IMG/VR virus record: IMGVR_UViG_3300022745_000029
Location: 1 to 64,000 of that record
DNA from: a virus
Length of the DNA stretch: 64,000 bases
Reading direction: 5' to 3' (one strand)
In this document: piece after piece, positions 1 to 64,000 of the stretch
Layout of the letters: each line of letters starts with the position of its first letter
How positions within the stretch are numbered: position 1 is the stretch's first letter
Notes under the pieces: generated by a model
Told to the model about the DNA's origin: nothing
Databases searched by the model: none
The model's input: the letters and a program-made list of their open reading frames with translations, nothing else
Program-made: the position numbers and the translations under genes

Positions 1-71
1 CAGCCGCCCTGTTCATCTTGGTTAAGGGGGTAGTAGCCCGCCAATTGCTCTAGTAATTTTCTTGGGGTCAT
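1..71 (-). CDS. Unknown protein, N-terminal fragment cut by window edge
   Basis: An ATG at 71 opens a frame of 23 codons that runs off the left edge; it begins MTPRKLLEQLAGYY. There is no Shine-Dalgarno sequence. A sigma70-type promoter lies immediately upstream with its -10 box ending 7 bases before the ATG, so the transcript would be leaderless. The product cannot be identified from 23 residues. Confidence 0.5.
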   Translation of the reverse strand, partial: MTPRKLLEQLAGYYPLNQDEQGG

Positions 72-78
72 GGCCTAA

Positions 79-107
79 ATTATAACAAAAATACAGCATT
101 TTATCAA
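79..107 (-). promoter_or_regulatory. Sigma70-type promoter for the left-edge gene
   Basis: On the minus strand TTGATA (107-102) and TATAAT (84-79) are separated by 17 bases. The -35 box overlaps the stop codon of the gene at 104-301. Predicted transcription starts at about 72, next to the ATG at 71. Confidence 0.7.
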
Positions 108-301
108 CACTCTTCTACGTCAGGTAACTCGTGGTAGAAGTTCAGGGCTTTGGCGGTCAGCTCTGCGTCGTCGGAGTCAAAACACTCGCAGACCTAGTCG
201 TCGTGCCCATAGACGTCGGTGTGCGTGTCCACCACCGTAGCCGTGAAGCAGCAGTGGCCCGACTCAGAACCCGCCAGCACCTGGTAGCGGGGCGCGCTCA
301 T
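104..301 (-). pseudogene. Small conserved phage protein interrupted by an in-frame TAG
   Basis: The start overlaps the ligase stop (ATGA). Codons 1-35 begin MSAPRYQVLAGSESGHCCF, codon 36 is TAG (196-194), and the same frame continues with VCECFDSDDAELTAKALNF to a TGA at 104. The part after the TAG has the acidic, helical character of a real protein, so the frame appears intact apart from one nonsense codon. Loss of function by point mutation, amber readthrough or a sequence error all fit. Other genes in the window end in TAG, so general reassignment of TAG is unlikely. Confidence 0.55.
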
Positions 302-1545
302 TCTTTCTCCCCCGTCACGCTGTCGCGGAACTTCACGAAGCGGGGGTGCCGCAGGGAACCGTCGGGGGTGCGCTCGTGAAAGCCGACCTCGATGAGCCGG
401 CCGATCACCTTGTCGTGGTTCTTGGTGATCTCGGCGCGCAACGCCTCGTCGATGCCGGCCACGTTGCATGTGCCGCCGTTCTCCAGCCGCACGATGAATC
501 CGCCAACCTGGCCCTCGTACTTGCCGGAGCCCTCGAAGACACCGCAGACGCGGAACTCAGAACTCTCGTAGCCCTTGATCTTCAGCCAGGCGTAGGAGCG
601 GGTGAGTGTGTAGGGGGCGTTCAGGTCCTTGACGATGACGCCTTCACCGCCCTCGGCCCAGACCTTGGCGACGGCTTCCTGCACCTCAGCATCGCTGTTG
701 CATTCGACGCCGGGGTGCAGCACGATGTTGGGGTGGTTGACGTGCTGGATCATATTCCCCAGCAGACCTTGGCGGGCTGAGAGGCTGAGGCGGTTGCCCT
801 CCGTACCGAACCAGTCAAACACGGCGAATACCGCGTCCTCGGCAGCCTCGCTTTTGCGGCGTACCTGCGAGACAGTGTCATTGAACGTGCCTGAGGTGAT
901 CTCGCCGTCAAGCATCAGGATGGCCTCACCACCCGTCGGGGTGTACTTTGGCAGGGCCTTGGCGATCGCCTCGGCAAGGTGGGGCACGGTGTTGATGGGC
1001 TTGCCGTTGCGCGACACGAACTCGACGGTGCGCGCGGTCAGGTTGCACACGGCGATGGCGCGCATGCCGTCGAGCTTGGTCTCGACCCACACCGGCCAAC
1101 TCTTCACACGCTTGGGCTCGTAGACGTGGCTGAGCTGGACGTCGAAGGTGGGGATCTTGTACAGCGGCAGAGCGTCATTCACCGTGTCCGCCGTGAACCC
1201 GGCACGCAGGTCCTTGAGCAGCACACGCTTGAGCAACTCACCCGACTTAGGGGACAGCTCTTTCATGTGGAAGGCGATGTTCTCGACGGCGGCGCCGCCG
1301 GTAAGCTGCCGGGAGGCCAGCTTGTCAAGCAGTTCGAATTCCTCGGCGCCCCACTGGTCGGAGCCAGTGCCCGGCGGGATCTTGGTCTTCTTGCCGACGC
1401 CAAAGGTCATGAACGGGTCCAGGGCGTAGCGCAGGACGCGCAGCTCGCCGGGGTTCAGGCCCTTGATGATGGCGGCCTTCTCCGCCTTCTTGCCGGTGGC
1501 GGCAATGGCGTCGATCTTGTCGAGGAGTTGGTCAGTGTAGCTCAT
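298..1545 (-). CDS. ATP-dependent DNA ligase
   Basis: This enzyme seals nicks in duplex DNA using ATP, probably during replication or repair of the phage genome. The 415-residue protein carries the nucleotidyltransferase motif I ETKLDGMR, with predicted adenylated lysine K157, motif IV as EGGEGVIVKD, and motif V as SYAWLKIKG. An OB-fold-sized C-terminal domain follows. The size matches compact phage ligases. It is the last large gene of the leftward block; its start lies 14 bases inside the preceding gene, and its stop overlaps the next start, so the genes are translationally coupled. It is the only replication gene in the left arm, away from the polymerase module in the right arm. Confidence 0.93.
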   Translation of the reverse strand: MSYTDQLLDKIDAIAATGKKAEKAAIIKGLNPGELRVLRYALDPFMTFGVGKKTKIPPGTGSDQWGAEEFELLDKLASRQLTGGAAVENIAFHMKELSPKSGELLKRVLLKDLRAGFTADTVNDALPLYKIPTFDVQLSHVYEPKRVKSWPVWVETKLDGMRAIAVCNLTARTVEFVSRNGKPINTVPHLAEAIAKALPKYTPTGGEAILMLDGEITSGTFNDTVSQVRRKSEAAEDAVFAVFDWFGTEGNRLSLSARQGLLGNMIQHVNHPNIVLHPGVECNSDAEVQEAVAKVWAEGGEGVIVKDLNAPYTLTRSYAWLKIKGYESSEFRVCGVFEGSGKYEGQVGGFIVRLENGGTCNVAGIDEALRAEITKNHDKVIGRLIEVGFHERTPDGSLRHPRFVKFRDSVTGEKE

Positions 1546-1888
1546 TGTTCAGGTGTGCTTGGAGGATCATGAGGAAGTCGTCGGGGCCCAGGTCTTCGAC
1601 CGGGCGCAGGTGGACGCCGAGGGTCTCGCAGAGGTACTCCTCGGCGTCGGCGCACAGGTCGTGCGCCTCGCTGACAGCGTTGTCGTGGGACGTCCAGAAG
1701 CGGCGCCACGGAGTGGGAGTGCCGCCGCCTACGGCCTGGAAGGCGAACAGAAGCACCGCCTCCTTCCAGATGGCAAAGCCCAGGTGGACGACTATGTTGC
1801 CGCCGGCCATGCGGAAGCAGTTGGCCATGGCCTGTGGGGGCCGGGACTCCCACGGCATCGCGTCAGGTGGTGGTTCTTTTTCTTTCAT
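1532..1888 (-). CDS. Unknown phage protein (118 aa)
   Basis: The start at 1888 is chosen because its ATG shares a base with the upstream stop (TGATG). The protein begins MKEKEPPPDAMPWESRPP and is rich in Trp and Phe (FAIWKEAVLLFAFQAVGGG, PWRRFWTSHDNAVSEAHDL). The second half is acidic. It has no convincing membrane segment or known motif. It overlaps the ligase start and probably belongs to the same transcript. Confidence 0.7.
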   Translation of the reverse strand: MKEKEPPPDAMPWESRPPQAMANCFRMAGGNIVVHLGFAIWKEAVLLFAFQAVGGGTPTPWRRFWTSHDNAVSEAHDLCADAEEYLCETLGVHLRPVEDLGPDDFLMILQAHLNNELH

Positions 1889-2208
1889 CAGGTTCCCAGT
1901 GGGTAGGCCTCCTGCCCGGTAAGGCGCATGCGGCACAGGCGCTTGCCGGCAGCTCGGGGGTGGGGTTGGGGCCGTAGGTGTGCCGCCACGCCAAGGGACG
2001 GCAGACAGTACGCAGGTACGATGTCGGCGACGTTGGCGGGGAGGCCGTGCACGGCCAGGATGTAGCCCTCGATACGTCGCGGGGTGACCAGGCTGGCATC
2101 AATGAGCAGCTGGTCGACCTCGATGATGACGTTGTCGGGGGTGGCGGGGATGGAGATAGCCCAACCAGAGGGCTGCAGAACGAACTCGAATTTCAACGGA
2201 CACTTCAC
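1888..2208 (-). CDS. Unknown phage protein (106 aa)
   Basis: It starts with GTG at 2208 after a TTTGGAGTCC ribosome-binding element of the left-arm type. The first half looks like beta strands (KFEFVLQPSGWAISIPATP) and the C-terminus is basic with two cysteines (RLCRMRLTGQ). The 14-bp dispersed repeat lies inside the gene at 2127-2140 and encodes PDNV on the sense strand. No function is recognised. Confidence 0.65.
   Translation of the reverse strand: MKCPLKFEFVLQPSGWAISIPATPDNVIIEVDQLLIDASLVTPRRIEGYILAVHGLPANVADIVPAYCLPSLGVAAHLRPQPHPRAAGKRLCRMRLTGQEAYPLGT
2127..2140 (+). repeat. 14-bp repeat TGACGTTGTCGGGG, isolated coding copy
   Basis: In the 106-aa gene. On the sense (minus) strand it reads CCCCGACAACGTCA and encodes PDNV. 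Confidence 0.8.
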
Positions 2209-2302
2209 GGGAAAGGGACTCCAAATTTCACGAAGGGCCTGCCGCTTGGCAGGTCGGGTAAGGCCGGTCTTCTCGCCGGCTCAATCAATTCGTTGACGCA
2301 GA

Positions 2303-3334
2303 TCAGAGGTAGCTGGGGTACGCGTCGAGCTTCATTCCATCGCTGTACTTGTTCAGGTCGGACTGCGGCGTGAACAGCCACGCCTCACTGTCCTCGACCA
2401 GAATGAACTCGCCGTACTCCTCGCTGAAGTAGTCAAGCACGGCCGCCTGCAGCTCGACCTCCATCTGCACCACACTGGCCGTCATGTCCGCCTGCGCCCG
2501 GGCCAAAGCGTCGCCGGTCAGAGACGTCTGGGCAAGGTTGTTGCGCTGCGCGGTGGCCTGCGGCAGGGCGGCCTCGATCTCACGCACCTTGTCACTGTCC
2601 GCCCAGTCGGGCTTGACGGCGGGCACGTCGAAGATGTCTTGGATGTCGGTATCGTTGCGCTCGGAGCGCTCAGCCCGGCTGTACCCGTCGATGTACCAGC
2701 AGTCGTCGCCGGCGGCGATCACCCCCACCTTGGCGCTGTTGAGGAACTCGTGGTACTCGCGGCGCAGACGAAAGCACTTGGGAGCTGTATAGCCACCTCG
2801 CACGTCGCACCCGCCGTGCACCATGAGGACAACGTGCGTGGGCTCGTAGTTGCAGCCCTCCAGGTCCAGCGTCCAGTACTGGACGGTCTGGCTCAGGTCG
2901 AAGTCATCGGTGTGGTTGTAGGTGTTGGTGCACTGGACTTCATGGCGATACATCCCCGCGTCGCTGTCGTTGGCCTCGGCCTGCACCATGTTTGCGAACT
3001 TCTCGGCGATCCCGAACCACGAGGTGTCGGGGAGGGTATCGGCATGGGCGTCCATGCGGGCCTGCAGTTCCGGGTCGAACTCCAAGTTGTGCACCATCCA
3101 GTGGTACAGGCTGACCGACGCGCACATCTCGAGCTTGCCAGGCCCGCTCTCCGTCGACTTGCGGTACACGGAGAAGTCTGTGTAGCTGACGGGGGAAGCG
3201 GGGAAGTTCTTCGACTGGTTGCGCTCCCAGTTGCGGCCGTAGGCGCCGCCGCTGTCAAGGAAATGTTTGCCGGTGTTCTCGGTCAGCATGCCGATGATGA
3301 CGTTCACTGTGCTCGGGGTGTCGAGTGTTTCCAT
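2303..3334 (-). CDS. Large unknown phage protein (343 aa)
   Basis: The start at 3334 is fixed by the hairpin/TTTGGAGTCC leader directly upstream; the open frame extends further only through the preceding gene. The protein begins METLDTPSTVNVIIGML and has a central tyrosine/histidine-rich part (VQCTNTYNHTDDFDLSQTV) followed by HVVLMVHGGCDVRGGY. The C-terminal third is a helical, acidic region ending KLDAYPSYL. There is no signal peptide. I do not recognise the family. Its size and single-copy position suggest a conserved phage-specific role. Confidence 0.75.
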   Translation of the reverse strand: METLDTPSTVNVIIGMLTENTGKHFLDSGGAYGRNWERNQSKNFPASPVSYTDFSVYRKSTESGPGKLEMCASVSLYHWMVHNLEFDPELQARMDAHADTLPDTSWFGIAEKFANMVQAEANDSDAGMYRHEVQCTNTYNHTDDFDLSQTVQYWTLDLEGCNYEPTHVVLMVHGGCDVRGGYTAPKCFRLRREYHEFLNSAKVGVIAAGDDCWYIDGYSRAERSERNDTDIQDIFDVPAVKPDWADSDKVREIEAALPQATAQRNNLAQTSLTGDALARAQADMTASVVQMEVELQAAVLDYFSEEYGEFILVEDSEAWLFTPQSDLNKYSDGMKLDAYPSYL

Positions 3335-3366
3335 GGGGACTCCAAAGTTGTGCCTCAATGTGAGGC
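3335..3366 (-). promoter_or_regulatory. Hairpin/RBS leader of the 343-aa gene
   Basis: The minus strand holds a perfect 6-bp stem GCCTCA-CAT-TGAGGC (3366-3352), which contains the stop of the upstream gene, followed by TTTGGAGTCCCC and the ATG. Confidence 0.6.
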
Positions 3367-4041
3367 GGTGCGCTGCAAACGCAGCTCGATGGTTTTGGTC
3401 CGCGCGCCGTGGGCGGGAAAGCCCACGATGGTGTCGCGCTGCCTGGCGCACAGACCACAAGTTGCGCAGCTGACGTCGTCGCGGACGGTAGCGGGGCACA
3501 CCACAACGGTGCGGCCCTTGGGCGTCTTGACGTTCTGTTTCGTGTTGGCGGGCAGAACGCACACGACAGGTCCCGCCTGCAGGTCAGCCAGCTCGTCCGC
3601 CTCGGCCACCGAGTTGGCGGAGAGGTTGACGGTCAGGCCGCGCAGGTTGGCCATTGCAATGACGTTGTAGTTGGCCTCGCCGCGGTAGTGCGAGTAGGTG
3701 AACCCGCGCTTGCCGACGTTGGCGTCAAGCAGCAGGCCCAGGGCCTGCTTGTCGATGTTGCGACCGTCGCCGGGCAGGTCGCCGGCGACGTTATGCCGCC
3801 ACAACTGCATGGGCGGCAGCGTGGACACCGCATCGCAGAACATGTCCCAGCCCATGCCGCGGTCGCCTTCGGTGACGTGGCGCCAGTGCTTGGACAGGGG
3901 GAAGTTCTCGGCGTAGCACCCGGCGCCCTTGAAGGCGCAGGTGGTGGGGCAGGTGGACGATTCCGTGATGCTTGTCGGGATCGGGCCCGTCTTGGCATTG
4001 TCGGATCGCAGCGTGAGGTGAGCGTAGTAGTTTTTCTTCAC
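3355..4041 (-). CDS. Cysteine-rich phage protein (possible DUF7227-type)
   Basis: The 228-residue protein starts at a GTG (4041) behind TTGGAGTTCAATCG. It has two cysteine clusters: an N-terminal C31-x3-C35-x6-C42 (CPTTCAFKGAGC) and a C-terminal CATCGLCARQRD, suggesting a metal or iron-sulfur site. The middle contains FTYSHYRGEANYNVIAMANL. The pattern reminds me of a phage family of unknown function seen in many siphophages (DUF7227, related in style to Gp88 proteins), but this is from memory. The stop falls inside the leader hairpin of the next gene. Confidence 0.7.
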   Translation of the reverse strand: MKKNYYAHLTLRSDNAKTGPIPTSITESSTCPTTCAFKGAGCYAENFPLSKHWRHVTEGDRGMGWDMFCDAVSTLPPMQLWRHNVAGDLPGDGRNIDKQALGLLLDANVGKRGFTYSHYRGEANYNVIAMANLRGLTVNLSANSVAEADELADLQAGPVVCVLPANTKQNVKTPKGRTVVVCPATVRDDVSCATCGLCARQRDTIVGFPAHGARTKTIELRLQRTASH

Positions 4042-4087
4042 CGATTGAACTCCAAGGTTGTTGCTGTAACTGGTTCCGGAAAGGTCG

Positions 4088-4285
4088 TCAAGTCAGTTGG
4101 ATTTCCTCCCCAGCGACGTCGTAGTAACGGGTGATGACATACGGGCAGAGATCGATGTTTGAGCAGTAATGCTCATCGAGTCGCGCCTGAACCCAGGCTT
4201 TGAGGTGCTCGCCGTCAAGGTGGGCGGGCACGTCCAGCATGAACCCTTCAACACGCTCTACGCCGATGCGAACGGTGCCACTCAT
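4088..4285 (-). CDS. Small unknown protein (65 aa)
   Basis: It overlaps the preceding gene by four bases (ATGA). It contains GFMLDVPAHLDGEHLKAWV, whose 'VPxHLxGExLxxxVQ' pattern also occurs in its upstream neighbour (LEVPDHLTGDELREYVQ). The two may be diverged paralogues. Function is unknown. Confidence 0.65.
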   Translation of the reverse strand: MSGTVRIGVERVEGFMLDVPAHLDGEHLKAWVQARLDEHYCSNIDLCPYVITRYYDVAGEEIQLT

Positions 4286-4518
4286 AGCATCTCCTTTGTG
4301 CTGGTGTCGAAGATCTGGACGATGGGGTCGTACATGACGACGGTATCGACGACCTCGACAAAGTCGGCAGCTTGCGGGATGCCTTCAGGCCCGACCTCGA
4401 TGATGTTCTGCACATACTCACGCAGCTCGTCGCCGGTCAAGTGATCGGGCACTTCGAGCGTCCAGGTCTCGCGCTCCCACACCGCCTGGTCGCGGTGGAC
4501 AATGATCTCTTTTGCCAT
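4282..4518 (-). CDS. Small unknown protein (78 aa), likely paralogue of the next gene
   Basis: The ATG at 4518 overlaps the TGA of the out-of-frame reading frame that ends the methyltransferase region (TGATG), which is good evidence that frame is translated. The protein starts MAKEIIVHRDQAVWERETW and carries VPDHLTGDELREYVQNIIE, like the 65-aa gene downstream. Function is unknown. Confidence 0.65.
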   Translation of the reverse strand: MAKEIIVHRDQAVWERETWTLEVPDHLTGDELREYVQNIIEVGPEGIPQAADFVEVVDTVVMYDPIVQIFDTSTKEML

Positions 4519-4738
4519 CACGCCCTCGCTAGGTAGGTCATACCGTCACACGTGAACGTGGTGTAGTCCTGCCGCAGCTCTTCCGCAGCGGCCTCCCAGT
4601 CGATGTGATTCAGGGGCCAGCGCTGGTCCCGCGGGAGCATGCCGCAGTCGTCGGCAAGCTGCTGGGCGTACTCGGGGAAGTACGTCTCCTTGATGAAGGT
4701 CTCTGGGCACTGGCGCAGGTCTGGTACTCGGGCACGTT
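4518..4738 (-). pseudogene. Out-of-frame C-terminal segment following the methyltransferase
   Basis: In the frame one base away from the methyltransferase, codons from about 4738 to the TGA at 4518 read RQCPETFIKETYFPEYAQQL and then RWPLNHIDWEAAAEELRQDY, ending TCDGMTYLARA. This is clearly protein-like and has no start codon of its own. Its stop overlaps the next gene's start. The W-P-x4-I-D-W...DY...DG-x-TY pattern resembles small phage or plasmid proteins I associate with antirestriction functions, but the assignment is uncertain. It is either fused to the methyltransferase by a frame change or is a leftover of a deletion. Confidence 0.5.
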
Positions 4739-5494
4739 CTCCAGCAGGAACGCGGCGGGGTTGACGCGGTTCAGCACGACGAGGAAGCCGTGGGCGAGGT
4801 GGCCGACCTCGGGGTGGTCCTCCATCTTGGTCAGGCCGTGCTTGGACTTGCCGGCCTTGCTGGCGCCGGAGCAGGGGATACCCGCCACGAGCAGGTCCGC
4901 CCTGGGCATCGAGGCCATGGCCTCGTCGTCCTGGATCAGCTCCTGCAGCGGCGCCGAGTACAGGGCGGTGCCCTTGTCGATGACGGGGTTGTGCTGGCGG
5001 GCATGCTCCAGCAGGTCAGCGTCGATCTCGTTGGCCATGACGGTGTGGGCCTGCACGCCGGCCTGCAGCAGGCCTGCGTGGGCACTGTGGTCCAGCACAC
5101 CGCCACCGAAGCACACGCCGGCGATGGCAAGGCTGGTGGCCACGCCGGCAGCTGCTCGCTTGATGCGCTCGACGGCCTTCTCGTGCGAGGCCAGGTGCGA
5201 GATGGTGATGCGACCGTCGGTCTGCACGACCTTGACCGCTTCGGCCCCGGCAAACGGCGCCAGCAGGACGGCGTTGTTGATGTCGATGACGGGGGTGTCT
5301 TCCTTGCCGGGGACGCTCTTGCCCGACACGATGAACTTGCCGTCGTCGGCAAGTTCCAGTGTGACGCGCTTGGGCGTCGTGGTGATGTTGTAGCGCTTGC
5401 CGCGGGAGAACCCGATGTCGCGCAGGGCGTTGCTCTGGAAGTAGAGGCGGGGCGCGGCGCGATGCCCGCCGACTTTCTTGACGATGTATGTCAT
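4610..5494 (-). CDS. Truncated C5-cytosine DNA methyltransferase-like protein
   Basis: A unique N-terminal region of about 120 residues is followed by a Rossmann-type methyltransferase core. The S-adenosylmethionine-binding motif I is seen as GVCFGGGVLDHSAH, motif IV as AGIPCSGAS with the catalytic Pro-Cys, and motif VI as LLENVPEY. The frame derails just after ENVPEYQTCASAQ into Arg/Ser-rich sequence, so the target-recognition and C-terminal motifs VIII-X are missing. Intact members are much longer. If active it would methylate cytosines and shield phage DNA from restriction, but in this form it is probably inactive. A TTTTGGAGTCC leader precedes the ATG. Confidence 0.7.
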   Translation of the reverse strand: MTYIVKKVGGHRAAPRLYFQSNALRDIGFSRGKRYNITTTPKRVTLELADDGKFIVSGKSVPGKEDTPVIDINNAVLLAPFAGAEAVKVVQTDGRITISHLASHEKAVERIKRAAAGVATSLAIAGVCFGGGVLDHSAHAGLLQAGVQAHTVMANEIDADLLEHARQHNPVIDKGTALYSAPLQELIQDDEAMASMPRADLLVAGIPCSGASKAGKSKHGLTKMEDHPEVGHLAHGFLVVLNRVNPAAFLLENVPEYQTCASAQRPSSRRRTSPSTPSSLPTTAACSRGTSAGP

Positions 5495-5531
5495 GGTTGG
5501 ACTCCAAAAGGTGGGGCAAGGCGCCCCGGGG
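5495..5531 (-). promoter_or_regulatory. Hairpin/RBS leader of the methyltransferase gene
   Basis: The minus strand has stem GGGGCG-CCT-TGCCCC (5527-5513, one G-T pair), then the palindrome TTGGAGTCCAA just before the ATG at 5494. Confidence 0.6.
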
Positions 5532-5541
5532 TTAAATCACT

Positions 5542-5736
5542 TCAGTGTCGAGTGGGGGGCAGGCAGGCCTCCAGGATCTCCTCGTGGCCGCGGTCGGCCG
5601 ACCGCTCAAGGTCTTCCAGCCGCAGGCGGATGGCGGTACGGAGCTCGTCCGGTGTGATGTTCTCTGCGTCGTTGCCGGTCACGACGGTGAAGGCGAGGGT
5701 GCAGAGGTGGGAGTAAGTCTTGGGGGCGTCAGCCAC
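5542..5736 (-). CDS. Small unknown protein (64 aa)
   Basis: A GTG start at 5736 overlaps the end of the upstream gene by eight bases. The product begins MADAPKTYSHLCTLAF and contains the amphipathic helix ITPDELRTAIRLRLEDLERS. Function is unknown. Confidence 0.55.
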   Translation of the reverse strand: MADAPKTYSHLCTLAFTVVTGNDAENITPDELRTAIRLRLEDLERSADRGHEEILEACLPPTRH

Positions 5737-6343
5737 GGTGTCCCTCAAGCGTGGCGATGCCAAACTCCGCAAGCGCGGACTCCAGGTCCTTGGCCGGCAT
5801 GCCGCCCAACTCCTCCAGGGTGAACACGACAACGGCGTAGCCCTTGGCCCGCAGCTCACCCACCGCCGACAGCTGGTCATCCAGGTCGGTGATGACCTCG
5901 ACCTCGTTGTCGACGATGAGGATCTTCCAGCGGTCACCAGGGTCTTCACCCTGGGCGATGACGGTGCCGTTGACGGAGTGGTTGCACTGCAGGAACGGCA
6001 GGGCGTCTTTCGCCTTGGCACCAGGCTTGAGAAAGTGCTCGATGATGTAGACGATCCAGTCGGCCATGTCGTAGGCTTTCTCGCCACCGTCCCACAGGAT
6101 TTCTGTGCCGTCATCAGACGGCGCCCACTGGCACCAAAGGCCCGGCTGGCCCTTAGGCGGCTTGTTGAAGTCCCGCACCCCTTCGCGACCCTGCCCGAAC
6201 GGTGCAGGGTCGTCGACGTAGTAGGGCCCCTGCTCACGGTCCATGCGCCGGGTCTGATTGAACTTGTGCAAGAACTCGCGCTCCCGCTCGTTCAGCGGCG
6301 GGCTCACCGTGAATGAGCCTATGAAATCTGTGCTGTATCCCAT
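5729..6343 (-). CDS. Unknown phage protein, paralogue of the 6798-7274 gene (204 aa)
   Basis: The start is set by the TTGGAGTTCAACATG leader. Residues 1-125 match the neighbouring 158-aa protein closely: both have FTVSPPL, RRMDREQGPYYVDDP, QPGLWCQW and SDDGTEI, and both are rich in Trp and acidic residues. The present copy has an extra C-terminal 60 residues (LDDQLSAVGELRAKGYAVVV) that look like an alpha/beta unit. The repeated gene pair implies a local duplication. Function is unknown; I see no catalytic motif. Confidence 0.72.
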   Translation of the reverse strand: MGYSTDFIGSFTVSPPLNEREREFLHKFNQTRRMDREQGPYYVDDPAPFGQGREGVRDFNKPPKGQPGLWCQWAPSDDGTEILWDGGEKAYDMADWIVYIIEHFLKPGAKAKDALPFLQCNHSVNGTVIAQGEDPGDRWKILIVDNEVEVITDLDDQLSAVGELRAKGYAVVVFTLEELGGMPAKDLESALAEFGIATLEGHRG

Positions 6344-6380
6344 GTTGAACTCCAAGGTTGTGCCCAAGGTGGGCGGGGTT
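6344..6380 (-). promoter_or_regulatory. Hairpin/RBS leader
   Basis: Stem GCCCA-CCT-TGGGC (6374-6362) precedes TTGGAGTTCAACATG. Confidence 0.6.
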
Positions 6381-6385
6381 GCTGC

Positions 6386-6805
6386 TCAATACTCGGCAGC
6401 TGTCATGTTGTCTTCGGTGACGCCGGGCCATTTCTGCCTAGCCCGGTCGTAAATCTGCGTCAGGGAGATGTCCACCCAATCCACACGGTCGCCGACCCTT
6501 CGGTAGGCTGCGGCATAGCCGGTCAGGTAACGCAGCTTTTCAGCCCCGCAGACCTTGATAACCAGCACCTCGCCCTCGACAACCAGGGGCATGACGACGT
6601 CGTCGAAGGTGAACTGGTGCTCGACGTCAGCGTCGTCCGTCATGAAAGAGGGCCAGTCCCCGAACCCGCCGTCGTCGGGGTAGAGCCCGAACTTGCCTTC
6701 CGACTCGATCACCCTGAGGTTCCAGAATTTCGCCATCTCGCGAAACTTGGCCTCGTCTGTGACCCTCACGTAGTTGGTCCTTGCGGACCCGTACCAATCA
6801 GCCAT
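6386..6805 (-). CDS. Unknown phage protein (139 aa)
   Basis: It overlaps the preceding gene by eight bases. The sequence begins MADWYGSARTNYVRVTDEA and includes FGLYPDDGGFGDWPSF. The pattern 'N-Y-[FV]-R-V-x-D' followed by W and D-rich beta strands is common in phage proteins that I cannot name. It has no membrane segment and no cysteine cluster. Confidence 0.65.
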   Translation of the reverse strand: MADWYGSARTNYVRVTDEAKFREMAKFWNLRVIESEGKFGLYPDDGGFGDWPSFMTDDADVEHQFTFDDVVMPLVVEGEVLVIKVCGAEKLRYLTGYAAAYRRVGDRVDWVDISLTQIYDRARQKWPGVTEDNMTAAEY

Positions 6806-7274
6806 GTTGCACCTCCTTCAGCTCCAGGCCTACAACCGTGACCACGTTGTCCTTGATCTTGATGCGCCAGTGGTCAGTGGGATCTTCACCGTGGGCGTCC
6901 ACCACGCCGTTGACGAGGTGGTTAGCCTGCAGGAACGGCAGCTCCGACGCCGCCAGGCATCCAGGCCTGAGGAAGTGGTCGATCAGGTAAATGATCCACT
7001 CGACCATGTCATAGGCCTTCTCGCTGCCGTCCCACTGGATCTCGGTGCCATCGTCAGATGGCTCCCATTGGCACCAGAGCCCGGGCTGGCCCGCGGGCGG
7101 ACGGTTGACGTAGACACCCTCACCACCCAGCCAGTGGGGGTCGTCGACGTAGTAGGGCCCCTGCTCGCGGTCCATGCGCCGCGTCTGACTGAACTTGAAG
7201 AGGAAGTCAACTTCCTCCGCGCTGAGGGGTGGGCTCACGGTGAACGCGCCCTCGAACTCTGTTGTGTACCCCAT
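6798..7274 (-). CDS. Unknown phage protein, paralogue of the 5729-6343 gene (158 aa)
   Basis: It begins MGYTTEFEGAFTVSPPL behind TGGAGTTCAACATG. It shares with the downstream copy the blocks RRMDREQGPYYVDDP, QPGLWCQW and EKAYDM, and ends at DNVVTVVGLELKEVQHG, lacking the extra C-terminal unit. One gene of unknown function separates the copies. Confidence 0.72.
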   Translation of the reverse strand: MGYTTEFEGAFTVSPPLSAEEVDFLFKFSQTRRMDREQGPYYVDDPHWLGGEGVYVNRPPAGQPGLWCQWEPSDDGTEIQWDGSEKAYDMVEWIIYLIDHFLRPGCLAASELPFLQANHLVNGVVDAHGEDPTDHWRIKIKDNVVTVVGLELKEVQHG

Positions 7275-7310
7275 GTTGAACTCCAGGTTGTGCGCCAAAG
7301 CGGCGCGGGT
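7275..7310 (-). promoter_or_regulatory. Hairpin/RBS leader
   Basis: Stem GCGCCG-CTT-TGGCGC (7306-7292, closing G-T pair) precedes TGGAGTTCAACATG. Confidence 0.6.
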
Positions 7311-7528
7311 TAAGAAACAGTGACAGGTGCTTTCGTCTCGATCCACACTCTCGCCCCACATGCAAGTGGGGCGTCCGGGCTGTGGACGATCTCGCAGGGC
7401 CCCTGGATGAAGGCGCGATGCGCCCTGCGGTTGCCCTTGTAGGTCTTGACCGTCAGCGGCGGCTCGTTCGTGCCGTTGACGCGGTTGGCCTTGATGACGT
7501 GCTGGTTGACGTGGATGATGGTTTTCAT
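7310..7528 (-). CDS. Small unknown protein (72 aa)
   Basis: It begins MKTIIHVNQHVIKANRVNG and contains TYKGNRRAHRAFIQGPCEIV. The upstream stop overlaps its ATG (ATGA). A basic patch in the middle suggests nucleic-acid contact, but no family is recognised. Confidence 0.65.
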   Translation of the reverse strand: MKTIIHVNQHVIKANRVNGTNEPPLTVKTYKGNRRAHRAFIQGPCEIVHSPDAPLACGARVWIETKAPVTVS

Positions 7529-7689
7529 GCCTGGCGCTCCTGGGCGGCGCTGGTGAAGTGCTGCTCGGCAGCGGCGTCACGCTGGCGCTGGTTGTAGTCG
7601 TCGGCCCAGCGGTCGACCTGGTCGTTGACGTTGTCGGGGTCGTAGCCTTCCTCACGGAGGCGCTGCCGGATGGCGGCTTCATTGCTCAT
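7525..7689 (-). CDS. Small unknown helical protein (54 aa)
   Basis: The frame begins MSNEAAIRQRLREEGYDPDN at the ATG following a TTGGAGTCCAACC leader and ends in the ATGA overlap with the next gene. The 14-bp repeat at 7626-7639 encodes PDNV here. The composition is charged and helical. Confidence 0.6.
   Translation of the reverse strand: MSNEAAIRQRLREEGYDPDNVNDQVDRWADDYNQRQRDAAAEQHFTSAAQERQA
7626..7639 (+). repeat. 14-bp repeat copy
   Basis: In the 54-aa gene, same relation to its reading frame as the copy at 2127. Confidence 0.8.
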
Positions 7690-7724
7690 GGTTGGACTCC
7701 AAGGTTGTGCCTTTCGGCGGGGTT
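7690..7724 (-). promoter_or_regulatory. Hairpin/RBS leader
   Basis: A short stem GCC-GAAA-GGC (7718-7709) with a GNRA loop precedes TTGGAGTCCAACC and the ATG at 7689. The stem sequence differs from the other copies but pairing is kept. Confidence 0.5.
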
Positions 7725-7914
7725 AGGCTGGCCGGTTACGGTCGACCCACGCGAGCACCTCTCGTACAGTCTTGTGCGACCAGTCGGGATACTCGAAGTT
7801 GGGGATGAGCGAGTTGATCGCGTCGGCGAACATCTCGTCATCGTCGTAGAGGTCGGAGGTCTTCTCGCTGGGCATGAAGCGCTGCAGGTACTTGTAGGCG
7901 CGGTAGGGGCTCAT
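7723..7914 (-). CDS. Small unknown protein (63 aa)
   Basis: It begins MSPYRAYKYLQRFMPSEKTS after AAGGAGTCCAC and ends VREVLAWVDRNRPA. An acidic, aromatic middle (DLYDDDEMFADAINSLIP) is its only feature. Its ATG overlaps the preceding stop. Confidence 0.6.
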   Translation of the reverse strand: MSPYRAYKYLQRFMPSEKTSDLYDDDEMFADAINSLIPNFEYPDWSHKTVREVLAWVDRNRPA

Positions 7915-8120
7915 GTGGACTCCTTGAGTTGGACTGCGGGTTGCCAAGGGTTGCGGGGAGAAAACCCGTGCATTCTCAGCATGTCTGGAACGCTCGGGCT
8001 GCTGCAGAACGGAGGGGTATCCGGGCGCCCGCCCATCGTTCCACCGACCAGCTTGTGGCCGGTGGCGTCGTCGTGCAGGTTGTAGACGTGAAAGCGGGTG
8101 TTGTTGGTTTTTTCGGTCAT
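7911..8120 (-). CDS. Small unknown protein (69 aa)
   Basis: It is coupled by ATGA overlaps on both sides. The sequence starts MTEKTNNTRFHVYNLHDDA and is proline-rich toward the end. No family is recognised. Confidence 0.5.
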   Translation of the reverse strand: MTEKTNNTRFHVYNLHDDATGHKLVGGTMGGRPDTPPFCSSPSVPDMLRMHGFSPRNPWQPAVQLKEST

Positions 8121-8443
8121 GACAGCAGCTCCTCCGGAACGTCAACTTCTTCCCCGAGTTCGGAGACAACGTAGCAGCGCATGGCTGCTATCAGGGGTGT
8201 GGGGCCGTACCGCACGTGGTCGTCGCACTTCGCCGCCCACATGTCGAGCGCTGGCTGGTAGTACGTTTCTATCTTTTCCCGCTCAATGATCGGCCAGGCC
8301 AGCGCCGGGTCGGCGGAGTACGCGTATTCCCCCGCAAGGCTCAGGACAAAATCGTCGATGTCCTCGGACACCTCCTCCTCTAGCCTTGCCACCAGCCAGT
8401 CCAGCACGACGCCGGTGGCTTCGGATACTTTGATTTTGGTCAT
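8117..8443 (-). CDS. NinX-like protein (DUF2591 family)
   Basis: The 108-residue protein begins MTKIKVSEATGVVLDWLVAR and has the conserved order 'K-V-S-E...LDW.V', 'YSADPALAWPIIEREKI', then 'W.A' and an acidic tail. This matches my recollection of the phage DUF2591 family, found in ninX of lambdoid phages and of unknown role. Coupled overlaps on both sides place it in the leftward operon. Confidence 0.65.
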   Translation of the reverse strand: MTKIKVSEATGVVLDWLVARLEEEVSEDIDDFVLSLAGEYAYSADPALAWPIIEREKIETYYQPALDMWAAKCDDHVRYGPTPLIAAMRCYVVSELGEEVDVPEELLS

Positions 8444-8679
8444 TCAATGCCCCTTGTGTATTCGGTGTATGGGTTGCAGCCGTCGAGTTCTGCCTCCTCG
8501 TCGTATAGGCGCCCCCAGACCCAATCCCAGTAACCTTGGCGGGTGTACCCGTCCGCAACTTGGCACCGCCACTCCGCCGACGTGTACGCAGGGTGTTCGT
8601 CACCCACACTGGTCGGATCGTATTTGGCCTGTAACTCGGCTGCGGAGAGCCGGAAGTCGCCTATGTTCCACTGCGTCAT
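8440..8679 (-). CDS. Small unknown protein (79 aa)
   Basis: The ATG at 8679 overlaps the upstream TGA (TGATG). The protein starts MTQWNIGDFRLSAAELQAKY and includes the aromatic stretch GYTRQGYWDWVWGRLYDEEA. Function is unknown. Confidence 0.6.
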   Translation of the reverse strand: MTQWNIGDFRLSAAELQAKYDPTSVGDEHPAYTSAEWRCQVADGYTRQGYWDWVWGRLYDEEAELDGCNPYTEYTRGIE

Positions 8680-8855
8680 CAAGTTCTCCTCATGAGTTCC
8701 AACGTACGGACCCGACGCAGCTCAAGCTGGCAGTCGGTGTGGTACTGGAACAGGTTGGTGTAGTAGGCGGCGGGGTTGCCCGCCCGGTCTTTCTTGGCGC
8801 GCTCCGCTGCAGAGGGCACGAGCACAATCTCGCGGTTGCAGTGTTTGCACTTCAT
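8679..8855 (-). CDS. Small zinc-binding-type protein (58 aa)
   Basis: It starts MKCKHCNREIVLVPSAAERA behind TCTGGAGTTCGAGTC, a degenerate form of the left-arm leader. C3-x2-C6 together with H45-x3-C49 (YHTDCQ) could bind one zinc ion. The same frame is open upstream to 9014, but the leader and the overlapping stop of the other frame favour this start. Confidence 0.6.
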   Translation of the reverse strand: MKCKHCNREIVLVPSAAERAKKDRAGNPAAYYTNLFQYHTDCQLELRRVRTLELMRRT

Positions 8856-9011
8856 GACTCGAACTCCAGAGTTATGGGTGTGTCGCTGCGTGCGATGACG
8901 TTGACGTAGATGGGCAGTCGATCGAGCGGGTCTGCCGACATGCTCAAGGAGTTCTTGCCAGTCGTAGTTGAAGGCTTCGTTGTCTGCGCTGTAACAGTAT
9001 TCGACTGCCAT
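8852..9011 (-). pseudogene. Small phage protein apparently split by a frame change
   Basis: An ATG at 9011, overlapping the upstream stop, opens MAVEYCYSADNEAFNYDW and LLEHVG. From about 8941 another frame reads ADPLDRLPIYVNVIARSDTP and ends LEFES at a TGA (8852) that overlaps the next ATG. Each part is protein-like only in its own frame. A single-base indel would join them. An internal ATG at 8941 could alternatively start a separate 29-residue peptide. Confidence 0.45.
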
Positions 9012-9436
9012 CACGCACCTCCGTTCTTGGCGCGGAGGACGGCTTCAACAGCGTCTATCTGTGAGTCAAAAAGTCCGTGGTTAGCCCACAACACCGTTCT
9101 CTCCGCATCCGTCAACTCCACCCACCGCGCTGGCTTGGCATACCCGGCATCCACCACAGTGCGCCCGCGCTCTGCGGCACATGGCGGACATATAAGACAG
9201 CATTTGGTCGCTGTTCCTGCGGCACCGCCTTTCAGTGGGTAGTCTTCAATAATCGGGGTGCCAAGTGAACAGGGCTGACGCCACTCAGGCCAACACCTGT
9301 TAGGGTGCATGTCCAGCCACATTGCAGAGTGACACGGTTCTATCCAGTGATATTCCCAGCGCCCACCAAACCAGCGGCGATACCACTGAAAACGGCTAAG
9401 GGCGTGCTTAAAAAAGAAGCTCCGAAAGATGTTCAT
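9011..9436 (-). CDS. Unknown Trp/Cys-rich protein (141 aa)
   Basis: It begins MNIFRSFFFKHALSRFQWY and is unusually rich in Trp and Cys, including CCLICPPCAAERGRTVVDAG, which looks like a metal site. The C-terminal half (WVELTDAERTVLWANHGLF, AVEAVLRAKN) resembles small phage proteins of unknown role. Base composition around it is lower in GC than its neighbours, which may indicate recent acquisition. Confidence 0.6.
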   Translation of the reverse strand: MNIFRSFFFKHALSRFQWYRRWFGGRWEYHWIEPCHSAMWLDMHPNRCWPEWRQPCSLGTPIIEDYPLKGGAAGTATKCCLICPPCAAERGRTVVDAGYAKPARWVELTDAERTVLWANHGLFDSQIDAVEAVLRAKNGGA

Positions 9437-10371
9437 CACGCACCGCCTTTCTTCGCCTCTGCCTCTGCTGCGATTCGCAAATTTTCCCAAAGCTTCCAAG
9501 TTTGAGAGCCAATTGCGTAGCTGTGCAGTCCACAGCTGACTGCGTGTTCTTCATTGCTAAGAAGCGCCTCTACCGCCTCCAGCAGCCGCGCATTCACCGG
9601 CTCTGGCTGTGCTGGCGTAGCGTCGTCAAGCAGCGCCTCGAATTGCTGATTGAGTCGCCTGAGCAGTGGCAGCGCTGCATCGTTCAAAAGTGCCAGCGCC
9701 TGATCCCTTGAAAAAGTGGGACGCTTGTCGGGCTGTGCTGGCGTGTGCGCGTCGTACCCCTTGCAATGCCCAGCGTAAAAGATGCGCCTGTTGACCGCGC
9801 TATCAAGCTGCGGACGTGCTTCAAAGTATTTGTCCGAGGCGGCATTGAAATGGCCCTCGCGTACTGCTAGATACTGCTCATGCGTAGGCTGTGCTGGCGC
9901 TACGGAAAAAATAAGGCCACGCGCCCACTTTGCACCCTCAATGTAGGCATGTATCTCGGTCGCCCACCATGTTGGATTAGCTGCCTTGGCATGCCTTTCA
10001 ATTTCAGCGTCTGTTGATAAGGAAGGTACGCCCGGCGCTGCCGTGCGCTCACCACGGTTGAAAAGCATCATGGCGAAATTGCCAACATCAACCGGGTCGC
10101 CCTTGGGGATGTGGGCGACAAGCATGGATTGGAGGCGCTCCGTGGGGCAATCAACCTTGTCATCCCAACCGCAGTAGCCCTTTGCCCGTTGTGCAGCCAT
10201 CTTGGCTTTCATGGCCTCTGCAAAAGCATCCACAGCGGCATCGTCGGGGTGTTGTGCTGGCGCTGCTGTGAGCGCTTCCAGTGCGTCGGCGGCTTCAAGC
10301 AAAAGTAAATGATCGGCGCTGGTGCCGTCGCCCAGACGCAGCCGTGCAATCAGGTCTTTGTGGTTAGTCAT
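9436..10371 (-). CDS. Modular unknown phage protein (311 aa)
   Basis: It begins MTNHKDLIARLRLGDGTSAD and contains several 'PAQPxxx' linkers (TAAPAQHPDD, APAQPTHEQY, TPAQPDKRPTFSRDQALALL, TPAQPEPVNARLLEAVEALL) separating short helical modules. The order is typical of phage-encoded proteins that pool small conserved segments such as 'FAEAMKAKMAAQRAKGY' and 'DAEIERHAKAANPTWW'. Function is unknown. The start overlaps the previous stop by eight bases. Confidence 0.65.
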   Translation of the reverse strand: MTNHKDLIARLRLGDGTSADHLLLLEAADALEALTAAPAQHPDDAAVDAFAEAMKAKMAAQRAKGYCGWDDKVDCPTERLQSMLVAHIPKGDPVDVGNFAMMLFNRGERTAAPGVPSLSTDAEIERHAKAANPTWWATEIHAYIEGAKWARGLIFSVAPAQPTHEQYLAVREGHFNAASDKYFEARPQLDSAVNRRIFYAGHCKGYDAHTPAQPDKRPTFSRDQALALLNDAALPLLRRLNQQFEALLDDATPAQPEPVNARLLEAVEALLSNEEHAVSCGLHSYAIGSQTWKLWENLRIAAEAEAKKGGA

Positions 10372-10567
10372 CAAGCATCTCCGAAGTAAACACGCCTTGC
10401 CAGTAAGCGGCACCCATTGTTTCCACATGCGCCGCGTTGAGAACATCGTTGATTTTTTCTAGGCATCCTCGCAGTTTTATCGTCGGGCCATTCCTGCCAT
10501 GCAAAGACTCAATGTCTTTCAGAGCGATTTCAGCCGAAACGATCAACGGTAGTTTTGGTGAAGTCAT
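10364..10567 (-). CDS. Small unknown protein (67 aa)
   Basis: It starts MTSPKLPLIVSAEIALKDIE and ends AYWQGVFTSEMLDD. The composition is mixed alpha/beta. It lies between two genes that both begin with 'DLIARLR'-type sequences. Confidence 0.55.
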   Translation of the reverse strand: MTSPKLPLIVSAEIALKDIESLHGRNGPTIKLRGCLEKINDVLNAAHVETMGAAYWQGVFTSEMLDD

Positions 10568-10568
10568 A

Positions 10569-10692
10569 TCAGTTCCTAAAACAAGCCACAATAAAAAGCA
10601 GGCACAGCACCGCCAGCCCGATGCCGAATACAAGCCCGAATGCGCATCCGAAAAGCGCGCAGCCGCGCTATCAGGTCTTTGAGGTCAGTCAT
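10569..10692 (-). pseudogene. Small membrane peptide, apparently frame-disrupted
   Basis: The ATG at 10692 opens MTDLKDLIARLR, identical in 'KDLIARLR' to the 311-aa protein. After codon 12 the frame becomes Arg-rich and stops at 10576. The frame one base over reads a membrane helix, GLVFGIGLAVLCLLFIVACF, and stops at 10569, two bases before the next ATG. A one-base deletion would restore a small membrane protein of about 40 residues. Confidence 0.4.
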
Positions 10693-10868
10693 TCAATCTC
10701 CTCCAAGAGAAAAACGGCAAACCAATCCTGCGCGTCCGAGAGTGTTTCTCGCTTTCGAGCAATGGTGTCCTCGCGGCCCCCAAACCCCAAACTGCGCTCC
10801 GCTTCTGCAATACGGTCTTGATGCTCTTTAATGCGTTCCATTGCCCTGAGAAGTTGCCCGTATGTCAT
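10689..10868 (-). CDS. Small helical protein (59 aa)
   Basis: The frame reads MTYGQLLRAMERIKEHQDRI and ends DWFAVFLLEEIE, with ATGA-type overlaps to both neighbours. It is predicted to be mostly helical and may form a coiled coil. Function is unknown. Confidence 0.6.
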   Translation of the reverse strand: MTYGQLLRAMERIKEHQDRIAEAERSLGFGGREDTIARKRETLSDAQDWFAVFLLEEIE

Positions 10869-11326
10869 GCTTGTCCTTTCAGTGCGGCCTCGATGGCGCG
10901 GGCGAACTCGTAGTCGCCACCTGCACGACCTGTGTTGTATCGCTGCGCAATTTGCTCAATTTGCGCATCCGTCAGGCTTGCGGCTGGGTGGGTGTAGAGC
11001 TTGACTCTTGTGTTCTTTCCGTTAAGAAAATCTCCGGGGTTATTTCCCGAGTAAAGCAACACTTCCCGACACCAGTGTTTCCCGTTTTCCGCCGGCAAGA
11101 GATGATTTTTGTGCACTTCCGCCACCGGCTCCCCCTCCGCCAGCACCGATGCGCGGCCTGCGTCGTAGGCTGTGCGCATTGCCTTGCGTGTGTTTTCTGG
11201 CGAAATCGTTGCGCAATGTGGCTCGTAGTTTTCTGACAGACTTCTGTACTCTGAGCCTTGAGGGCCGTTTATCAGAGCCGTTGGGGACGCTTCCGGCAGC
11301 GGCAGCTTGTCTGCTGGGTGTGTCAT
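10865..11326 (-). CDS. Unknown phage protein (153 aa)
   Basis: It begins MTHPADKLPLPEASPTALI, chosen because the ATG overlaps the stop of the upstream 55-aa gene. It contains EVHKNHLLPAENGKHWCREV and LYTHPAASLTDAQIEQIAQ. The 'KLYTHPA' plus 'LTDAQIEQIA' pattern occurs at the C-terminus of many phage proteins of unknown function. Nothing catalytic is seen. Confidence 0.62.
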   Translation of the reverse strand: MTHPADKLPLPEASPTALINGPQGSEYRSLSENYEPHCATISPENTRKAMRTAYDAGRASVLAEGEPVAEVHKNHLLPAENGKHWCREVLLYSGNNPGDFLNGKNTRVKLYTHPAASLTDAQIEQIAQRYNTGRAGGDYEFARAIEAALKGQA

Positions 11327-11490
11327 TTCGCCCTCCAATCCACCGAGGGCCGCGAGCGGTGCAGAACCCACTTGTGGCCAAGGTTGCGCACGGCTTTGAC
11401 CCAGGCGCGCTGGTTGCGACGATTGACCTCGCGCGGAACGAGGTCGGAACAGAAGTGGCGGCGCACGCGGCGCAGGAGTGTGGTGTTCAT
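11323..11490 (-). CDS. Small basic protein (55 aa)
   Basis: The frame begins MNTTLLRRVRRHFCSDLVPR and ends HRSRPSVDWRAK, with a strong excess of Arg and overlaps of four bases at both ends. A nucleic-acid-binding role is possible but not shown. Confidence 0.6.
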   Translation of the reverse strand: MNTTLLRRVRRHFCSDLVPREVNRRNQRAWVKAVRNLGHKWVLHRSRPSVDWRAK

Positions 11491-12668
11491 GCTGGCACCT
11501 CCGGCACGGTCAGGCCGACCTCCACACGAATGTCCACACGGATGGCGTCGATCTCTTCCTTCTCGCTGGCGCGGTCACGCGCCAGGCACTTGAGCACCTC
11601 GATGACCTGGTCGGCGCGGTTGGCGCCGGGGATGCTCTCCGGGCGCCACGGCGTGTTCTCGCCGATCCAATCGAGCACGCGGTCGAGGCCGTCGGGGGCC
11701 TTGTCAATCACGCTGTCGCCCTCGGTGAGCTGGACAGTGACTGCCTCGTTTTCGGCGCACGGCGCGTCGCCGATCTCCTCAATCGCGTCGTAAGGAGACT
11801 CGTGCCACTTGTGGGGAGAGTCTGTGCCGTCCGCACGCAGGGAGTGAGCACCGGTGTAGTCGCCCAAGCCCCGGGTCCAGTACACGTGCTCAGGGTAGGA
11901 CAGGTTGGCCCCCATCTTTAAGCACTCAACCGTCTGCCCGTTGCGCAGGCGGTAGGCCTTGCCGACCTGCATGCGCAGGGGCTTGGGTGCCGGGGTTGGG
12001 GCGGCTTCGCTGTCTGTGGCGTTGTCGCTGACGCTGACGTTGTCGGGGTCCTCCTTCTGCAGACGCTCGACGAGGTCAAACGGGTGGTCAACGCCCTCCG
12101 CCGCCCAGCGGCCTGACGCGGTAATGTACCGCCGAACGCCCCCCGACGCCCTGAAGGCGTAGGGTCCGATTTCGTCCTCATCGAACTCCACACACTCGAC
12201 AACGGCGCCGTCACGGCGGCGGTAGATGCCGCCGACTTCCATGATGAAGGCGGGTGAGGTTTCCGCCACAGGCTCCTCCGGCTTGGCCACGACCTCCTGC
12301 AGGATGCTGTGGCCATTCGTGTGGCTGTACCCATAGCAACAAACACCACTCGCCGTGTACCAGAAGCCGTTGGACAGGAGAAAGTCGCCGTAACCGTCTG
12401 GCCCGTCCGGCGCCGTCACCACGTCGCCGACGAACGTCATGTAGGTGCCGCCCTCGCGCAGGGTCAGGACTTCATGTACGAGGCTCGGGCCGTTCAGCGG
12501 GCCGGTGTCCCCGTGACAGACACCGTGGTCGTCATAGGTGTACCTGCCCCCCGCCCACGTGTGGTCTCCAGAGCGCGAGTCACTCGACGTGTGCGGCTTG
12601 ACCTGCACTTGGTCACCGTCGCGGGAAAGGTAGGTCGCGCCTTCGCGCAATTGCAGTTTGCTGCTCAT
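11487..12668 (-). CDS. Unknown protein built of four related repeats (393 aa)
   Basis: The start MSSKLQLREGATYLSRDG follows TTGGAGTCCAACTTT. Four segments share the pattern 'xxxGxxYxxRxGxxVxx...[FY]...GxxxxDxxxHPxDL': about residues 5-60 (REGATYLSRDGDQVQV), 75-130 (LREGGTYMTFVGDVV), 150-215 (MEVGGIYRRRDGAVVECVEF) and 245-310 (MQVGKAYRLRNGQTVECLKM). The last two are best conserved. A helical C-terminal domain of 80 residues follows. The repeats look like small beta-barrel or SH3-like units. Function is unknown. The 14-bp repeat at 12035 encodes PDNV in the linker after the third unit. Confidence 0.7.
   Translation of the reverse strand: MSSKLQLREGATYLSRDGDQVQVKPHTSSDSRSGDHTWAGGRYTYDDHGVCHGDTGPLNGPSLVHEVLTLREGGTYMTFVGDVVTAPDGPDGYGDFLLSNGFWYTASGVCCYGYSHTNGHSILQEVVAKPEEPVAETSPAFIMEVGGIYRRRDGAVVECVEFDEDEIGPYAFRASGGVRRYITASGRWAAEGVDHPFDLVERLQKEDPDNVSVSDNATDSEAAPTPAPKPLRMQVGKAYRLRNGQTVECLKMGANLSYPEHVYWTRGLGDYTGAHSLRADGTDSPHKWHESPYDAIEEIGDAPCAENEAVTVQLTEGDSVIDKAPDGLDRVLDWIGENTPWRPESIPGANRADQVIEVLKCLARDRASEKEEIDAIRVDIRVEVGLTVPEVPA
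12035..12048 (+). repeat. 14-bp repeat copy
   Basis: In a Ser/Asp-rich linker of the four-repeat gene. Confidence 0.8.
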
Positions 12669-12705
12669 AAAGTTGGACTCCAAGGTTGCGGCCCAAGGTG
12701 GGCCA
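12669..12705 (-). promoter_or_regulatory. Hairpin/RBS leader of the four-repeat gene
   Basis: A perfect stem GGCCCA-CCT-TGGGCC (12704-12690) is followed by TTGGAGTCCAA before the ATG at 12668. Upstream, 12706-12809 has no gene and is comparatively AT-rich. Confidence 0.65.
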
Positions 12706-12809
12706 AATGCCGGTGTGTCACCAGCGAGGCGAATCTTCACACGAAGATATTACAAATTGGCGACTCTTAAACGGAATTAAGGACTTTTAAGGTTTCTTAC
12801 TGCAGGTGT

Positions 12810-13052
12810 TCAGGCTGTACTCAGCTTGTCATGGCAAGCGCCCCACGTGTGGGTGTCCCCGTGCCTGACAAGCGTGGAGCCGTCCGCGAACTCCATGCGG
12901 GTCAGACACTCCGCCGTCTGACCCAGCGTGTCGTTCAGGTCTTCGTACTCCACTGCCTTGGCGTAGAACGAGGCCCCGATGACCCTGGCCATCTGCTCGG
13001 TCAAACTCGCTGCGCCGTTGATGCGATCTGCGTGAACTTGTGCTGTGCTCAC
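12810..13052 (-). CDS. Small unknown protein (80 aa)
   Basis: It starts with GTG at 13052, four bases after the upstream stop, and reads MSTAQVHADRINGAASLTEQ, ending WGACHDKLSTA. Function is unknown. Confidence 0.55.
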   Translation of the reverse strand: MSTAQVHADRINGAASLTEQMARVIGASFYAKAVEYEDLNDTLGQTAECLTRMEFADGSTLVRHGDTHTWGACHDKLSTA

Positions 13053-13055
13053 GGC

Positions 13056-13217
13056 TCAGTACCCCTCGAACATGCCAAGCGTGATGAAGTGCGCGAATTC
13101 GCGCCCCAAGTCGTAGGCCTCGATCAAGCCGTAATCGAAATAGGCCCGCGTGTAGTCGCTGCGGAATTCAGCGAAACCGGTCAGGAAGGCGCAGATGCGC
13201 TGGATTTCGTAGAACAT
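13056..13217 (-). CDS. Small unknown protein (53 aa)
   Basis: The frame reads MFYEIQRICAFLTGFAEFRS and ends FITLGMFEGY. It is rich in aromatic residues and preceded by AAGGAGACTTGAC. Confidence 0.5.
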   Translation of the reverse strand: MFYEIQRICAFLTGFAEFRSDYTRAYFDYGLIEAYDLGREFAHFITLGMFEGY

Positions 13218-13228
13218 GTCAAGTCTCC

Positions 13229-13279
13229 TTACAGGTTGTAGGTCTTGCGGAATTGCTCGATGGTTTTCGCCTCGGCCAT
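13229..13279 (-). CDS. Possible 16-residue peptide
   Basis: An ATG two bases after the upstream stop, with GGAG seven bases before it, encodes MAEAKTIEQFRKTYNL. It is in operon position, but the shortness makes it uncertain. Confidence 0.3.
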   Translation of the reverse strand: MAEAKTIEQFRKTYNL

Positions 13280-13280
13280 G

Positions 13281-13574
13281 TCAGGGCTCCACGCCGCCAA
13301 GCCTGGCGGCGCGCGCCTTCAGCTCGCACAGCTCTTCGTCGAGCCTGGCGATGACGCGGCAGGCATCGGAAAGCTCATCTTCGAGGCTACCCACACACCC
13401 CAGAAGGTTCAGCACCACAAGGGTGAGCACCGGCGCCAGTTCGCCTGGGTGAAGGTGGAGCCCTTCCAGGTACGGCCGCACCTCCTCCATCGACCCCGTC
13501 CGTAGGGTGTCAGGGTCCGCGAACCCGAATTCCGTCCACCCGCTGAACCACTCCACTGGCGGATACGCGCTCAC
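13281..13574 (-). CDS. Unknown protein (97 aa)
   Basis: It begins MSAYPPVEWFSGWTEFGFAD and ends with a helical, probably coiled-coil segment (ACRVIARLDEELCELKARAA). A hydrophobic stretch LAPVLTLVVLNLLGCVG lies in the middle. The start overlaps the upstream stop by four bases. Confidence 0.6.
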   Translation of the reverse strand: MSAYPPVEWFSGWTEFGFADPDTLRTGSMEEVRPYLEGLHLHPGELAPVLTLVVLNLLGCVGSLEDELSDACRVIARLDEELCELKARAARLGGVEP

Positions 13575-14059
13575 TTCACACCGCCTTCCGCGCCACAGTC
13601 CATCGCGTCGTCATCCCACTCGCTGGCCAACTTCTTGATCGTGCTGTCGTAGCCCGAGGCGAACGCCTCCAGCACGGGCAGGAGGAAGTCGCCGGCGTGC
13701 TTGATCGACAGCTCGGCGATCAGGGCCTTGGCGGTGATGCCGTAGCGGCGGTACAGGCTCGGGACGATGGCGGCAAATGGGGCGTACTCGCCGCGCAGCT
13801 CGCGCAGGTCGGGGTCGATGACTTCGAGGTGGGCGCGGACGGGCGTCCTGCCGTTCTGGCCAGGCTGCCCCAGTTCCAGATCGAGCTCGACGATGTTCCC
13901 ATTGGCCATGCGGAATTCGAGTTCGACGACGCGCCGGGGCTTGATCTGTGCGGCGGAGTTGAAGAGCTCAAGGATTGAGAAGTGCGCGGTGGTCTCCACC
14001 GGCGTTGACGTTGTCGGGGCGCGCACAGAGACGAGCACACCGTGCAAGGGTGATTCCAT
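13571..14059 (-). CDS. Unknown protein (162 aa)
   Basis: The start MESPLHGVLVSVRAP follows TTGGAGTCCAACATG. The residues TTSTP at 16-20 are encoded by a copy of the 14-bp repeat (14006-14019), suggesting the site is tolerated in the coding sequence. The middle is beta-rich (RVVELEFRMANGNIVELDLE) and the end helical with an acidic tail. Function is unknown. Confidence 0.65.
   Translation of the reverse strand: MESPLHGVLVSVRAPTTSTPVETTAHFSILELFNSAAQIKPRRVVELEFRMANGNIVELDLELGQPGQNGRTPVRAHLEVIDPDLRELRGEYAPFAAIVPSLYRRYGITAKALIAELSIKHAGDFLLPVLEAFASGYDSTIKKLASEWDDDAMDCGAEGGVK
14006..14019 (+). repeat. 14-bp repeat copy
   Basis: In the 162-aa gene near its N-terminus, read in a different frame (TTSTP). 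Confidence 0.8.
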
Positions 14060-14096
14060 GTTGGACTCCAAAGTTGTGGGGCAAGGTGCCCCGGGG
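14060..14096 (-). promoter_or_regulatory. Hairpin/RBS leader
   Basis: A perfect stem GGGGCA-CCT-TGCCCC (14092-14078) begins right after the upstream TAA and is followed by TTTGGAGTCCAACATG. Confidence 0.65.
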
Positions 14097-14576
14097 TTAC
14101 TTCTGCGTGCAGAGGGCGATCGCGAGGGTGAAGAGGCAGGCGCGATCGTCCGGGCGCCCCAGGCAGCCCCAGTGCTCAAGCGCCGCGCCCTTCGTCATGG
14201 CGACCCGGCGCCCCGCGTAGAACCGCCCCGCGTTCGACATCCACAGCCCGTAGTATTCACGGGCAATGAGGGTGCCGGCCACGCCGAAGGCGTGGGTGAG
14301 CTTGGGCACCTCCGCTCGGGGGTTGAGCACCAGGGAGCCCCCCACCTTGGCGAGGCTTGGCAGGTTCGCCTTTGCCTGGATAACGCAGCGGGCGCCTACC
14401 TCGGTGAGCAGAGGGGCGTCGAACTTATTGAAGATGAAAAGGTCGCCGCCGACTTTGACGAGGTTGGGCATGCTCGCCGAGACCACCATATCCAGGGTCC
14501 CCCGGACTTCAGTCAGCCCGGCGGCGTACTTGCGGTTTTTCTTGGTGACGATGAGGTCACCCTCGTGAATGGTCAT
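14097..14576 (-). CDS. LRR/beta-solenoid-like protein (159 aa)
   Basis: Three or four repeats of about 20-22 residues follow the pattern 'LPxLxKVGGxLxIx': SMPNLVKVGGDLFIFNKFDA, LLTEVGARCVIQAKA, NLPSLAKVGGSLVLNPRAEV, and PKLTHAFGVAGTLIARE. This suggests a short parallel beta structure like a leucine-rich or BspA-type repeat protein. The C-terminus (LEHWGCLGRPDDRACLFTLA) is separate. The start is behind TTGGAGTCCAACATG. Binding a protein partner is plausible but not demonstrated. Confidence 0.65.
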   Translation of the reverse strand: MTIHEGDLIVTKKNRKYAAGLTEVRGTLDMVVSASMPNLVKVGGDLFIFNKFDAPLLTEVGARCVIQAKANLPSLAKVGGSLVLNPRAEVPKLTHAFGVAGTLIAREYYGLWMSNAGRFYAGRRVAMTKGAALEHWGCLGRPDDRACLFTLAIALCTQK

Positions 14577-15071
14577 GTTGGACTCCAAAGTGGTGGGCAA
14601 GGTGCAGCAAAGCGCTGCGGAAGTGGCTCAAGTGAGCCGGGAACGGGAGTGTAGACGTTGTCGGGGCGGTGCCGTTGACGTTGTCGGGGCAAGCTCGAAA
14701 GTGCATAAAAGCCTTGCGGGACAAGCACTTACAGAATTGGGCACCCCTAGACCTACGTTTTACAGGGGAAACGAGGTAAGTGCCCTTTTCTTTCAAAAGT
14801 CATTTCACATTATGAAATCACTTTTGAAAAAATACCTGAATCATTAAAAAAAAAACAGTCTTCATTTTTGAACCCTCTAAATCTTCAAGCACTTGTCAGG
14901 CAACAGAAATTTGGCACTTGACTAAAAAGGGTCGAGTACTACAAATTTCCAAGGGGTACTACTTTTTTGAGCAAGATTCTTGCTTTACAATCGTCATAAA
15001 TAGTGCTCACTCACTTTAAAAATGATAGCAAAACACCGTTTCGGCAAGAATCGTGCCAGCTTGAGTAGGGC
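14577..15071. other. AT-rich non-coding region between leftward genes
   Basis: No convincing gene is seen. The first 40 bases are a leader copy with a weak stem. Two copies of the 14-bp repeat lie at 14653 and 14676. From about 14790 the sequence is far more AT-rich than the genome, with runs of A and T. Two direct repeats, GAGTACTAC (14934-14942) and GGGTACTAC (14954-14962), are 20 bp apart, about two helical turns, and could be operator half-sites. Confidence 0.5.
14653..14689 (+). repeat. Two 14-bp repeat copies 23 bp apart
   Basis: AGACGTTGTCGGGG (14653, one mismatch) and the exact form (14676) in the non-coding region. Confidence 0.8.
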
Positions 15072-15239
15072 CTAAGTACCAATCTTCTCCAGGAAGCCCA
15101 TGACAACGGCGCCGACGAGGCTCAGGCCGGCCACTTCGCCAAGCAGTCGAGCTTCTTGCTCGGTGCCAAATACCGCCGCCACCAGGCAGACAGCAGCTTG
15201 TACACCGAGGAAGCTGGTGAAGATGTAGGGCTTGAGCAT
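15072..15239 (-). CDS. Small membrane protein (55 aa)
   Basis: The ATG at 15239 follows CGGAGTTCAATC. The protein begins MLKPYIFTSFLGVQAAVCLV and has two hydrophobic segments (residues about 5-24 and 36-50, LSLVGAVVMGFLEKIG). Small two-helix membrane proteins in this setting often act in exclusion or host modification, but here the role is unknown. Confidence 0.6.
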   Translation of the reverse strand: MLKPYIFTSFLGVQAAVCLVAAVFGTEQEARLLGEVAGLSLVGAVVMGFLEKIGT

Positions 15240-15288
15240 GATTGAACTCCGAAAATGGGCACAAAGCCTTGCACAGCTTGCCCGTTTA

Positions 15289-15305
15289 GCTATCAAAACG
15301 ATAGC
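15289..15305. promoter_or_regulatory. 17-bp palindrome, copy 1
   Basis: GCTATC-AAAAC-GATAGC has perfect 6-bp arms. The second copy at 15593 shares the arms, so both may bind the same dimeric repressor. Confidence 0.45.
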
Positions 15306-15376
15306 GGAATTGGTTTGGAAACGCGGCGGGGCGCTATTCATCAACGGAATAGCGGTGCCAGACCTGGGCCCGTTGT

Positions 15377-15390
15377 CCCCGACAACGTCA
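15377..15390 (-). repeat. 14-bp repeat copy, opposite orientation
   Basis: Read as CCCCGACAACGTCA on the plus strand, in non-coding sequence. Confidence 0.8.
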
Positions 15391-15427
15391 AATGCAGAGC
15401 AAATGTCAACATTCCACATTATGAAAA

Positions 15428-15567
15428 GTTGGACTCCAAAGATGTCTGACGCAAGCGGACAGGCCTTGACCCAGGCCCCGACAACGTCAATGTCCGGGCA
15501 CACTGGGCACGTTGGACTCCAAAGAGAGCTGACGCAAGCGGCCAGCCCCAGGCCCCGACAACGTCAA
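15428..15567. repeat. Tandem duplication containing a leader motif and a 14-bp site
   Basis: Unit A (15428-15490) and unit B (15511-15567) both run GTTGGACTCCAAAGA, CTGACGCAAGCGG, then CCAGGCCCCGACAACGTCAA. Gaps differ by a few bases. No gene follows the leader motifs, so they are orphan copies. Confidence 0.65.
15476..15566 (-). repeat. Two 14-bp repeat copies in the tandem duplication
   Basis: At 15476-15489 and 15553-15566, one in each duplicated unit. Confidence 0.8.
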
Positions 15568-15592
15568 AGCGCCCGTAATTGCTGCGTTTTCA

Positions 15593-15609
15593 GCTATCGT
15601 TTCGATAGC
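15593..15609. promoter_or_regulatory. 17-bp palindrome, copy 2
   Basis: GCTATCG-TTT-CGATAGC has perfect 7-bp arms, 304 bp from copy 1. Confidence 0.45.
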
Positions 15610-15631
15610 AACATCAACGAGCAGTGGGCAA

Positions 15632-15681
15632 TGACGTTGTCGGGGCCCCTGCCAGTGGCAGTGGCAGTGACGTTGTCGGGG
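15632..15681 (+). repeat. Two 14-bp repeat copies
   Basis: At 15632-15645 and 15668-15681, facing the two previous copies across the second 17-bp palindrome. A two-base variant lies at 15791. Confidence 0.8.
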
Positions 15682-15683
15682 CG

Positions 15684-15878
15684 TCAGCCCACCGCCTCGA
15701 AATGGCGCTTGATCCCACAGGCCCCGTCCCACGGGTTTGCCGCCCGGTAGGGCACAGGAGGGTTACCGCCTTGACTGCGGCGCCCAGTGCCCCCGACAAC
15801 GGCACGGACCAGGGGTTTGCGCATGGTGCCGGCGGGTACTCGAACTACGACGCCGCTCGGGGTTTTACGTTTACGCAT
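15684..15878 (-). CDS. Possible small basic protein (64 aa)
   Basis: The frame begins MRKRKTPSGVVVRVPAGTMR and overlaps the upstream stop by eight bases. It is strongly basic. The coding signal is weak because its sequence also carries the imperfect 14-bp repeat at 15791; it may be chance. Confidence 0.3.
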   Translation of the reverse strand: MRKRKTPSGVVVRVPAGTMRKPLVRAVVGGTGRRSQGGNPPVPYRAANPWDGACGIKRHFEAVG

Positions 15879-16119
15879 AGGTCCGCATCCAATTCGATTT
15901 GGAAGTGCGCCCGTCATCGGACGGAATCGAGGCTACGTAAGGACTGGCGTCGTAGACCTGGCGGCCTTGCGGCCCGCGCACAATTCCCCGGCAGCGGTCG
16001 GCTGCGTCGGTCGCCCGCAACAGGCTCTTGTATTCGCGGCCATACCGAGTCAGAACCAGACCGCCGCAAGGTTCGCCGTACCCGTCGTTGACGGGTGTTG
16101 CCCTGTAGACTTGGTACAT
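15871..16119 (-). CDS. Unknown protein (82 aa)
   Basis: It begins MYQVYRATPVNDGYGEPCGG four bases after the previous stop. The rest is polar with YGREYKSLLRATDAADRCRG. A beta-rich N-terminus is likely. Function is unknown. Confidence 0.5.
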   Translation of the reverse strand: MYQVYRATPVNDGYGEPCGGLVLTRYGREYKSLLRATDAADRCRGIVRGPQGRQVYDASPYVASIPSDDGRTSKSNWMRTYA

Positions 16120-16122
16120 GGT

Positions 16123-16326
16123 TCAGCCCCCGATAAAGGCGTGGCTCAGGTCGCTGAACCAGTAGTTGCCGCGGTCGGGCGTTTTGTCGATGGTCCGCGA
16201 AACTTCGGCGTGCAGCGCGGTGCGGAACGCCCGGTGATACGGCTCCAGCACAGGGGCGATATCGACTACACCCAGCGGCTCAGCCAGACGCGAATCGGGG
16301 ATGGGCATGTAAAGCGCATGCTTCAT
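16123..16326 (-). CDS. Small unknown protein (67 aa)
   Basis: It starts MKHALYMPIPDSRLAEPLGV after TTTGGAGTCCAACATG and ends GNYWFSDLSHAFIGG. Function is unknown. Confidence 0.6.
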   Translation of the reverse strand: MKHALYMPIPDSRLAEPLGVVDIAPVLEPYHRAFRTALHAEVSRTIDKTPDRGNYWFSDLSHAFIGG

Positions 16327-16364
16327 GTTGGACTCCAAAGGGATGCCCCAAGGTGGGCGGGTTA
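16327..16364 (-). promoter_or_regulatory. Hairpin/RBS leader
   Basis: A shorter stem CCCA-CCT-TGGG follows the upstream TAA, then TTTGGAGTCCAACATG. Confidence 0.5.
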
Positions 16365-16652
16365 CAGGTCAGCTGGTCTGACCATTAGGGAAGGCACCCA
16401 CTCGTACACCGATTCGAAACCGAATCGAGCGTAGAGTCGGCGCAGTCTTTCGTGGTCGCCGGACTCGGCGACCGCGATAAGCCCGATTCGAACGTGGCCA
16501 CAGTCGCGGACCAGGTCCGCTAGGGCTTGGCTCGCTTGCCCCGGGCCGTAGGAGCGCAGCGAGGTGACAACGACCCCGCCAACGCCTACCAGGTCGGCCA
16601 GGTCACTGACATCGTCGTCAGTAACGATGCGGGTTGCCAGTAGGGCTTTCAT
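16362..16652 (-). CDS. Short GNAT acetyltransferase-like protein (96 aa)
   Basis: The protein begins MKALLATRIVTDDDVSDLAD. The segment GDHERLRRLYARFGFESVYE matches the C-terminal 'LYxRFGF' beta-strand of GNAT N-acetyltransferases, preceded by a helix at SQALADLVRDCG. The usual acetyl-CoA loop (Q/RxxGxG/A) is only weakly seen as SYGPGQASQAL. At 96 residues it is shorter than the family's roughly 140, so it may be a minimal or inactive relative. Confidence 0.5.
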   Translation of the reverse strand: MKALLATRIVTDDDVSDLADLVGVGGVVVTSLRSYGPGQASQALADLVRDCGHVRIGLIAVAESGDHERLRRLYARFGFESVYEWVPSLMVRPADL

Positions 16653-16783
16653 GCTGGAATTCGAATCAAATCGGTTGCAACATACAACTCATGGAAACGG
16701 TCCGTCGGAAAAGTCGGGCATCAGAACCATGGTTCCTCCTGCAATGACTGGGGCTCTGACCATCAGAGCCCCCGTTATTGCAC

Positions 16784-16838
16784 CCCCGACAACGTCAGAG
16801 CATTTCTGCACGACCGCTGGTCGTTGACGTTGTCGGGG
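16784..16838. repeat. Inverted pair of 14-bp repeats
   Basis: CCCCGACAACGTCA at 16784-16797 and TGACGTTGTCGGGG at 16825-16838 face each other across 27 bp, forming a long inverted repeat. Confidence 0.8.
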
Positions 16839-16843
16839 TGCTC

Positions 16844-16953
16844 AGGTTTTAAACCTCTGCGGAAAGCTCCGCAGACAGGCCGGCCGTGCCGGGATTGCAT
16901 AGAACGCGCCCTATGCGAGGGCGTTGGTAATTACGGTTGCCGGCCGGTTTTTG
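16844..16953 (+). terminator. Cluster of hairpins ending in a T-run
   Basis: In order: AGGTTT-T-AAACCT (16844-16856), TCTGCGG-AAAGCT-CCGCAGA (16856-16875), CGCCCT-ATGCG-AGGGCG (16907-16923), and a GGCCGGC/GCCGGCC pairing (16879-16885 with 16939-16945) followed by GGTTTTTG. Read on the plus strand this could terminate transcription or be part of a folded RNA. Confidence 0.35.
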
Positions 16954-17123
16954 TCTACAGCTTTTGACGCCGCCTATCCTCAACGGGTGTACCTATCCCG
17001 GTCATGGCCGGTTCACACGGGCGCCGCAGGTTGGCCCAGGGTTCAAGCCTAGGACTTACGTTTACGGCGCACGGCGTTGGATACTAGACACGCCACCCTT
17101 GTTTCTTTCGAGCGAGGGCGCTG

Positions 17124-17143
17124 CTACGGGTTGTCTCCCGTAG
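17124..17143. other. Perfect 7-bp stem-loop
   Basis: CTACGGG-TTGTCT-CCCGTAG. Confidence 0.4.
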
Positions 17144-17289
17144 GTTTCCCGTCTTTCAGGGGACCCCCGGCTCCCGCGTTTATGGGGCAATGCTATCGCG
17201 CGCTGCTGAGCTGATCGTTCCCCGTCAACGAACTTGTCCACGCCACTGACCTGTCAATCTGCGTTGTTCAGGCGTAGCATGGGGTTCGC

Positions 17290-17303
17290 TGACGTTGTCG
17301 GGG
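17290..17303 (+). repeat. 14-bp repeat copy in the structured region
   Basis: A degenerate copy follows at about 17384. Confidence 0.8.
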
Positions 17304-17429
17304 CCGGGCTTTGCGGTCGGACATTGGTTCAGGCGAAATTAGAGGGATGCGACAACGGGTAGCCCATGGCGGGCCCACAGTAGTTGTCGTTGTCGGGTTT
17401 TTATGGGACGGCGCACACCTTACCCGGCG

Positions 17430-17575
17430 AACCCGTCACGGGTTGCCACGATGAAAATGGGCTAAGCCGACTGCGGCAATTGACCAGGCAAAGCTCCGCC
17501 TTACTTGCGAACCCGTGGGTTGCAAGTGAAAGCGGAAAGAACCTAGGCCAGTCCGTGCAACCCGCTAGGGGTTGC
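17430..17575. repeat. Three related AACCC/GGGTT stem-loops
   Basis: AACCCGT-C-ACGGGTT (17430-17444), CTTGCgAACCC-GT-GGGTTGCAAG (17504-17526, one bulged base) and GCAACCC-GCTAG-GGGTTGC (17557-17575) repeat the same core arms within 150 bp. Confidence 0.45.
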
Positions 17576-17592
17576 GCGTCGGGTTAGTGGGC

Positions 17593-17654
17593 GATGCCAC
17601 TAGATAGAGCACGGTGGATGCTCTATCTGGTGGCATCCGCTTTTGTGCGGATGC
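17593..17654. terminator. Two nested strong inverted repeats beyond the 17664 gene
   Basis: GATGCCAC-T-AGATAGAGCA (17593-17611) pairs with TGCTCTATCT-G-GTGGCATC (17619-17637) around a 7-base loop, giving about 19 bp with one G-T pair. It overlaps GCATCCGC-TTTTGT-GCGGATGC (17633-17654). Both lie just past the stop of the minus-strand gene and could be alternative stems of a terminator or switch. Confidence 0.5.
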
Positions 17655-17663
17655 TGCAGAGGG

Positions 17664-18272
17664 TTAAACAGTTTCGAGGGTCAGCTCCGTGCTGGTGGAC
17701 TTCCGCTCCGCGCTGGTGGACTCCAGCTCCGCGTGGGCGGACTCCAGCTCCGCGTGGGCGGACTCCAGCTCCGTGCTGGTGGACTTCCGCTCCGCGCTGG
17801 TGGACTCCAGCTCCGCGTGGGCGGACTCCAGCTCCGTGCTGGTGGACTCCAGCTCCGTGCTGGTGGACTTCCGCTCCGCGCGGGCGGACTCATAGGCCAA
17901 CCATTGGGCAATGGTCCGCCCCAGTGCGAGACGCTTGCCCTTGGCTGTTGTCCACAATTGGCCAACGTGCTGGAGCATGGCCATGGTAGTGGCCTTATCG
18001 GGGCTTTGGTTATCGGGAATGAAGTAACCGAAAGCCGTCAAGGCTTTGATATCTCCTTTTGTCAGGCTTGCGCGCACATCAGCCAGAAATGGGCGGAATT
18101 GCCCATTAGTCAGGGCTCGAAGATCTGCGCTCATGGCACCGGCCATGCGGGCTGCTTTGGGCGCGAAGGCTTGCGCCGTATGGCTATGGGCAATGAGGGT
18201 TTTACCTGCTTTGTTTGCCCACGTGATAGCGGCATGTTCAGCAGGTGCGTTGGTAGTGATCAGATTTTGCAT
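17664..18272 (-). CDS. Unknown protein with nine C-terminal heptad repeats (202 aa)
   Basis: The first 130 residues begin MQNLITTNAPAEHAAITWAN and include LRALTNGQFRPFLADVRASL; they look globular and helical, with no family recognised. The last 70 residues are nine units of seven: KSTSTEL, ESTSTEL, ESAHAEL, ESTSAER and repeats of these. Each unit is 21 bp (17682-17870). Leu or Arg at a fixed heptad position suggests an extended coiled coil. The units are nearly identical in DNA, so copy number can change by slippage. The gene stands alone, divergent from the structural block, and might encode a regulator or a host-interaction protein. Confidence 0.7.
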   Translation of the reverse strand: MQNLITTNAPAEHAAITWANKAGKTLIAHSHTAQAFAPKAARMAGAMSADLRALTNGQFRPFLADVRASLTKGDIKALTAFGYFIPDNQSPDKATTMAMLQHVGQLWTTAKGKRLALGRTIAQWLAYESARAERKSTSTELESTSTELESAHAELESTSAERKSTSTELESAHAELESAHAELESTSAERKSTSTELTLETV

Positions 18273-18309
18273 GGTGAAATTTTCCTAATGATTGCCCATG
18301 TTACTGCCA

Positions 18310-18326
18310 TGCACCAAAATGGTGCA
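18310..18326. promoter_or_regulatory. Palindrome in the divergent intergenic region
   Basis: TGCACCA-AAA-TGGTGCA has perfect 7-bp arms, between the divergent genes starting at 18272 and 18541. It is a good candidate operator. Confidence 0.45.
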
Positions 18327-18504
18327 CAGTATGCGCGCGCCCAGGGCGCTCGCAGTGTGGAGGATGAGGATCAGTAACATGAGCGATAGTGTGCCACAGC
18401 TATAATAACCAAGTAAACCATAGGGATATAACTCCATGACGTATAGGGTTTTTATGGCGCGGGATGGCCGAGGCCCGTCCCAGCTCCCTTTTTAGCGGCG
18501 GAAA

Positions 18505-18534
18505 TTTTTCAAAACTTTTTAGTCGTGCTATACT
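18505..18534 (+). promoter_or_regulatory. Promoter with TATACT box, leaderless start
   Basis: TATACT (18529-18534) ends 6 bases before the ATG at 18541; the -35 region TTTTTC (18505-18510) with an 18-base spacer is weak. No Shine-Dalgarno sequence precedes the ATG. Confidence 0.5.
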
Positions 18535-18540
18535 ACTGCC

Positions 18541-19014
18541 ATGAAAAAAGACATTCTGAAAGCCGCCGTAGAGCAAGTCATATCCGGCGCCAAGTCTTCG
18601 TACCAAGCCAGCAAGGACACGGGGATACCCCCGGCGACCCTATCCCGAGCTGTGCGGCTCCACCCCGACTACGAAAAGGCCAAGGCTGACGGCCGGCTGA
18701 GGTCGATGCGCTCCGATCTGGTACCGCTGGACCCCGTAAAACTGCGTCAAATGCCGGAGTTGCAGGCCATCGTGGCGGAGTCCCTGAGCTACAACGAGGC
18801 TGCCCGGCGGTTCGGGAGCGAGGCCTCCAAGTGGCGCCGGTACACGATGGTCGCCTACCCCGACTACGCCAAGGCCCGCGAGAAGCCCAAGCGCCAGGAC
18901 CCCGCCCAACAGGCCCTTGAAGACCGCCTGCGCGCCCTGGAAGAGGAGCTCCTTGCCCTCAAAATTCGCTCCGAAGAGGCCAAAAAAGCCCAAAATTCGA
19001 GCGAAAATCAGTGA
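18541..19014 (+). CDS. Double helix-turn-helix DNA-binding protein (157 aa)
   Basis: Two helix-turn-helix-like segments are visible: residues about 14-40 (SGAKSSYQASKDTGIPPATL) and about 77-98 (SYNEAARRFGSEASKWRRYT). A C-terminal coiled coil (LEDRLRALEEELLALKIRSE) could dimerise it. It is the first rightward gene and the product of a probable leaderless transcript. It may be a regulator of the structural block or a phage repressor or activator; a terminase small subunit role is possible but less likely because a better candidate sits at 19726. Confidence 0.6.
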   Translation: MKKDILKAAVEQVISGAKSSYQASKDTGIPPATLSRAVRLHPDYEKAKADGRLRSMRSDLVPLDPVKLRQMPELQAIVAESLSYNEAARRFGSEASKWRRYTMVAYPDYAKAREKPKRQDPAQQALEDRLRALEEELLALKIRSEEAKKAQNSSENQ

Positions 19015-19122
19015 AATTGACCCAAAAAGCGCAAAACTTCCGTGGATATTGACCAAAACGGCTGAAAAGCCGAGTATTCGGGGCAGAACAACTAGAGCCG
19101 CACCAATCGGCCGTCTGTCTCG

Positions 19123-19689
19123 ATGGGAGAGCCAACACGGGTGTGCCGCGGCTGCGGCGCTGCCCGGCCGATGACCCAATTCAGGGTCAGTGGCCAGCGG
19201 ATCCGCACGGAATGCAAGGCCTGTGAGAGTGCTAGGCGCAAGCGACGGTACGAGCTGCGCTTGAAGGCCGACCCCGAGGCCATCAAGAGGGGCTGGAACC
19301 GCGCAGCCAAGCGGTACAAGGCCCGCCACCCCGAGCGGCGCAGGGAAATCTCCCGCCGGCACTACCGCAAGCTGGTGTCGACCGACGAGGGCCGCGCCAA
19401 GGTGAACTCCCGGGCCGCGCCCGGCCGGCGCAACAAGACCCCGTGGTGCACCTGGCCCGAGATCTGGGCCATCTACCGGGAGGCCAAGCGCTTGACCAAG
19501 GAGACGGGGCGCAAACACGTGGTCGACCATTACGTGCCTGTAACCCACCCGCTTGTGGCAGGCTTGCATACGCCCGCCAATCTCCGTGTCATCCCCGAAG
19601 ACGAGAACCTCTCGAAGTCGAACAAAATTCCCGCCGAACTTGCCCACCTCTTCTGGGACCTGCCCGAACACCTGACCTACCCGGGTTGA
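19123..19689 (+). CDS. HNH endonuclease next to the terminase genes
   Basis: An N-terminal zinc ribbon, CRGCGAARP...CKACE, is followed by a long basic helical region and a C-terminal HNH core: HVVDHYVPV (His-Asp-His), then TPANLRVIPEDENLSKSNK with the conserved Asn. HNH enzymes beside terminase are common in cos-packaging phages, where they can help the terminase cut DNA; whether this one does so or is a homing enzyme is not decided. Its ATG lies in a region after 108 bases of AT-richer spacer, and its stop overlaps the -35 box of the next promoter. Confidence 0.85.
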   Translation: MGEPTRVCRGCGAARPMTQFRVSGQRIRTECKACESARRKRRYELRLKADPEAIKRGWNRAAKRYKARHPERRREISRRHYRKLVSTDEGRAKVNSRAAPGRRNKTPWCTWPEIWAIYREAKRLTKETGRKHVVDHYVPVTHPLVAGLHTPANLRVIPEDENLSKSNKIPAELAHLFWDLPEHLTYPG

Positions 19690-19715
19690 CTTTTAGCCCC
19701 CGCCAGGCTGAGTTT
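19686..19715 (+). promoter_or_regulatory. Late-type promoter A
   Basis: GGG-TTGACT (19686-19691), 18 bases, GAGTTT (19710-19715). The ATG of the terminase small subunit candidate is 10 bases further on. Confidence 0.55.
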
Positions 19716-19725
19716 CCCAGAGGCC

Positions 19726-20184
19726 ATGAGCCTCGTCCCACCCGCAACCCCGCCCTCAATCCCCTCAGAACTGCCCCGCCGCGCCCTGGGGTCGAACCGC
19801 CCCACGCCCACCGCCGAGAACATCGTCCTCGAAGGGATGGCCGTGGCCGACCTCCTGAGCCTGCGCGCGCGGGTGGACGCTCTGCTGCCGGCCAGGGCGC
19901 TGAAAGATCTCGACATAGAGAGCGAGCTTGTCCTCCAGCTTGCCGCCGCCCAGCAGCTGCAGAACGAGGTGCTGCAAAGCGACGAGGTGCCCGCCAACCA
20001 ACAAGCCCAGGTGCTCAACTCTGTCAGCTCTGTGATCGGCCAGATCGTGAAGATGCAGCAGGACCTGTACACCACCGAACGCCTGAAAAAGGTGGAGCGC
20101 GTGCTGATCGACGTGCTGCAGACCCTGCCCCAGGAGACGGTGGCGGAGTTCATGAACGCGTACGAGACCGCCCTCTCGCGTTGA
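19726..20184 (+). CDS. Probable terminase small subunit (152 aa)
   Basis: The call rests mainly on position: it lies between the HNH gene and the large terminase. The protein begins MSLVPPATPPSIPSELPRRA, then has helical segments ALKDLDIESELVLQLAAAQQ and NSVSSVIGQIVKMQQDLYTT, ending with an acidic helix. Such helical oligomerising proteins recognise the packaging site and feed DNA to the motor. No clear helix-turn-helix is seen. A head-associated or regulatory role is the alternative. Confidence 0.55.
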   Translation: MSLVPPATPPSIPSELPRRALGSNRPTPTAENIVLEGMAVADLLSLRARVDALLPARALKDLDIESELVLQLAAAQQLQNEVLQSDEVPANQQAQVLNSVSSVIGQIVKMQQDLYTTERLKKVERVLIDVLQTLPQETVAEFMNAYETALSR

Positions 20185-20209
20185 CAACCTTCATGAGTTT
20201 GCTGAGTAT
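20181..20209 (+). promoter_or_regulatory. Late-type promoter B
   Basis: TTGACA (20181-20186), 17 bases, GAGTAT (20204-20209). It directs transcription toward the large terminase, with a long leader. Confidence 0.5.
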
Positions 20210-20246
20210 GGTCCCAGCCCTTGGCAGGGTATACGGAATCAACCCC

Positions 20247-20310
20247 GGTCGGACGTCTGCGCTTATTCCGGCGTCTGCCAACGCGATCAACGATCGTGAG
20301 ACGTCCGACC
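20247..20310. repeat. 12-bp inverted repeat before the large terminase gene
   Basis: GGTCGGACGTCT (20247-20258) and AGACGTCCGACC (20299-20310) are perfect complements separated by 40 bases. The site lies between the terminase genes, just before the HNH remnant. Confidence 0.6.
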
Positions 20311-20480
20311 AGGGTTGTGTATCGGAGAAGATCGTGCAAAACGACCCCGCCAACCTACGCGTGGTGCCTGCTCGCCTCAATCAGGCCAAGCTCAACAAGA
20401 TTCCCGACTTCGTCCTCCACGAGATGTGGGGCATCCCCGAGAAGCACGTCTTCAGGGAGGCCGAGTGGACAACGCACTGA
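20311..20480 (+). pseudogene. C-terminal remnant of an HNH endonuclease
   Basis: This frame reads PANLRVVPARLNQAKLNKIP then FVLHEMWGIPEKHVF and stops at 20480. It aligns with the C-terminus of the HNH protein at 19123 (PANLRVIPEDENLSKSNKIP, then HLFWDLPEHL). The catalytic His-Asp-His part is absent, and the frame overlaps the terminase start. It is probably the tail of a duplicated and deleted HNH gene. Confidence 0.6.
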
Positions 20481-22150
20481 CCCAGCACCTGGGGCGTCTG
20501 CGTACGACCCTGCTGAACCGCACGACCCGCGCGGACCTGCTTGAGTTCGTCTGCAAGAACACCTACCTGAACGGCAAGCCGTTCAGCACCAAGGGGCACG
20601 AGTACCAAGAGCGGATTTTATCCGACGTATCACAAGAAATTGTCATTGTCAAGCCCAGCCAAATTGGACTGAGTGAGCTGAGCCTGAGGATAGCCCTGGG
20701 ACTTGTGAACATGATCCCCAACTTCAGTCTCATTTACACGCTGCCCACTGCAACGATGGCCAGCCTGTACACAAAGACGCGGCTGGATCCGATCATCAAT
20801 GGGTCCCCGGTGCTGCGGGAAGCGGTGAGGGGCGAGCTCGACAGCTCTGAGGCCAAGCAGCTTGGCCCAAACAACTTCCTCTACGTGCGCGGCGCGGCCG
20901 TGGGCAACAGCGCCATTGGCTACCCGGCGGACTGCGTCATCAACGACGAAGTGGATTTCTCAGACCCCAACATCCTTGAAATGCTGGGGTCGCGGATGAC
21001 TCACAGCCCGTACAGGTGGGGCATCAAGTTGTCGACCCCTACGACGGAAGGGGGGCCGATCGATGCGGCGTTTCAGGAGTCCCGGCAGCACTACAACATG
21101 GTGCGTTGCGAGCACTGCAACCACGTGTTCTTCCCGAACTACTGGGACCACGTGAAGATCCCTGGGTACACCGGGGAATTGCGGGACATCACGAAGGAGA
21201 CCCTCACGCGTATCCGCTACCAGGAGGCGGCGCTGCGTTGCCCGCACTGCGACAAGGTGCCAAGCCTGCTGCCCGCGCACCGGGAGTGGGTCATCAGCAA
21301 CCCCAACAAGGCGTACATTGCAGCGGGCTACAAACTTACGCCGTTTGATGCGCCTACCTTCATTTCGACGCCCAGCCTGGTTGCGGTGTCTACGAAGTAT
21401 CAGCGCCTTTCGCAGTTCAAGAACTTCCACTTGGGTGAGACCGCGTCGGACGCGGAAAGCGGTGTGCAACCAGAGGACATAGACCGGGCTGCCCTGACAC
21501 TGGAAAAGTCCCCGTTCACGTCTCACGTCATCGGCATCGACTTGGGCCTCACCTGCCACTTCATCGTGGCCGGCATGACGCCCACGGGCGGCATGGTGGT
21601 GGTGCATATGGAGCGGGTGCCGCTGGCCAGGTTCCGGGAGCGCTACGCCCAGCTCGCGCAGGAGTACCGGGCGTCCATCAAGGTGTCGGACCTGCAGCCC
21701 TACACGGACCTGATCCTGTCCATGTCGGACGTGGACGCCAACCTGTACGGGGCCACCTACGTCACGCGCCAGGGCATGGACGTGTACACCGTGCACCAGC
21801 GCGACGCGGATGTGAACAACGCGCTGGCCGGCGTGCGCCAGGTGAGCATTGCCCGCAACCAGCTGTTCGACCGCCTGCTCGCAGACCTGCGCGGGGGCAG
21901 CCTGCAGCTCCGCAAGACGGCCGACTGGGACATCCTCAAGGCGCACGCCTGCGACATGAAGCGCGCGAGCGCAACGCTCCGCAACGGCGAGTTCACCTCC
22001 ATGTGGCAGAAGTCGGCCAAGGGCCATGACCACTATTGGCACGCTGTGGCGTACGCCTGGGTGGCCAACCAGATGCGGGGTCTCACGGTAGGCGCCTTCA
22101 TGGTCGGCCTGCCTGCCATCAGCAAGTTCACGGTCAGGCACCGGGGTTGA
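20465..22150 (+). CDS. Terminase large subunit
   Basis: The motor and nuclease that packages phage DNA into proheads. The GTG at 20465 is chosen because GGGAGG lies six bases upstream and the earlier open frame overlaps other sequence. The ATPase domain (first ~250 residues) has KPSQIGLSELSLRIA as a variant Walker A region and CVINDEVDFSD as Walker B with catalytic Asp-Glu. A zinc-ribbon-like pair CEHC...CPHC lies in the middle, as in lambda GpA-type terminases. The nuclease domain begins VIGIDLGLTCHFIV, with acidic residues that bind metal. Length is 561 residues, normal for the family. Confidence 0.85.
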   Translation: MDNALTQHLGRLRTTLLNRTTRADLLEFVCKNTYLNGKPFSTKGHEYQERILSDVSQEIVIVKPSQIGLSELSLRIALGLVNMIPNFSLIYTLPTATMASLYTKTRLDPIINGSPVLREAVRGELDSSEAKQLGPNNFLYVRGAAVGNSAIGYPADCVINDEVDFSDPNILEMLGSRMTHSPYRWGIKLSTPTTEGGPIDAAFQESRQHYNMVRCEHCNHVFFPNYWDHVKIPGYTGELRDITKETLTRIRYQEAALRCPHCDKVPSLLPAHREWVISNPNKAYIAAGYKLTPFDAPTFISTPSLVAVSTKYQRLSQFKNFHLGETASDAESGVQPEDIDRAALTLEKSPFTSHVIGIDLGLTCHFIVAGMTPTGGMVVVHMERVPLARFRERYAQLAQEYRASIKVSDLQPYTDLILSMSDVDANLYGATYVTRQGMDVYTVHQRDADVNNALAGVRQVSIARNQLFDRLLADLRGGSLQLRKTADWDILKAHACDMKRASATLRNGEFTSMWQKSAKGHDHYWHAVAYAWVANQMRGLTVGAFMVGLPAISKFTVRHRG

Positions 22151-22176
22151 CTTTTCTCCAGCCACGACCCGAGTCT
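22147..22176 (+). promoter_or_regulatory. Late-type promoter C
   Basis: CCGGGG-TTGACT (22147-22152), 18 bases, GAGTCT (22171-22176), six bases before the portal ATG. It overlaps the terminase stop codon. Confidence 0.6.
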
Positions 22177-22182
22177 GGCCGG

Positions 22183-23709
22183 ATGAAGAACCCTTTCAAG
22201 GCCCTGCTGAGCATGTTTTCTGGCTCGCCCGAGAAATCGGCGGGCAGCGCCCTTGCACCCATTGTGGACCCGAAGGTCAAGGGCGGGATGCAGACGCAGC
22301 CGTCGTACAGCAAGCGCACGGCCACCACCACGGGAGACCAGCGCCTGGCGGCGACCGACCGGCGTACGGCCAACCTGGACATCACCACGCTGCGCAACGG
22401 GATCTCGACCAAGTCGACGATTCACGACCTCGCGGCCGTCAGCCCCGACCTGAGCGCGTCCGTCTGGGCGTATGTGCGCCTGGTGGTCACGCGCAACTTC
22501 ACCGCAGTGGCGCGCAACCAGGATGGCACGGCCAACCCGGAGGCGACAGCGGCGCTGCAGCAGCTGATCGCGCGGTTCAACCGCATGACGGATTACACCG
22601 ACGGCTTCAGTGGAATGAGCTCACTGCACTCGGCGGCGGAAGTTTTGGTCAAAGAGCTTCGCCTGTACGGTGCGTGCGCCATGGAGCTTGTGCTTGACAA
22701 GGCGCGCATGCCCAACCGGTTTGCGCCCATCTCGACCACGCAGATTTTCTATTTCGACGACGGCACCGGCTACACGTACCCAGTGCAGCGGATCAACGGG
22801 CAAGACATCAACCTGGACATTCCCACGTTCTTCGTGGAGGTGCTCGACCAGGACCTGCTGACGGCCTACTCAGACTCCCCCATGGAGGCGGCCCTGCAGG
22901 CGGTCATCTCGGACGCGGAGTTCACCAACGACGTACGGCGCGTCATCAAGCGTGCGCTGCACCCGCGCCTTGACGTCAAGATCGACTACGAGAAGTACCG
23001 TGCGACCGTGCCCATGGAGGTACAGGTTGACCAGGACGCGGCTCGCGCTCATTACGAGACGTTCGTGGCAGGTATCCAGGACACGGTCAACAACCTCGAG
23101 CCAAGTGACGCGCTTGTGCATATCTCAGCCATTGAGGTGGACTACCTCAATAACGGCAATGTCACCCTCAATAAGGAATACGACACCCTTCAGAGCTTCA
23201 TCAACGCCAAGGTGGCCACGGGCACCAAGGCGCCCCCGGCGGTGCTTGGCCACGGGGCCGGCAGCCAGAACATCGCGTCCACCGAGACCATGCTGTTCCT
23301 GCGCTACTGCGAGGGCGTGCAGAACAAGATCAACTCGATGTTCTCGCGCGCCTTCACCTTGGGCGTGCGCCTCATGGGCTACGACGTCTACGTCGACTTC
23401 GAGTTCGACCGCATCGACTTGCGGCCGGACGCCGAACTCGAGGCTTTCCGCTCGATGAAGCAGTCACGCATCCTGGAGCAGCTGTCCTACGGCTTCATCA
23501 GCGACGAGGAAGCGTCCATCCAGATGACAGGGCGCTTGCCCCCGGCGGGCGCGCCGAAGCTGAGCGGAACCATGTTCCTGCTGAACAAGCCCGCGGCGCC
23601 CAACGCCCAGCCCTACAGCAATACCTCGCAGGGCAACGGCGGCCCGCAGGACCAGAAGACCAACACACCAGAGCAGCCCAAGGGCGCTCCCATCCAGAGG
23701 GTCAAATGA
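22183..23709 (+). CDS. Portal protein
   Basis: The dodecameric ring through which DNA enters the capsid. The assignment rests on position between terminase and protease, a length of 508 residues, and the character of the sequence: a long helical DLLEAFRSM-type C-terminus (AELEAFRSMKQSRILEQLSY), beta-rich wing with YFDDGTGYTYPVQRINGQ, and a Pro/Gln-rich tail. The ATG at 22183 has no Shine-Dalgarno and lies 6 bases past the -10 box, implying a leaderless transcript or additional readthrough from upstream. The stop overlaps the protease start by four bases. Confidence 0.82.
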   Translation: MKNPFKALLSMFSGSPEKSAGSALAPIVDPKVKGGMQTQPSYSKRTATTTGDQRLAATDRRTANLDITTLRNGISTKSTIHDLAAVSPDLSASVWAYVRLVVTRNFTAVARNQDGTANPEATAALQQLIARFNRMTDYTDGFSGMSSLHSAAEVLVKELRLYGACAMELVLDKARMPNRFAPISTTQIFYFDDGTGYTYPVQRINGQDINLDIPTFFVEVLDQDLLTAYSDSPMEAALQAVISDAEFTNDVRRVIKRALHPRLDVKIDYEKYRATVPMEVQVDQDAARAHYETFVAGIQDTVNNLEPSDALVHISAIEVDYLNNGNVTLNKEYDTLQSFINAKVATGTKAPPAVLGHGAGSQNIASTETMLFLRYCEGVQNKINSMFSRAFTLGVRLMGYDVYVDFEFDRIDLRPDAELEAFRSMKQSRILEQLSYGFISDEEASIQMTGRLPPAGAPKLSGTMFLLNKPAAPNAQPYSNTSQGNGGPQDQKTNTPEQPKGAPIQRVK

Positions 23710-25157
23710 ACTTCGCAGAATTTCTCGACATTCGCTACTGGGCGGGGACGGAAGAGTCCCTGGCCAGCTACCTGATTTCGGTCAAGGAGCTGATCAAGAC
23801 GGGTGGCGGCATCGTCACCGGCGGGCAGGGCGCAGCCTCCGTCCCCGGTGAAGAGGACGTGCCGCGCCTGTTCAGCCAGGTGGGCAACGTCGGAGTCATC
23901 CGCATCGCCGGCAGCCTGACCAACTCCGACAGCCCGTACCTCAAGTACTACGGGATGAGTGGGTACCAAGAGATCCGCGCAGCGCTGGTGTATGCCGCAA
24001 ACAACGCGGACATCGGCGCGATCGTGCTCGACATCAACTCGGGTGGCGGTGCAGTGGCCGGTGTGTCGGACACGGCGGACTTGATTTCGGCCATCGACAG
24101 CAAGGTCAAACCCATCCACGCATTCTCTGACGGCGGGATGATGTCCGCGGCCTACTGGCTTGGCGTCAGCGCGCGCGACGTCACGCTCGGGCGCGTGGCA
24201 GAGGCGGGCTCCATCGGTGTGCTCACCGTGCACATGGAGCAGTCCAAGATGCTGCAGGACCTGGGAGTCACGCCCACGGTCATTCGCTCGGGCAAGTACA
24301 AGGCGCTGGGCAATCCGTACGAGCCCTTGAGCGCCACGGCCACTGCGGAAATTCAGAACCAGGTTGACACGCTTGCCGGCATGTTCACGCAGCACGTGGC
24401 GGATTCATTGGGCCAAACCTACCAGGCGGTGGACACCAAGATGGGCCAGGGCCGTGTGTTCATCGGCCAGGCGGCAGTCGACATCGGCCTTGCCCAGAAG
24501 GTCTCCTCCTTCGACACGCTCATCAGCAAAGTACAGGGTGGGATTGACAAGCAGAAAGAGCCACCCAAGTATGGTGCCAACCTTACAAAAGGACAACCTG
24601 TGAAGACCGCACTCACCGAACAACAGATCGCTGCACTGGCCCTCGCCGGCACTGCAGGAACGGTCGCTGAAGGCGCCGCACCTGGCGCTACTGCTGAAGG
24701 CGCGCCTGCTGGCGAACCCGCAGCTGCAACGCCCGCACCTGTCGCCGAAGACAAGCCCGCAGCTGCAGCACCCGCTGCCCCGGCCGCCAACGAGCTGGTC
24801 ACCTACCTGCAGGGCCAACTGGCCGCTGAGCAGGCCAAGGGCGTCCAGGCCAGCATCGAGATCCGCGACCTGAAGGCTGCGTCGGAGTTGATGACTGCCT
24901 CCCACACCAGCATGCGCGAGATCGTGGAAGGCTCGGTAGCCAGCCTACGCGTGGCCCTCGGCCAGAGCGCATCCAGCTTTGCCGGCGTGCCCGACATGAC
25001 CCTGCTTGCCGAGCACGGCCGCTTGATGGCTGACTTCAAGGCCAAATTCAAGGCCGGCGGCGTGGCATCCACGGCTGCCGCCGATACCGAGGACAAGAAG
25101 ACCCCGGTGCAAGAAGACCCCAACCGTGCGCGCCGCCTGGCTGCCACGAGCGCGTAA
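23706..25157 (+). CDS. S49-type head maturation protease with C-terminal scaffold domain
   Basis: The N-terminal ~290 residues are a ClpP/SppA-like serine protease: IVLDINSGGGAVAGV oxyanion region, catalytic serine in GGMMSAAYWLG, and the lysine in RSGKYKALGNPYEP that completes the Ser-Lys dyad of SppA-type enzymes. An Ala/Pro-rich linker leads to a C-terminal helical domain (ANELVTYLQGQLAAEQ, ...MLAEHGRLMADFKAKF-like) typical of phage scaffolds. It resembles the lambda gpC/Nu3 layout. It cleaves scaffold and capsid precursors in the prohead. Length 483. Confidence 0.85.
   Translation: MNFAEFLDIRYWAGTEESLASYLISVKELIKTGGGIVTGGQGAASVPGEEDVPRLFSQVGNVGVIRIAGSLTNSDSPYLKYYGMSGYQEIRAALVYAANNADIGAIVLDINSGGGAVAGVSDTADLISAIDSKVKPIHAFSDGGMMSAAYWLGVSARDVTLGRVAEAGSIGVLTVHMEQSKMLQDLGVTPTVIRSGKYKALGNPYEPLSATATAEIQNQVDTLAGMFTQHVADSLGQTYQAVDTKMGQGRVFIGQAAVDIGLAQKVSSFDTLISKVQGGIDKQKEPPKYGANLTKGQPVKTALTEQQIAALALAGTAGTVAEGAAPGATAEGAPAGEPAAATPAPVAEDKPAAAAPAAPAANELVTYLQGQLAAEQAKGVQASIEIRDLKAASELMTASHTSMREIVEGSVASLRVALGQSASSFAGVPDMTLLAEHGRLMADFKAKFKAGGVASTAAADTEDKKTPVQEDPNRARRLAATSA
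24600..25157 (+). CDS. Nested scaffold protein from an internal GTG
   Basis: An in-frame GTG at 24600, seven bases after AAAGGA, would start a 185-residue product VKTALTEQQIAALALAG made of the linker and scaffold domain only. This is the arrangement of lambda Nu3 inside C. The strong ribosome-binding site exactly at the domain boundary is the evidence; expression is inferred. Confidence 0.55.
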   Translation: MKTALTEQQIAALALAGTAGTVAEGAAPGATAEGAPAGEPAAATPAPVAEDKPAAAAPAAPAANELVTYLQGQLAAEQAKGVQASIEIRDLKAASELMTASHTSMREIVEGSVASLRVALGQSASSFAGVPDMTLLAEHGRLMADFKAKFKAGGVASTAAADTEDKKTPVQEDPNRARRLAATSA

Positions 25158-25179
25158 CCAAAACAAGGAGTAGTCAGTC

Positions 25180-25746
25180 ATGGCCAAATTTCAGATGGGG
25201 ATCTCCCTCAACACCGACGAGAACATCACCGCCCGCCTTGCGGACGGCACCGGCTCGGCCAATCAGTTCGACAAGACCGAGAACAACAAGCTCGTCAAGA
25301 TGGTGGGCGACAGCCGCTACGGCCTGTGCGCCGCCGGCGACCCCATCGAAGGCCAGGTCTACGTGGCCAACGACATCGCTCCCGCCGACGGTTTCAACCT
25401 CGGCTCTGTGATGCCCCACGACGACGGCGCCCGCATCGCTGTCACCCTTGATGGCCTGCAGGCCACGCCCGGCGTCGGCACCGTCGCTGTCGGCGACTAC
25501 GTGGTGTGCGGCACGGTGGTGGCGCGCGGCACGTCGCTCAGCGGTGCCAACCCCAAGGTGTGCAAGGCCACCAACCAGCCCGGCGCTGCGGTGACCGCCG
25601 CCGACAACCTGGTGGCCACGGTCAACGCCGCGATCGCCAAGATGATCGACCAGGCCAAGGTTGCCCAGTTCGGCTGGCGCGTCGTGTCCATCCTGAACGG
25701 CGGCACCGGCGCACCTGGCGACACCGCAGTCATCGAGGCCGTGTAA
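25180..25746 (+). CDS. Putative head decoration protein (188 aa)
   Basis: It lies between scaffold and major capsid genes, the usual place of decoration or stabilisation proteins such as lambda gpD. The sequence is Gly/Ala/Val-rich and beta-structured: ARLADGTGSANQFDKTENNK, GNVAVGDYVVCGTVVARGTS-type strands, and a C-terminal WRVVSILNGGTGAPGDTAVI. AAGGAG lies upstream of the ATG. It may belong to the DUF2190-like group, but I am not sure. Confidence 0.6.
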   Translation: MAKFQMGISLNTDENITARLADGTGSANQFDKTENNKLVKMVGDSRYGLCAAGDPIEGQVYVANDIAPADGFNLGSVMPHDDGARIAVTLDGLQATPGVGTVAVGDYVVCGTVVARGTSLSGANPKVCKATNQPGAAVTAADNLVATVNAAIAKMIDQAKVAQFGWRVVSILNGGTGAPGDTAVIEAV

Positions 25747-25786
25747 GCACGGGCTCCCAGAACAACAAGAACAAAAGGAGCTTTCC

Positions 25787-26983
25787 GTGACCAAACCTCT
25801 CGTTTATATCGACGCTCAGGGCAACCCGCAGGCTGCTGACCTGACGATCGAAATGTACCGTGACGCCTCAGCTTCCGGTGTCAGCCTGCGCCAGCATCTG
25901 GCCACGGTGTACCCCACCAACGACACCAAGTACGGCAGCGCTTACGCCCAGTTTCTGGAGCAGTGCGGCATCTTCGTGAAGGCCGACAAGGACCTGGGCC
26001 TGCGCCCCTCGTCCATGGACACCGTCCTGAACCCGAGCAAGGACGCCGCGTCTGCCATCACCAAGGACGGCATCCCCGCCTCCCGTATCCTGTTCCCGGC
26101 CGTCTTCCTGGAAGTGATCGAGAGCAAGCTGCAGGTGGACTACGCCACCAACCCCAACGCGCTGAACTCCATGATCGCTGTCACCGACAGCATCCAGGGT
26201 GACCGCTGGGAGCGCCCGGTGATCGACTACACCTTGGTAGAAGGTGCCCGCGCCAAGCCCGTGAGCCAGCTGGCCGTGCCCGACGTGATGATGACCATCA
26301 CCGCGTCCGACAAGGGCATGCGCATCCCGAGCTGGGCGATCGGCATGGAGATTTCCGAGCAGGCCCTGCGCTCCACGACCATCGACCTGGTGGGTCTGGC
26401 TGTGGCTCGCCAAGCGGCTGTGGAAGGCAACGAGCGCGCCAACAACTACATCCTGTCGCTGCTCAATGGTGACGCGGACCTTGGCATGGTGGCCCTGAGC
26501 ACCCTGTCGGGCAAGGTGACCAAGGCTTCGTCCTACGACAGCACGATCGTTGCTGCCGGCGCGCTGACCCAGAAGGCCTGGATGAGCTGGATCGGCAACC
26601 CCCAGCGTGCCAACAAGCGCGTGATCACCCATATCGTGACCGACTTGGCCACGGCGCTGGCGATCGAGAACCGCTCCGGCAAGCCTGTGGTGACCACGGA
26701 CAACCCGACCAGCTCGCGCATCGATACCCTGATGCAGATCATCAACCCGACCTGGACCGAGAACGTCAAGATCTTCTTGTCGAACGACCCCAACTGGCCG
26801 GCCAACACGATCATGGGCCTGGATTCGCGTTACGCCATCCACCGCGTCAACTCACTGACCGCCCAGTACAGCGCCGTCGAGCAGTTTGTGCTCAAGCGCT
26901 CCACCGCCATGCGCTTCGACCGCGGTGAGCTGCTGTACCGCCTGTTCGACGACGCGTTCGACGTGCTGACGCTGATCCCGTAA
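25787..26983 (+). CDS. Major capsid protein
   Basis: The shell-forming protein, expected in hundreds of copies per head. The call uses position after scaffold and decoration genes, size (398 residues), excellent codon bias, and an HK97-like distribution of features: an N-terminal helical arm, IPASRILFPAVFLEVIESKL, a spine-helix region ISEQALRSTTIDLVGLAVAR with VEGNERANNYILSLLNGD, and the C-terminal P-domain strands. The start follows AAAAGGAGC. No cleavage site can be named. Confidence 0.8.
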   Translation: MTKPLVYIDAQGNPQAADLTIEMYRDASASGVSLRQHLATVYPTNDTKYGSAYAQFLEQCGIFVKADKDLGLRPSSMDTVLNPSKDAASAITKDGIPASRILFPAVFLEVIESKLQVDYATNPNALNSMIAVTDSIQGDRWERPVIDYTLVEGARAKPVSQLAVPDVMMTITASDKGMRIPSWAIGMEISEQALRSTTIDLVGLAVARQAAVEGNERANNYILSLLNGDADLGMVALSTLSGKVTKASSYDSTIVAAGALTQKAWMSWIGNPQRANKRVITHIVTDLATALAIENRSGKPVVTTDNPTSSRIDTLMQIINPTWTENVKIFLSNDPNWPANTIMGLDSRYAIHRVNSLTAQYSAVEQFVLKRSTAMRFDRGELLYRLFDDAFDVLTLIP

Positions 26984-27053
26984 TCAACGCCGGCACCTGC
27001 CAGGGGCGAGTCTGCAGAACTGCGGGCCGCCCCATTTTTCTAGGGCCCCCACC

Positions 27054-27275
27054 ATGAGCAACAAACCCACCCTGACCCTCAACCCACCGGCGCCACCCGC
27101 GTCAACGCCTCTCGCGCCGGCCGCCCCCAAAAAGGGCCTGGTGAGCACGAAGACCGGCCGGCTTGTCCACCTCTTCACCAACGTGCACTTCACGACCGAG
27201 CAGAAACTTCACGAAATCGACGCGTTCGTGCAGGCACAAGTGGACGCGGGCAAGCTCGTCGTTCAAGACCTCTGA
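27054..27275 (+). CDS. Small head-block protein (73 aa)
   Basis: An N-terminal Pro/Ala-rich stretch (LNPPAPPASTPLAPAAPKK) is followed by a folded part ending KLHEIDAFVQAQVDAGKLVV. It sits between capsid and connector genes. Function is unknown; a minor head protein is likely. Confidence 0.6.
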   Translation: MSNKPTLTLNPPAPPASTPLAPAAPKKGLVSTKTGRLVHLFTNVHFTTEQKLHEIDAFVQAQVDAGKLVVQDL

Positions 27276-27296
27276 TCCTAGTGGGGGACCTTCCGC

Positions 27297-27800
27297 ATGG
27301 CACTGACGAATTACTGCGAGTTTGACGAGGTTCGGGCCGCCCTGGGCGTGAACGACCTTGAGCTGAGCGACGCAGTCCTGAGCCTGCCGGTCTACGAGAT
27401 CGGACTGATCCGGGAGCTGACGAAGATCTCGTCGTCCTTGCCTGCGGCTTTTTCCTCCATCAACGACAAGGACGAGGCATCGCGTACGTCGGCAGAAGAA
27501 GACCTTCTGTCGGCGACGCACCTGTTCTGCGTGTACGCCGTAGCCCGCCAGGCGGGCGTGCCGCTGCCCATGATGGCGCCCAAGGACATCGGGGACGGCA
27601 AGGCCACCCTGTCCCGCTTCTCGGGTGAGCCATTCACCGCAGTGCTGTCGGGCATCGACGCCGCGTACAACGCCGCCAAGACCGACCTGCGGGCGTCCCT
27701 GGACGCCTACGGCACCACCATCACCGCCACCAAGGCTACGGTGCCGATCACCGGGTTCGCCCGCGCGCAGCGCGTCACTGACCCTGTCACGGGGGCCTGA
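27297..27800 (+). CDS. Probable head-tail connector (167 aa)
   Basis: Helical protein with the pattern typical of HK97 gp6-like adaptors: FDEVRAALGVNDLELSDAVL, ATHLFCVYAVARQAGVPLPM, and GKATLSRFSGEPFTAVLSGI. Adaptors form the ring under the portal. It is assigned from composition and position. Its stop overlaps the next start (TGATG). Confidence 0.6.
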   Translation: MALTNYCEFDEVRAALGVNDLELSDAVLSLPVYEIGLIRELTKISSSLPAAFSSINDKDEASRTSAEEDLLSATHLFCVYAVARQAGVPLPMMAPKDIGDGKATLSRFSGEPFTAVLSGIDAAYNAAKTDLRASLDAYGTTITATKATVPITGFARAQRVTDPVTGA

Positions 27801-28630
27801 TGCGCCTGGTCGACGCCGCCAGCTACTTCGACCGCACGCCAGTGTACGAGGCGGACGGCAGCACGCCCCTGTTCAAGGGGCAGCTGGACGACTACGACGA
27901 CAGCAAACGCGACTCGGGCGCCGCGTACCGCCGCATCCTGTCGGTGCGCCCGGGCACAGCCATGCCGGCCACGCGCGCCGTCCGCATGTTCGACCTCACG
28001 TGGCTGGTCGGCGCCAAAGAGACCGACGGCCTTGACCAGGCCCACCGCGACAAGTACGTGCTGCAGCGCGCCGGCGTCAAGCTGACGGTCAACCGCTTGC
28101 CAGACTTCGTGTCCGGGGCGGTCGGCCAGACCAAGTGGGCGGACCCGGAGTGGCTCAAAGACAGCCACGAACTTGCCACCTCGTCCAAGGTGCCGCAGAT
28201 ATTCAGCGTGTTCCTGCCTCTGGGCACCGACGTGCGCGTGTACGACGTGCTGTGGTACGCCGGCGCCGCGTTCCTCACCATGGCCGTGCGCGACCTGCCG
28301 TCGGGCTTCCGCGCTGCGGAGTGCCTGGAGCTTGACCAGACCGTGCCGGCCATAGCCTCCATCACGCGCCGCACGTACGACCCAGTGGCCGGCAGCTTCA
28401 CCAGCGCCGCCTCGGTGGACACACCTTGCCTGCGCGTGCGCTGGCAGAGCCTGTACCTGTACAGCTCACAGTCTGACACCAAGTACCAGGAAGGCGACAC
28501 CAGCCTCGTGGTCGGCCCGTCGGTGCCTGTCAGCACGGCCGACAACGTCCTGTTTGACGGCGTCACCTGGCAGGTGCTGGACGTCGACTCGCTCGGCGGC
28601 GCCAACGTCATCCACGCGAGGCTGCTGTGA
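27800..28630 (+). CDS. Unknown head-tail junction protein (276 aa)
   Basis: It begins MRLVDAASYFDRTPVYEADG and is beta-rich with many Asp and Tyr residues; ends DVDSLGGANVIHARLL. The protein lies between the connector and the HK97 gp10-like gene, so it is probably a neck or completion protein. I cannot name the family. Confidence 0.55.
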   Translation: MRLVDAASYFDRTPVYEADGSTPLFKGQLDDYDDSKRDSGAAYRRILSVRPGTAMPATRAVRMFDLTWLVGAKETDGLDQAHRDKYVLQRAGVKLTVNRLPDFVSGAVGQTKWADPEWLKDSHELATSSKVPQIFSVFLPLGTDVRVYDVLWYAGAAFLTMAVRDLPSGFRAAECLELDQTVPAIASITRRTYDPVAGSFTSAASVDTPCLRVRWQSLYLYSSQSDTKYQEGDTSLVVGPSVPVSTADNVLFDGVTWQVLDVDSLGGANVIHARLL

Positions 28631-29193
28631 ACGTCTCCAGCGCCGACCTGGGTCGGTTCTTCACGGGATACAACGCCGTGGTGCGCCGCACGAAAGATTG
28701 GGCGCACACCATGCCTGAGTACCGCCAGTTCGTGTGGGGGGTGTTCTGCCGCATCCTCGGAGAAACCCCGCAGTGGAGTGGCAAGGCCGTGGCCAACTGG
28801 AATCTGTCGGTAGGCGGCCCGGACCTCGACTGGGACCCGAACGTGGGCGACAAGGTGGACATCTGGGGCTCGGCCCACCAGCGCGGAGACGCCAAGTGGA
28901 TCGAGTACGCCAAGGCTCGCAACCTGCCGCGCATCCGCGAGATCAACAGCAAGAACCACCGGGTCTGGATCACCAACATGGTCGAAGGTGACGACGACCA
29001 TGGCAAGTCCAGTACCAACTACATACTGAGCCTGCAGTCCGACGACTACTGGGACAAAAAGCTGCGCTGGCAGAACAAGCCGTATGAGACGGCGGACGAG
29101 AGCATCCTGTTCATTCAGGCGCAGCAGTCCGCCAACCCGCGCAACCTGCGCGCCTTCTACAAGAGCTTCGACGCTCTGCTGCCCGGCACATGA
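28627..29193 (+). CDS. Neck/tail-completion protein, HK97 gp10-like (188 aa)
   Basis: A GTG start overlaps the preceding stop. Features are FCRILGETPQWSGKAVANWN and NPRNLRAFYKSFDALLPGT; 'TPxWSGxxxxNW' is a pattern of gp10-like proteins joining tail to connector. It overlaps the next gene by four bases. Confidence 0.65.
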   Translation: MNVSSADLGRFFTGYNAVVRRTKDWAHTMPEYRQFVWGVFCRILGETPQWSGKAVANWNLSVGGPDLDWDPNVGDKVDIWGSAHQRGDAKWIEYAKARNLPRIREINSKNHRVWITNMVEGDDDHGKSSTNYILSLQSDDYWDKKLRWQNKPYETADESILFIQAQQSANPRNLRAFYKSFDALLPGT

Positions 29194-29597
29194 CCCCCAC
29201 CCAATTCCAGGCCGCCATCAACGCCAACCTCGTCGACTGGCAGGCCACCAACTTTCCGGCCCTGCCCGTCGTCTTCGAGGACGGGCCGGCGCCGGCGCAG
29301 GACAGTATTGGCCCCATCTGGCTGGACGCCACGTTCCGCTGGTTCGGGTCCCAGTCCACGTCGGTGGGCATCACGGCCGGCGGGCGCTACACCGGTGCGG
29401 TGAGCCTGATGGTCTATTACCGCCCGGGCGAGGGCACCGCCCAACGCGAAGCCGTGCTTGAGAGCCTGAAGCGTCTGTTCAAGCACCGCCGCATCGGCGG
29501 CGCCACCCTGGGCTTCCCGCAGCGTGCCACGCCGACTGAGGCACTCGGCTGGCGCAAGGCCGGCTTGCTCGTGCCCTTCAACCTAGACGAGGTCTGA
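29190..29597 (+). CDS. Tail terminator-like protein (135 aa)
   Basis: Size, position before the tube protein, and the alternating pattern QAAINANLVDWQATNFPALP, GAVSLMVYYRPGEGTAQREA, AVLESLKRLFKHR fit the gpU/DUF4128 tail terminator fold that caps the tail tube. Confidence 0.65.
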   Translation: MTPTQFQAAINANLVDWQATNFPALPVVFEDGPAPAQDSIGPIWLDATFRWFGSQSTSVGITAGGRYTGAVSLMVYYRPGEGTAQREAVLESLKRLFKHRRIGGATLGFPQRATPTEALGWRKAGLLVPFNLDEV

Positions 29598-29607
29598 CAC
29601 CCCGGGG

Positions 29608-29637
29608 TTGACTTTCTCCGACCCATTTGCTGAGTCT
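29608..29637 (+). promoter_or_regulatory. Late-type promoter D
   Basis: CCGGGG-TTGACT (29608-29613), 18 bases, GAGTCT (29632-29637). A leader of about 30 bases with AACGGAG precedes the tube protein ATG. Confidence 0.62.
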
Positions 29638-29673
29638 GCTCTGAACTCTCGGCAAATCTAACGGAGATTCTCA

Positions 29674-30906
29674 ATGCCCACCAATGCCTCCAGCTCGTTC
29701 GAGCAGCTACGCTACATCCCGGAAGCCACCTACGGTGTGATTCCCGGCGCTGGCAACGCTGTGAACCTGCGCATGACCGACCCGACGCTGAAGGCGGCCA
29801 TTCCCACGGTGGAGTCGCAGGAAGTGCGCCCCGACCGCCTGTCGACCGGCTTGGTCCGCGTGGACCAGAACATCACCGGCGGCTTCAACTTCGAGCTGTC
29901 CGGCAAGGAGTACGACCCCTTCTTCGAGGGCTTGCTGGGCCAGTCGTTCGCCCACTATGGCACCTCGGGCGTGGGCACCACGTTCGCCATGTCCACCACG
30001 TCCAGCACCATCACGGCGGCTGTGGCCCCCACGACCACCTCGGCCTTCACCAACCTGACCGCGGGCAGCTGGTTCAAGGTCATCCCACCGGCTGGCGCGA
30101 GCCAGGCCGTCAAGGACTATTTCGCTGACACGTGGTTCAAGGTGCACGCCTCCACGCCGGTGACCACCACCGTCATCACCCTGGACGCCAGCACCCCGAT
30201 CGCCGCCCCTGGCCTGATCTCCAGCACCGCCGGCTACGCCATCAGCCAGTCCGTCATCCAGAACGGCAGCACGGTCAAGTCCTTCGCCATGGAGCTGGCC
30301 TACACCGACGTGGTGCAGTTCCTCACCTACACCGGCTTGCGTGTGAACTCGATGGACCTGGCGATCGACGTCGGCTCCCTCATCACCGGCAGCTTCGACT
30401 TCCTGGGCGCCGGCCACAGCGCGCAGGGCGTGACCCTGCTGCCCGGCACCCCGGTGGCCAGCCAGACGCTGGACCCGATGAACGCGGTCACCGACGTCGG
30501 CTCCATCTACGAGAACGGCTCCAGCCTGCTTGCCAGCACCAGCTTCATCAAGTCGGTCAAGCTGAACGTGTCCAACAACCTGCGCGGCCAGAAGGCGGTG
30601 GGCGTGTTCGGCAACGCCGGCGTGGGCGTGGGTGAACTCATGCTCACCGGCACCATGGAGGTCTACTTCCAGGACGCCACCTACTACAACAAGTGGCTCA
30701 AGGGCACCAACACCAGCTTGTCCATCGGCGTCGCCGACGGCCTAGGCAACGGCTACCTGGTCGACTTCGACAAGGTCACCTTCAAAGACGGCGCCCTGAA
30801 CGGCGGCAAGCGCAACGAGGACGTGATCCTTGCCCTGCCGTTCCAGGCCTTCTACAACCCGACGACCGGCCGCGGTATCCGCATCACGCGCGGCGTCTCG
30901 TCGTAA
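29674..30906 (+). CDS. Major tail tube protein
   Basis: The main tail subunit, expected in very high copy. The 410-residue protein starts MPTNASSSFEQLRYIPEATY and shows the 'YxPExTYGxxP' N-terminus common in siphophage tube proteins. Ser/Thr/Gly-rich beta strands dominate, including VQFLTYTGLRVNSMDLAIDV and IKSVKLNVSNNLRGQKAVGV. It has its own promoter (D) and is followed by a strong hairpin terminator, as expected for a highly expressed gene. Confidence 0.8.
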   Translation: MPTNASSSFEQLRYIPEATYGVIPGAGNAVNLRMTDPTLKAAIPTVESQEVRPDRLSTGLVRVDQNITGGFNFELSGKEYDPFFEGLLGQSFAHYGTSGVGTTFAMSTTSSTITAAVAPTTTSAFTNLTAGSWFKVIPPAGASQAVKDYFADTWFKVHASTPVTTTVITLDASTPIAAPGLISSTAGYAISQSVIQNGSTVKSFAMELAYTDVVQFLTYTGLRVNSMDLAIDVGSLITGSFDFLGAGHSAQGVTLLPGTPVASQTLDPMNAVTDVGSIYENGSSLLASTSFIKSVKLNVSNNLRGQKAVGVFGNAGVGVGELMLTGTMEVYFQDATYYNKWLKGTNTSLSIGVADGLGNGYLVDFDKVTFKDGALNGGKRNEDVILALPFQAFYNPTTGRGIRITRGVSS

Positions 30907-30913
30907 TGAATCT

Positions 30914-30962
30914 GGCGGGCCAAGACCCGCCTGATGCGATGCCCGCCGCGAGCGGGCGTTTT
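30914..30962 (+). terminator. Tandem hairpins after the tail tube gene
   Basis: GGCGGG-CCAAGA-CCCGCC (30914-30931) is followed by GCCCGC-CGCGA-GCGGGC (30941-30957) and GTTTTCC. The second is a typical intrinsic terminator with a short T-run. Confidence 0.65.
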
Positions 30963-30986
30963 CCAACCCACTAGAAGAAAAACAAC

Positions 30987-31388
30987 ATGGACATTTTTGC
31001 AACCTACGCGACCGACGAAAAGGCCGAGGTCGAAGGCCGCTGGCTGCCCCTGGGCGACGCCGAGTTTCTGGTCGCACGTGCCGGCAACCACAAGTACAAC
31101 GCCGCCGTGAAGGCCGCGTTTGAGGCCAACAAGCTCACGCTTGACGCCGGCGGCGCAGCGGCCGAGGCCCGTGCCAACGAGATCTTTGCCGACGTCATGG
31201 CCAACACCATCCTGCTGGGCTGGAAGGGCGTGATGCGCGCCGGCAAGCCCTGGGACTACAGCTACACCGCCGCTCGCGCCGCCCTGGGCCTGAAGGAGTT
31301 CCGCCTGCGCATCTCCGCGCTGGCCGACAACTACGAAAACTTCCTGGTCAAGGAAGAGGAAGCCCAGGGAAACGTCTCGCAGGGATAG
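30987..31388 (+). CDS. Tail assembly chaperone, short form (G-like, 133 aa)
   Basis: Located between tube and tape measure genes as in nearly all siphophages. The protein begins MDIFATYATDEKAEVEGRWL and has a helical chaperone body (KAAFEANKLTLDAGGAAAEA, ELRISALADNYENF-like). A slippery heptamer near its end allows a longer product. Its TAG stop is at 31386-31388. Confidence 0.82.
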   Translation: MDIFATYATDEKAEVEGRWLPLGDAEFLVARAGNHKYNAAVKAAFEANKLTLDAGGAAAEARANEIFADVMANTILLGWKGVMRAGKPWDYSYTAARAALGLKEFRLRISALADNYENFLVKEEEAQGNVSQG

Positions 31389-31723
31389 TCCAGTGGGGGG
31401 CCAAGTGGGGCCCCCACTTGGCATCCCTGAGGGCTGCTGCAGCCAAGGGCGGGGCGGCCGGCGAGAGGTTCCGCCACATCCTTGCCAGCGCGCCGCGCGC
31501 GAAGCCCGAGGACGAGGAGTACCTCAACGCCTACAACGAGCTTGACGACGGCCGCTGCATGGGGGCCGTTGCCCCCAACCCAATCCCCACCTCAGAGATC
31601 GTTCTGTACTGCGTGGGGGTGGGGGTTGCTTCTCCAGACGCGCGGGCCAAGTATCTCCGCTTGATCCGTCGGATGGACCGCGCCTACCTGGCGCACTGGG
31701 CAGAGAACAACAAGAAGAAATAG
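30987..31723 (+). CDS. Tail assembly chaperone, -1 frameshifted long form (GT-like)
   Basis: GGGAAAC at 31367-31373 is in the correct phase (CA-G GGA AAC) for -1 slippage, 13 bases before the short form's stop. After slippage the frame continues RLAGIVQWGAKWGPHLASL to a TAG at 31723, adding about 115 residues with MGAVAPNPIPTSEIV and a basic C-terminus. The second part lacks a plausible start of its own. This is the lambda G/GT arrangement; the long form bridges tube subunits and tape measure during assembly. Confidence 0.82.
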
Positions 31724-31729
31724 CGGCCT

Positions 31730-34700
31730 GTGGAAAACCTCAATCTTAACCTGAGCGGGGAGCAGTTCACCAAAGCGGCGGAGATGATCATCTCCTCGCT
31801 GGTGGAGCTGCAGGGCGCCATCCAGAAGTTCGCCACGGCGCCGGCCGACCGCCTCAAGCAAGAGGTCGGGGCCCTCAACACAGCCATCCAGACCTCGCTG
31901 ACCACGTCGCAGCAGGAGATCAACAAGGTCCAGGCCACTGTCCGCAAGGCGGGGGCTGCCGCAGCAGAGGAGGCTGCCCGCACAGGCAAGGCCACCGGCA
32001 AGGCGTTTTCCGACCAGCTGCAAGGGGAGATTGCCAAGATCCGCCTGACGGTGCCCGGAGTAGTGCTCCCGGGCGGCATCAAGGCCTCCATCGGGGCCAG
32101 CGGGCTTGGCGCCGGCCCGGAGCTTCTGAACACGCGTGCCCGCCTGATCTCGGCCGGCGCGGCGGACCCGGAGCTGGACAAGCTGGCAAAGGCATCCGCT
32201 GCGGCGATCAAGGCCGCCACGGTGCCCGGCTACCTACCGGCTGGCCCCGCTTGGTGGGACAAGGTAATCGCAGAGCAGCAGGCCGCCCAGGCAAAGCTCG
32301 ACGCGGCCTATCAGAAATCGATTGTCAAGCTCGAGAAAAACACGGCTCAGGCGGTCAAGGCCGCCACGGTGCCCGGCTACCTACCGGCTGGCCCCGCTTG
32401 GTGGGAGAAAACCCTCGCGGAGCAGGAGGCCCAGAAGACGGCAGCCAGTACCGCCCTGATCCGGCGGCAGGTCGCCGTGGCCTCCGCGTCACCTGTCGGA
32501 CCCTTTAGCGTGTCGGAGGGAGCTAGCCTCGGCAAGGTTTACGGGGCCCTTGAGGAAAGGACCAACTCGCTGGCCGGGGCGAGCGGCTTGCTTTCCAGCC
32601 GCTCGCGGGAGGTTCACTCGGCCCTGCGGGGGGTAGCAGCCGCAGCTGACCAGCTGTTCCTGACCTACGGGGCGATCATCCCGCTGACAACGACGTTCTT
32701 CGCGGCCAGCGCGGTCCGTCAGTCGTTCGCCGCGTTCAAGGACATTGAGTACCAGCTCAAGTTCGTGCAGGCTCTGTCTGGGGATGTGGGGAAGTCTTTC
32801 GACGACACTTTCCAGCGCCTCAACGGCATCGCGTCCCAAGCCGGCGTGGCCCCGGTGGAAGCTGCCAAAGGCCTGCGCATGCTCGCGCAGAGCGGCCTGT
32901 CCACGAATGAGGCCCTGTCGGCGCTGCCGGCAATCCTGACCACCGCCACGGTGGGTGAGCTCGGGTTCGCTGACGCGGCCCAGGCCATGACCGGCGCCGT
33001 CTACGCGTTCAACTTGAGCCTGAATGAGCTGGGCCGGGTGGGCGACATCTTTGCCAAAGCCGGCGCAGTGTCGAACACCAGCGTCTCGCAAATTGCGGAG
33101 TCGATGAAACAGGCCTCCACGGTGGCCGGCGAATTCCGGGTCAGCATTGAAGACACGGCCACCGCCCTGGTGGCGCTGGCGAAGCGGAACATCACCGGGT
33201 CTGCGGCAGGTACGGCTTGGCGCAACCTGCTGACCGAGCTTGCCTCGCCGAAGGGTGACGCGAAGCGGGTGGCTCAGCAGCTGGGTATCAACCTGTTCGA
33301 CCCGATCAAGGGAACGATGGACGACTTCTTTGGGAAGTTCATCCCAACCCTGCGGGAGAAGATCAAGGTATTCGACCCCCGTAGCCAGGCGTATATCTTC
33401 AGTACGCTGGCCAACGAGCGGGGGGCCAAGGCGCTGTCCGCTCTCATGGGCCTAGACGACGCCGCCCTGGCGGAGGTCAAGAGCCAGCTCAGCAAGGCTG
33501 AGGGGTTTGCCGCGCAGGCCAAACTACGGCTTGCCGACTCGGTCCAAGGGGACCTTGACAAGCTGAAGGCCTCCTTCACCAGCAGCCTGGCCTCGGCCGG
33601 CCAGGAGGGCGAGGGCGGCCTGCGCTCAGCTCTGCAATCGCTGCGGGAGACTGTAGAGTCGAAGGGCTTTCAGACGGCACTCAGCAGCACGGTGCAGCTC
33701 CTCGGGGCCCTCGCGCAGGCGGTCGGCACCCTAGCCACGGTGCTCACCAACCCAGCGGTGCAGCTTGCAGCGCTGGGTGTGACCCTCGTGTCTTTGCGTA
33801 TGGCTGCGGCCGGCGCCGGCACAGGCCTACTGGCTCTTGGGGGCGCGATGGGGGCAGTCTCCCGCGCCTTCGTCGGCGTGGCTGTCGTTACCGGTGTCGT
33901 GGAGGCTTTCTCGGCCCTTTACTCCCTGCTGTCGAACCCCAGCCCCGCAGCCCGGGCGCTTAAGTCCACCGAGGACATGATCGCCAAGCAGGAGGAGTTC
34001 AACAATACCCTGCGCGAGCAGATCCGCCTGCAGAAGATCGCCAAGGGCGAGGACGGCGGCAACAACGCCGACCTGCAGGAAGCCCTGCGCAAGCAGGAGG
34101 CTCTTCGGGTCGAGTACGAGAACAAGAGCAAGGAGGCGTTTGCGCGCCCGAAGGCCGTGCCGCTGGGCAAGGGGGCTGTGGTGGACCCGTTTGCCGTAGA
34201 CGTGCAGCTTGCGCTGTCCGCGTACCAGGCGCAGGCCCGGCTGGTGGAGACGCTGCGGTCCAAGCAGAACGAAATGAAGGAGCTGCTTCGGGACCAGTAC
34301 AAGGGTGCCAAGGTCGGGACCGATCTGCCCTCCGGAACAGCTAGTTTTGGGCTCAACGACGTCAACGGCGCCCGCGCCGCGTACCGCGACACGCAGTCCG
34401 AGATCAACAACATCTTCAAGCGGTACAAGAACCTTGCCGACGCTGAGGATGAGGCGTCTCGCCTGGCAGATGCGCAGCTGAAGGCCCGGTACGACCGGCG
34501 CGTCATCACACTTGACCAGTTTGAGGCCGCGCGCGACAAGCTGCAGAGCCAGCACCTGCTCACGCGCAAGGGCCTTCTCATCGAGGAGAAAGCGGAACTC
34601 GACACCAAACTTGAGCAGCTCAAGGATGAGGCCAAGCTGCTCAACGCTGCGGCCAACTACAAGGCCAAAGGCCCGGGCGGCACCAATACCGAAGTGTCGA

Positions 34701-35761
34701 CCCGCGAAGTTCAGGCCCGCCAGGAGGCGGTGAAGGAGCGCCTTGCCGCGATCACCAACGAGATCACGAAGCTGCAGAACACGCAGGAGCTGAACGACGC
34801 AGCCACCCTGACGCGCCTGCTGCAGCACTCGGTGACTGCGGCAGAAGCCGCCCAGCGCCAGATCGAGGCGAACAAACAGGAGCTTGAGCTCATCAAACAG
34901 CAGGCCGACGAGCGCGCGAAGCTCAACGGCCTGACCGAGCGCGACCAGGCCGGCATGCTTGCCCGCATGAAGGTGGAGACCGCCAACCTCAAGGAGCAGC
35001 GCAACCTCACTGCCGAGATCGAGCGCCTCAAGGGTATCAAGCTCTCGGACCCCGGGCGCTCTGCCGAGCTGCAGGAAGCGATCGCCGCGCGCGAGAAAGA
35101 CCTGAAGGCGCTGAAGGACTCCGGGGAAGAAACCGTCAAGACCTCGGTCGACGCCGCCCTCAAGAACTTCGACAGCGCGAAGCTGAAGTCGGCTGCCGAC
35201 ACCATCAGCGGCTCCATTGCGGACGCCATCATCGACGGCACCGGGCAGGGCGCCAAGAGCATGGGCCAGATCCTTGAGCAGGAGCTGCTGAAGAAGCCCC
35301 TGCGCATGGCGCTTGCCAACCTGTTCAACCCCATCAGCAGCCAGATCGCCGGTGTGGGCATCGGCCTGGGCGACAGCCTGCTGCGCGGCTTCGGCGTCAA
35401 CAGCGCGCTCAGCAGCGCCGGCGCATTCGCGGTCGACCCGATGGGCGCCGCCGTCGGATCCGTCTTGAGCGGCTTCCGCGCCAGCGGCGGCTCCACGCTG
35501 CCCGGCAACTGGTACATGGCCGGCGAGAACGGCAAGGAGCTCATCAACTTCCCCACGTCCGGCCGCGTCTACAGTGCCGGCGACACCGCCAACATGATTG
35601 GCGGCCAGATCTCAGGGGGCGTCAACGTCACGCTGGCGCCCAACATCAGTATCGACAGCCGCACCGACCGCGCGGAGGTGGCCGCCGCCATCTCGCAAAG
35701 CATGCAGGCGACGCAGCGCCAGATGTACGAGCAGCTGCGTGAAGTAGGAGTGCTCCGGTAA
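31730..35761 (+). CDS. Tape measure protein
   Basis: Longest gene in the window (1343 residues), setting tail length. The GTG start lies seven bases after the chaperone stop. Features in order: N-terminal coiled coil, a tandem repeat (see 32208), a TP901-type tape measure core with FKDIEYQLKFVQALSGDVGK and MKQASTVAGEFRVSIEDTAT, hydrophobic segments around residues 660-730 (ALGVTLVSLRMAAAGAGTGL), a long charged coiled coil, and a C-terminal beta part ending in an 'AISQSMQATQRQMYEQLREV' helix. Confidence 0.92.
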   Translation: MENLNLNLSGEQFTKAAEMIISSLVELQGAIQKFATAPADRLKQEVGALNTAIQTSLTTSQQEINKVQATVRKAGAAAAEEAARTGKATGKAFSDQLQGEIAKIRLTVPGVVLPGGIKASIGASGLGAGPELLNTRARLISAGAADPELDKLAKASAAAIKAATVPGYLPAGPAWWDKVIAEQQAAQAKLDAAYQKSIVKLEKNTAQAVKAATVPGYLPAGPAWWEKTLAEQEAQKTAASTALIRRQVAVASASPVGPFSVSEGASLGKVYGALEERTNSLAGASGLLSSRSREVHSALRGVAAAADQLFLTYGAIIPLTTTFFAASAVRQSFAAFKDIEYQLKFVQALSGDVGKSFDDTFQRLNGIASQAGVAPVEAAKGLRMLAQSGLSTNEALSALPAILTTATVGELGFADAAQAMTGAVYAFNLSLNELGRVGDIFAKAGAVSNTSVSQIAESMKQASTVAGEFRVSIEDTATALVALAKRNITGSAAGTAWRNLLTELASPKGDAKRVAQQLGINLFDPIKGTMDDFFGKFIPTLREKIKVFDPRSQAYIFSTLANERGAKALSALMGLDDAALAEVKSQLSKAEGFAAQAKLRLADSVQGDLDKLKASFTSSLASAGQEGEGGLRSALQSLRETVESKGFQTALSSTVQLLGALAQAVGTLATVLTNPAVQLAALGVTLVSLRMAAAGAGTGLLALGGAMGAVSRAFVGVAVVTGVVEAFSALYSLLSNPSPAARALKSTEDMIAKQEEFNNTLREQIRLQKIAKGEDGGNNADLQEALRKQEALRVEYENKSKEAFARPKAVPLGKGAVVDPFAVDVQLALSAYQAQARLVETLRSKQNEMKELLRDQYKGAKVGTDLPSGTASFGLNDVNGARAAYRDTQSEINNIFKRYKNLADAEDEASRLADAQLKARYDRRVITLDQFEAARDKLQSQHLLTRKGLLIEEKAELDTKLEQLKDEAKLLNAAANYKAKGPGGTNTEVSTREVQARQEAVKERLAAITNEITKLQNTQELNDAATLTRLLQHSVTAAEAAQRQIEANKQELELIKQQADERAKLNGLTERDQAGMLARMKVETANLKEQRNLTAEIERLKGIKLSDPGRSAELQEAIAAREKDLKALKDSGEETVKTSVDAALKNFDSAKLKSAADTISGSIADAIIDGTGQGAKSMGQILEQELLKKPLRMALANLFNPISSQIAGVGIGLGDSLLRGFGVNSALSSAGAFAVDPMGAAVGSVLSGFRASGGSTLPGNWYMAGENGKELINFPTSGRVYSAGDTANMIGGQISGGVNVTLAPNISIDSRTDRAEVAAAISQSMQATQRQMYEQLREVGVLR
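32208..32406 (+). repeat. 52-bp direct repeat inside the tape measure gene
   Basis: Two nearly identical 52-bp copies (32208-32259, 32355-32406) encode KAATVPGYLPAGPAWW twice, 49 codons apart, suggesting recent internal duplication. Confidence 0.8.
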
Positions 35762-36381
35762 TGGCCGTCATCCAACTCCCCAGCACCCTGAAGCTGAAGA
35801 GCCTGGTCGTCGGCCAGCGCCGGCACGACCTTGACTTCAGCAACCCGGAGTCCGGCAACGGCTCCGTGCGCCCGCTTGGGCCCCCACAGTGGACGTACAG
35901 CTTCACCAGCGACGACCAGATGGACCTGCTGCAGGCCTCCGAATGGGAAGCCCTGCAGATGCAGATGCGCGGGCGCATCAACCGCCTTGAGGCCTGGGAC
36001 GTGGGCAAGCCTGCGCCGCTGGGCACCATGCGCGGGACGATGACGCTCAACGGCGCGCACGCCGCCGGCGCCGTCACGCTGAACATCAGCGCCGCAGGGC
36101 AGGGCAGCAAGACCTTGCTGCAGGGTGACTGGCTGCGCGTGGCCTCGGGCCTGGGCACCAGCCAGCTGGTCAAGGTGCTGGGGGCCGCCACCGCCGACGT
36201 CAGCGGCAACATCGCCGTCACCGTCGAGCCCCCGCTGCGCCTTGCCTTCACCAGCGGCACCGCCGTTTCGTGGGACAAGCCCACCGCTTTCTACCAGCTC
36301 GAGTCCGCCGATGCCAGCTGGAAGTACGAGCGCGCCATCCAGGGCAGTTTCAGCCTGACCCTCGTCGAGAAGTGGTACTGA
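35761..36381 (+). CDS. Minor tail protein (206 aa)
   Basis: It overlaps the tape measure stop by one base. The sequence GPPQWTYSFTSDDQMDLLQA resembles N-termini of distal tail proteins, followed by an immunoglobulin-like stretch (AVTLNISAAGQGSKTLLQGD). It is likely a distal tail or baseplate component. Confidence 0.65.
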   Translation: MAVIQLPSTLKLKSLVVGQRRHDLDFSNPESGNGSVRPLGPPQWTYSFTSDDQMDLLQASEWEALQMQMRGRINRLEAWDVGKPAPLGTMRGTMTLNGAHAAGAVTLNISAAGQGSKTLLQGDWLRVASGLGTSQLVKVLGAATADVSGNIAVTVEPPLRLAFTSGTAVSWDKPTAFYQLESADASWKYERAIQGSFSLTLVEKWY

Positions 36382-36382
36382 C

Positions 36383-36979
36383 ATGCTGAACCTTGGCACC
36401 AGCGTCAACAGCCAGATCGCCACCAAAGTCATTGGTGGCGTCTGGCTCGTCGAGATGTTCTTCGCGTCAGGCACGCAGCGCCTGACCAACTGGCCCCTGT
36501 CCCTCACCTACGGGGCGAACACCTACACCGGCCTGGGCACTGTGGGGTCCGTGGGCAACCTCACCGAGAGCGAGGCTAATACCGACAAGCGCACCACGCT
36601 CACCCTGAGCCCGGTCCGTACCGAGCTGCTTGCCCTGGCGCTGGGCAACGTCGAGGGCTACCGCGGCAAACCCGTCAACATCTACCTGTGGGCTATCGGC
36701 GACAACTACCAGCCGGTGGGCAACCCCCTGTTGCGTTTCTTCGGCGTTATGGACCAGGTGTCGGTCAAACGGAACGCCGGGCAGAGTGGTGAGGTCACCG
36801 GCAGCATCGAAATGACGTGCCTACCCGGCGGCGCCGACTCTACCCGCAAGGGCTCCACGCTGCGCATGAACAACGCCCAGCACCAGTCCCGCCACCCCGG
36901 CGAGCGCGGGTTCGAGTACGTCAACGACCTGCTGGCCAATGAGCAGGTCTGGCTCTCCAAGAACTTCCAGGCGGCCTGA
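36383..36979 (+). CDS. Tail tip/hub-type protein (198 aa)
   Basis: It begins MLNLGTSVNSQIATKVIGGV and contains TYTGLGTVGSVGNLTESEAN and LRFFGVMDQVSVKRNAGQSG, which match DUF2163/baseplate-hub proteins that precede the tip peptidase in many proteobacterial siphophages and gene transfer agents. The C-terminus has Cys-Leu-Pro-Gly (CLPGGADSTRKG). Confidence 0.65.
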   Translation: MLNLGTSVNSQIATKVIGGVWLVEMFFASGTQRLTNWPLSLTYGANTYTGLGTVGSVGNLTESEANTDKRTTLTLSPVRTELLALALGNVEGYRGKPVNIYLWAIGDNYQPVGNPLLRFFGVMDQVSVKRNAGQSGEVTGSIEMTCLPGGADSTRKGSTLRMNNAQHQSRHPGERGFEYVNDLLANEQVWLSKNFQAA

Positions 36980-36980
36980 C

Positions 36981-37376
36981 ATGCACAGCTCCGTACACGC
37001 GCGCCTGGACGCACTGGTCGCCGCCCAGCTGAAAAAGCCCTTCGACTGGAACGGCAACAACTGCTGCACGTTCGCCGCCGACTGGGTGCTGGCCATCACC
37101 GGCGTCGACCACATGGCCGAGTACCGCGACATCAAAACTGCCCTGCAGGCGGCGCGCGCCCTGCGCAAGCTCGGCGGCCTGGCGTCGGCGGCCTCCGTCA
37201 TCGGGCCGGAAGTGCTGCCAGGTATGGCCCGCTACGGCGACATCACCCTCGTCGCCGGCGAGAAGGGCCGGGCTTCCCTTGCTCCCTGTATCGGGCCTAG
37301 TGTGGTGGCGCCCAGTGCCACAGGCCTTGTTTGCATGCCGCTGGAGTGGGCAACCAAAGCCTGGAGGGTGCAGTGA
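36981..37376 (+). CDS. NlpC/P60-like tail tip peptidase (131 aa)
   Basis: The catalytic region is NNCCTFAADWVLAITG, with the conserved Cys before a helix as in NlpC/P60 or DUF6950 cell-wall peptidases. A later His is not obvious, so activity is uncertain. Position before the tip protein fits the K-like role of local peptidoglycan digestion during DNA injection. Confidence 0.68.
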   Translation: MHSSVHARLDALVAAQLKKPFDWNGNNCCTFAADWVLAITGVDHMAEYRDIKTALQAARALRKLGGLASAASVIGPEVLPGMARYGDITLVAGEKGRASLAPCIGPSVVAPSATGLVCMPLEWATKAWRVQ

Positions 37377-40300
37377 TTTTGCGGATCGTGGTGGCCATGC
37401 TGCTCGCGCTGGGCGCGGGCTCGGCGCTGGCCGCTGATCCTGCATCGATCGTGGCCTTTACCTTGTTCGACATGGGGGCGAGCTCCACGTTCGCGCTATG
37501 GGTGGCCGGGAATCTCGGGACGCTTGCCACTATCGGCCTGGTCGGCTTCCAGATGTACGGCAACGCCGCCGCCAAGCGCAAAGCTGCGGACGCCGCTGCC
37601 TCGCAGGCCGAGGCCAACCGCATCGCCTACAACGCCGGCCTGCAGGACCGCACCGCTATGGTGCTGAGTTCCGAGGCGCCATTCGTCACGATCTACGGGG
37701 AAGCCCGTGTGGGCGGCGCCGTCGTGGCCATGTTCACCAGCGACAAGCTGGACTCCGGCCCTTCGAGCATCTTTCGCGCCGGCAGCGCCGACAAGACGCG
37801 CGACGCGCTGCGCCACCTGGTGATCGTGGTGGCCGCTCACGAGGTCACCGGTATCGACGAAATCTACATCGACGGCGACGCCTTCGGCCCGTTGGACAGC
37901 AACGGCTACGTCACTGGCGGCGCGTTCTTTGCCGCCGAGCCTGTGCAGCGCACCGCCAGCGTGGCGTTCGACGGCTCCGGCCACGCCACGCTGCCCGAGT
38001 CATCCATCGGCTTGGTCAGCGTGCAGGCTATCCAGTCCGGAGAGTACGGCGACTACGCGGCGACCGTGCCAGGCGCCACCGTCTCCGGCACCACCGTGAC
38101 GGTGCCCTTGCAGTACGCAGGCCTCACCGGCACCGTCGTCTACAACATCCAGGGTGGCCACCCCACCGTGCGCGTCAGTAAGCACTTGGGCACCGTCGGT
38201 GACACCGCCGACGCCTACCTCATGTCGGCCGTGCCCGACAAGTGGACGTCCCAGCACCTGCTCAGCGGGTTCGCCTACGTGGTGATCACGCTGGACCTGA
38301 ACAACCAGCGCTTTCAGTCCGGCTTGCCCAAGTTCAGCTTCCAGACACGTGGCAAGAAGGTGTACGACTACCGCACCAGCACCACCGCCTACAGCACCAA
38401 CCCTGCTCTGTGCACGGCCGACTTCCTGAACTCCGAAATGTGGTCGGCCAACACCCGCGTGTCGGTCATTGCTGCGGACGCCATGTCCGCCGCCAGCGAT
38501 GCCGACACCCACGGCTACACCTGCAACGGATCCTTCACCAGCAACGACGCCCCGAAGGCGGTGCTGGAGGCGCTGGTGCAGTCCATGGCTGGGTTCGCGT
38601 TCGTGGCCGGGGGGTGGCGCATCCTTGCCGGGTCGTGGCAGACACCGGTGCTGGCCCTGGACGGCTCCAACATCGAAGGCCTGATCGAGATCTCGCAGGT
38701 CGGCGCCAGCCGCAGTGACATCTTCAACGGCGTGCGCGGCACCTACCTCCCGTACAACACCGCCGTGGTGACGGACTTCACCCCGTACCGCAACGCCACG
38801 TACTCGACCGCGGACGGTGGTGACCTTTGGTCTGACATGACGTTCACCTGGACCAACACCAACCAGGGCTGCCAGAACCTCGCGCGCGTGTTCACTGAGC
38901 GCATGCGCAACGGCTTGACCGTCACCGTGCCGGCCGGCATGGAGGCTTGGGGCGTGCAGCCCGGCGACCGCGTGTGGCTGACCAGCGCCGAGTTCGGCTG
39001 GGCGTCGAAGACCTTCCGCGTGACGGATTGGTCATTCGGCTTGAACACGCCGGTCATGCTCACCCTGCAGGAGGACGTGGCCGCCACGTACGACGCCGCC
39101 GACGCCGTAGTGGTCGACCAGTCGCCCAACACCGATCTGGTAGACCCCTTCGAGATCGCCGCGCCTGCCTTCATCACCGCCACCAGCGGCACCGCCGACC
39201 TGAAGATCGGAACTGATGGCTCCGTGCAGTCGCGCGTGAAGCTGGTGCTGCCCCTGAGCACCAACCCCTACGTCACCAACGGCGGCACACTCGAAATCGA
39301 CTACCGGCCCGACGACGGCAACCCCGCCACACCCACACAGACCCTGAGCCTGCCGGGCGACACCGCGTCCACCTACCTGACCGACGTGGTGGACGGCCAG
39401 CAGTACCTCATCCGCGCGCGGTACACGCACACCCTTGCCACCGGCCCGTGGAAGATCATCACCCACCGTGTGGTCGGAAAGACGGAGGCCCCGCCCGACG
39501 TCACCTACTTCGTGATCGACGGCGACCGCCTGAGCTGGACGGGTGTAGCCGCCCTGGACCTGGCCGGCTACGAGATCCGGTTCAACTACGGCAGCAACAC
39601 CTGGTGGGACGGCGCTGCGCCCCTGCACACGGGCGTCATCACCGACAACCCGTACACCATGACGAGCCGGCCCGTGGGCCCTGTAACCCTGCTCATCAAG
39701 GCCGTCGACACCAGCGGAAACTACTCGGCCCACGCGGCAACGATTCTGACGGACCTGGGCATCCCCACTGTCAGCAACCTGTATTTGTCCTGGCCGCAGG
39801 CCACCACCTTCCCGGGCACCATCGTCAACGGCGCCGTGTCCGGCGGCACGTTGGCGGCCGACGCTACCGACCGCTTTTACGGCCCCGACGCGGAGCCGTT
39901 CTACGGCACCGATAGCACAGCCGTTTTCTACGACGCCAGCACGTACAAGGACATGTCCTACACATGGGGCGTTACCCCCACGGCGTCTGGCACGCTGCTG
40001 CTGGACTACGCGGTGGCCGCGAGCAACTACACCATCGAGTACCAGCGCGACAGCCAGGCCGTGTTCTACGGCACCGGCACCGATCCGTTCTACGGCACAT
40101 CGACCGACCCGTTTTACGGCACCCCCACGGACTGGACCACATGGCCCGGCTCCCTTGAAATCGGCCGGCCCGAGCAGATCAGCTTCCGTATCTCCACGGT
40201 CGGCGGCACCACCCGGGGCGTCATCACCACGGCCACCACCAAGCTGGACGTCCCCGACGTCACCGAGAGCCTGAACGACGTCGTCATCAGCGCGGCGGGC

Positions 40301-40492
40301 ACCCGCCTGCCCATCACGAAGACCTACCGCGCCATCGAGAACGTGAAGCTCACCGCGCAGAATGACGGCAATGGCGGCGTGGCCGTCCGCATCGAGGACA
40401 AGAACGCCGCACTCGGGCCGCTCGTGAAGGTTTTCAACGCCGCGGGCACCGCGGTCAACGGCTTGCTGGACGCCGAGATCCAGGGTTACTAA
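37373..40492 (+). CDS. Tail tip / host specificity protein (J-like, 1039 aa)
   Basis: A GTG at 37373 overlaps the previous stop behind GGAGGG. The mature part has the TipJ pattern: AYNAGLQDRTAMVLSSEAPF, HLVIVVAAHEVTGIDEIYID, then a central domain, and fibronectin type III-like segments (about residues 690-800, ITHRVVGKTEAPPDVTYFVI). Near the end FYGT-type units repeat. Unusually the first 25 residues (MILRIVVAMLLALGAGSALA) look like a cleavable signal peptide, followed by another hydrophobic segment LWVAGNLGTLATIGLVGF. Both are known in some phage tip proteins, but the function is unclear. Confidence 0.82.
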   Translation: MILRIVVAMLLALGAGSALAADPASIVAFTLFDMGASSTFALWVAGNLGTLATIGLVGFQMYGNAAAKRKAADAAASQAEANRIAYNAGLQDRTAMVLSSEAPFVTIYGEARVGGAVVAMFTSDKLDSGPSSIFRAGSADKTRDALRHLVIVVAAHEVTGIDEIYIDGDAFGPLDSNGYVTGGAFFAAEPVQRTASVAFDGSGHATLPESSIGLVSVQAIQSGEYGDYAATVPGATVSGTTVTVPLQYAGLTGTVVYNIQGGHPTVRVSKHLGTVGDTADAYLMSAVPDKWTSQHLLSGFAYVVITLDLNNQRFQSGLPKFSFQTRGKKVYDYRTSTTAYSTNPALCTADFLNSEMWSANTRVSVIAADAMSAASDADTHGYTCNGSFTSNDAPKAVLEALVQSMAGFAFVAGGWRILAGSWQTPVLALDGSNIEGLIEISQVGASRSDIFNGVRGTYLPYNTAVVTDFTPYRNATYSTADGGDLWSDMTFTWTNTNQGCQNLARVFTERMRNGLTVTVPAGMEAWGVQPGDRVWLTSAEFGWASKTFRVTDWSFGLNTPVMLTLQEDVAATYDAADAVVVDQSPNTDLVDPFEIAAPAFITATSGTADLKIGTDGSVQSRVKLVLPLSTNPYVTNGGTLEIDYRPDDGNPATPTQTLSLPGDTASTYLTDVVDGQQYLIRARYTHTLATGPWKIITHRVVGKTEAPPDVTYFVIDGDRLSWTGVAALDLAGYEIRFNYGSNTWWDGAAPLHTGVITDNPYTMTSRPVGPVTLLIKAVDTSGNYSAHAATILTDLGIPTVSNLYLSWPQATTFPGTIVNGAVSGGTLAADATDRFYGPDAEPFYGTDSTAVFYDASTYKDMSYTWGVTPTASGTLLLDYAVAASNYTIEYQRDSQAVFYGTGTDPFYGTSTDPFYGTPTDWTTWPGSLEIGRPEQISFRISTVGGTTRGVITTATTKLDVPDVTESLNDVVISAAGTRLPITKTYRAIENVKLTAQNDGNGGVAVRIEDKNAALGPLVKVFNAAGTAVNGLLDAEIQGY
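39873..40125 (+). repeat. FYG(T/P)-x-(D/S) repeats in the tail tip protein
   Basis: The units FYGPDAEP, FYGTDSTAV, FYDASTY, FYGTGTDP, FYGTSTDP and FYGTPTDW recur within 85 codons in two groups. They look like short surface-exposed turns. Confidence 0.65.
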
Positions 40493-40513
40493 CCACAAGA
40501 AGAAAGACCCACT

Positions 40514-40969
40514 ATGGCTGCACCATTGCCCACCCGCACGGACATATCCGGCACACCCAGCAACGCCACAGCGAAGGCTGCCTTGACCGCAATCTACGAC
40601 TTTCTCGCTGAAAAGTTCGTGAATGCGGCCAACGGCACGCTGAAGCTCTTGCTCGGGGCGTACACACCATCAGCGACACCGGCGTTCAGTGCCACGCCGA
40701 CGTTCGACGCCAGCACGACCAACGTGTTCGAGCCGGCGCCGCTCACCGCCAACGTCACCAGCATGACGATCAGCAACCCCAACGGCGGCCAGACCATCAA
40801 CATCCGCTTCGAACAGGACAGCACGGGCGGGCGCACCGTGGCACTGCCGTCGGGCGCCAAAGTGTCTGGGGGCGTCAACACCACGGCGTCCAGCGTGACC
40901 GTGCTCACCATGACCTACTCGGCGCGCGCCTCGCGCTGGGAGGGGGCCTGGGTTGGAGTACCCGCATGA
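40514..40969 (+). CDS. Tail fibre-associated protein (151 aa)
   Basis: The protein starts MAAPLPTRTDISGTPSNATA and ends with a beta-rich part (MTISNPNGGQTINIRFEQDS, VSGGVNTTASSVTVLTMTYS). Similar short proteins follow J in siphophages, where they form adhesion or fibre bases. Confidence 0.6.
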   Translation: MAAPLPTRTDISGTPSNATAKAALTAIYDFLAEKFVNAANGTLKLLLGAYTPSATPAFSATPTFDASTTNVFEPAPLTANVTSMTISNPNGGQTINIRFEQDSTGGRTVALPSGAKVSGGVNTTASSVTVLTMTYSARASRWEGAWVGVPA

Positions 40970-41988
40970 GCTTCGGTGCACGCCTTGCCCGGCAGCCTTC
41001 GTTGTTCCGCAACTTCCTTGGCACCAGCCCGGACGCCAAGAACTGGACCTACGCCGGCAGTGTTCCGTCCCCGCGTCCGCAGGCCATCGCCAGCAATGGC
41101 AATGTGCTGGTGGCGGTCACGGGGCAGTACCTGTCACGTGGCCTAAATAACGTAGACAACCCCTATGCGCATGTCAGTAACGACAACGGGCAGACTTGGG
41201 CCTCTGTCGTGACGAGCGCTTACAGCCCCTATGACGTTGTATGGACTGGCTCAAAGTTCGTGGCCATCGGGGAGTCGGACGCAACCACTCACGCGGTAGC
41301 CACAAGCCCGGACGGCCGCAACTGGGCCGCAGTAACAAGCCTCGGCCTCAACTCGCCCTGGGCGATGTGCAGCCTCGCCGTGGGCCCGGACGGAGCCCTG
41401 TGGGCCTGTGGCGGAGACACCGGCGTTACTGCCGCCGGTGCGGGCACCCAATGGTTTACCAAAAGCACGGACGGGGGCAGCACATGGTCTTCCCCGATTA
41501 ACAACCCGGTGGGGGGCAGCATCACGGGGGCGGCCGGGCAGCTTGTGGTGGGGGCGGGCAAGGTTGTTGCGACGGTGTTCACCTACCTCGGCAGCACCGC
41601 GTATGTCCTCACGGCGCCGTCGAATGCCGCCGCTGCTTACGGCAACTTCACCGCAGTTGCGCTCCCCACTGCGACGTACCCCTCGGCGGGCGTCATCTAC
41701 TCCGCAAGGCTTGGTCTTTTTATTGTGGTGGGTGGCTCCAGCGGCAGCCAGGCGGCCACCATCTGGACCAGCCCGGACGGGGTGACATGGACCAACCGGC
41801 TGAATGTGTCCGGAACCGGGTACGGAAAGCTGCTCGGGGTTGCTGAGGGGCCTGGGGGGCTCCTGGCGGTGCCCGGCAATATGTCAGCGTACCCCTTCTA
41901 CAGCGCCGACGGCATCACCTGGACGGCGGTCACATCCTCCGCGCCCTCGGGCACCAACAGCACCGGCTTCATTCTGGGGGCACCATGA
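40966..41988 (+). CDS. Beta-propeller (BNR-like) receptor-binding protein (340 aa)
   Basis: At least five repeats carry an Asp-box-like S-x-D-G-x-x-W motif: SNDNGQTWAS, SPDGRNWAAV, STDGGSTWSS, SPDGVTWTNR and SADGITWTAV. This predicts a sialidase-type propeller fold of five to six blades. Lacking the catalytic residues of sialidase, it is more likely a carbohydrate-binding tip or fibre protein. It is coupled to both neighbours by ATGA overlaps. Confidence 0.75.
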   Translation: MSFGARLARQPSLFRNFLGTSPDAKNWTYAGSVPSPRPQAIASNGNVLVAVTGQYLSRGLNNVDNPYAHVSNDNGQTWASVVTSAYSPYDVVWTGSKFVAIGESDATTHAVATSPDGRNWAAVTSLGLNSPWAMCSLAVGPDGALWACGGDTGVTAAGAGTQWFTKSTDGGSTWSSPINNPVGGSITGAAGQLVVGAGKVVATVFTYLGSTAYVLTAPSNAAAAYGNFTAVALPTATYPSAGVIYSARLGLFIVVGGSSGSQAATIWTSPDGVTWTNRLNVSGTGYGKLLGVAEGPGGLLAVPGNMSAYPFYSADGITWTAVTSSAPSGTNSTGFILGAP

Positions 41989-42317
41989 TCCTTTCCCTTC
42001 CGTTCCGCCCATTCGGCTTCGCGGCTTTCACCTGCTGGCCTTTCGTTTTTGTCCACAAAGACAGCCTGAACGACAGCCCTCTGCTGGCCCACGAGGGCGT
42101 GCACTACGCCGAGCAGCGCCGCGTGCTGACGCTGCCATGGCTGCTGGCCTACCTGCTGTGGGCTCCGTTCCGCCTGCGCGCGGAGGTACGGGCGTACGCG
42201 CTGCAGATCAAACTGGGGGGCCTCTCGCCGGAGCAGGCAGCCCAGCTTCTGCTGCGCTACCGCTGTGGGGTCACGTATGACGAGGTGCTTGGCCTGGTGC
42301 AGGCGGCTGCCGGCTGA
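41985..42317 (+). CDS. Small HEXXH-motif protein (110 aa)
   Basis: The motif AHEGVHYAEQRR has the HEXXH zinc-peptidase signature. The remainder is hydrophobic around LPWLLAYLLWAPFRLRAEVR, so one membrane-embedded or buried helix is likely. It resembles tiny phage metallopeptidase-like proteins of unknown role. It lies between fibre and lysis genes and ends just before promoter E. Confidence 0.6.
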   Translation: MILSLPFRPFGFAAFTCWPFVFVHKDSLNDSPLLAHEGVHYAEQRRVLTLPWLLAYLLWAPFRLRAEVRAYALQIKLGGLSPEQAAQLLLRYRCGVTYDEVLGLVQAAAG

Positions 42318-42329
42318 CAACACCCGGGG

Positions 42330-42359
42330 TTTACTTTCCCGGAGTCAGACCCCGAGTAT
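42330..42359 (+). promoter_or_regulatory. Late-type promoter E
   Basis: CCGGGG-TTTACT (42330-42335), 18 bases, GAGTAT (42354-42359). A small hairpin CCCTGAA-CTTA-TTCAGGG follows at 42361-42378. Confidence 0.6.
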
Positions 42360-42386
42360 TCCCTGAACTTATTCAGGGACCACCCC

Positions 42387-42737
42387 GTGCCGCCCGACAA
42401 CGTCATCAACGCCGACCCGAGCATCACCAAGCTGGTGGCCGCCGTCATGGGGTCCTTCATCTCCCTCAAGTTCATGAAGGGCACCTGGTACGAGCGCCTG
42501 ATGCTGTTCGTTGGCGGGGCGTTCCTCAGCTACAACGCCACGTCCCCGCTGGCGCACTGGCTCAACTTCCAGGAAGGCGAGGGCCTGATCGGGTTCTCCG
42601 TAGGCCTGCTGGGCATGGCGCTTGCCGAGAAGTTGTACGAGGCCGTGCAGGCTACGGACGCGAAGCAGGTCTCCAAGGACCTCTGGTCTGCAGTGAAGAA
42701 GCGTATCGGGGTCGACTCAGATGCAAACGGTCAATGA
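42387..42737 (+). CDS. Membrane protein, holin candidate 1 (116 aa)
   Basis: It starts with GTG at 42387. Three hydrophobic segments are seen: ITKLVAAVMGSFISLKF, LMLFVGGAFLSYNA and LIGFSVGLLGMALAEKLY. The C-terminus is charged. It begins a three-gene run of membrane proteins ahead of the endolysin. Confidence 0.6.
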   Translation: MPPDNVINADPSITKLVAAVMGSFISLKFMKGTWYERLMLFVGGAFLSYNATSPLAHWLNFQEGEGLIGFSVGLLGMALAEKLYEAVQATDAKQVSKDLWSAVKKRIGVDSDANGQ

Positions 42738-42975
42738 GGTCTGCTATCTGTTGAGCCTGGCAGCCCTTGCAGGCTGCGCGGCGCTTGGCATCTTCAGCAA
42801 ACATTACCCGGACACGCTGGTGCAGCGCGCCGGCATGGTTCTGGTGGCCTTCGCCGGCCCCATCTCGGCGCTCCAGCTGGTGGCGGAGCGCCCGTCCTAC
42901 AACTCCATCGGGCTCACATTGGGCGGCTGCGCCGTCTACGCCGTGGGAACCCTCATCAAAAGGTGGCGTGAATGA
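42721..42975 (+). CDS. Membrane protein, holin candidate 2 (84 aa)
   Basis: Small protein with three hydrophobic stretches (YLLSLAALAGCAALGIF, GMVLVAFAGPISALQLV, IGLTLGGCAVYAVGTLI) and a basic tail KRWRE. It overlaps both neighbours by a few bases. A holin or antiholin role is likely. Confidence 0.6.
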   Translation: MQTVNEVCYLLSLAALAGCAALGIFSKHYPDTLVQRAGMVLVAFAGPISALQLVAERPSYNSIGLTLGGCAVYAVGTLIKRWRE

Positions 42976-43442
42976 TTTTCTCCGCACTGTTCTCCTTCCT
43001 CGGCGGCAGCGTCTTCCGCATGATCTGGGGGGAAGTGTCGTCCTGGGTCAACAAGAGCCAGGACCACGCCCACGAAGTCGAGCGCATGAAGCTGCAGGGC
43101 GACCTGGACGCGCAGACGCACGCCCGCACGCTGGAGAACCTGCGCCTGGCCAAAGAGCTGGAAGTCAAGCAGATCGAGGTCCAGAAGGACGCTGACCTCC
43201 AGCGGGCGGAGGCCGACGCCTTCGCCAACGCCATGAAGGAAGCCTTCAAGCCCACCGGCATCACCTGGGTGGACGCGTGGAACGGCAGCATCCGTCCGGC
43301 CGCCGCCACGATCGCCCTGGCCCTGTGGATTATGGCCCTTGTGAGCAGCGGCTTCACCACCAGCGACTGGGACCGCGAGCTCGTGGGCGTGATCCTTGGC
43401 TTCTACTTCGCCGACCGCGCGCTCGGAAAGCGCAACAAATGA
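42972..43442 (+). CDS. Holin of 3TM type (156 aa)
   Basis: It has an N-terminal hydrophobic start (MIFSALFSFLGGSVFRMIWG), a long charged coiled coil (EVERMKLQGDLDAQTHARTL) and two C-terminal membrane helices (PAAATIALALWIMALVSSGF and VGVILGFYFADRALG). This matches the 3TM holin family (PF11351) first noted in gene transfer agents. It overlaps the endolysin start. Confidence 0.72.
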   Translation: MIFSALFSFLGGSVFRMIWGEVSSWVNKSQDHAHEVERMKLQGDLDAQTHARTLENLRLAKELEVKQIEVQKDADLQRAEADAFANAMKEAFKPTGITWVDAWNGSIRPAAATIALALWIMALVSSGFTTSDWDRELVGVILGFYFADRALGKRNK

Positions 43443-43858
43443 AAGACCTGGAGGAGCTGTTCAGGCTCATCCGGCTCTTCGAGGGGTGCCGCCTTGTACC
43501 TTACCTGTGCCCTGCTGGTGTCTGGACTTGCGGTTGGGGCAGCACTGGCCCTGACGTGGTTCCCGGGCAACCGTGGAGCCAGGCCTACGCCGACCAGCGC
43601 CTCAGCTCCGACGCCCTGAAGTTCGCGCGCGGCACGCTGGCCCTGTGCCCGCGCCTGTCAGGCACGGCGCTGTGCGCTATCGCAGACTTTGCCTACAACC
43701 TTGGGCTCGGCCGCCTGAAGGCCTCCACCTTGCGCATCCGCCTCAACCAGGGCGACATGGCCGGCGCCGCTACGGAACTGCGCAAGTGGGTCATGGGGGG
43801 TGGCCGGCGCCTGCCCGGGCTGGTCAAGCGGCGCGAGGCTGAGGCTGCCCTGCTGTAG
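43439..43858 (+). CDS. Endolysin, T4-type lysozyme (GH24, 139 aa)
   Basis: It hydrolyses peptidoglycan to release progeny. The catalytic pattern is FEGCRLVPYLCPAGVWTCGW, giving Glu-8aa-Cys-5aa-Thr, an accepted variant of the Glu-Asp-Thr triad. Further conserved parts are SGTALCAIADFAYNLGLGRL and LRKWVMGGGRRLPGLVKRRE. No signal peptide or SAR segment is present, so a holin must deliver it. The start overlaps the holin stop. Confidence 0.9.
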   Translation: MKDLEELFRLIRLFEGCRLVPYLCPAGVWTCGWGSTGPDVVPGQPWSQAYADQRLSSDALKFARGTLALCPRLSGTALCAIADFAYNLGLGRLKASTLRIRLNQGDMAGAATELRKWVMGGGRRLPGLVKRREAEAALL

Positions 43859-43863
43859 GGGGA

Positions 43864-43893
43864 TTTACTTCCGGACTCTGCTGGCCCAAGTAT
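43864..43893 (+). promoter_or_regulatory. Late-type promoter F
   Basis: GGGGGA-TTTACT (43864-43869), 18 bases, AAGTAT (43888-43893). The next ATG is 20 bases downstream behind CGGAGC. Confidence 0.55.
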
Positions 43894-43912
43894 CGGGCAC
43901 CGGAGCAGCACC

Positions 43913-44254
43913 ATGACCCCCGGCGTACACAACATCACCGTCAAACGCAACACGCAGCGCACGCTGCCGCTTGCCTACAAGGACGCCACCGGCGCCCTCG
44001 TGAACCTGACGGGATACTCCGCGCGCATGGCCGTGCGCCTGCGTCCGGACCCGAAGACTACCGCAGCGCTGGATCTCAGCACTGCCAACGGCAAGATTGC
44101 CTTGGGCGGTACTCCGAGCAACATCGTGGTGAGTATCGACGCCACCGGGGTTGCCCACGGCGAGTACCACTACGACCTGATCCTGACGGACAGTCTGGGC
44201 AAACCCGGATCGCTGCTCACAGGTCTCTTCACCGTCGAGGCCTCCACGGTATGA
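43913..44254 (+). CDS. Fibre-region protein (113 aa)
   Basis: It begins MTPGVHNITVKRNTQRTLPL and has the beta-rich pattern 'N-x-T-G-Y-S-A-R-M' (VNLTGYSARMAVRLRPDPKT) found at N-termini of baseplate upper proteins that anchor receptor-binding domains. Overlap of four bases to the next gene suggests they form one fibre complex. Confidence 0.6.
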   Translation: MTPGVHNITVKRNTQRTLPLAYKDATGALVNLTGYSARMAVRLRPDPKTTAALDLSTANGKIALGGTPSNIVVSIDATGVAHGEYHYDLILTDSLGKPGSLLTGLFTVEASTV

Positions 44255-44751
44255 CCGAGGTCGTGGTCACCGAAGTCGTCAACACCGTCGTCGTCGACGG
44301 TGAGGCCACCGTTGCCGTCATCGTCGAGCAGGCGGTATCCATCGTCGACGTTGCACAGCAGGGCCCCGCGGGCGCCCAGGGTATTCAGGGCCCCGCGGGC
44401 GCGTCCAACGCGACGTACACAGCGGGCGGCAGCGTCTCCGGCCATCAGGCGGTAACGCTCGACAGCACCAGCACCCTCATTTACGCCGACGCCGCCACCC
44501 CCGCGCACGCCTGGGCCGTGCTCGGAGTGAGCCTCAACGCGGCAGCGTCAGGCGGTGCCGTGGAGGTCGCCCGCTCCGGGCCGGTGGACCACTCGGGCTG
44601 GGCGTTCACGCCGGGCTCCCCGGTGTTCCTGGGCCTTGCCGGGGCCCTAGTCCAGGCCGTACCGCTGACCGCAGCTTTCGTGAAGGTGATGGGCGTTGCC
44701 GTATCCCCGACCCGGGTTGTGCTTGACCCCCAGCCCGCCATTTATCTGTAA
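44251..44751 (+). CDS. Fibre protein with short collagen-like stretch (166 aa)
   Basis: Beta-rich N-terminus of alternating Val/Thr, a short collagen-like segment QQGPAGAQGIQGPAGAS, and a C-terminal beta domain. Short Gly-X-Y segments often trimerise phage fibres. Confidence 0.62.
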   Translation: MTEVVVTEVVNTVVVDGEATVAVIVEQAVSIVDVAQQGPAGAQGIQGPAGASNATYTAGGSVSGHQAVTLDSTSTLIYADAATPAHAWAVLGVSLNAAASGGAVEVARSGPVDHSGWAFTPGSPVFLGLAGALVQAVPLTAAFVKVMGVAVSPTRVVLDPQPAIYL

Positions 44752-44763
44752 AGGAGACCCTCC

Positions 44764-45366
44764 ATGGGAACCGCATCGACCAAGAAAATCATCAAGAATG
44801 TATCTGGGGCTCTGACCGAAGAGGCTGCGCTGACCACGTCTGCGGGCGCCGGTGACGCTGACCGCATCCCCGCCCTGAACGCCAGCGGCGTGCTGGACCC
44901 TAGCATTCTGAATGCTACGGCGACGTCCGCCGGCTCCGGGGACGCCTCGAAGATCCCCAAGCTGGACGGGGCCGGGCGGCTTGACTCGAGCATGATGCCT
45001 GTCGGCGTAGGCGCAGACACCGCCACCATCGTCACGTCGGAGGCCTTGTCTGCCGGCGACTACGTGAATATCTGGAACAACTCTGGCGCCAAGGCCCGCA
45101 AGGCGGACGCCACGGTGGCGGGCAAGCACGCGATGGGGTTTGTTCTGTCGGCCTACGCCTCCGGGGCCTCCGCCTCCGTGTACTTCGAGGGCACCAATAC
45201 GGGCGTTGCCGGGCAGACGCCCGGCGACGTGTTCCTGTCCACCACGGCGGGGCAGGGTGCGTCGGCGGCTCCGACAGGGTCCGGCAACGTCGTGCAGCCC
45301 ATCGGGGTGGCTGTGTCTGCCACAGCTGTCAACTTCCAGTACAACCGCCCGATCACTCTGGCGTAA
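44764..45366 (+). CDS. Fibre protein (200 aa)
   Basis: It begins MGTASTKKIIKNVSGALTEE, then repeats AGAGDADRIPALNASGVLDP and SAGSGDASKIPKLDGAGRLD, a common spacer in fibres. The C-terminal half contains beta strands and a Gly/Ala-rich part (YASGASASVYFEGTNTGVAG). AAAGGAG precedes the ATG. Confidence 0.65.
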   Translation: MGTASTKKIIKNVSGALTEEAALTTSAGAGDADRIPALNASGVLDPSILNATATSAGSGDASKIPKLDGAGRLDSSMMPVGVGADTATIVTSEALSAGDYVNIWNNSGAKARKADATVAGKHAMGFVLSAYASGASASVYFEGTNTGVAGQTPGDVFLSTTAGQGASAAPTGSGNVVQPIGVAVSATAVNFQYNRPITLA

Positions 45367-45369
45367 ACC

Positions 45370-46431
45370 GTGGCAGCGCGCAACCCTCTCGTCGTCATCT
45401 CCGGGCTGATTCAGGAGCTCCCTACGGGAGACACGGTCAACGGGGCCGGCTCCGGCGGCTCGGGGTACGGGGCACCCGTGTGGGGGCTCGGCAACTCGGG
45501 GACCCTGGGGTCGAGCCACAACGGCAAGTTGCTGATGTTCGACCAGAGCCGTCTGAACCTATACCTCAACGGGGACTGGAGCGTTCAAACCAGCACACTG
45601 GCGGTAACCCTCGGCAGCGCGGCGACGCTGGGGTCGGGGTGGTGGTGCGACCTTGTAGTGGACGGCAGCAACCCTCTGGCCGTGACCGCCAGCGGCACTG
45701 ACAAGATTGACCCAGTCTGGGCGCAGAATAATGCAGACAACCCATCAGCGCCAGCCATGTGGACTAACGGGGTGTCCAGCGGCTCAGTAGTCCCCCGCAT
45801 GATTGTCCGGGTCGTCTGCGACGGCGCAAGGTTCTTCACCTTCAAGCGCAGTGGCAGCACCCACCTTGCCGTCCTGACCAGCGGCACGTCATGGGTCACC
45901 CCGCTCGGGGTGCGTACCGGGATAGTGGAGCTGCAGGGAGGTGGTGGCAGCGGTGGCAAGTCGAACTCCGTCAGCCTGAACGGCGGGGGCGGCGCAGCGG
46001 GTGCTTATGTGAAATCCACCATCTCGCTTACCCCGGGGGCCGCCGTCACTTACGCGGTTGGCGCCGGCGGAGCTGCCCAGACGGTGGCGAACACCGGAGG
46101 AAACGCCGGCGGCGCAACCTCGATGACTGGCGTCAATGTTGCCAACGGCGGAGCCGGTGGCGGCACATCTTGGACTATTCAGCCCGTGGGCGCCTCAGCT
46201 CCGGCGACGACTTCCAGCCTCTTGGGGGTTTCCGGTGGGCCAGCGTATGCAGGCACATCAACCACCAACAGCTTCGGTGGCACGTCGCAGTACGGCCGCG
46301 GCTCTTTCCGGGCGGGCACCACCACTGCTGCAGCCGCTTCAGGGTACGGATCCGGCGGGGTAGGCGCTATTTCAACCGCGGGTACAGACAGCACTGCGGG
46401 CATGCCGGGCGTCATTGTGATCACGTACTGA
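45370..46431 (+). CDS. Glycine-rich receptor-binding/tail fibre protein (353 aa)
   Basis: A GTG start follows the previous stop by three bases. The N-terminal 180 residues are a beta fold; the rest contains extended glycine-rich loops (GGGGSGGKSNSVSLNGGGGA, GNAGGATSMTGVNVANGGAG) and ends GMPGVIVITY, a terminus seen in many host-range proteins with Gly-rich beta-solenoid or trimeric domains. It is likely the variable receptor-binding tip. Confidence 0.7.
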   Translation: MAARNPLVVISGLIQELPTGDTVNGAGSGGSGYGAPVWGLGNSGTLGSSHNGKLLMFDQSRLNLYLNGDWSVQTSTLAVTLGSAATLGSGWWCDLVVDGSNPLAVTASGTDKIDPVWAQNNADNPSAPAMWTNGVSSGSVVPRMIVRVVCDGARFFTFKRSGSTHLAVLTSGTSWVTPLGVRTGIVELQGGGGSGGKSNSVSLNGGGGAAGAYVKSTISLTPGAAVTYAVGAGGAAQTVANTGGNAGGATSMTGVNVANGGAGGGTSWTIQPVGASAPATTSSLLGVSGGPAYAGTSTTNSFGGTSQYGRGSFRAGTTTAAAASGYGSGGVGAISTAGTDSTAGMPGVIVITY

Positions 46432-46438
46432 GGCGCAC

Positions 46439-46855
46439 ATGCAGCACATTGTCATAGACGGCGTTGTAGTCAATACCATCATGGCCACCCCAGAAGAAGC
46501 GGTGGTGGCGTTCCCTGATGCCACTATCCTGGACGCGGGGCAGGGCGGTGCCATAGGCTGGCTATGGGACGGCCAACAGTTAGCCGCGCCCCCTGCGCCG
46601 CAGGAGGCGCTCGAAGTGCCCGAAGTGGTCACCAGGTTCCAGGCGCTCGCCGCTCTGGATTCCGTGGGCCTATTGGACGCCGTTGAAGCGTACATGGCAG
46701 GGGCAGACACCCCAAAGATTCAGAAGTTGGCCTGGGCCAATGCGGTGGAGTTCCGGCGGAACTCGCCGACAGTGTCGGCGTTGTCCGCCCGGCTGGGACT
46801 CACGAATGAGCAGGTGGACACCCTGTTCGTGAAGGCTGCCGGGTTGGAAGCCTGA
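46439..46855 (+). CDS. Tail fibre assembly-like protein (138 aa)
   Basis: The segment MQHIVIDGVVVNTIMATPEE, followed by GAIGWLWDGQQLAAPPAPQE and EVPEVVTRFQALAALDSVGL, matches a group of fibre-assembly chaperones found next to fibre genes. The first part is beta-rich; the rest is helical. Confidence 0.62.
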   Translation: MQHIVIDGVVVNTIMATPEEAVVAFPDATILDAGQGGAIGWLWDGQQLAAPPAPQEALEVPEVVTRFQALAALDSVGLLDAVEAYMAGADTPKIQKLAWANAVEFRRNSPTVSALSARLGLTNEQVDTLFVKAAGLEA

Positions 46856-46856
46856 T

Positions 46857-47315
46857 ATGCCCATCGAGGTCGTAGAAGTCGATGGAAAGCTGGAAGTCTG
46901 GACGGCCGCCATCGAATACCTGCAGCGCCAGGTGTTGCCTGGAGACGCGCCGCTGACCAGCCGCACGGGCTGGTGGTGGCTTGCCTTCGACGGCGAGACG
47001 CCCGTGGCCTTCGCCGGCCTGCTGGCGGCCAGCACCACACCAGGCACCGCCTACCTTGCCCGGGCCGGCGTACTGCGCAGCCACCGGGGCAAGGGCTTGC
47101 AGTTGCGCCTGATCCGTGCGCGCGAGCGCCGCGCGCGGCAGCTGGGCTTCAGCCGCATGGTGACAGACACCTACTCCAACCCCGCCAGCGCCAACAGCTT
47201 GATACGCGCCGGCTACAAGATGTTCACCCCCAATTACCGTTGGGGGTTCGAGGGCGCCTGCTACTGGCAGAAGACCCTGATCAAACCTGTGAAAGAAGCC
47301 TGTGACCCTGCTTGA
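46857..47315 (+). CDS. GNAT N-acetyltransferase (152 aa)
   Basis: Acetyl-CoA-binding motif A is visible as AGVLRSHRGKGLQLRLIRAR (HRGKG in place of Q/RxxGxG). Motif B appears as DTYSNPASANSLIRAGYKMF. The substrate is unknown; in phages such enzymes may modify host proteins or small molecules. It is at the end of the fibre operon, 1 base after the preceding stop. Confidence 0.75.
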   Translation: MPIEVVEVDGKLEVWTAAIEYLQRQVLPGDAPLTSRTGWWWLAFDGETPVAFAGLLAASTTPGTAYLARAGVLRSHRGKGLQLRLIRARERRARQLGFSRMVTDTYSNPASANSLIRAGYKMFTPNYRWGFEGACYWQKTLIKPVKEACDPA

Positions 47316-47484
47316 CCTGCTGAAAGAAAACGGCCGCATCGAACTGAGCCTGCTGAACCTGGGTGAGGGCGACAAAGACGTCGGCCTCGTGCGCGTGCAC
47401 CGGGGCGGCGAAGAAACCGTCGTCACTGTGGAAGACGTTCGCTTCGCCACCGGTGGCGCTATTACGCTGGTGCATGCGGTGTAG
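47302..47484 (+). CDS. Small protein (60 aa)
   Basis: A GTG start inside the end of the acetyltransferase gene. It reads MTLLDLLKENGRIELSLLNL and ends RFATGGAITLVHAV, with an acidic beta-rich centre. Its last 23 bases overlap the converging HNH gene. Confidence 0.5.
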   Translation: MTLLDLLKENGRIELSLLNLGEGDKDVGLVRVHRGGEETVVTVEDVRFATGGAITLVHAV

Positions 47485-48112
47485 TGCCCGCGTCGGACGG
47501 GGCAGGGTGACGCGGCAGGTTGGGGCGCTTCCTCGGCTGGCGGCTCAGGCAGGTGCGGAACAGTTCAAGTGCTGCAGCCTCGTCGGCGTCCACGAGCTTC
47601 TTCGCCATCTTGTACGCCCCTGACGCCTCTTCCAGGGAGTCGTAGTTGCCAAGGCTGATCGTCTTGTTCTGCACCCGGATCTGCGCGTAGGGGTAGCCGC
47701 CGCGCGCGTGCATGTAGGCCCCACGCAAACCTGTCTTGTTGCACTTGTAGGGTGCGCTGCCGTTGCGGATGTTCTCGCCCTGCGCCACGTCCCTCAGGTT
47801 CTCCCAGCGGTTGTTCAGCTTGTCCCGGTCAATGTGGTCGATCTGACCCTTCGGCCATTCGCCGGTGGTGATCAGCCAGATCACCCGGTGTGCGGAGTAC
47901 GCACGCCCGTTCAGCGCGACCCGCAGGTATCCGAACCGGTCCACCGTGCCCGCCTCCCGGCGCCGGCCGCCAGCTAGGCGCCGGTACAGCACACCTGACG
48001 TGCGGTCGTACTCAAACGCCTCCCGCGCCTGGGCGGCAGTCATGTCTGAGTTGTAGTGCTTCCGCTGGTTTTCGGAAACAAGGCTCTGGCTGTTCTCGTT
48101 GTTATTGCTCAT
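47462..48112 (-). CDS. HNH endonuclease with AP2-type DNA-binding domain (216 aa)
   Basis: A probable homing nuclease. The HNH_3-like core is SAHRVIWLITTGEWPKGQID followed by HIDRDKLNNRWENLRDVAQG with the conserved His-Asn residues. A C-terminal AP2/ERF-like domain follows (NKTGLRGAYMHARGGYPYAQ, IRVQNKTISLGNYDSLEEAS). A basic tail ends the protein. It sits alone between the fibre genes and attP. Confidence 0.85.
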   Translation of the reverse strand: MSNNNENSQSLVSENQRKHYNSDMTAAQAREAFEYDRTSGVLYRRLAGGRRREAGTVDRFGYLRVALNGRAYSAHRVIWLITTGEWPKGQIDHIDRDKLNNRWENLRDVAQGENIRNGSAPYKCNKTGLRGAYMHARGGYPYAQIRVQNKTISLGNYDSLEEASGAYKMAKKLVDADEAAALELFRTCLSRQPRKRPNLPRHPAPSDAGTTPHAPA

Positions 48113-48199
48113 AAAGGCCTTTTTGGTAGCGCCGAAAGTAGCGCGTCACCATACTAGGCAATAAGCTATTGAAAGTAAACAGGAATGTGGGTCGTCAAT

Positions 48200-48248
48200 C
48201 CGTTTTGCAAATCCGTGTAGGTCGGTTCGACTCCGGCCCGCGCCTCCA
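48200..48248. other. attP: Phage attachment site: 3' half of a tRNA-Cys gene
   Basis: The sequence TTTTGCAAATCCG carries the GCA anticodon loop and is followed by a T-arm GTCGG-TTCGACT-CCGGC and the acceptor end CCGCGCCTCCA. It matches the last 48 bases of a bacterial tRNA-Cys. No 5' half exists upstream, so it is not a tRNA gene. Integration there restores the host tRNA. Upstream 48113-48199 is AT-rich and has no gene. Confidence 0.85.
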
Positions 48249-48279
48249 AAATCCCCAACAAAATCAACAACTTAGGTTC

Positions 48280-48293
48280 TGACGTTGTCGGGG
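48280..48293 (+). repeat. 14-bp repeat copy between attP and integrase
   Basis: Lies 31 bp after the tRNA-like core and 120 bp before the integrase ATG. Confidence 0.8.
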
Positions 48294-48309
48294 CCGAAGC
48301 CCTGAGGGG

Positions 48310-48330
48310 CCTCGTTTGGCCCTCGTTTGG
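48310..48330. repeat. Tandem CCTCGTTTGG sites near attP
   Basis: Two identical decamers at 48310-48319 and 48321-48330 are 11 bp apart, one helical turn. They could be arm-type sites for integrase or excisionase. Confidence 0.4.
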
Positions 48331-48365
48331 GCCTCAAAAGGTGTTGAATCAGTAGCATGCTACCG

Positions 48366-48395
48366 TTGCAACGGACCAGAAAGTCCGTGTATGCT
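48366..48395 (+). promoter_or_regulatory. Integrase promoter, leaderless start
   Basis: TTGCAA (48366-48371), 18 bases, TATGCT (48390-48395). The ATG at 48401 is only 5 bases beyond the -10 box. The palindrome CCGTTGCAACGG (48363-48374) covers the -35 box and may be an operator. Confidence 0.5.
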
Positions 48396-48400
48396 GGTGC

Positions 48401-49543
48401 ATGGCCACCAATATCCAACCCCGAGGCAGTCGATTTCAGCTGCGGGTGATCCACCCCCTGCTGCCCAAACCGCACTTTGCCACCTTCGAGTCCGAGCCAG
48501 AGGCGCGCGGCTACCGCGACCAGCTGATGGCGCTGCTGCAGCGCGGGGAGGTGCCGGCCAACCTGCTTGAGCCGGCGGCGCCTGACGGCAGTCCGCTGCT
48601 CACGAGCGTGGTGGACGACTACAAGCGGCTGTCCACGCCCAGCCCGTCTGACCTTGACATGCTGCACCTGGTGCACGCCGACGTGGAGCGCCTGGGCATG
48701 CGGCAGCTGGACTACGAGTGGGCCGAGAAGTACGTGCGACGCCTGAAAGTGGAGCAGAACCTGTCCCCGGGCTCCGTCAGAAAGCGCGTGGGCGTGCTGG
48801 CGCGCGCGGTCGACTGGTGGATCCGGCGCAACCACAAGCAGGGCACGGCGGCGGCTACCAACCCGCTACGCCTGCTGCCCAAGGGCTACAGCGTCTACAC
48901 GGCGGCCGAGGCGGCGGCCGTGGCTAAGAAGGGCGGCAAAGTTAAAAAGGACCGGGAGGTGGACCGCCGCCTGCTGCCCGAGGAAGAGGCCCGCGTGCGC
49001 GAGGCGCTGGCCGGCGTCAAGCGGCCCGACCGCGAGCGCGCTCTGGGCACCGACAAGTTCTTCATCAAGCTGTTCGAGCTGATCCTGGGCACCGGTATCC
49101 GCCTGAAGGAGGCCTACACCCTGCGCGCCGACCAGGTGGACCTTGCCAAGGGCGTGCTGCGGCTGTCCGGCTCCAAGGGCTGGCGGGGTGCGTCCAAGCC
49201 CCGCGTGGTGCCGCTGACCCCGGCGCTGCGCAGGGAGCTGAAGGACTTGCCAGAAGGGCTGGTGTTCCCGTACTGGGACGGGACGAAAGAAGGGGAGAAG
49301 AAGGCGACGTCGAAGCTGTCCGTCCGCTTCGGGACGTTGTTCGACTACGCGCAGGTCCCAGACATCACGGAACACGTGCTGCGCCACGAGGCGACATGCC
49401 GGTGGTTCGAGATGCGGGATGCGAAAGGGCGGTGGACGTTCTCGGAGATCGAGATCTGTCGAATCATGGGGTGGTCCTCCACCCGGATGGCGCTTCGATA
49501 CGCCTCTCTCCGGGGGGAGGACCTGTCGTCACGACTGGGGTGA
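48401..49543 (+). CDS. int: Tyrosine integrase
   Basis: It catalyses recombination between attP and the host tRNA-Cys gene. The 380-residue protein has a core-binding N-terminal half (DDYKRLSTPSPSDLDMLHLV), then the catalytic domain with R234 in GTGIRLKEAY, K259 in LSGSKGW, H325-x2-R328 in HVLRHE, W358 in MGWSS and nucleophile Y367 in MALRYASLRG. All family residues are present. The gene begins 150 bp from attP. There is no ribosome-binding site; the promoter implies a leaderless mRNA. Confidence 0.92.
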   Translation: MATNIQPRGSRFQLRVIHPLLPKPHFATFESEPEARGYRDQLMALLQRGEVPANLLEPAAPDGSPLLTSVVDDYKRLSTPSPSDLDMLHLVHADVERLGMRQLDYEWAEKYVRRLKVEQNLSPGSVRKRVGVLARAVDWWIRRNHKQGTAAATNPLRLLPKGYSVYTAAEAAAVAKKGGKVKKDREVDRRLLPEEEARVREALAGVKRPDRERALGTDKFFIKLFELILGTGIRLKEAYTLRADQVDLAKGVLRLSGSKGWRGASKPRVVPLTPALRRELKDLPEGLVFPYWDGTKEGEKKATSKLSVRFGTLFDYAQVPDITEHVLRHEATCRWFEMRDAKGRWTFSEIEICRIMGWSSTRMALRYASLRGEDLSSRLG

Positions 49544-49834
49544 GACCTTGACCGTGCGGGTGAAGTCCGCACGCCGCGGCATCGGGGCTCGTCCGAGGGA
49601 GCCCATGAAGCGGAAGTGCCCCGCCGTGACTTCCTGGCTGCGCCCTTCCTCCGGGCTAGGCTTCAAATTTGCCAGCGCCTGCTCTTCGAGCACCTTCATC
49701 AGGGCCGCGTACGGCACCCTCGGCGACCGGCCGTACCGCACGGACGGCAACTTGCCCGCCCTCACGGCGTCGGCCACCGTATCCTCGGAGCAGTCCAGCA
49801 GCTCCGCCACCTGCGCAAGGTTGAGCACGCTCAT
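49529..49834 (-). CDS. Excisionase/MerR-like HTH protein (101 aa)
   Basis: The N-terminal 55 residues are a winged helix: NLAQVAELLDCSEDTVADAV and AGKLPSVRYGRSPRVPYAAL, as in excisionases and small DNA-binding regulators. A basic tail follows. It converges on integrase with a 15-base overlap of the 3' ends. A recombination directionality role is likely. Confidence 0.7.
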   Translation of the reverse strand: MSVLNLAQVAELLDCSEDTVADAVRAGKLPSVRYGRSPRVPYAALMKVLEEQALANLKPSPEEGRSQEVTAGHFRFMGSLGRAPMPRRADFTRTVKVSPQS

Positions 49835-50058
49835 TTCAGCAGGCCCTCCTCACGCATTGCCCGCCGCACGTCACCGCGGAAGTTGGTGATGGCTCGCTGG
49901 TCGCTGGCGGTCAGCGCTGCGATGAACGCGCGCTGCACGCTGCGCCCGAAGTCGACCACCACCTTGAGGTGGTTGCCGCCGGTTTGGGTGATGCCCACGA
50001 CCTTGAGGCCCTCGGCCTCAACAACGCGGGCCAAGTCGCGCTTGGCCCGCAATGTCAT
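49831..50058 (-). CDS. Small unknown protein (75 aa)
   Basis: It has the pattern AEGLKVVGITQTGGNHLKVV, reminiscent of a small double-stranded RNA-binding-like (HicA-type) fold, then RAITNFRGDVRRAMREEGLL. The match is weak. It overlaps both neighbours by four bases. Confidence 0.55.
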   Translation of the reverse strand: MTLRAKRDLARVVEAEGLKVVGITQTGGNHLKVVVDFGRSVQRAFIAALTASDQRAITNFRGDVRRAMREEGLLK

Positions 50059-50345
50059 GTCGCTGCTCCGGCGGTGAACTGCACGTCGCCCACGGGTGTG
50101 CTGCTCGACGACCTGGACGCCTTCAGGTGCCGGCGGTAGGCTTTGAGCTGTTTCTTGAACTGGCGGATGCCAATCAGCTTCACAGCGGCGCGGCGCTGAC
50201 GCGCACCATGGCTGGCTCCGGCGCTCGTCAGCGTGCCCTTCAGCACCAGGCGGTTGTGCGCGCGGGAGAGTTTGCGGCGGTACTGGTATTCGTCGCGGGT
50301 TTCGCCTTCAAGGCGTTGGGGAACGTGGAGTGTTTCTTTTTTCAT
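50055..50345 (-). CDS. Basic unknown protein (96 aa)
   Basis: The sequence begins MKKETLHVPQRLEGETRDEY and is strongly basic in its second half (GARQRRAAVKLIGIRQFKKQ). It may bind nucleic acid. Function is unknown. Confidence 0.55.
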   Translation of the reverse strand: MKKETLHVPQRLEGETRDEYQYRRKLSRAHNRLVLKGTLTSAGASHGARQRRAAVKLIGIRQFKKQLKAYRRHLKASRSSSSTPVGDVQFTAGAAT

Positions 50346-50397
50346 TTTTGTTCTCGTTTCACTCGGGGGAAAGGGCGGGCCCGGAGGCCCGCCAACG

Positions 50398-50505
50398 TCA
50401 CTGACGGTGCTTCTGGACGAAGACACCAACCTTGTAGCCAATGAGCCCGCTGACAGCGCACAGGGTGGCCACGCCCAGCGCCAGCAGGGTGTTGATGGTG
50501 CTCAT
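50398..50505 (-). CDS. Small membrane peptide (35 aa)
   Basis: The frame MSTINTLLALGVATLCAVSG continues LIGYKVGVFVQKHRQ, one transmembrane helix with a basic tail. It is coupled to the lipoprotein gene upstream by a four-base overlap, so the two may act together. Confidence 0.55.
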   Translation of the reverse strand: MSTINTLLALGVATLCAVSGLIGYKVGVFVQKHRQ

Positions 50506-50912
50506 TTGGCGATGCGCGGGATCGGGAACGGCACCACGGCCGTGGGCTGGCAGTGGCCGTCCTGCGAGGCGAAAGGCTTGGCCTTGAACTCGGCGTCAGC
50601 TAGGCAGCCTGTGGCGGCCGACACGGTGCTGCACTTGAGCGCAACCCACTGCTTGCTGTCCGGCGAGAACAGCTTGAGCGTGGCCCAGCCGTCGCCCTGC
50701 GGGCAGTCGGGCATCTGGCTGGAGTCTCCGTTGGAGACGGCCTGCCAGTCCCGCACCGGCGGGTTTTCGGCGCGGTAGCGCTGGGCGTTGAACAGCGCGT
50801 TGTCGCGCGCAGTGGACTTGGCCTCCTCCAGGGTGGCGAAGGACACGTCCTGCTTGCAGCCAGCGAGGGCGGCAGCGGCGATGACGGCAAGGGTGATGAG
50901 GGTCTTTTTCAT
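50502..50912 (-). CDS. Lipoprotein (136 aa)
   Basis: A signal peptide MKKTLITLAVIAAAALAGC ends in the lipobox LAGC, so the mature protein would be lipid-anchored at Cys19. The rest is an alpha/beta domain with four further cysteines (PDCPQGDGW, LKCSTVSAATGC, DGHCQPT). Prophage lipoproteins near integrase often cause superinfection exclusion or change the host surface; this is an inference from context. Confidence 0.75.
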   Translation of the reverse strand: MKKTLITLAVIAAAALAGCKQDVSFATLEEAKSTARDNALFNAQRYRAENPPVRDWQAVSNGDSSQMPDCPQGDGWATLKLFSPDSKQWVALKCSTVSAATGCLADAEFKAKPFASQDGHCQPTAVVPFPIPRIAK

Positions 50913-50980
50913 TGTTGTTATTTCCTCTGGCCGGGATGGAACCCCGCAGGCTGGCCAGGCCTGTGGGGTGTTTTGATGTC

Positions 50981-51463
50981 TTACCCCGCCAGCTCCTGCT
51001 TGGTAAGCCGGCGGTCGGCGAATGCTTTGTTAATCCAGTGGGCCCTTGGGGTCTGCTCGTTGTACTCGGGCGTCAGGGCGTGCACCAGTGCTGCCTCTAA
51101 CTCGCCCTGTGCATCCGGACTGTTTACCCGGATGCACAGGGCATGGCTGTACAGTTTGTCCCTGTGCTCCCCAAGGCGCCTGGTGATGTTGCTGGTCCTC
51201 CCTACGTACACTACTGTCTCGCCCCGCAGCAGCAGGTACACCCCGGGGTAGGGGCCCGGGAGTCCCAGCCCTGTAATCACCATGCCCAGTAGCCTCCCCA
51301 ACTCCCGGGGCATCTCCGCCTCCACCCAGTCAAGGGCCTCGTATATTTCCCGTTCCCGGAGGGCTATGTCAGCCTGCCTCACGGCAATCCGGCCCTCCTG
51401 GATGTCAAGGTCTCGGCCCCTCTCCACCAGCTCGGCCTGCGTTGGCGCCTTGGTCTTTGCCAC
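50981..51463 (-). CDS. GIY-YIG endonuclease (160 aa)
   Basis: The nuclease core is PGVYLLLRGETVVYVGRTSN, giving G-V-Y and V-Y-V, followed by R in ITRRLGEHRDK and E in the helix AQGELEAALVHALTP. An N-terminal coiled coil (RQADIALREREIYEALDWVE) precedes it. Probable free-standing homing or DNA-processing enzyme. Confidence 0.8.
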   Translation of the reverse strand: MAKTKAPTQAELVERGRDLDIQEGRIAVRQADIALREREIYEALDWVEAEMPRELGRLLGMVITGLGLPGPYPGVYLLLRGETVVYVGRTSNITRRLGEHRDKLYSHALCIRVNSPDAQGELEAALVHALTPEYNEQTPRAHWINKAFADRRLTKQELAG

Positions 51464-51464
51464 C

Positions 51465-53594
51465 TCACCCCCCGATCGTCACAAGGTTGTCGGCCACGGT
51501 CTCGCTCAGGTCCTCATGGGTGATGAGGACGAGCTGCTGGAACCCGCAGCTCGACAGGAAGCCCAACATGTCGCTGGTGCGCGAGTCGGAGCACGCAGCG
51601 GCCGGCTCGTCCAGCAGCAGGAAGTTCGCCTGCGGCAGGAAGGTCTTGACCAGCGCTACTCGGATGGCAAGGCCCAGCAGGTCCAACGCACTGCCCGACA
51701 ACGTCGTCGCACTGTGCCCGTTGACCTTGAAGCCGTCAGTGTCCTTGGTCACCTCAGACTCTTCGCCGCGCAGCTCCGTGAGGTAGCTGCTGACGGTGGA
51801 CAGCACCAGGTTCCACAGGCGGTCGGCGATCAGAGGGCGGGCCGCGCGAACCTTGCGCAGCAGGGCGTTGTTGAACGTGAGCGTCTTCAACTCCTCGCGC
51901 CGCTGGTCCAGCACCTTGCGGGCGGACTCCAGCTGCGCCGCCGCTGCGGCGTAATCGCCCTCGACCTTGTCGATCTGGCGGGTCAGCTGGTGCACGGTGT
52001 CCCGGGCGGTGTCCAGCGCGCCGCGCGCCAGACCCAGGCGCTCTTTCTCCACGCTGACGCGCTCCTGCTGGATCGTCAGGTCGCCGGGGTCCCCCACCTC
52101 TTCCAGATGGAGTTCCGCCTGCTGCAGATCATGCTGAGCGGAGCTCAGCGCCGCCAGCGCCGCCGCGCGCGCCGCCTGGTTGGCGTCGTAATCCCGGCGG
52201 GCCTGCTGCAGGGCGCGGATCTGGTCCTGCAGACCGGCCACGTTCTCGGCCTCTGCCTCTGGGTTCGGTCCCACCCATTTCAGGTACAGCGGCACCTCGT
52301 CCTTGGCGATCTGCACAAGATCAGGGTGCGCAGCTACCATTTTGATAGCGGGCTGGCTGTCAGCGATGGATTTTTCGAGGCTGCCAAGGAGCGCCCGCTC
52401 GCTCGAAATGGTTTCCATGTCCTCGGCAATCGAGGCGTTCAAGGCGTCGATCTTTGCCAGGGTTTCGGCGTTGCGCGTGGCCACCTCGGGCACGTCGCTG
52501 AAGTCTTTGCCGCAGAACGTGCACGAGCCATGGTGCAGAGCCTGCTCGTGCAGCTTGACAGTGCCCCGATCGGTGGCGAGTTTGACCGTCAGGACCTGAA
52601 TCGACTGCTTCAGTTCCTTCACCCGCGTTTCCGCCTCCTGCAGCGTTGTCAGGGGACTCATCGCTATGGTGGGGGTCAGCAGCCACCCGACCTTGGCGTA
52701 GACCGCGCGCACCGCCTCGACGCCCTTGGCGGCTTCGATGCGCTGGCGCAGGCCGTCGCACTGCTCCTCGACGTTGCCGGGGTCGGCAAGCACCGGCAGG
52801 CCGTCCAGCTTGGCCTTGGCTGCGTCGTAGCGGCGCTCTGCTGCAGCCTGGGCGTCGTTGGCCGCGCGCCACTCAGCCTGTGCCACCTTGGCCGACGACA
52901 GGCTGACTTGGGCAGCCTCCAGCGTTGTCTGGAGCTCCCCCACAGCGCGCAGGCGGGCGTCCACGTCCAGCCGTGCGCCGGAAAGCTGCTGCAGGATCTC
53001 CGCCGTGTCCGGCTTCTCGATGCCTTCGAGCGACTCGACCGTCGCTTCGGCCGCCTTGATGGCCATCTCTGCACTGGCGGTGGAGCCAAGCGTCAGCTCC
53101 TCGGACATGCGCTCCAGCAGCTGGTCCAGCACCTCGAACTCGGCAAGGCGCTCGATCAAGGCGGTGGTCGCCTTGGTGCCCTCTTCCAGGGCCCCGCGGA
53201 TCTCGCCCTGGTTGGCGATGGGCAGGCGGGAGACCATGGCGGCGTCCATGCCCAGCAGGCGCGACAGGAAGTTGGTGACTTCGTTCTGGCCGGTGACCTT
53301 GCCGCCGTCGTAGTTCACCTCGGCGCCGCGCGGGGAGCGCGTCACCGTGTACACGACATGGTCGACGACCAGGTCCAGCTCGACCTTGAGCGTCTTGACG
53401 TCCTCGCCCCAGGTGACCAGCTCTTCGAGCGGGTCCTTGAGGGTCTTCACGCCGCTCAGGGCGTAGGCGATGGCTCGCAGCAGGGTGCTCTTGCCCTGCT
53501 CGTTCCCCCCTCGCAATGCCGTGAAGCCGCCGGAGAGGGTGACTTCGAGCGCGCGGTGGCGCTGGAAGTTCGTGAGTTTGATGCGATTAAGCAT
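51465..53594 (-). CDS. SbcC/Rad50-like recombination ATPase (709 aa)
   Basis: With its SbcD-like partner it forms a nuclease that processes DNA ends. The Walker A is RGGNEQGKSTLL (residues 28-39), a zinc-hook CTFC lies at C358-C361 between two long coiled coils, and the C-terminal region has the signature HSATTLSGSALDLLGLAI and Walker B NFLLLDEPAAAC. Size is typical of phage gp46-type versions. The gene is separated from the SbcD partner by thyX and a broken HNH gene. Confidence 0.9.
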   Translation of the reverse strand: MLNRIKLTNFQRHRALEVTLSGGFTALRGGNEQGKSTLLRAIAYALSGVKTLKDPLEELVTWGEDVKTLKVELDLVVDHVVYTVTRSPRGAEVNYDGGKVTGQNEVTNFLSRLLGMDAAMVSRLPIANQGEIRGALEEGTKATTALIERLAEFEVLDQLLERMSEELTLGSTASAEMAIKAAEATVESLEGIEKPDTAEILQQLSGARLDVDARLRAVGELQTTLEAAQVSLSSAKVAQAEWRAANDAQAAAERRYDAAKAKLDGLPVLADPGNVEEQCDGLRQRIEAAKGVEAVRAVYAKVGWLLTPTIAMSPLTTLQEAETRVKELKQSIQVLTVKLATDRGTVKLHEQALHHGSCTFCGKDFSDVPEVATRNAETLAKIDALNASIAEDMETISSERALLGSLEKSIADSQPAIKMVAAHPDLVQIAKDEVPLYLKWVGPNPEAEAENVAGLQDQIRALQQARRDYDANQAARAAALAALSSAQHDLQQAELHLEEVGDPGDLTIQQERVSVEKERLGLARGALDTARDTVHQLTRQIDKVEGDYAAAAAQLESARKVLDQRREELKTLTFNNALLRKVRAARPLIADRLWNLVLSTVSSYLTELRGEESEVTKDTDGFKVNGHSATTLSGSALDLLGLAIRVALVKTFLPQANFLLLDEPAAACSDSRTSDMLGFLSSCGFQQLVLITHEDLSETVADNLVTIGG

Positions 53595-54468
53595 AGGCCT
53601 CTTTCAATGTCGGGTACAGGTCACGCAGTGCCTGCGAATCCTCGAAAAGTTCGCGGAACTGCAGCCACCCACGGAAGTTGCGGCTGGGGGTGTAGTTCGT
53701 GATCAGTGGCGTGGCCTGGTGCTCGATGGGGCTCGCGTGCAGGGGTTCGCTCCCCACCAGACGCATGAACAGGTCAAGGTCCTTCTGGATGCTCGGGTTC
53801 TCGCCGTCGTGGGTGAGGTAGGACACCCGAGCACAGCGCGCGGCGCTGCAGGCGATCAGCACCCAGGCGGGCACTTTGGCGGCCTGCGAGTCGATGCGCT
53901 CCTGCAGGCTCACGTAGGGTAGGTGCCACGCGAAGATGTCGTCAAGTTCCCCGGTGCGCAGGCTCGGCGTGGACGCATCCATGGCTTTACGCATTGCCTT
54001 AGCCAGCAGCTGGAACTCGGGCAATGCTGCGCTGTGGTCGCGCAGGGCGAAGAAGCCGTCCCACTCGGTGGCAGTGACGATGGTCCGCATCCACTGGAAC
54101 GGCTCGAGCAGGCGGTTCGGAATAGACTTGTGAACCCCCAAGCTCATCAGGGCCTCGGCGAAGTAAGCCGCGTGCCCCGCCGCCCGCTGCCAGACCAGGC
54201 GGGCTTCCTCCCGCTTACTCGACCCGAGTTCCTCGCCCCCCTGCATCCCCGGCTGGTTTGTAGGCCACCGGCAGGGCTCTGCGGGGTTTTCCTCGACCTG
54301 GGCCAGCATCTTGCGCACCGGGATGGCCCGGGAAGACGCTGAGTTCCTTGACAGCACCCTGTGGGTCAGCAGCTCACCATGAAAGTACCTGTGATACTGG
54401 AGCTCCAGAGTCACAACACGGGCCCCGGCGGGGGACACCGAATCTTCTATTACGTTGGCTGAAATCAT
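53587..54468 (-). CDS. thyX: Flavin-dependent thymidylate synthase
   Basis: It makes dTMP from dUMP with FAD and methylene-tetrahydrofolate. The ThyX signature reads THRVLSRNSASSRAIP (residues 35-50). Supporting features are ARLVWQRAAGHAAYF-like helices and SPIEHQATPLITNY with the conserved His-Glu-Gln. Length 293, within the family range. It overlaps the SbcC start by eight bases and follows the broken HNH gene (ATGA). Confidence 0.9.
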   Translation of the reverse strand: MISANVIEDSVSPAGARVVTLELQYHRYFHGELLTHRVLSRNSASSRAIPVRKMLAQVEENPAEPCRWPTNQPGMQGGEELGSSKREEARLVWQRAAGHAAYFAEALMSLGVHKSIPNRLLEPFQWMRTIVTATEWDGFFALRDHSAALPEFQLLAKAMRKAMDASTPSLRTGELDDIFAWHLPYVSLQERIDSQAAKVPAWVLIACSAARCARVSYLTHDGENPSIQKDLDLFMRLVGSEPLHASPIEHQATPLITNYTPSRNFRGWLQFRELFEDSQALRDLYPTLKEAYA

Positions 54469-54713
54469 TTCATACTCCTGGCATATCGGGCCACGACCAG
54501 CAGCCCTTCGTTTTGTTTTCCCTCAGCGGGAGGATTCGCAGGTTCCCCTCCCAGTGAAGGCCGCAAACTAGGTGGACCCTGCCGGGCCCGAGGCCCTTTA
54601 AGGGCACTATGTGATCCACACTCATGGTGGTGCCTGTACGCAGGCTGATCGGCGTGCCCGTTTTTGCAGTCCTTCCCCGTAAAAACGAAATTTGCACGCT
54701 TCGCCCGGGTCAC
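54465..54713 (-). pseudogene. HNH endonuclease disrupted by a frame change
   Basis: The ATG at 54713 opens MTRAKRANFVFTGKDCKNGH, a zinc-type start. Downstream the HNH core MSVDHIVPLKG, then VCGLHWEGNLRILPLRENKT, is found in the frame one base over, ending at 54470. In the original frame the sequence is disordered and stops at 54465. A one-base indel near 54630 separates the halves. Confidence 0.6.
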
Positions 54714-55798
54714 TGCTTCTCTCCTACGAGGCCTTGGATGACCTTCTGTTCTTCGGGGTTGAGAAATTCCATGAGCAGGCCGATGACGTCGACCTTGCGG
54801 ATGTCTTCGACGGTGTCTGCCAGACCGTCCATGCCTTCGGCGGACTCGACCTTGACGGCATTGGTCACGACGAAGGAGCGGCTGCGCTGGCGGAATTTGG
54901 AAATCGCCTTGACGACGTTGGCGGACTCGGACAGGCCGGCGTCGCCGATGACACGGATGAACCCGCGGCCGTCTTCGGTCACGTCGTCCAGCTCACGCCA
55001 GTCGACCTCGGCGAACCACCCGTCGCCTTCGTCGTCGGGCGTCCAGGTCGGGATCAAGCTCGGCTCTTCGTCGCTCAGGAGCAGCGCGTACTTCTTGCCG
55101 TCGGCCTGCCCGTCGCCGTGGGCAAGGCAGTCGCTCACCGAGGTGGGGAACTGGTTGCCGACGATCAGCACCCGCCCACCCAGCGCGCGGCGCCCTTGGT
55201 GCTCGTGGCCCAGCACCATCGTGATGTCGCGGTCACGGAAGCCCTTGGCGACTTCACGGGTCAGTTCGAGTGAGTGGTCTTGCTGGCCAGCGAATGGGTT
55301 CGAAAAATTACAGTGCAGCAGCAAATACTTGGTGCCGTCGGGCACCCGGCCCAGCTCATGCTCGAAGATTTCCTGGTTGGGCATGTGGGGGATAACGTAG
55401 ACCCCGCCGTCCAGCGCCGTCGGCTTCGACACAAGCCGGAACCGCGCATGCTTCATCTCCAGCAGTGCGCCGATGAAGGCCACGGTGCCCAGCTTGGTGC
55501 TGTCCTTGCTCAGGTCATGGTTACCCAGAGCCCAGACAACGTCAATGTGGGGGAACTCGGTCATGAACTCGTCAGTGATCGAGTAGATCGCCAGCGCCTG
55601 ACTCAGCGCAATGCTGTAGGTGTCGGCCAAGTCGCCGTTGAAGATGATGCGCTGGGCGCCGTTTTCAGGCGCCAGGCGCAGCAGGCGGCGGTGCTGCTGC
55701 AGGGCGTATTCCCGCAGGTCGGCGGCGCTGGCCAGCGTGGTGCCGCCGGTGCGCTCCACGCCGAGGTGGTGGTCATTCAGTACGAGGGTTGGGGTCAT
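54710..55798 (-). CDS. SbcD-like metallophosphoesterase/nuclease (362 aa)
   Basis: The metallophosphoesterase motifs are in order: NDHHLGVER, IFNGDLADTY, ALGNHDLSK, LLLHCNF and GHEHQGRR. They bind two metal ions in Mre11/SbcD/gp47 nucleases. This is the expected partner of the SbcC-like protein. The C-terminal 130 residues include an acidic domain and a helical capping end. Confidence 0.87.
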   Translation of the reverse strand: MTPTLVLNDHHLGVERTGGTTLASAADLREYALQQHRRLLRLAPENGAQRIIFNGDLADTYSIALSQALAIYSITDEFMTEFPHIDVVWALGNHDLSKDSTKLGTVAFIGALLEMKHARFRLVSKPTALDGGVYVIPHMPNQEIFEHELGRVPDGTKYLLLHCNFSNPFAGQQDHSLELTREVAKGFRDRDITMVLGHEHQGRRALGGRVLIVGNQFPTSVSDCLAHGDGQADGKKYALLLSDEEPSLIPTWTPDDEGDGWFAEVDWRELDDVTEDGRGFIRVIGDAGLSESANVVKAISKFRQRSRSFVVTNAVKVESAEGMDGLADTVEDIRKVDVIGLLMEFLNPEEQKVIQGLVGEKQ

Positions 55799-56081
55799 CT
55801 TTGGTCTCTTCGTTGGTACGGGCCCAGGCGCCGCCGCGGGGCGGGTCGCTGACGGGCTGCAGGGCCTCAGCGCGGTGGCGCTTGGCGGTGGCGCTCAGCT
55901 CGGCACGCCGAGCGACGCGGTCGGCTTCTGCGGCTTGCTCGAGTAGAGAGCGCGGCTTCTGGCGGGTGCTGTGGCACTGGGCGCACTGGTTGTTGTGGCC
56001 CATGCGACCGGGTACAAGCACCTTGCGGAAGCCTTCGGCGGGCTTGTGCCGGCGACAGTAGTGGCAATACTTCTGGGGCAT
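55773..56081 (-). CDS. Zinc-finger protein (102 aa)
   Basis: Two CxxC pairs form a probable zinc ribbon: YCHYCRRHKP and NQCAQCHSTR. The rest is charged and helical. It overlaps the start of the phosphoesterase gene by 26 bases. A role in DNA binding is likely. Confidence 0.65.
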   Translation of the reverse strand: MPQKYCHYCRRHKPAEGFRKVLVPGRMGHNNQCAQCHSTRQKPRSLLEQAAEADRVARRAELSATAKRHRAEALQPVSDPPRGGAWARTNEETKDDPNPRTE

Positions 56082-56082
56082 G

Positions 56083-56562
56083 TCAGCACCCGAACGCGGG
56101 CAGGGCGGCGGCGAGGGCGTCCCGGGGGGCCTCGTAGAGAGGCTCCTGCGACAGGTTCCATGAACCCTTGTCTCCTGTACGGCTGAGGTACACAGGCGTC
56201 ACGACACGCCAGCGGCCCAGGGTGGAGTGGTAAACCAGCACCGCGCAGAGCCCACCCGCGTTCGCCCGCTTGCGCAGAGCTGGCAGCTGAGGGACCTTGT
56301 CGCGGACAAGGCGGTATTCGTGCTCCGTTTCCTTCACCTCGACGAGGCCGTAGTAGCGCTCGTACGAGGGGTTCAGCAGGGCGTAGTACTCGAAGTCGGC
56401 GGCCGCGGCCTTGATCGTGCGGCCGGCTGCCTTCGTGTCCACCAGGCGGTTGAACTCCCGGTGCACAGGGTCTTCGGCGACCCACGCCTCCAGCACCTTC
56501 TGGACGGCCTTTTCGGCGTCCTTCCCCCTGTCAGCGAACTTGTTGCTCTTCTTGAACGGCAT
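56083..56562 (-). CDS. PD-(D/E)XK-like nuclease (159 aa)
   Basis: A helical N-terminus with RGKDAEKAVQKVLEAW, then AAADFEYYALLNPSYERYYG and GLVEVKETEHEYRL, giving a D...E-x-K arrangement of this nuclease fold. The last part is basic and beta-rich. It is in the recombination module; a Holliday-junction or end-processing nuclease is possible. Confidence 0.6.
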   Translation of the reverse strand: MPFKKSNKFADRGKDAEKAVQKVLEAWVAEDPVHREFNRLVDTKAAGRTIKAAAADFEYYALLNPSYERYYGLVEVKETEHEYRLVRDKVPQLPALRKRANAGGLCAVLVYHSTLGRWRVVTPVYLSRTGDKGSWNLSQEPLYEAPRDALAAALPAFGC

Positions 56563-56809
56563 AAAAGTCTTTCTGCTTTTTTGGCCTGAATGGTTTGCGT
56601 TCGAAGGCCCCGGCCAGCGCATTGCTGTGGACCTTCCCCTTGGAGCACCCGCATCCACGGGTGTGCCCCGACTTGAGGTGGCCCTCGCGGACCCACTTCA
56701 CCGTGCCGCATTCGCAGCGGCATTTCCACTTCGACAGCTTCGGGATGTACTCGCGCTCAATGAGCGTGAGTTTTCCAAGAACCTGCCCGGGGGCAAGTTC
56801 CTGGCTCAT
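56531..56809 (-). CDS. Zinc-finger protein (92 aa)
   Basis: CRCECGTVKWVREGHLKSGH and CGCSKGK contain Cys pairs that fit a compact zinc finger of the type often found near homing nucleases. It overlaps both neighbours, by 32 and 4 bases. Confidence 0.65.
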   Translation of the reverse strand: MSQELAPGQVLGKLTLIEREYIPKLSKWKCRCECGTVKWVREGHLKSGHTRGCGCSKGKVHSNALAGAFERKPFRPKKQKDFYAVQEEQQVR

Positions 56810-59800
56810 GCGAGTGCCTCCTCGATGGCTGCGCTGATCTTCTCGGCGTCGAAGAAGTCGCCGCACTCGATCTGCTCCCCGAAGTTGCGGCCCAGCGAGA
56901 TGCTGGACACGATCGGGATGCGCATGCCGCCGTAGGGCTGCACCATGCACTCGTGCGCCTGGCGCATCACCTCCAGCGCGTCGTCGCGGTGGACCGAGAA
57001 CACGACTTCGTCGTGGATCGGGAAGTAGAAGCGGGCGTTGTACTTGCCGGAGAACAGCCCAAGCCGCCACATGGAGGCCAGCGCCAGCTTGGTCTGCTCG
57101 CCGCCGGAGCCCTGAATCTTGAAGTTCGGACCCTGGCGGCCGGCCTTCGCGGCTTCCCACTTGTCGTCGGAGGACAAGGCTGCCTGCAGGTGGCGCCGCG
57201 CACCCATGAGGGTGGTGGCGTAGCCGCACGCCTCGACCTCGGCGCGAACCTTCTCCTTCCACGGCGTGATGCGCGGGAAGGCGACTTCCTTCGCGTCCAG
57301 GAACGCCTGCGCCACTTCCTCCTCGACGCGCATCGTCGAGGCGATCTTCGGCGCCATGGCGTCGTACTGGCTGGCGAAGTTCACCGTCTTGGCGTCGTCG
57401 CGCAGGGCCTTGGCCTTGGCCTTGACCGCCTTGTCGCTGGACTCACGCATCTGCTGGAACTCGTCGTACCCGACGGGGTGCCCCCAGATGTGAATGGCAG
57501 CGGCCACGGCCGTCAAGCTGTGGGCGTCCTTCAGGTCCTCGCCGACGTAACACGCGGTCAGGTTCTCGTCGCCGGACTGCTCCGCCATGAGGCGCAGCTC
57601 CTGCCCCGAGAAGTCCATGGAGACCACGACAGCGTCCTTGCAGTGGGGCAGGACAACCTGGCGGAACTCCACACCCTCGCCGCGCTTGGGCATCTGCTGC
57701 GCGTTGGGGGCGCTGGAGCTGTAGCGCCGGGTCACCGCCTCCGACTGGTTCAAGGCGGGGTGGATCAGGCCGTCGCGCCAGTGCGGGAACACCTTGTAGG
57801 TCGAGTAGAACAAGCTGCGGCGGGTGTTCACCGTCTTGATGGTCTGGAAGGCCTTGAGGACAGCCTTCTTCTCGTCGTCGAGGTGCGTGTCCCGAGCCAG
57901 CGAGTTCTCCACTGCGTCGTCATCGGTGGAGGCCTTGCTGATCCACAGCGCGCGGTCTTCGTCGGTGACGTCGACCTGCTTGCCGTCCTTTAGCGCGCGC
58001 AGCTTCTTCCACGCTACCCGGTAGGCCGGGTCCTCGCGCTGGGCGGCGGTGAGCTTGTTGAACAGACGCGGCTGAATCCCGATCACGTTGTAGAACAGGT
58101 TCTGCATCTGCTTCGGAGAGCCGAAGTTGATCTTGGGCTCGCCGGTGAAGCGTTCCCGCACGTAGTCGTTCAGGGCCTTCGTGTCGTTGGTCTGCAGGAT
58201 GTGCAGGAGCAGCGGCTGGCGCCCATTCAGGTAGGTCTCGACGTCCTGCAGCACCGCGTCGATCTTGCGCTTGCGGGTGCTGAAGCCCTCGTCGTCGTCC
58301 ACCAGGATGGCCAGGGCCGTCTTGATGGCAGAGGCGTCGATCGTGTCGAAGGTGGGGCAGCTGGTGCCTTCCCACCCGTTCTTGACGAGGAAGGCGCGCA
58401 GCGTGGCCCAGGCCTCGCTGTAGCGCTTCTCGTCCTTCTGCTCCATCTCGCGGACCTTCTGCTGCGAGATCTTCACGCCCTGCACGTAGGCAAGGGAGGT
58501 GAGATACTCGGGCAGGGTCTCGACCTCGAGGTACACGTGCCACGTGCGCTCGATCTCCATGACCAGCTGGTAGTAGGTGTGCAGGGAGAACGTGCAGATC
58601 GTGTCGTCGGCGCCGTAGTCGAACACCTCGCTCGCGGTCAGCTCGTTCATGCGGTACTGGCGGCGCTCCCAGGGCTCGGTCACGGCGCGCTCCAGCAGCT
58701 TTCCGTTGCCCATGCTCACCGTGACCCCGCCGGTCTCGTCGTTCACCGTGCGGACCTCGACCTGCTCATACACAGCGGGCTTCACCTCAGCGTCCCAGGT
58801 CTTGGTGACCCGACCGCCGGTGAGCGAGCCCACCGGGCCATCGCGGGAGGTGGTCTCCTCGTAGGTCTGCTGCTCGTAGCCCAGATGCAGCTTGCTGCGC
58901 TGCTTCAGGCCCTTGGGCAGGTTCTCGTCCACGTACGACGCGCCGATCTTGGTGTCGATCGCGTTGGGCAGGAAGCCGTGCCAGCCGTTGTCCTTCCACT
59001 TGTCGCCCCACGTGCGGTAGAGCACGGAGAACTCGAAGGAGCGGTTCTGCACCAGGACGGTGACGTTGTCGGGGATCAGCTCCACCATCGCGCGGCACTG
59101 GTCCACGCTGATGTTGGCCACGTCGGACTCTTCCTTGTGGTCCACAGTCATGTAGACCGTGTGCTGGCCGTTGTCGCCGAAGGTCAGGCCCATGCCGGTC
59201 AGTTCATGCCCGAGCACGTCCACCTCGAAGCTGCCCTTGTCCTTCACGGCGTTGATGCCGGCGATCCACTCTTCGGAGGCTTCGGTGTCTGAGGTTTCAA
59301 TGTCCAGCGCCACGTAGGGCGAGTCCTTCAGGGCGTCGCTCACGCGGCTGAAGGCCCGCTCGTAGTTGCCGGCGTGGACAAGGGTCTTGGTGCCGTAGAA
59401 GCGGCGCAGGTCGTCCACCCGCAGCACCGGCGAGAGCTCGTCCCACTGCTTGACCATGCCCGGGGTGACCTCCAGCGGGCGGCTCACCGTGTTGACGTCG
59501 TCGGTGTGCAGGCTGGCCACGCGCCAGGACGTCGTGACCATGCCCTTGTTATCGATCAGAAACTGCAGCGACTTCATGTCCGCCACGTCTTCACGCAGGC
59601 GGTCGAGCTGGCCGTTGACGATCAGGTCTTCCAGGGCCTGCAGGCCGTCCACGCCCCACTTCGAGACGAGCTCGACGAACTTGGCATCACCGAAGCCCTT
59701 GGCGCCGGGGATCTTGTCGGAGGTGTCGCCGACGGTGGCCTTGTACAGGGTGATGAACTTGTGCGGGAACGGGCCGTAGGGGTTCTTGTTGAGGGTGCCG

Positions 59801-60306
59801 TCGCTCCACGTGGGGGAGCCAGACTTCCACACGTCGGTGTTCTCGTCCACCAGCACGCACAGGTCGCCGTCGCCGGTGACCACGGTGTTGCGGGAGTAGC
59901 GCAGGTTCTTGCACAGGTAGCCGATCACGTCGTCGGCTTCCATGCCGCTTTGCGTGACGATGGTGGCGCCCAGGTCGCGCAGCATCTGGGTGAGCTGCTC
60001 GCGGGCCTTGTTCAGCTCCTCGCTGACCTCGGGCGCCTTGTCACGGCCGACCTTGTACTGGGGCAGCAGGGCCTGGCGGCGTAGCTTGGCGTTCTTGCCG
60101 TCCCACACGATGAGGGTGTCGCGGGGCGCCACCTTGAACATGCGCAGCAGCTCGACGTACTTCTCGAAGAAGCCGTCCACGCCGTACTGGGCGGAGTTGA
60201 CCTGCACTTCTCTGCCGTCGACAACGATCACACGGCCTTCATCATGGTCAACCCCGCGCAGGATGGCGGGGTTGAGGATGGAATTTGCATCAAGGATGAG
60301 TCTCAT
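56806..60306 (-). CDS. DNA polymerase I with fused 5' nuclease and 3'-5' exonuclease (1166 aa)
   Basis: The phage replicative polymerase. Residues 1-320 are a FEN-type 5' nuclease (MRLILDANSILNPAI, VTQSGMEADDVIGY, GDGDLCVLVDEN, KIPGAKGFGDAKF). The exonuclease site is ALDIETSD at about 380, with further sites near YGADDTICTF. Polymerase motif A is VVSMDFSGQELRLMAEQ, motif B RDDAKTVNFASQYDAM and motif C PIHDEVVFSV. Motif B differs from the usual KxxNFGxxYG: both glycines are replaced, by Ala and Asp. The gene is longer than E. coli PolA because of insertions between domains. Confidence 0.93.
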   Translation of the reverse strand: MRLILDANSILNPAILRGVDHDEGRVIVVDGREVQVNSAQYGVDGFFEKYVELLRMFKVAPRDTLIVWDGKNAKLRRQALLPQYKVGRDKAPEVSEELNKAREQLTQMLRDLGATIVTQSGMEADDVIGYLCKNLRYSRNTVVTGDGDLCVLVDENTDVWKSGSPTWSDGTLNKNPYGPFPHKFITLYKATVGDTSDKIPGAKGFGDAKFVELVSKWGVDGLQALEDLIVNGQLDRLREDVADMKSLQFLIDNKGMVTTSWRVASLHTDDVNTVSRPLEVTPGMVKQWDELSPVLRVDDLRRFYGTKTLVHAGNYERAFSRVSDALKDSPYVALDIETSDTEASEEWIAGINAVKDKGSFEVDVLGHELTGMGLTFGDNGQHTVYMTVDHKEESDVANISVDQCRAMVELIPDNVTVLVQNRSFEFSVLYRTWGDKWKDNGWHGFLPNAIDTKIGASYVDENLPKGLKQRSKLHLGYEQQTYEETTSRDGPVGSLTGGRVTKTWDAEVKPAVYEQVEVRTVNDETGGVTVSMGNGKLLERAVTEPWERRQYRMNELTASEVFDYGADDTICTFSLHTYYQLVMEIERTWHVYLEVETLPEYLTSLAYVQGVKISQQKVREMEQKDEKRYSEAWATLRAFLVKNGWEGTSCPTFDTIDASAIKTALAILVDDDEGFSTRKRKIDAVLQDVETYLNGRQPLLLHILQTNDTKALNDYVRERFTGEPKINFGSPKQMQNLFYNVIGIQPRLFNKLTAAQREDPAYRVAWKKLRALKDGKQVDVTDEDRALWISKASTDDDAVENSLARDTHLDDEKKAVLKAFQTIKTVNTRRSLFYSTYKVFPHWRDGLIHPALNQSEAVTRRYSSSAPNAQQMPKRGEGVEFRQVVLPHCKDAVVVSMDFSGQELRLMAEQSGDENLTACYVGEDLKDAHSLTAVAAAIHIWGHPVGYDEFQQMRESSDKAVKAKAKALRDDAKTVNFASQYDAMAPKIASTMRVEEEVAQAFLDAKEVAFPRITPWKEKVRAEVEACGYATTLMGARRHLQAALSSDDKWEAAKAGRQGPNFKIQGSGGEQTKLALASMWRLGLFSGKYNARFYFPIHDEVVFSVHRDDALEVMRQAHECMVQPYGGMRIPIVSSISLGRNFGEQIECGDFFDAEKISAAIEEALA
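59061..59074 (+). repeat. 14-bp repeat copy in the DNA polymerase gene
   Basis: Encodes PDNV on the sense strand, like the isolated left-arm copies. Confidence 0.8.
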
Positions 60307-60668
60307 TCTTCGTCTTCTTTTTCTTCTTGGAACTCGGACGCGGGGCGCCCGTTGATGTAGGCGTTGGAGGCCACGGACACGGGCAGCACCCGGGGGTCCA
60401 GCCAAGCGGGGTAGAGGCCTTCAGCGGGCACCTCGACCACCACGTGGGAGGTGAGCTGGTAGGTGAGGGCGGCACCAGACTTGAGCTTGGTGACCACACC
60501 GGAGCGCTGGCGCTCGGTCAGCCAGCCATACACGTAGGAGGCGCTGAGGCCCCGGGCCTGGGCCATGGCCACGAGCCCGCCGCGCGTCTTGGGGTTGCGC
60601 AGCAGGACCATGAGGACGCGGTTGGCGTCCCGCAGACGCTGCGCCTTGGATTCATGCTTGGTCTTCAT
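60303..60668 (-). CDS. Winged-helix DNA-binding protein (121 aa)
   Basis: Residues 10-70 resemble a winged helix: RDANRVLMVLLRNPKTRGGL, VAMAQARGLSASYVYGWLTE and RSGVVTKLKSGAALTYQLT. An acidic tail follows. It is coupled to the polymerase gene by a four-base overlap, so it may regulate or assist replication. Confidence 0.62.
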   Translation of the reverse strand: MKTKHESKAQRLRDANRVLMVLLRNPKTRGGLVAMAQARGLSASYVYGWLTERQRSGVVTKLKSGAALTYQLTSHVVVEVPAEGLYPAWLDPRVLPVSVASNAYINGRPASEFQEEKEDEE

Positions 60669-60931
60669 CCGATCCTCCAACGCTTGCGCTGCAGCTCAAG
60701 GTCTTGCTGGCAGGGCACGCACCGGACCTTGCCCAAGGCAAGGCGCCCAGGCAGCAGGCCTTCCTCACACTCGACGCAGGCGGTGGTGGGCCAGCTGCCG
60801 TCGGCACGCTGGACCTGCTCGGCCCGCGCGGCCTGCTGTACGCAGGACACGGCGGCGTCGGTCAGGGTCTGGGCCAATGTGCTGGCCTGGTCCAGAATGT
60901 CCGCCTCGCGGACGCCAGCTTCGCGGCTCAC
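60665..60931 (-). CDS. DksA/TraR-type zinc-finger protein (88 aa)
   Basis: A GTG start overlaps the previous stop (GTGA). The helical N-terminus has DILDQASTLAQTLTDAAVSC, and the zinc finger is CVECEEGLLPGRLALGKVRC with VPCQQD, the spacing of TraR/DksA family fingers. Such proteins can bind the secondary channel of host RNA polymerase; TraR-type short forms often come from mobile elements. Confidence 0.72.
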   Translation of the reverse strand: MSREAGVREADILDQASTLAQTLTDAAVSCVQQAARAEQVQRADGSWPTTACVECEEGLLPGRLALGKVRCVPCQQDLELQRKRWRIG

Positions 60932-61404
60932 TTTTCCTCCGCCTGTGTGTTGAGGGCCGTGTGGTGGACCGGCTGCTTGTCGGCGTGACGGGTGAGGATC
61001 CCGTCGGCCAGCCCGTTCAGCCACGCCCGCCGCTCTGCCAGATTCGTCACCTTGGGCGGGCGGTCGTCCACCCAGTTGCCCCGGATCATGGAGTCGCGCA
61101 GGACCATGAGGCCGACGATGGCCTTGGTGATGTGAGACAGGCCGCTGTCGGCGTCGATGTCCTCACCCTCCCACCAGTCGGCAAGGTGCCGCCCCACCAC
61201 AGCGTCGAAGTAGACGCTGGCACGCACACCGGAGACGCGGTAGTTGTGCCGGCCGTACTTGGCGGCGCCCTCCAACATGGCCACGCCGCACTCGTTGACG
61301 ACCGCAATGGGCAGGCAGGAGTACCCGGCCTTGCGGGTGCCTATCGCGTCCTTGGGGTTGGTGTCCTTAACCGGCTGAGGCGGCGCTTTCGGAGGTGTGT
61401 TCAT
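60928..61404 (-). CDS. DUF5664 nucleotide hydrolase-like protein (158 aa)
   Basis: Characteristic sequences are NPKDAIGTRKAGYSCLP, MLEGAAKYGRHNYRVSG and DAVVGRHLADWWEGEDID, with ADSGLSHITKAIVGLMVLRD. This matches the family annotated as dATP/dGTP diphosphohydrolase, N-terminal, all-alpha and MazG-related, which occurs in phages with altered or regulated dNTP pools. Acidic residues in EGEDIDADSG probably bind metal. No PurZ-like gene is visible in the window. Confidence 0.65.
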   Translation of the reverse strand: MNTPPKAPPQPVKDTNPKDAIGTRKAGYSCLPIAVVNECGVAMLEGAAKYGRHNYRVSGVRASVYFDAVVGRHLADWWEGEDIDADSGLSHITKAIVGLMVLRDSMIRGNWVDDRPPKVTNLAERRAWLNGLADGILTRHADKQPVHHTALNTQAEEK

Positions 61405-61633
61405 TGGCTTCTTTCTTGTTGTTCTTGTGGAGCCAGTTGAAGAACCTGCGCACAACGTAACCCCGAGCGATCGAGATGACGGTGAACAGGAGCGTGATCG
61501 TGAGGTTCTCGGCGAAGTTGGTCTGGATGTGCCAGACCGGCTTGACGATGAACTCCCATGTGAGAAGGCTCAGGACGAAGCCCGAGCCGGTGTTGAGCAG
61601 CTGCTCGATGAGTGAGCCCAGACGTGACTGCAT
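61367..61633 (-). CDS. Membrane protein (88 aa)
   Basis: Two hydrophobic segments (GSGFVLSLLTWEFIVKPVWH and LTITLLFTVISIARGYVV) with a basic end FNWLHKNNKKE. Similar small proteins of unknown function occur in phage replication modules. It overlaps the DUF5664 gene by 38 bases. Confidence 0.65.
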   Translation of the reverse strand: MQSRLGSLIEQLLNTGSGFVLSLLTWEFIVKPVWHIQTNFAENLTITLLFTVISIARGYVVRRFFNWLHKNNKKEANEHTSESAASAG

Positions 61634-62562
61634 CAGATGACCCCCTCACGAAGGTCCTGCAGGGCGCGGGCCCAGCGTTGGCGGGTCTCCGGCTTCTTGC
61701 CCATGCGGGGGTAGCGGATGGCGTCGCCAAGGTGCCGGCGGAATTTCATGTTGTCCAGCACGGTGGGCACCAGCATCTGGTACACGTCGTGCAGGGGGGT
61801 CTCCGAGGTCTCCTCCGCCGTGAGGTACTCGGTGGCCTCGTCCAGCCGGGCCAGGCGCTGCATGGCGCCTTCTATCTGCTGCGCCACGGACACGGTGTAG
61901 CTGCCCACGGCGCTGGCTGCCCAGGCGTAGAAGGGGTCCAGCAGGTTGCGCACCGCCCACGCCAGGGGGTTGCGCAGGCGCTGCTCGGGCTGGGTCAGGT
62001 AGGCGTCCCAGTCGTAGCGCGGTGCCGGCGCTTTCACAAGCTGCTGCCGTGCGTTGCTCCAGACGGAGTCGGTGTTGAAGGCCATCACCCAGTCAAGGGT
62101 GTCGAGCACGACGCCGCCGCTGTCGTGGACGGGGCGGCGCTCGGTGTGGTGCAGGGCCATGGCGATGAACTGGGCGGCGGTGACCTGCCACATCTGTGAG
62201 GAGCGCATGGAGCGCCCGGAGACCCGCATCCAGGCTTCGCGCTGGCCCTGCTCCATGTAGGGCAGCAGGGCGCGCTCGCCTCCGCGCTCGCCCCGCACCA
62301 CACCCTCCACGAAGCACTCGTAGAGGTGGGCCAGGATGTCGGTGTCGGCCTGCAGGTGGGGGACCGCCCACTCGTAGACGGCGCCAGCTTTGCTGGCGTC
62401 GAAGACGTTGTAGCCGGGCAGGGACACGGGGTGGTACGCTTCGGGGTTGTCTGCAGCCCACCGGGCCTCTTCCTGAACCTCCTCCAGGAGGCCCGCCCTG
62501 TGCAGGCGGGACAGGAGGAGGTTCAGGGCCCGGGAAGACGCGTCGGGGTTAGCCAGCCGCAT
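61633..62562 (-). CDS. Unknown protein (309 aa)
   Basis: Predominantly helical, beginning MRLANPDASSRALNLLLSRL and with AAQFIAMALHHTERRPVHDS and VLDTLDWVMAFNTDSVWSNA. The protein has no clear motif, signal peptide or membrane helix. It overlaps its neighbours by 1 and 14 bases, in the middle of the DNA-metabolism operon. Confidence 0.65.
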   Translation of the reverse strand: MRLANPDASSRALNLLLSRLHRAGLLEEVQEEARWAADNPEAYHPVSLPGYNVFDASKAGAVYEWAVPHLQADTDILAHLYECFVEGVVRGERGGERALLPYMEQGQREAWMRVSGRSMRSSQMWQVTAAQFIAMALHHTERRPVHDSGGVVLDTLDWVMAFNTDSVWSNARQQLVKAPAPRYDWDAYLTQPEQRLRNPLAWAVRNLLDPFYAWAASAVGSYTVSVAQQIEGAMQRLARLDEATEYLTAEETSETPLHDVYQMLVPTVLDNMKFRRHLGDAIRYPRMGKKPETRQRWARALQDLREGVI

Positions 62563-63181
62563 GTTCCAGCGTCGCCCGTTCAGCCGGCAGGTCGCGGTTC
62601 AGCGCGCGCTCTGCGGAGAAGTGGATGCCGTTGTAGCGCTTGAGCAGCTTGGCCACGTTGACGCGCTGTACGTCTTTTTGCGAGGGGGCTGCGGCCCCTG
62701 CAAACTCATCGGGGAGGATGCGGATGAGGGCAAGGTTGGCGTAGTCTACGGCCAGACGCTTCTGCCCTTCCGTGGGCTCTTTCCCGTAGCCCACCCAGCG
62801 CTTGGCCATGTCCAGCAGCTCGGTCGCTGCGAAGCGCGCGACTGCGGCGTAGCCGGCCGCGACCACGGCGTCGGGGGCCTCCAGCGCGGCCCGTGCCATA
62901 CGCACGTCTTCGTTACCGGCGGGGTCGCCGACAACCTGGCGCAGGGCCTCAGCGTAAAACTGGCAGTCGCCGATTTCTTCAATCAGGTTGGTGAAGTCCG
63001 TGGCGATCTGCGCCTCGTGCACTTCAGTGGCCACGCCGAGGGCGGCATGGATGAAGTCGTCGCGCTGACTGCCAGAGGAGTTGAACAGGCTTTTCACAAA
63101 GCCCGAGTAGCCGATGGTGGAGAAAACTTCGTCGACGGTAAGGCCGACGGGCGCAGATGCGCCCTGTTGGGTATCACTCAT
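62549..63181 (-). CDS. MazG-like NTP pyrophosphohydrolase (210 aa)
   Basis: The pattern DFIHAALGVATEVHEAQIAT, FTNLIEEIGDCQFYAEALRQ has E-x3-E and E-E-x2-D of the all-alpha NTP pyrophosphohydrolase fold, which binds Mg2+ and cuts non-canonical nucleoside triphosphates. A variable C-terminal region follows. Together with the DUF5664 protein it suggests control of the dNTP pool. Confidence 0.7.
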   Translation of the reverse strand: MSDTQQGASAPVGLTVDEVFSTIGYSGFVKSLFNSSGSQRDDFIHAALGVATEVHEAQIATDFTNLIEEIGDCQFYAEALRQVVGDPAGNEDVRMARAALEAPDAVVAAGYAAVARFAATELLDMAKRWVGYGKEPTEGQKRLAVDYANLALIRILPDEFAGAAAPSQKDVQRVNVAKLLKRYNGIHFSAERALNRDLPAERATLEHAAG

Positions 63182-63191
63182 GTTTTTCTTC

Positions 63192-63878
63192 TTATTGGAG
63201 AGCGAGGTTGATAGTGTAGCGCATGTCTGCGTCGAGGTCTTTCATCTCGCGCAGCATCCACTTGAGGTAGCTCTTGGGCACCGAGTCAAAGGGCTCACCC
63301 TTGTGCTTGCCGAAGGGCATCATCAGGATCTGCATAGGAGCCCGGGACGCTTCAACAAGTTGGGGCAAGGTCATGCCGGTGCGCTCGCAAATGTGCTTGG
63401 CGAGGTGCATGGCAGAGTAGACATCGGCCATGGCGCGGTGAGCGCCCAATGACCGCGGGAGTCCCAGCGAGAAGATCAGAGTGCTGAGCTTGTGGTCGTC
63501 GGCGTGCGGGTAGAGCTTGCGCACCCACCGCAACGTGCAGACTTCCTCGAACCCATTGGCCACGTAGGGCCCAATGGTGTGTGTATCGAAACTCACCCGA
63601 TGCCCGATCAAGGCGGCCGGCCCTTCCAGCAGGCCGCCGTAGCACGAAGGGTCGATGTCGCTAAAAAACTCCCCCAAGGTGGGGGAGTTGGCGACGTCGT
63701 CGTTGGTCAGGCCGTGCACACCGGATGCCGACGGGGAGATCATCTTCTCGGGGTCAATGAGGCTTTGCCGCTCTGCCAAGATGTTGAAGTTTTCGTCTAT
63801 CCTGGCGATGGCAACTTCCACGACCCCGCGGGTCGGGTCCGCGTCGGTGGTTTCGGTGTCGATGATGTAGTAGTGCAT
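63192..63878 (-). CDS. DnaQ/RNase T-type 3'-5' exonuclease with DUF3820 tail (228 aa)
   Basis: The exonuclease motif I is YYIIDTETTDADPTRG, motif II GHRVSFDTHTIGPY and motif III HRAMADVYSAMHLA, with the metal-binding Asp and Glu residues. The C-terminal PFGKHKGEPFDSVPKSYLKW matches DUF3820, often fused to such enzymes. Proofreading or DNA degradation is likely. The ATG at 63878 is preferred; the open frame extends upstream to 63959. Confidence 0.82.
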   Translation of the reverse strand: MHYYIIDTETTDADPTRGVVEVAIARIDENFNILAERQSLIDPEKMISPSASGVHGLTNDDVANSPTLGEFFSDIDPSCYGGLLEGPAALIGHRVSFDTHTIGPYVANGFEEVCTLRWVRKLYPHADDHKLSTLIFSLGLPRSLGAHRAMADVYSAMHLAKHICERTGMTLPQLVEASRAPMQILMMPFGKHKGEPFDSVPKSYLKWMLREMKDLDADMRYTINLALQ

Positions 63879-63913
63879 ATGCGCAGCGGGAGGGCCGAAG
63901 CCCCCCGTCGTCA

Positions 63914-64000
63914 TCAGATCTTGGCCGGCAGTTCCGACACGATCTTCAGCTTGGTCCACTCGTTGTCACCCTTCGCCGCCGCTTCCCGCAGGAAGAAGAA
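63914..64000 (-). CDS. C-terminal fragment of an unknown gene cut by window edge
   Basis: The frame ends REAAAKGDNEWTKLKIVSEL and PAKI, then stops. 28 residues are visible, too few to identify. It is in operon position 35 bases before the exonuclease start. Confidence 0.5.
   Translation of the reverse strand, partial: FFFLREAAAKGDNEWTKLKIVSELPAKI

What the first reader, a model, noticed from the sequence alone, without database searches (positions are those of the whole stretch)
14790..17654. Non-coding hub with two operator-like palindromes, direct repeats and stacked hairpins
The region has the 17-bp palindromes GCTATC-N5-GATAGC (15289, 15593), GTACTAC direct repeats 20 bp apart (14935, 14955), an inverted pair of 14-bp sites (16784/16825), three AACCC/GGGTT stem-loops (17430-17575) and a 19-bp stem overlapping an 8-bp stem (17593-17654). 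It lies between opposing or independent transcription units. It may be the immunity/control region, a replication origin, or encode a structured RNA.
Basis: partly seen in the sequence, partly recalled or inferred. Interest (0 to 1): 0.6.

Follow-up and report, generated by a model that had tools for sequence, protein, structure and literature searches.

The report
Putative phage origin with dispersed sites

Summary
The listed features are real, but the main one was missed. The "14-bp sites" belong to a dispersed directional motif, TGACGTTGTCGGGG (core CGTTGTCGGGG): 18 core copies in this 71-kb phage, 13-30 in near-complete relatives that carry it, 0 for the reversed control. It reshapes coding sequence, sits in a 6-bp-periodic GNC pattern and is densest here. 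The lowest-GC spot of the genome (14786-15035) lies in the interval, flanked by inward-pointing copies; three relatives share this layout (60 of 76 copies point to it). I read this as a likely replication origin with initiator-type sites; stoperator-like operators are the main rival. Just to the right lies the likely immunity switch: a tandem-HTH gene (18541-19014), whose G011 homolog carries an S24 (LexA/CI-type) domain, and an operator palindrome (18310) shared by three phages. The ~1-kb non-coding block 16653-17663 holds a structured element conserved, with compensatory stem changes, in one relative. No binding protein, replication start or RNA is shown.

The parts
14786..15035 (.). AT-rich element (GC 0.32), lowest-GC 250-bp window of the genome; candidate unwinding region
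   Evidence: shares 17 9-mers with the equivalent G001 segment vs 1.8 expected
14788..14832 (.). 20-nt-arm palindrome centred on TTTCACATTATGAAA (14803-14817); the same 15-mer is in G001; a near copy lies at 15412
14936..14962 (+). GTACTAC direct repeats inside the AT-rich element; one within the 12-mer GAGTACTACAAA shared with G004
   Evidence: overall G000/G004 sharing is borderline
14006..14019 (+). motif copy pointing toward the AT-rich element (inside a coding gene)
14653..14666 (+). motif copy, pointing inward
14676..14689 (+). motif copy, pointing inward
15377..15390 (-). motif copy, pointing inward
15476..15489 (-). motif copy, pointing inward
15553..15566 (-). motif copy, pointing inward
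15632..15681 (+). two motif copies pointing outward, within a run of nine GNC hexads
15791..15804 (-). motif copy (1 mismatch)
15289..15305 (.). palindrome GCTATC-N5-GATAGC upstream of gene 15072-15239
15593..15609 (.). palindrome GCTATC-N5-GATAGC; the same half-sites occur in the hairpin after gene 31 in G001 and G023
16740..16782 (+). hairpin, 20-nt arms, just before the inverted motif pair
16784..16838 (.). inverted motif pair (perfect 14-bp arms, 27-nt loop); G001, found by direct repeats, also has such a pair, and four further contigs were found by it
16835..16932 (+). 98-nt element conserved in G001: GGTTTTAAACC, a stem replaced on both sides around the loop AAAGC, CATAG/CTATG vs CACAG/CTGTG, possible pseudoknot
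17290..17303 (+). motif copy inside the non-coding block
17430..17578 (+). three AACCC/GGGTT stem-loops
17593..17654 (-). two hairpins sharing 5-6 nt, 3' of gene 31; same arrangement with unrelated sequence in four relatives
17664..18272 (-). gene 31: first gene of the leftward early block, position conserved, fast-evolving, C-terminal coiled coil
18310..18326 (.). operator-like palindrome TGCACCA-AAA-TGGTGCA, arms conserved in G012 and G004 at the same place
18541..19014 (+). gene 32: tandem-HTH protein, candidate repressor; G011 homolog has an S24 peptidase domain
48401..49543 (+). tyrosine integrase (temperate lifestyle)
61633..62562 (-). gene 86: candidate motif binder; family present in all five near-complete motif-bearing phages, not found in G013 or UAntarctica

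Best explanation
The interval is the control hub at the head of a ~40-kb leftward early block in a temperate-type phage. Its centre, 14.65-15.57 kb, is most likely a replication origin: an AT-rich segment with a central palindrome, flanked on both sides by several copies of a directional site (consensus GNCNNNGNCNTTGACGTTGTCGGGG) whose GGGG ends face it. Inferred mechanism: a phage-encoded protein, possibly gene 86, binds these sites in register along 6-bp steps, assembles from both sides, and opens the AT-rich segment for the phage's own replication proteins (family A polymerase, helicase-like genes). Scattered copies elsewhere point to the same spot and may organise or titrate that protein. 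Shown: the sites, their excess, the 6-bp period, selection in coding DNA, the inward layout in four phages. Inferred: protein identity, replication function, role of the distant copies.
For: Motif excess: 18 core copies here, 30 in G001, 13 in G005, 14 in G011, 16 in G012; reversed control 0. Nucleotide-level selection in genes: 20 coding copies in G001 vs 1.8 (max 5) in synonymous shuffles; 11 of 13 PDN tripeptides there are encoded exactly by CCCCGACAACG. 6-bp GNC period upstream of 52 intergenic copies: 255 vs 157 +/- 10, z 9.8; other phases 117-183. Lowest-GC window of the genome is intergenic and flanked by inward copies in G000 (3|3 nearest), G001 (3|3), G004 (3|3), G012 (2|2); in these four, 60 of 76 copies point inward, p 4e-7. 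TTTCACATTATGAAA is identical in G000 and G001 inside that window. The nearest copies on the gene-31 side run with local transcription in all four phages, against a transcription-polarity rule. Gene 86 presence follows the motif.
Against: No replication start, binding or transcription data. G011 has 14 copies but no such flanked AT-rich window, and G005 is ambiguous. AT-rich DNA with flanking sites could also be a promoter with operators. Copies far from the hub are not needed for an origin. GC skew does not mark an origin: it follows gene direction. Orientation toward the hub is partly confounded with transcription direction and with which reading frames proteins tolerate. Gene 86 has no recognisable DNA-binding domain, a low-confidence model (pLDDT 60), and only two genomes support its absence, one of them distant.
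Confidence: 0.45

Rival explanations
1. Stoperator-like sites: the motif is an asymmetric operator bound by a phage repressor (for example the tandem-HTH gene 32), which blocks initiation at the hub and elongation along the early block in the prophage state.
For: 13-14 bp, no dyad, 13-30 copies, mostly in the early half, 47 of 57 coding copies antisense to the gene, some enrichment near gene starts (13 vs 6.6 within 60 nt, p 0.007). Published stoperators: 13-14 bp, 20-30 copies, oriented with transcription, bound by a monomer with two DNA-binding domains (PMC6550527, PMC9283540). Gene 32 has two HTHs and an S24-fused homolog.
Against: Intergenic copies show no clear polarity to transcription (27 anti, 18 same), and the copies next to the AT-rich element on the gene-31 side run the 'wrong' way in four phages. 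The core is nearly identical between phages while gene 32 recognition helices differ widely (by inspection).
Confidence: 0.27
2. RNA-level element: the sense transcript carries CCCCGACAACGUCA, read by an RNA-binding protein or by base pairing with a structured non-coding RNA from the hub.
For: Coding copies mostly place CCCCGACAACG in the mRNA; the hub contains a conserved structured element with the complementary motif.
Against: 18 intergenic and 10 coding copies are in the opposite orientation yet keep the core and flanks; GNC is its own reverse complement, which fits duplex DNA.
Confidence: 0.12
3. Segregation, recombination or packaging signal (partition, Chi- or KOPS-like): polar copies pointing to one locus guide a translocase or recombinase.
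For: Copies point to one locus over the whole genome (60:16); terminase and HNH genes are close to the hub.
Against: No ParA/ParB-like protein was noticed among the genes inspected (not searched systematically); the site is far longer than known Chi or KOPS, and clustering at the hub is stronger than such signals show (general knowledge).
Confidence: 0.1

Closest known systems
Stoperators of cluster A mycobacteriophages (L5, Bxb1)
   Same: 13-14 bp asymmetric site, tens of copies scattered in a temperate-phage genome, motif varies slightly between relatives
   Different: Many copies inside genes, 6-bp-periodic extended flanks, mixed polarity to transcription, inward layout around an AT-rich element; no repressor shown to bind
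Replication origins with an AT-rich unwinding element flanked by initiator repeats (archaeal ORB origins, iteron origins)
   Same: AT-rich segment flanked by inverted directional repeats; haloarchaeal ORBs also end in a G-string (PMC4010727)
   Different: No recognisable initiator gene beside it; copies also scattered over the genome; unrelated sequence; an analogy, not homology
Pseudomonas phages UAntarctica, Lana and PMBT3
   Same: UAntarctica has the same gene order: leftward accessory block, ~0.8-kb gap, terminase, tail genes, family A polymerase
   Different: About 28-29% protein identity; UAntarctica (the one examined) shows no annotated integrase and no motif copy
Divergent repressor/early promoter switches with S24 (LexA/CI) repressors
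   Same: HTH gene divergent to the early block, palindromic operator between them, S24 fusion in one relative
   Different: Window gene 32 itself has no S24 domain and its operator binding is untested

Membership tests
Stoperator system | Many short asymmetric sites dispersed in the genome | tested here: met
Stoperator system | Predominantly one orientation relative to transcription | tested here: inconclusive
   coding 47:10, intergenic 27:18; hub-adjacent copies opposite
Stoperator system | Cognate repressor binds the site and stops elongation | not testable with these tools
   candidate gene 32 only
Replication origin | AT-rich unwinding element | tested here: met
   lowest-GC window of the genome
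Replication origin | Initiator-type repeats flanking it, conserved layout | tested here: met
   inward in 4 phages; G011 not, G005 ambiguous
Replication origin | Replication initiates there | not testable with these tools
   no sequencing data; GC skew follows gene direction
Phage immunity switch (CI/LexA type) | HTH repressor gene divergent to early genes | tested here: met
   gene 32, HTH_psq E 1.3e-8
Phage immunity switch (CI/LexA type) | S24 autoprotease domain | tested here: not met
   absent in the window protein; present in the G011 homolog (E 5e-19)
Known structured RNA family (Rfam) | Match above gathering score | tested here: not met

The most novel reading that the evidence does not exclude
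A phage group uses a genome-wide directional DNA code read in 6-bp steps (GNC hexads ending in GTCGGGG) by an undescribed protein, possibly the gene 86 family, that nucleates at an AT-rich origin and organises replication or silencing from it.
Probability: 0.25. Interest if true: 0.75.

Novelty: new variant of a known kind. Interest (0 to 1): 0.55.

Why it matters
If true, this phage group carries a directional, 6-bp-periodic DNA signal strong enough to rewrite amino acids in its genes and to point at one locus. That gives a direct way to find the protein that reads it, and to ask why an origin or operator signal is scattered over a whole genome. It also gives a map (candidate origin, candidate immunity switch, early block) for an uncultured relative of the Lana/UAntarctica phages.

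Tried and rejected
Rfam and tRNA search: nothing. Megablast of 10-30 kb and distant blastn of 14.58-18.3 kb against phages: no match. Literature search for the motif: no paper held more than a 10-base part of it, in unrelated contexts. Bacterial genome hit L010: a coding repeat, not the system. L062: chance match in a Mu-like prophage, no model hit. Covariance model R1: only G000 and G001 score; the rest look like chance. Intrinsic terminators and sigma-70 promoters: not above shuffles in the hub. Structure models of gene 31 and gene 86: too low confidence for a fold search. AACCC/GGGTT hairpins as a conserved family: G013 has a similar triplet but I could not show homology. G013's most enriched word is a coding repeat. 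A purely coding cause of the motif was rejected by the synonymous-shuffle test.
Full report
What the record is. The window is bases 1-64000 of a 71,117-bp virus record, a tailed phage with a tyrosine integrase (48401-49543), family A DNA polymerase, ATP-dependent DNA ligase, C5-cytosine methylase, SbcC/SbcD-like genes and terminase/tail genes. Late genes run rightward from 18.5 to 47.5 kb; early genes run leftward from 18.27 kb through 0 and on from 71 to 49.5 kb if the genome is circular or permuted. It has no close match among 50,697 phage records by DNA; nearest proteins are ~28-29% identical, in Pseudomonas phages UAntarctica, Lana and PMBT3 and Vibrio phages. Relatives were fetched from IMG/VR by motif pairs and by terminase and portal profiles: G001 84 kb, G005 76 kb, G011 74 kb, G012 85 kb, G013 81 kb, and fragments G002, G003, G004, G006, G023. 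G003 is a near duplicate of G005 and was left out of totals. Gene calls are my own heuristic and gene starts are approximate.

The observation. The main point was missed: the inverted pair at 16784/16825 is two of 15 exact copies of TGACGTTGTCGGGG and of 18 copies of the core CGTTGTCGGGG, against 0 for the reversed control. Nine of the 18 core copies lie in a single 2-kb window starting at 13801.

The motif is under selection as nucleotide sequence. In G001 there are 20 coding copies against a mean of 1.8 (maximum 5) after synonymous shuffling; PDN tripeptides number 13 against 2.4 expected, and 11 are encoded by exactly CCCCGACAACG. G000 has 6 vs 1.6 and G005 8 vs 1.0. The motif-pair scan of 2.9 million viral contigs returned only six contigs: four were also found by the terminase profile, a fifth (G006) shares the terminase region, and the sixth (G003) duplicates part of G005. 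G013 has no core copy and neither has UAntarctica. G004 uses mainly a variant, CGTTGACGGGG (8 copies vs 0.02 expected).

The motif is longer than it looks. Around intergenic copies, G at -14, -8, -2 and C at -12, -6, 0 are enriched, i.e. GNC every 6 bp. The count for 52 intergenic copies is 255 against 157 +/- 10, z 9.8, and the other five phases give 117-183. Runs of 7 or more GNC units occur in G000, G001, G005 and G011, several overlapping motif copies, with 33 units in the G005 hub. Codon structure gives a 3-bp, not a 6-bp, period, and GNC is its own reverse complement, which favours duplex DNA. I do not know what reads it.

The AT-rich centre. The lowest-GC 250-bp window of the whole genome is 14786-15035 (GC 0.32). 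The nearest motif copies on the left (14009, 14656, 14679) are on + and on the right (15377, 15476, 15553) on -, all with the GGGG end toward it. G001 shows the same: lowest-GC window 49776-50025, +++ and ---, and the identical TTTCACATTATGAAA; G004 +++ and ---; G012 ++ and --. In these four, 60 of 76 copies point to that window (p 4e-7), although the copies are not fully independent. G011 does not fit and G005 is ambiguous. G000 and G001 share 17 9-mers in this segment against 1.8 expected; G000/G004 sharing is borderline.

Origin or stoperators. Published stoperators are 13-14 bp asymmetric sites, 20-30 per genome, oriented with transcription, bound by a repressor with two DNA-binding domains (PMC6550527, PMC9283540). 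The copy number, length and coding-strand bias (47:10) fit. But polarity in coding DNA may reflect which frames proteins tolerate, intergenic copies are 27:18, and in all four phages the copies just on the gene-31 side of the AT-rich window run with transcription. Polarity toward the AT-rich window explains these better. Archaeal origins have an AT-rich region flanked by inverted ORBs, with a G-string in haloarchaea (PMC4010727); this is an analogy, not homology. GC skew follows gene direction and is uninformative.

Candidate reader proteins. Of the protein families I compared, only gene 86 (61633-62562) was found in all five near-complete motif-bearing phages and in neither G013 nor UAntarctica. 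The correlation rests on two negatives. Its fold model is poor and it has no Pfam or PHROG match.

The immunity switch. Gene 32 (18541-19014), divergent to the early block, has an HTH_psq domain (E 1.3e-8) and a second HTH-like region by inspection; its homolog in G011 (BLASTP E 2e-7 over 80 residues, same position) carries a Peptidase_S24 domain (E 5e-19) as in LexA/CI repressors. Between gene 32 and gene 31 lies TGCACCA-AAA-TGGTGCA (18310), with the same arms and different spacers in G012 and G004. In G011 gene 31 is flanked by two CTGTCTTGCAAGACAG sites of the LexA form CTGT-N8-ACAG. Other relatives have other palindromes there, as expected of immunity specificities. That gene 32 is the repressor is an inference.

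The non-coding block 16653-17663. A ~0.75-1.2-kb gap 3' of gene 31 occurs in five phages and folds better than coding controls (mean z -1.3 to -2.5 by region and strand, -0.35 in controls). Window 16770-16975 aligns to G001 at 68% (E 5e-16) although gene 31 has no BLAST match between the two. In it TCTGCGGAAAGCTCCGCAGA becomes CGTCTCAAAGCGAGACG (stem replaced, loop kept; the register differs by one) and CATAG/CTATG becomes CACAG/CTGTG. This is two sequences only. Wobble counts weakly favour the + strand (29 vs 19). After the gene 31 stop codon, two hairpins share 5-6 nt in all five phages with the gap; G012, without it, has a classic terminator.

Verdict. The region is a real control hub. Best reading: candidate origin at 14.65-15.57 kb (0.45), with stoperator-like control as main rival (0.27). 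Nothing here has been tested in the laboratory.

Noticed in passing
14060-14073, 14577-14590, 15428-15441, 15511-15524, 16327-16340 (-) and others: A palindromic leader CTTTGGAGTCCAAC, containing the ribosome-binding GGAG, sits directly before ATG of many leftward genes here and in G012 and G013; it could be a translational or DNA control element.
   Followed up: partly
L007 (G004) 6142, 7088, 7591, 10277, 11075, 11500, 12031, 13242: A second dispersed palindrome, TCCCCACGTGGGGA, 8 copies in 14.8 kb, several just before genes; G012 has CGTTAC-N2-GTAACG in 6 places.
   Followed up: partly
18273-18540 and equivalents: The divergent region carries a TATACGTCA/TACCCGTCA-like string in most relatives (by eye); it could be a promoter or packaging (cos) feature.
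   Followed up: no
G005 (L016) 1681-1878: 33 consecutive GNC hexads, largely GACCTG repeats, with motif cores inside.
   Followed up: no
17664-17900: Gene 31 ends in a tandem-repeat coiled coil (STELESAHAELESTSAERK), variable between phages.
   Followed up: no
4610-5494: C5-cytosine methylase gene; the window copy is 294 aa, its G001 homolog 464 aa, so it may be truncated.
   Followed up: no
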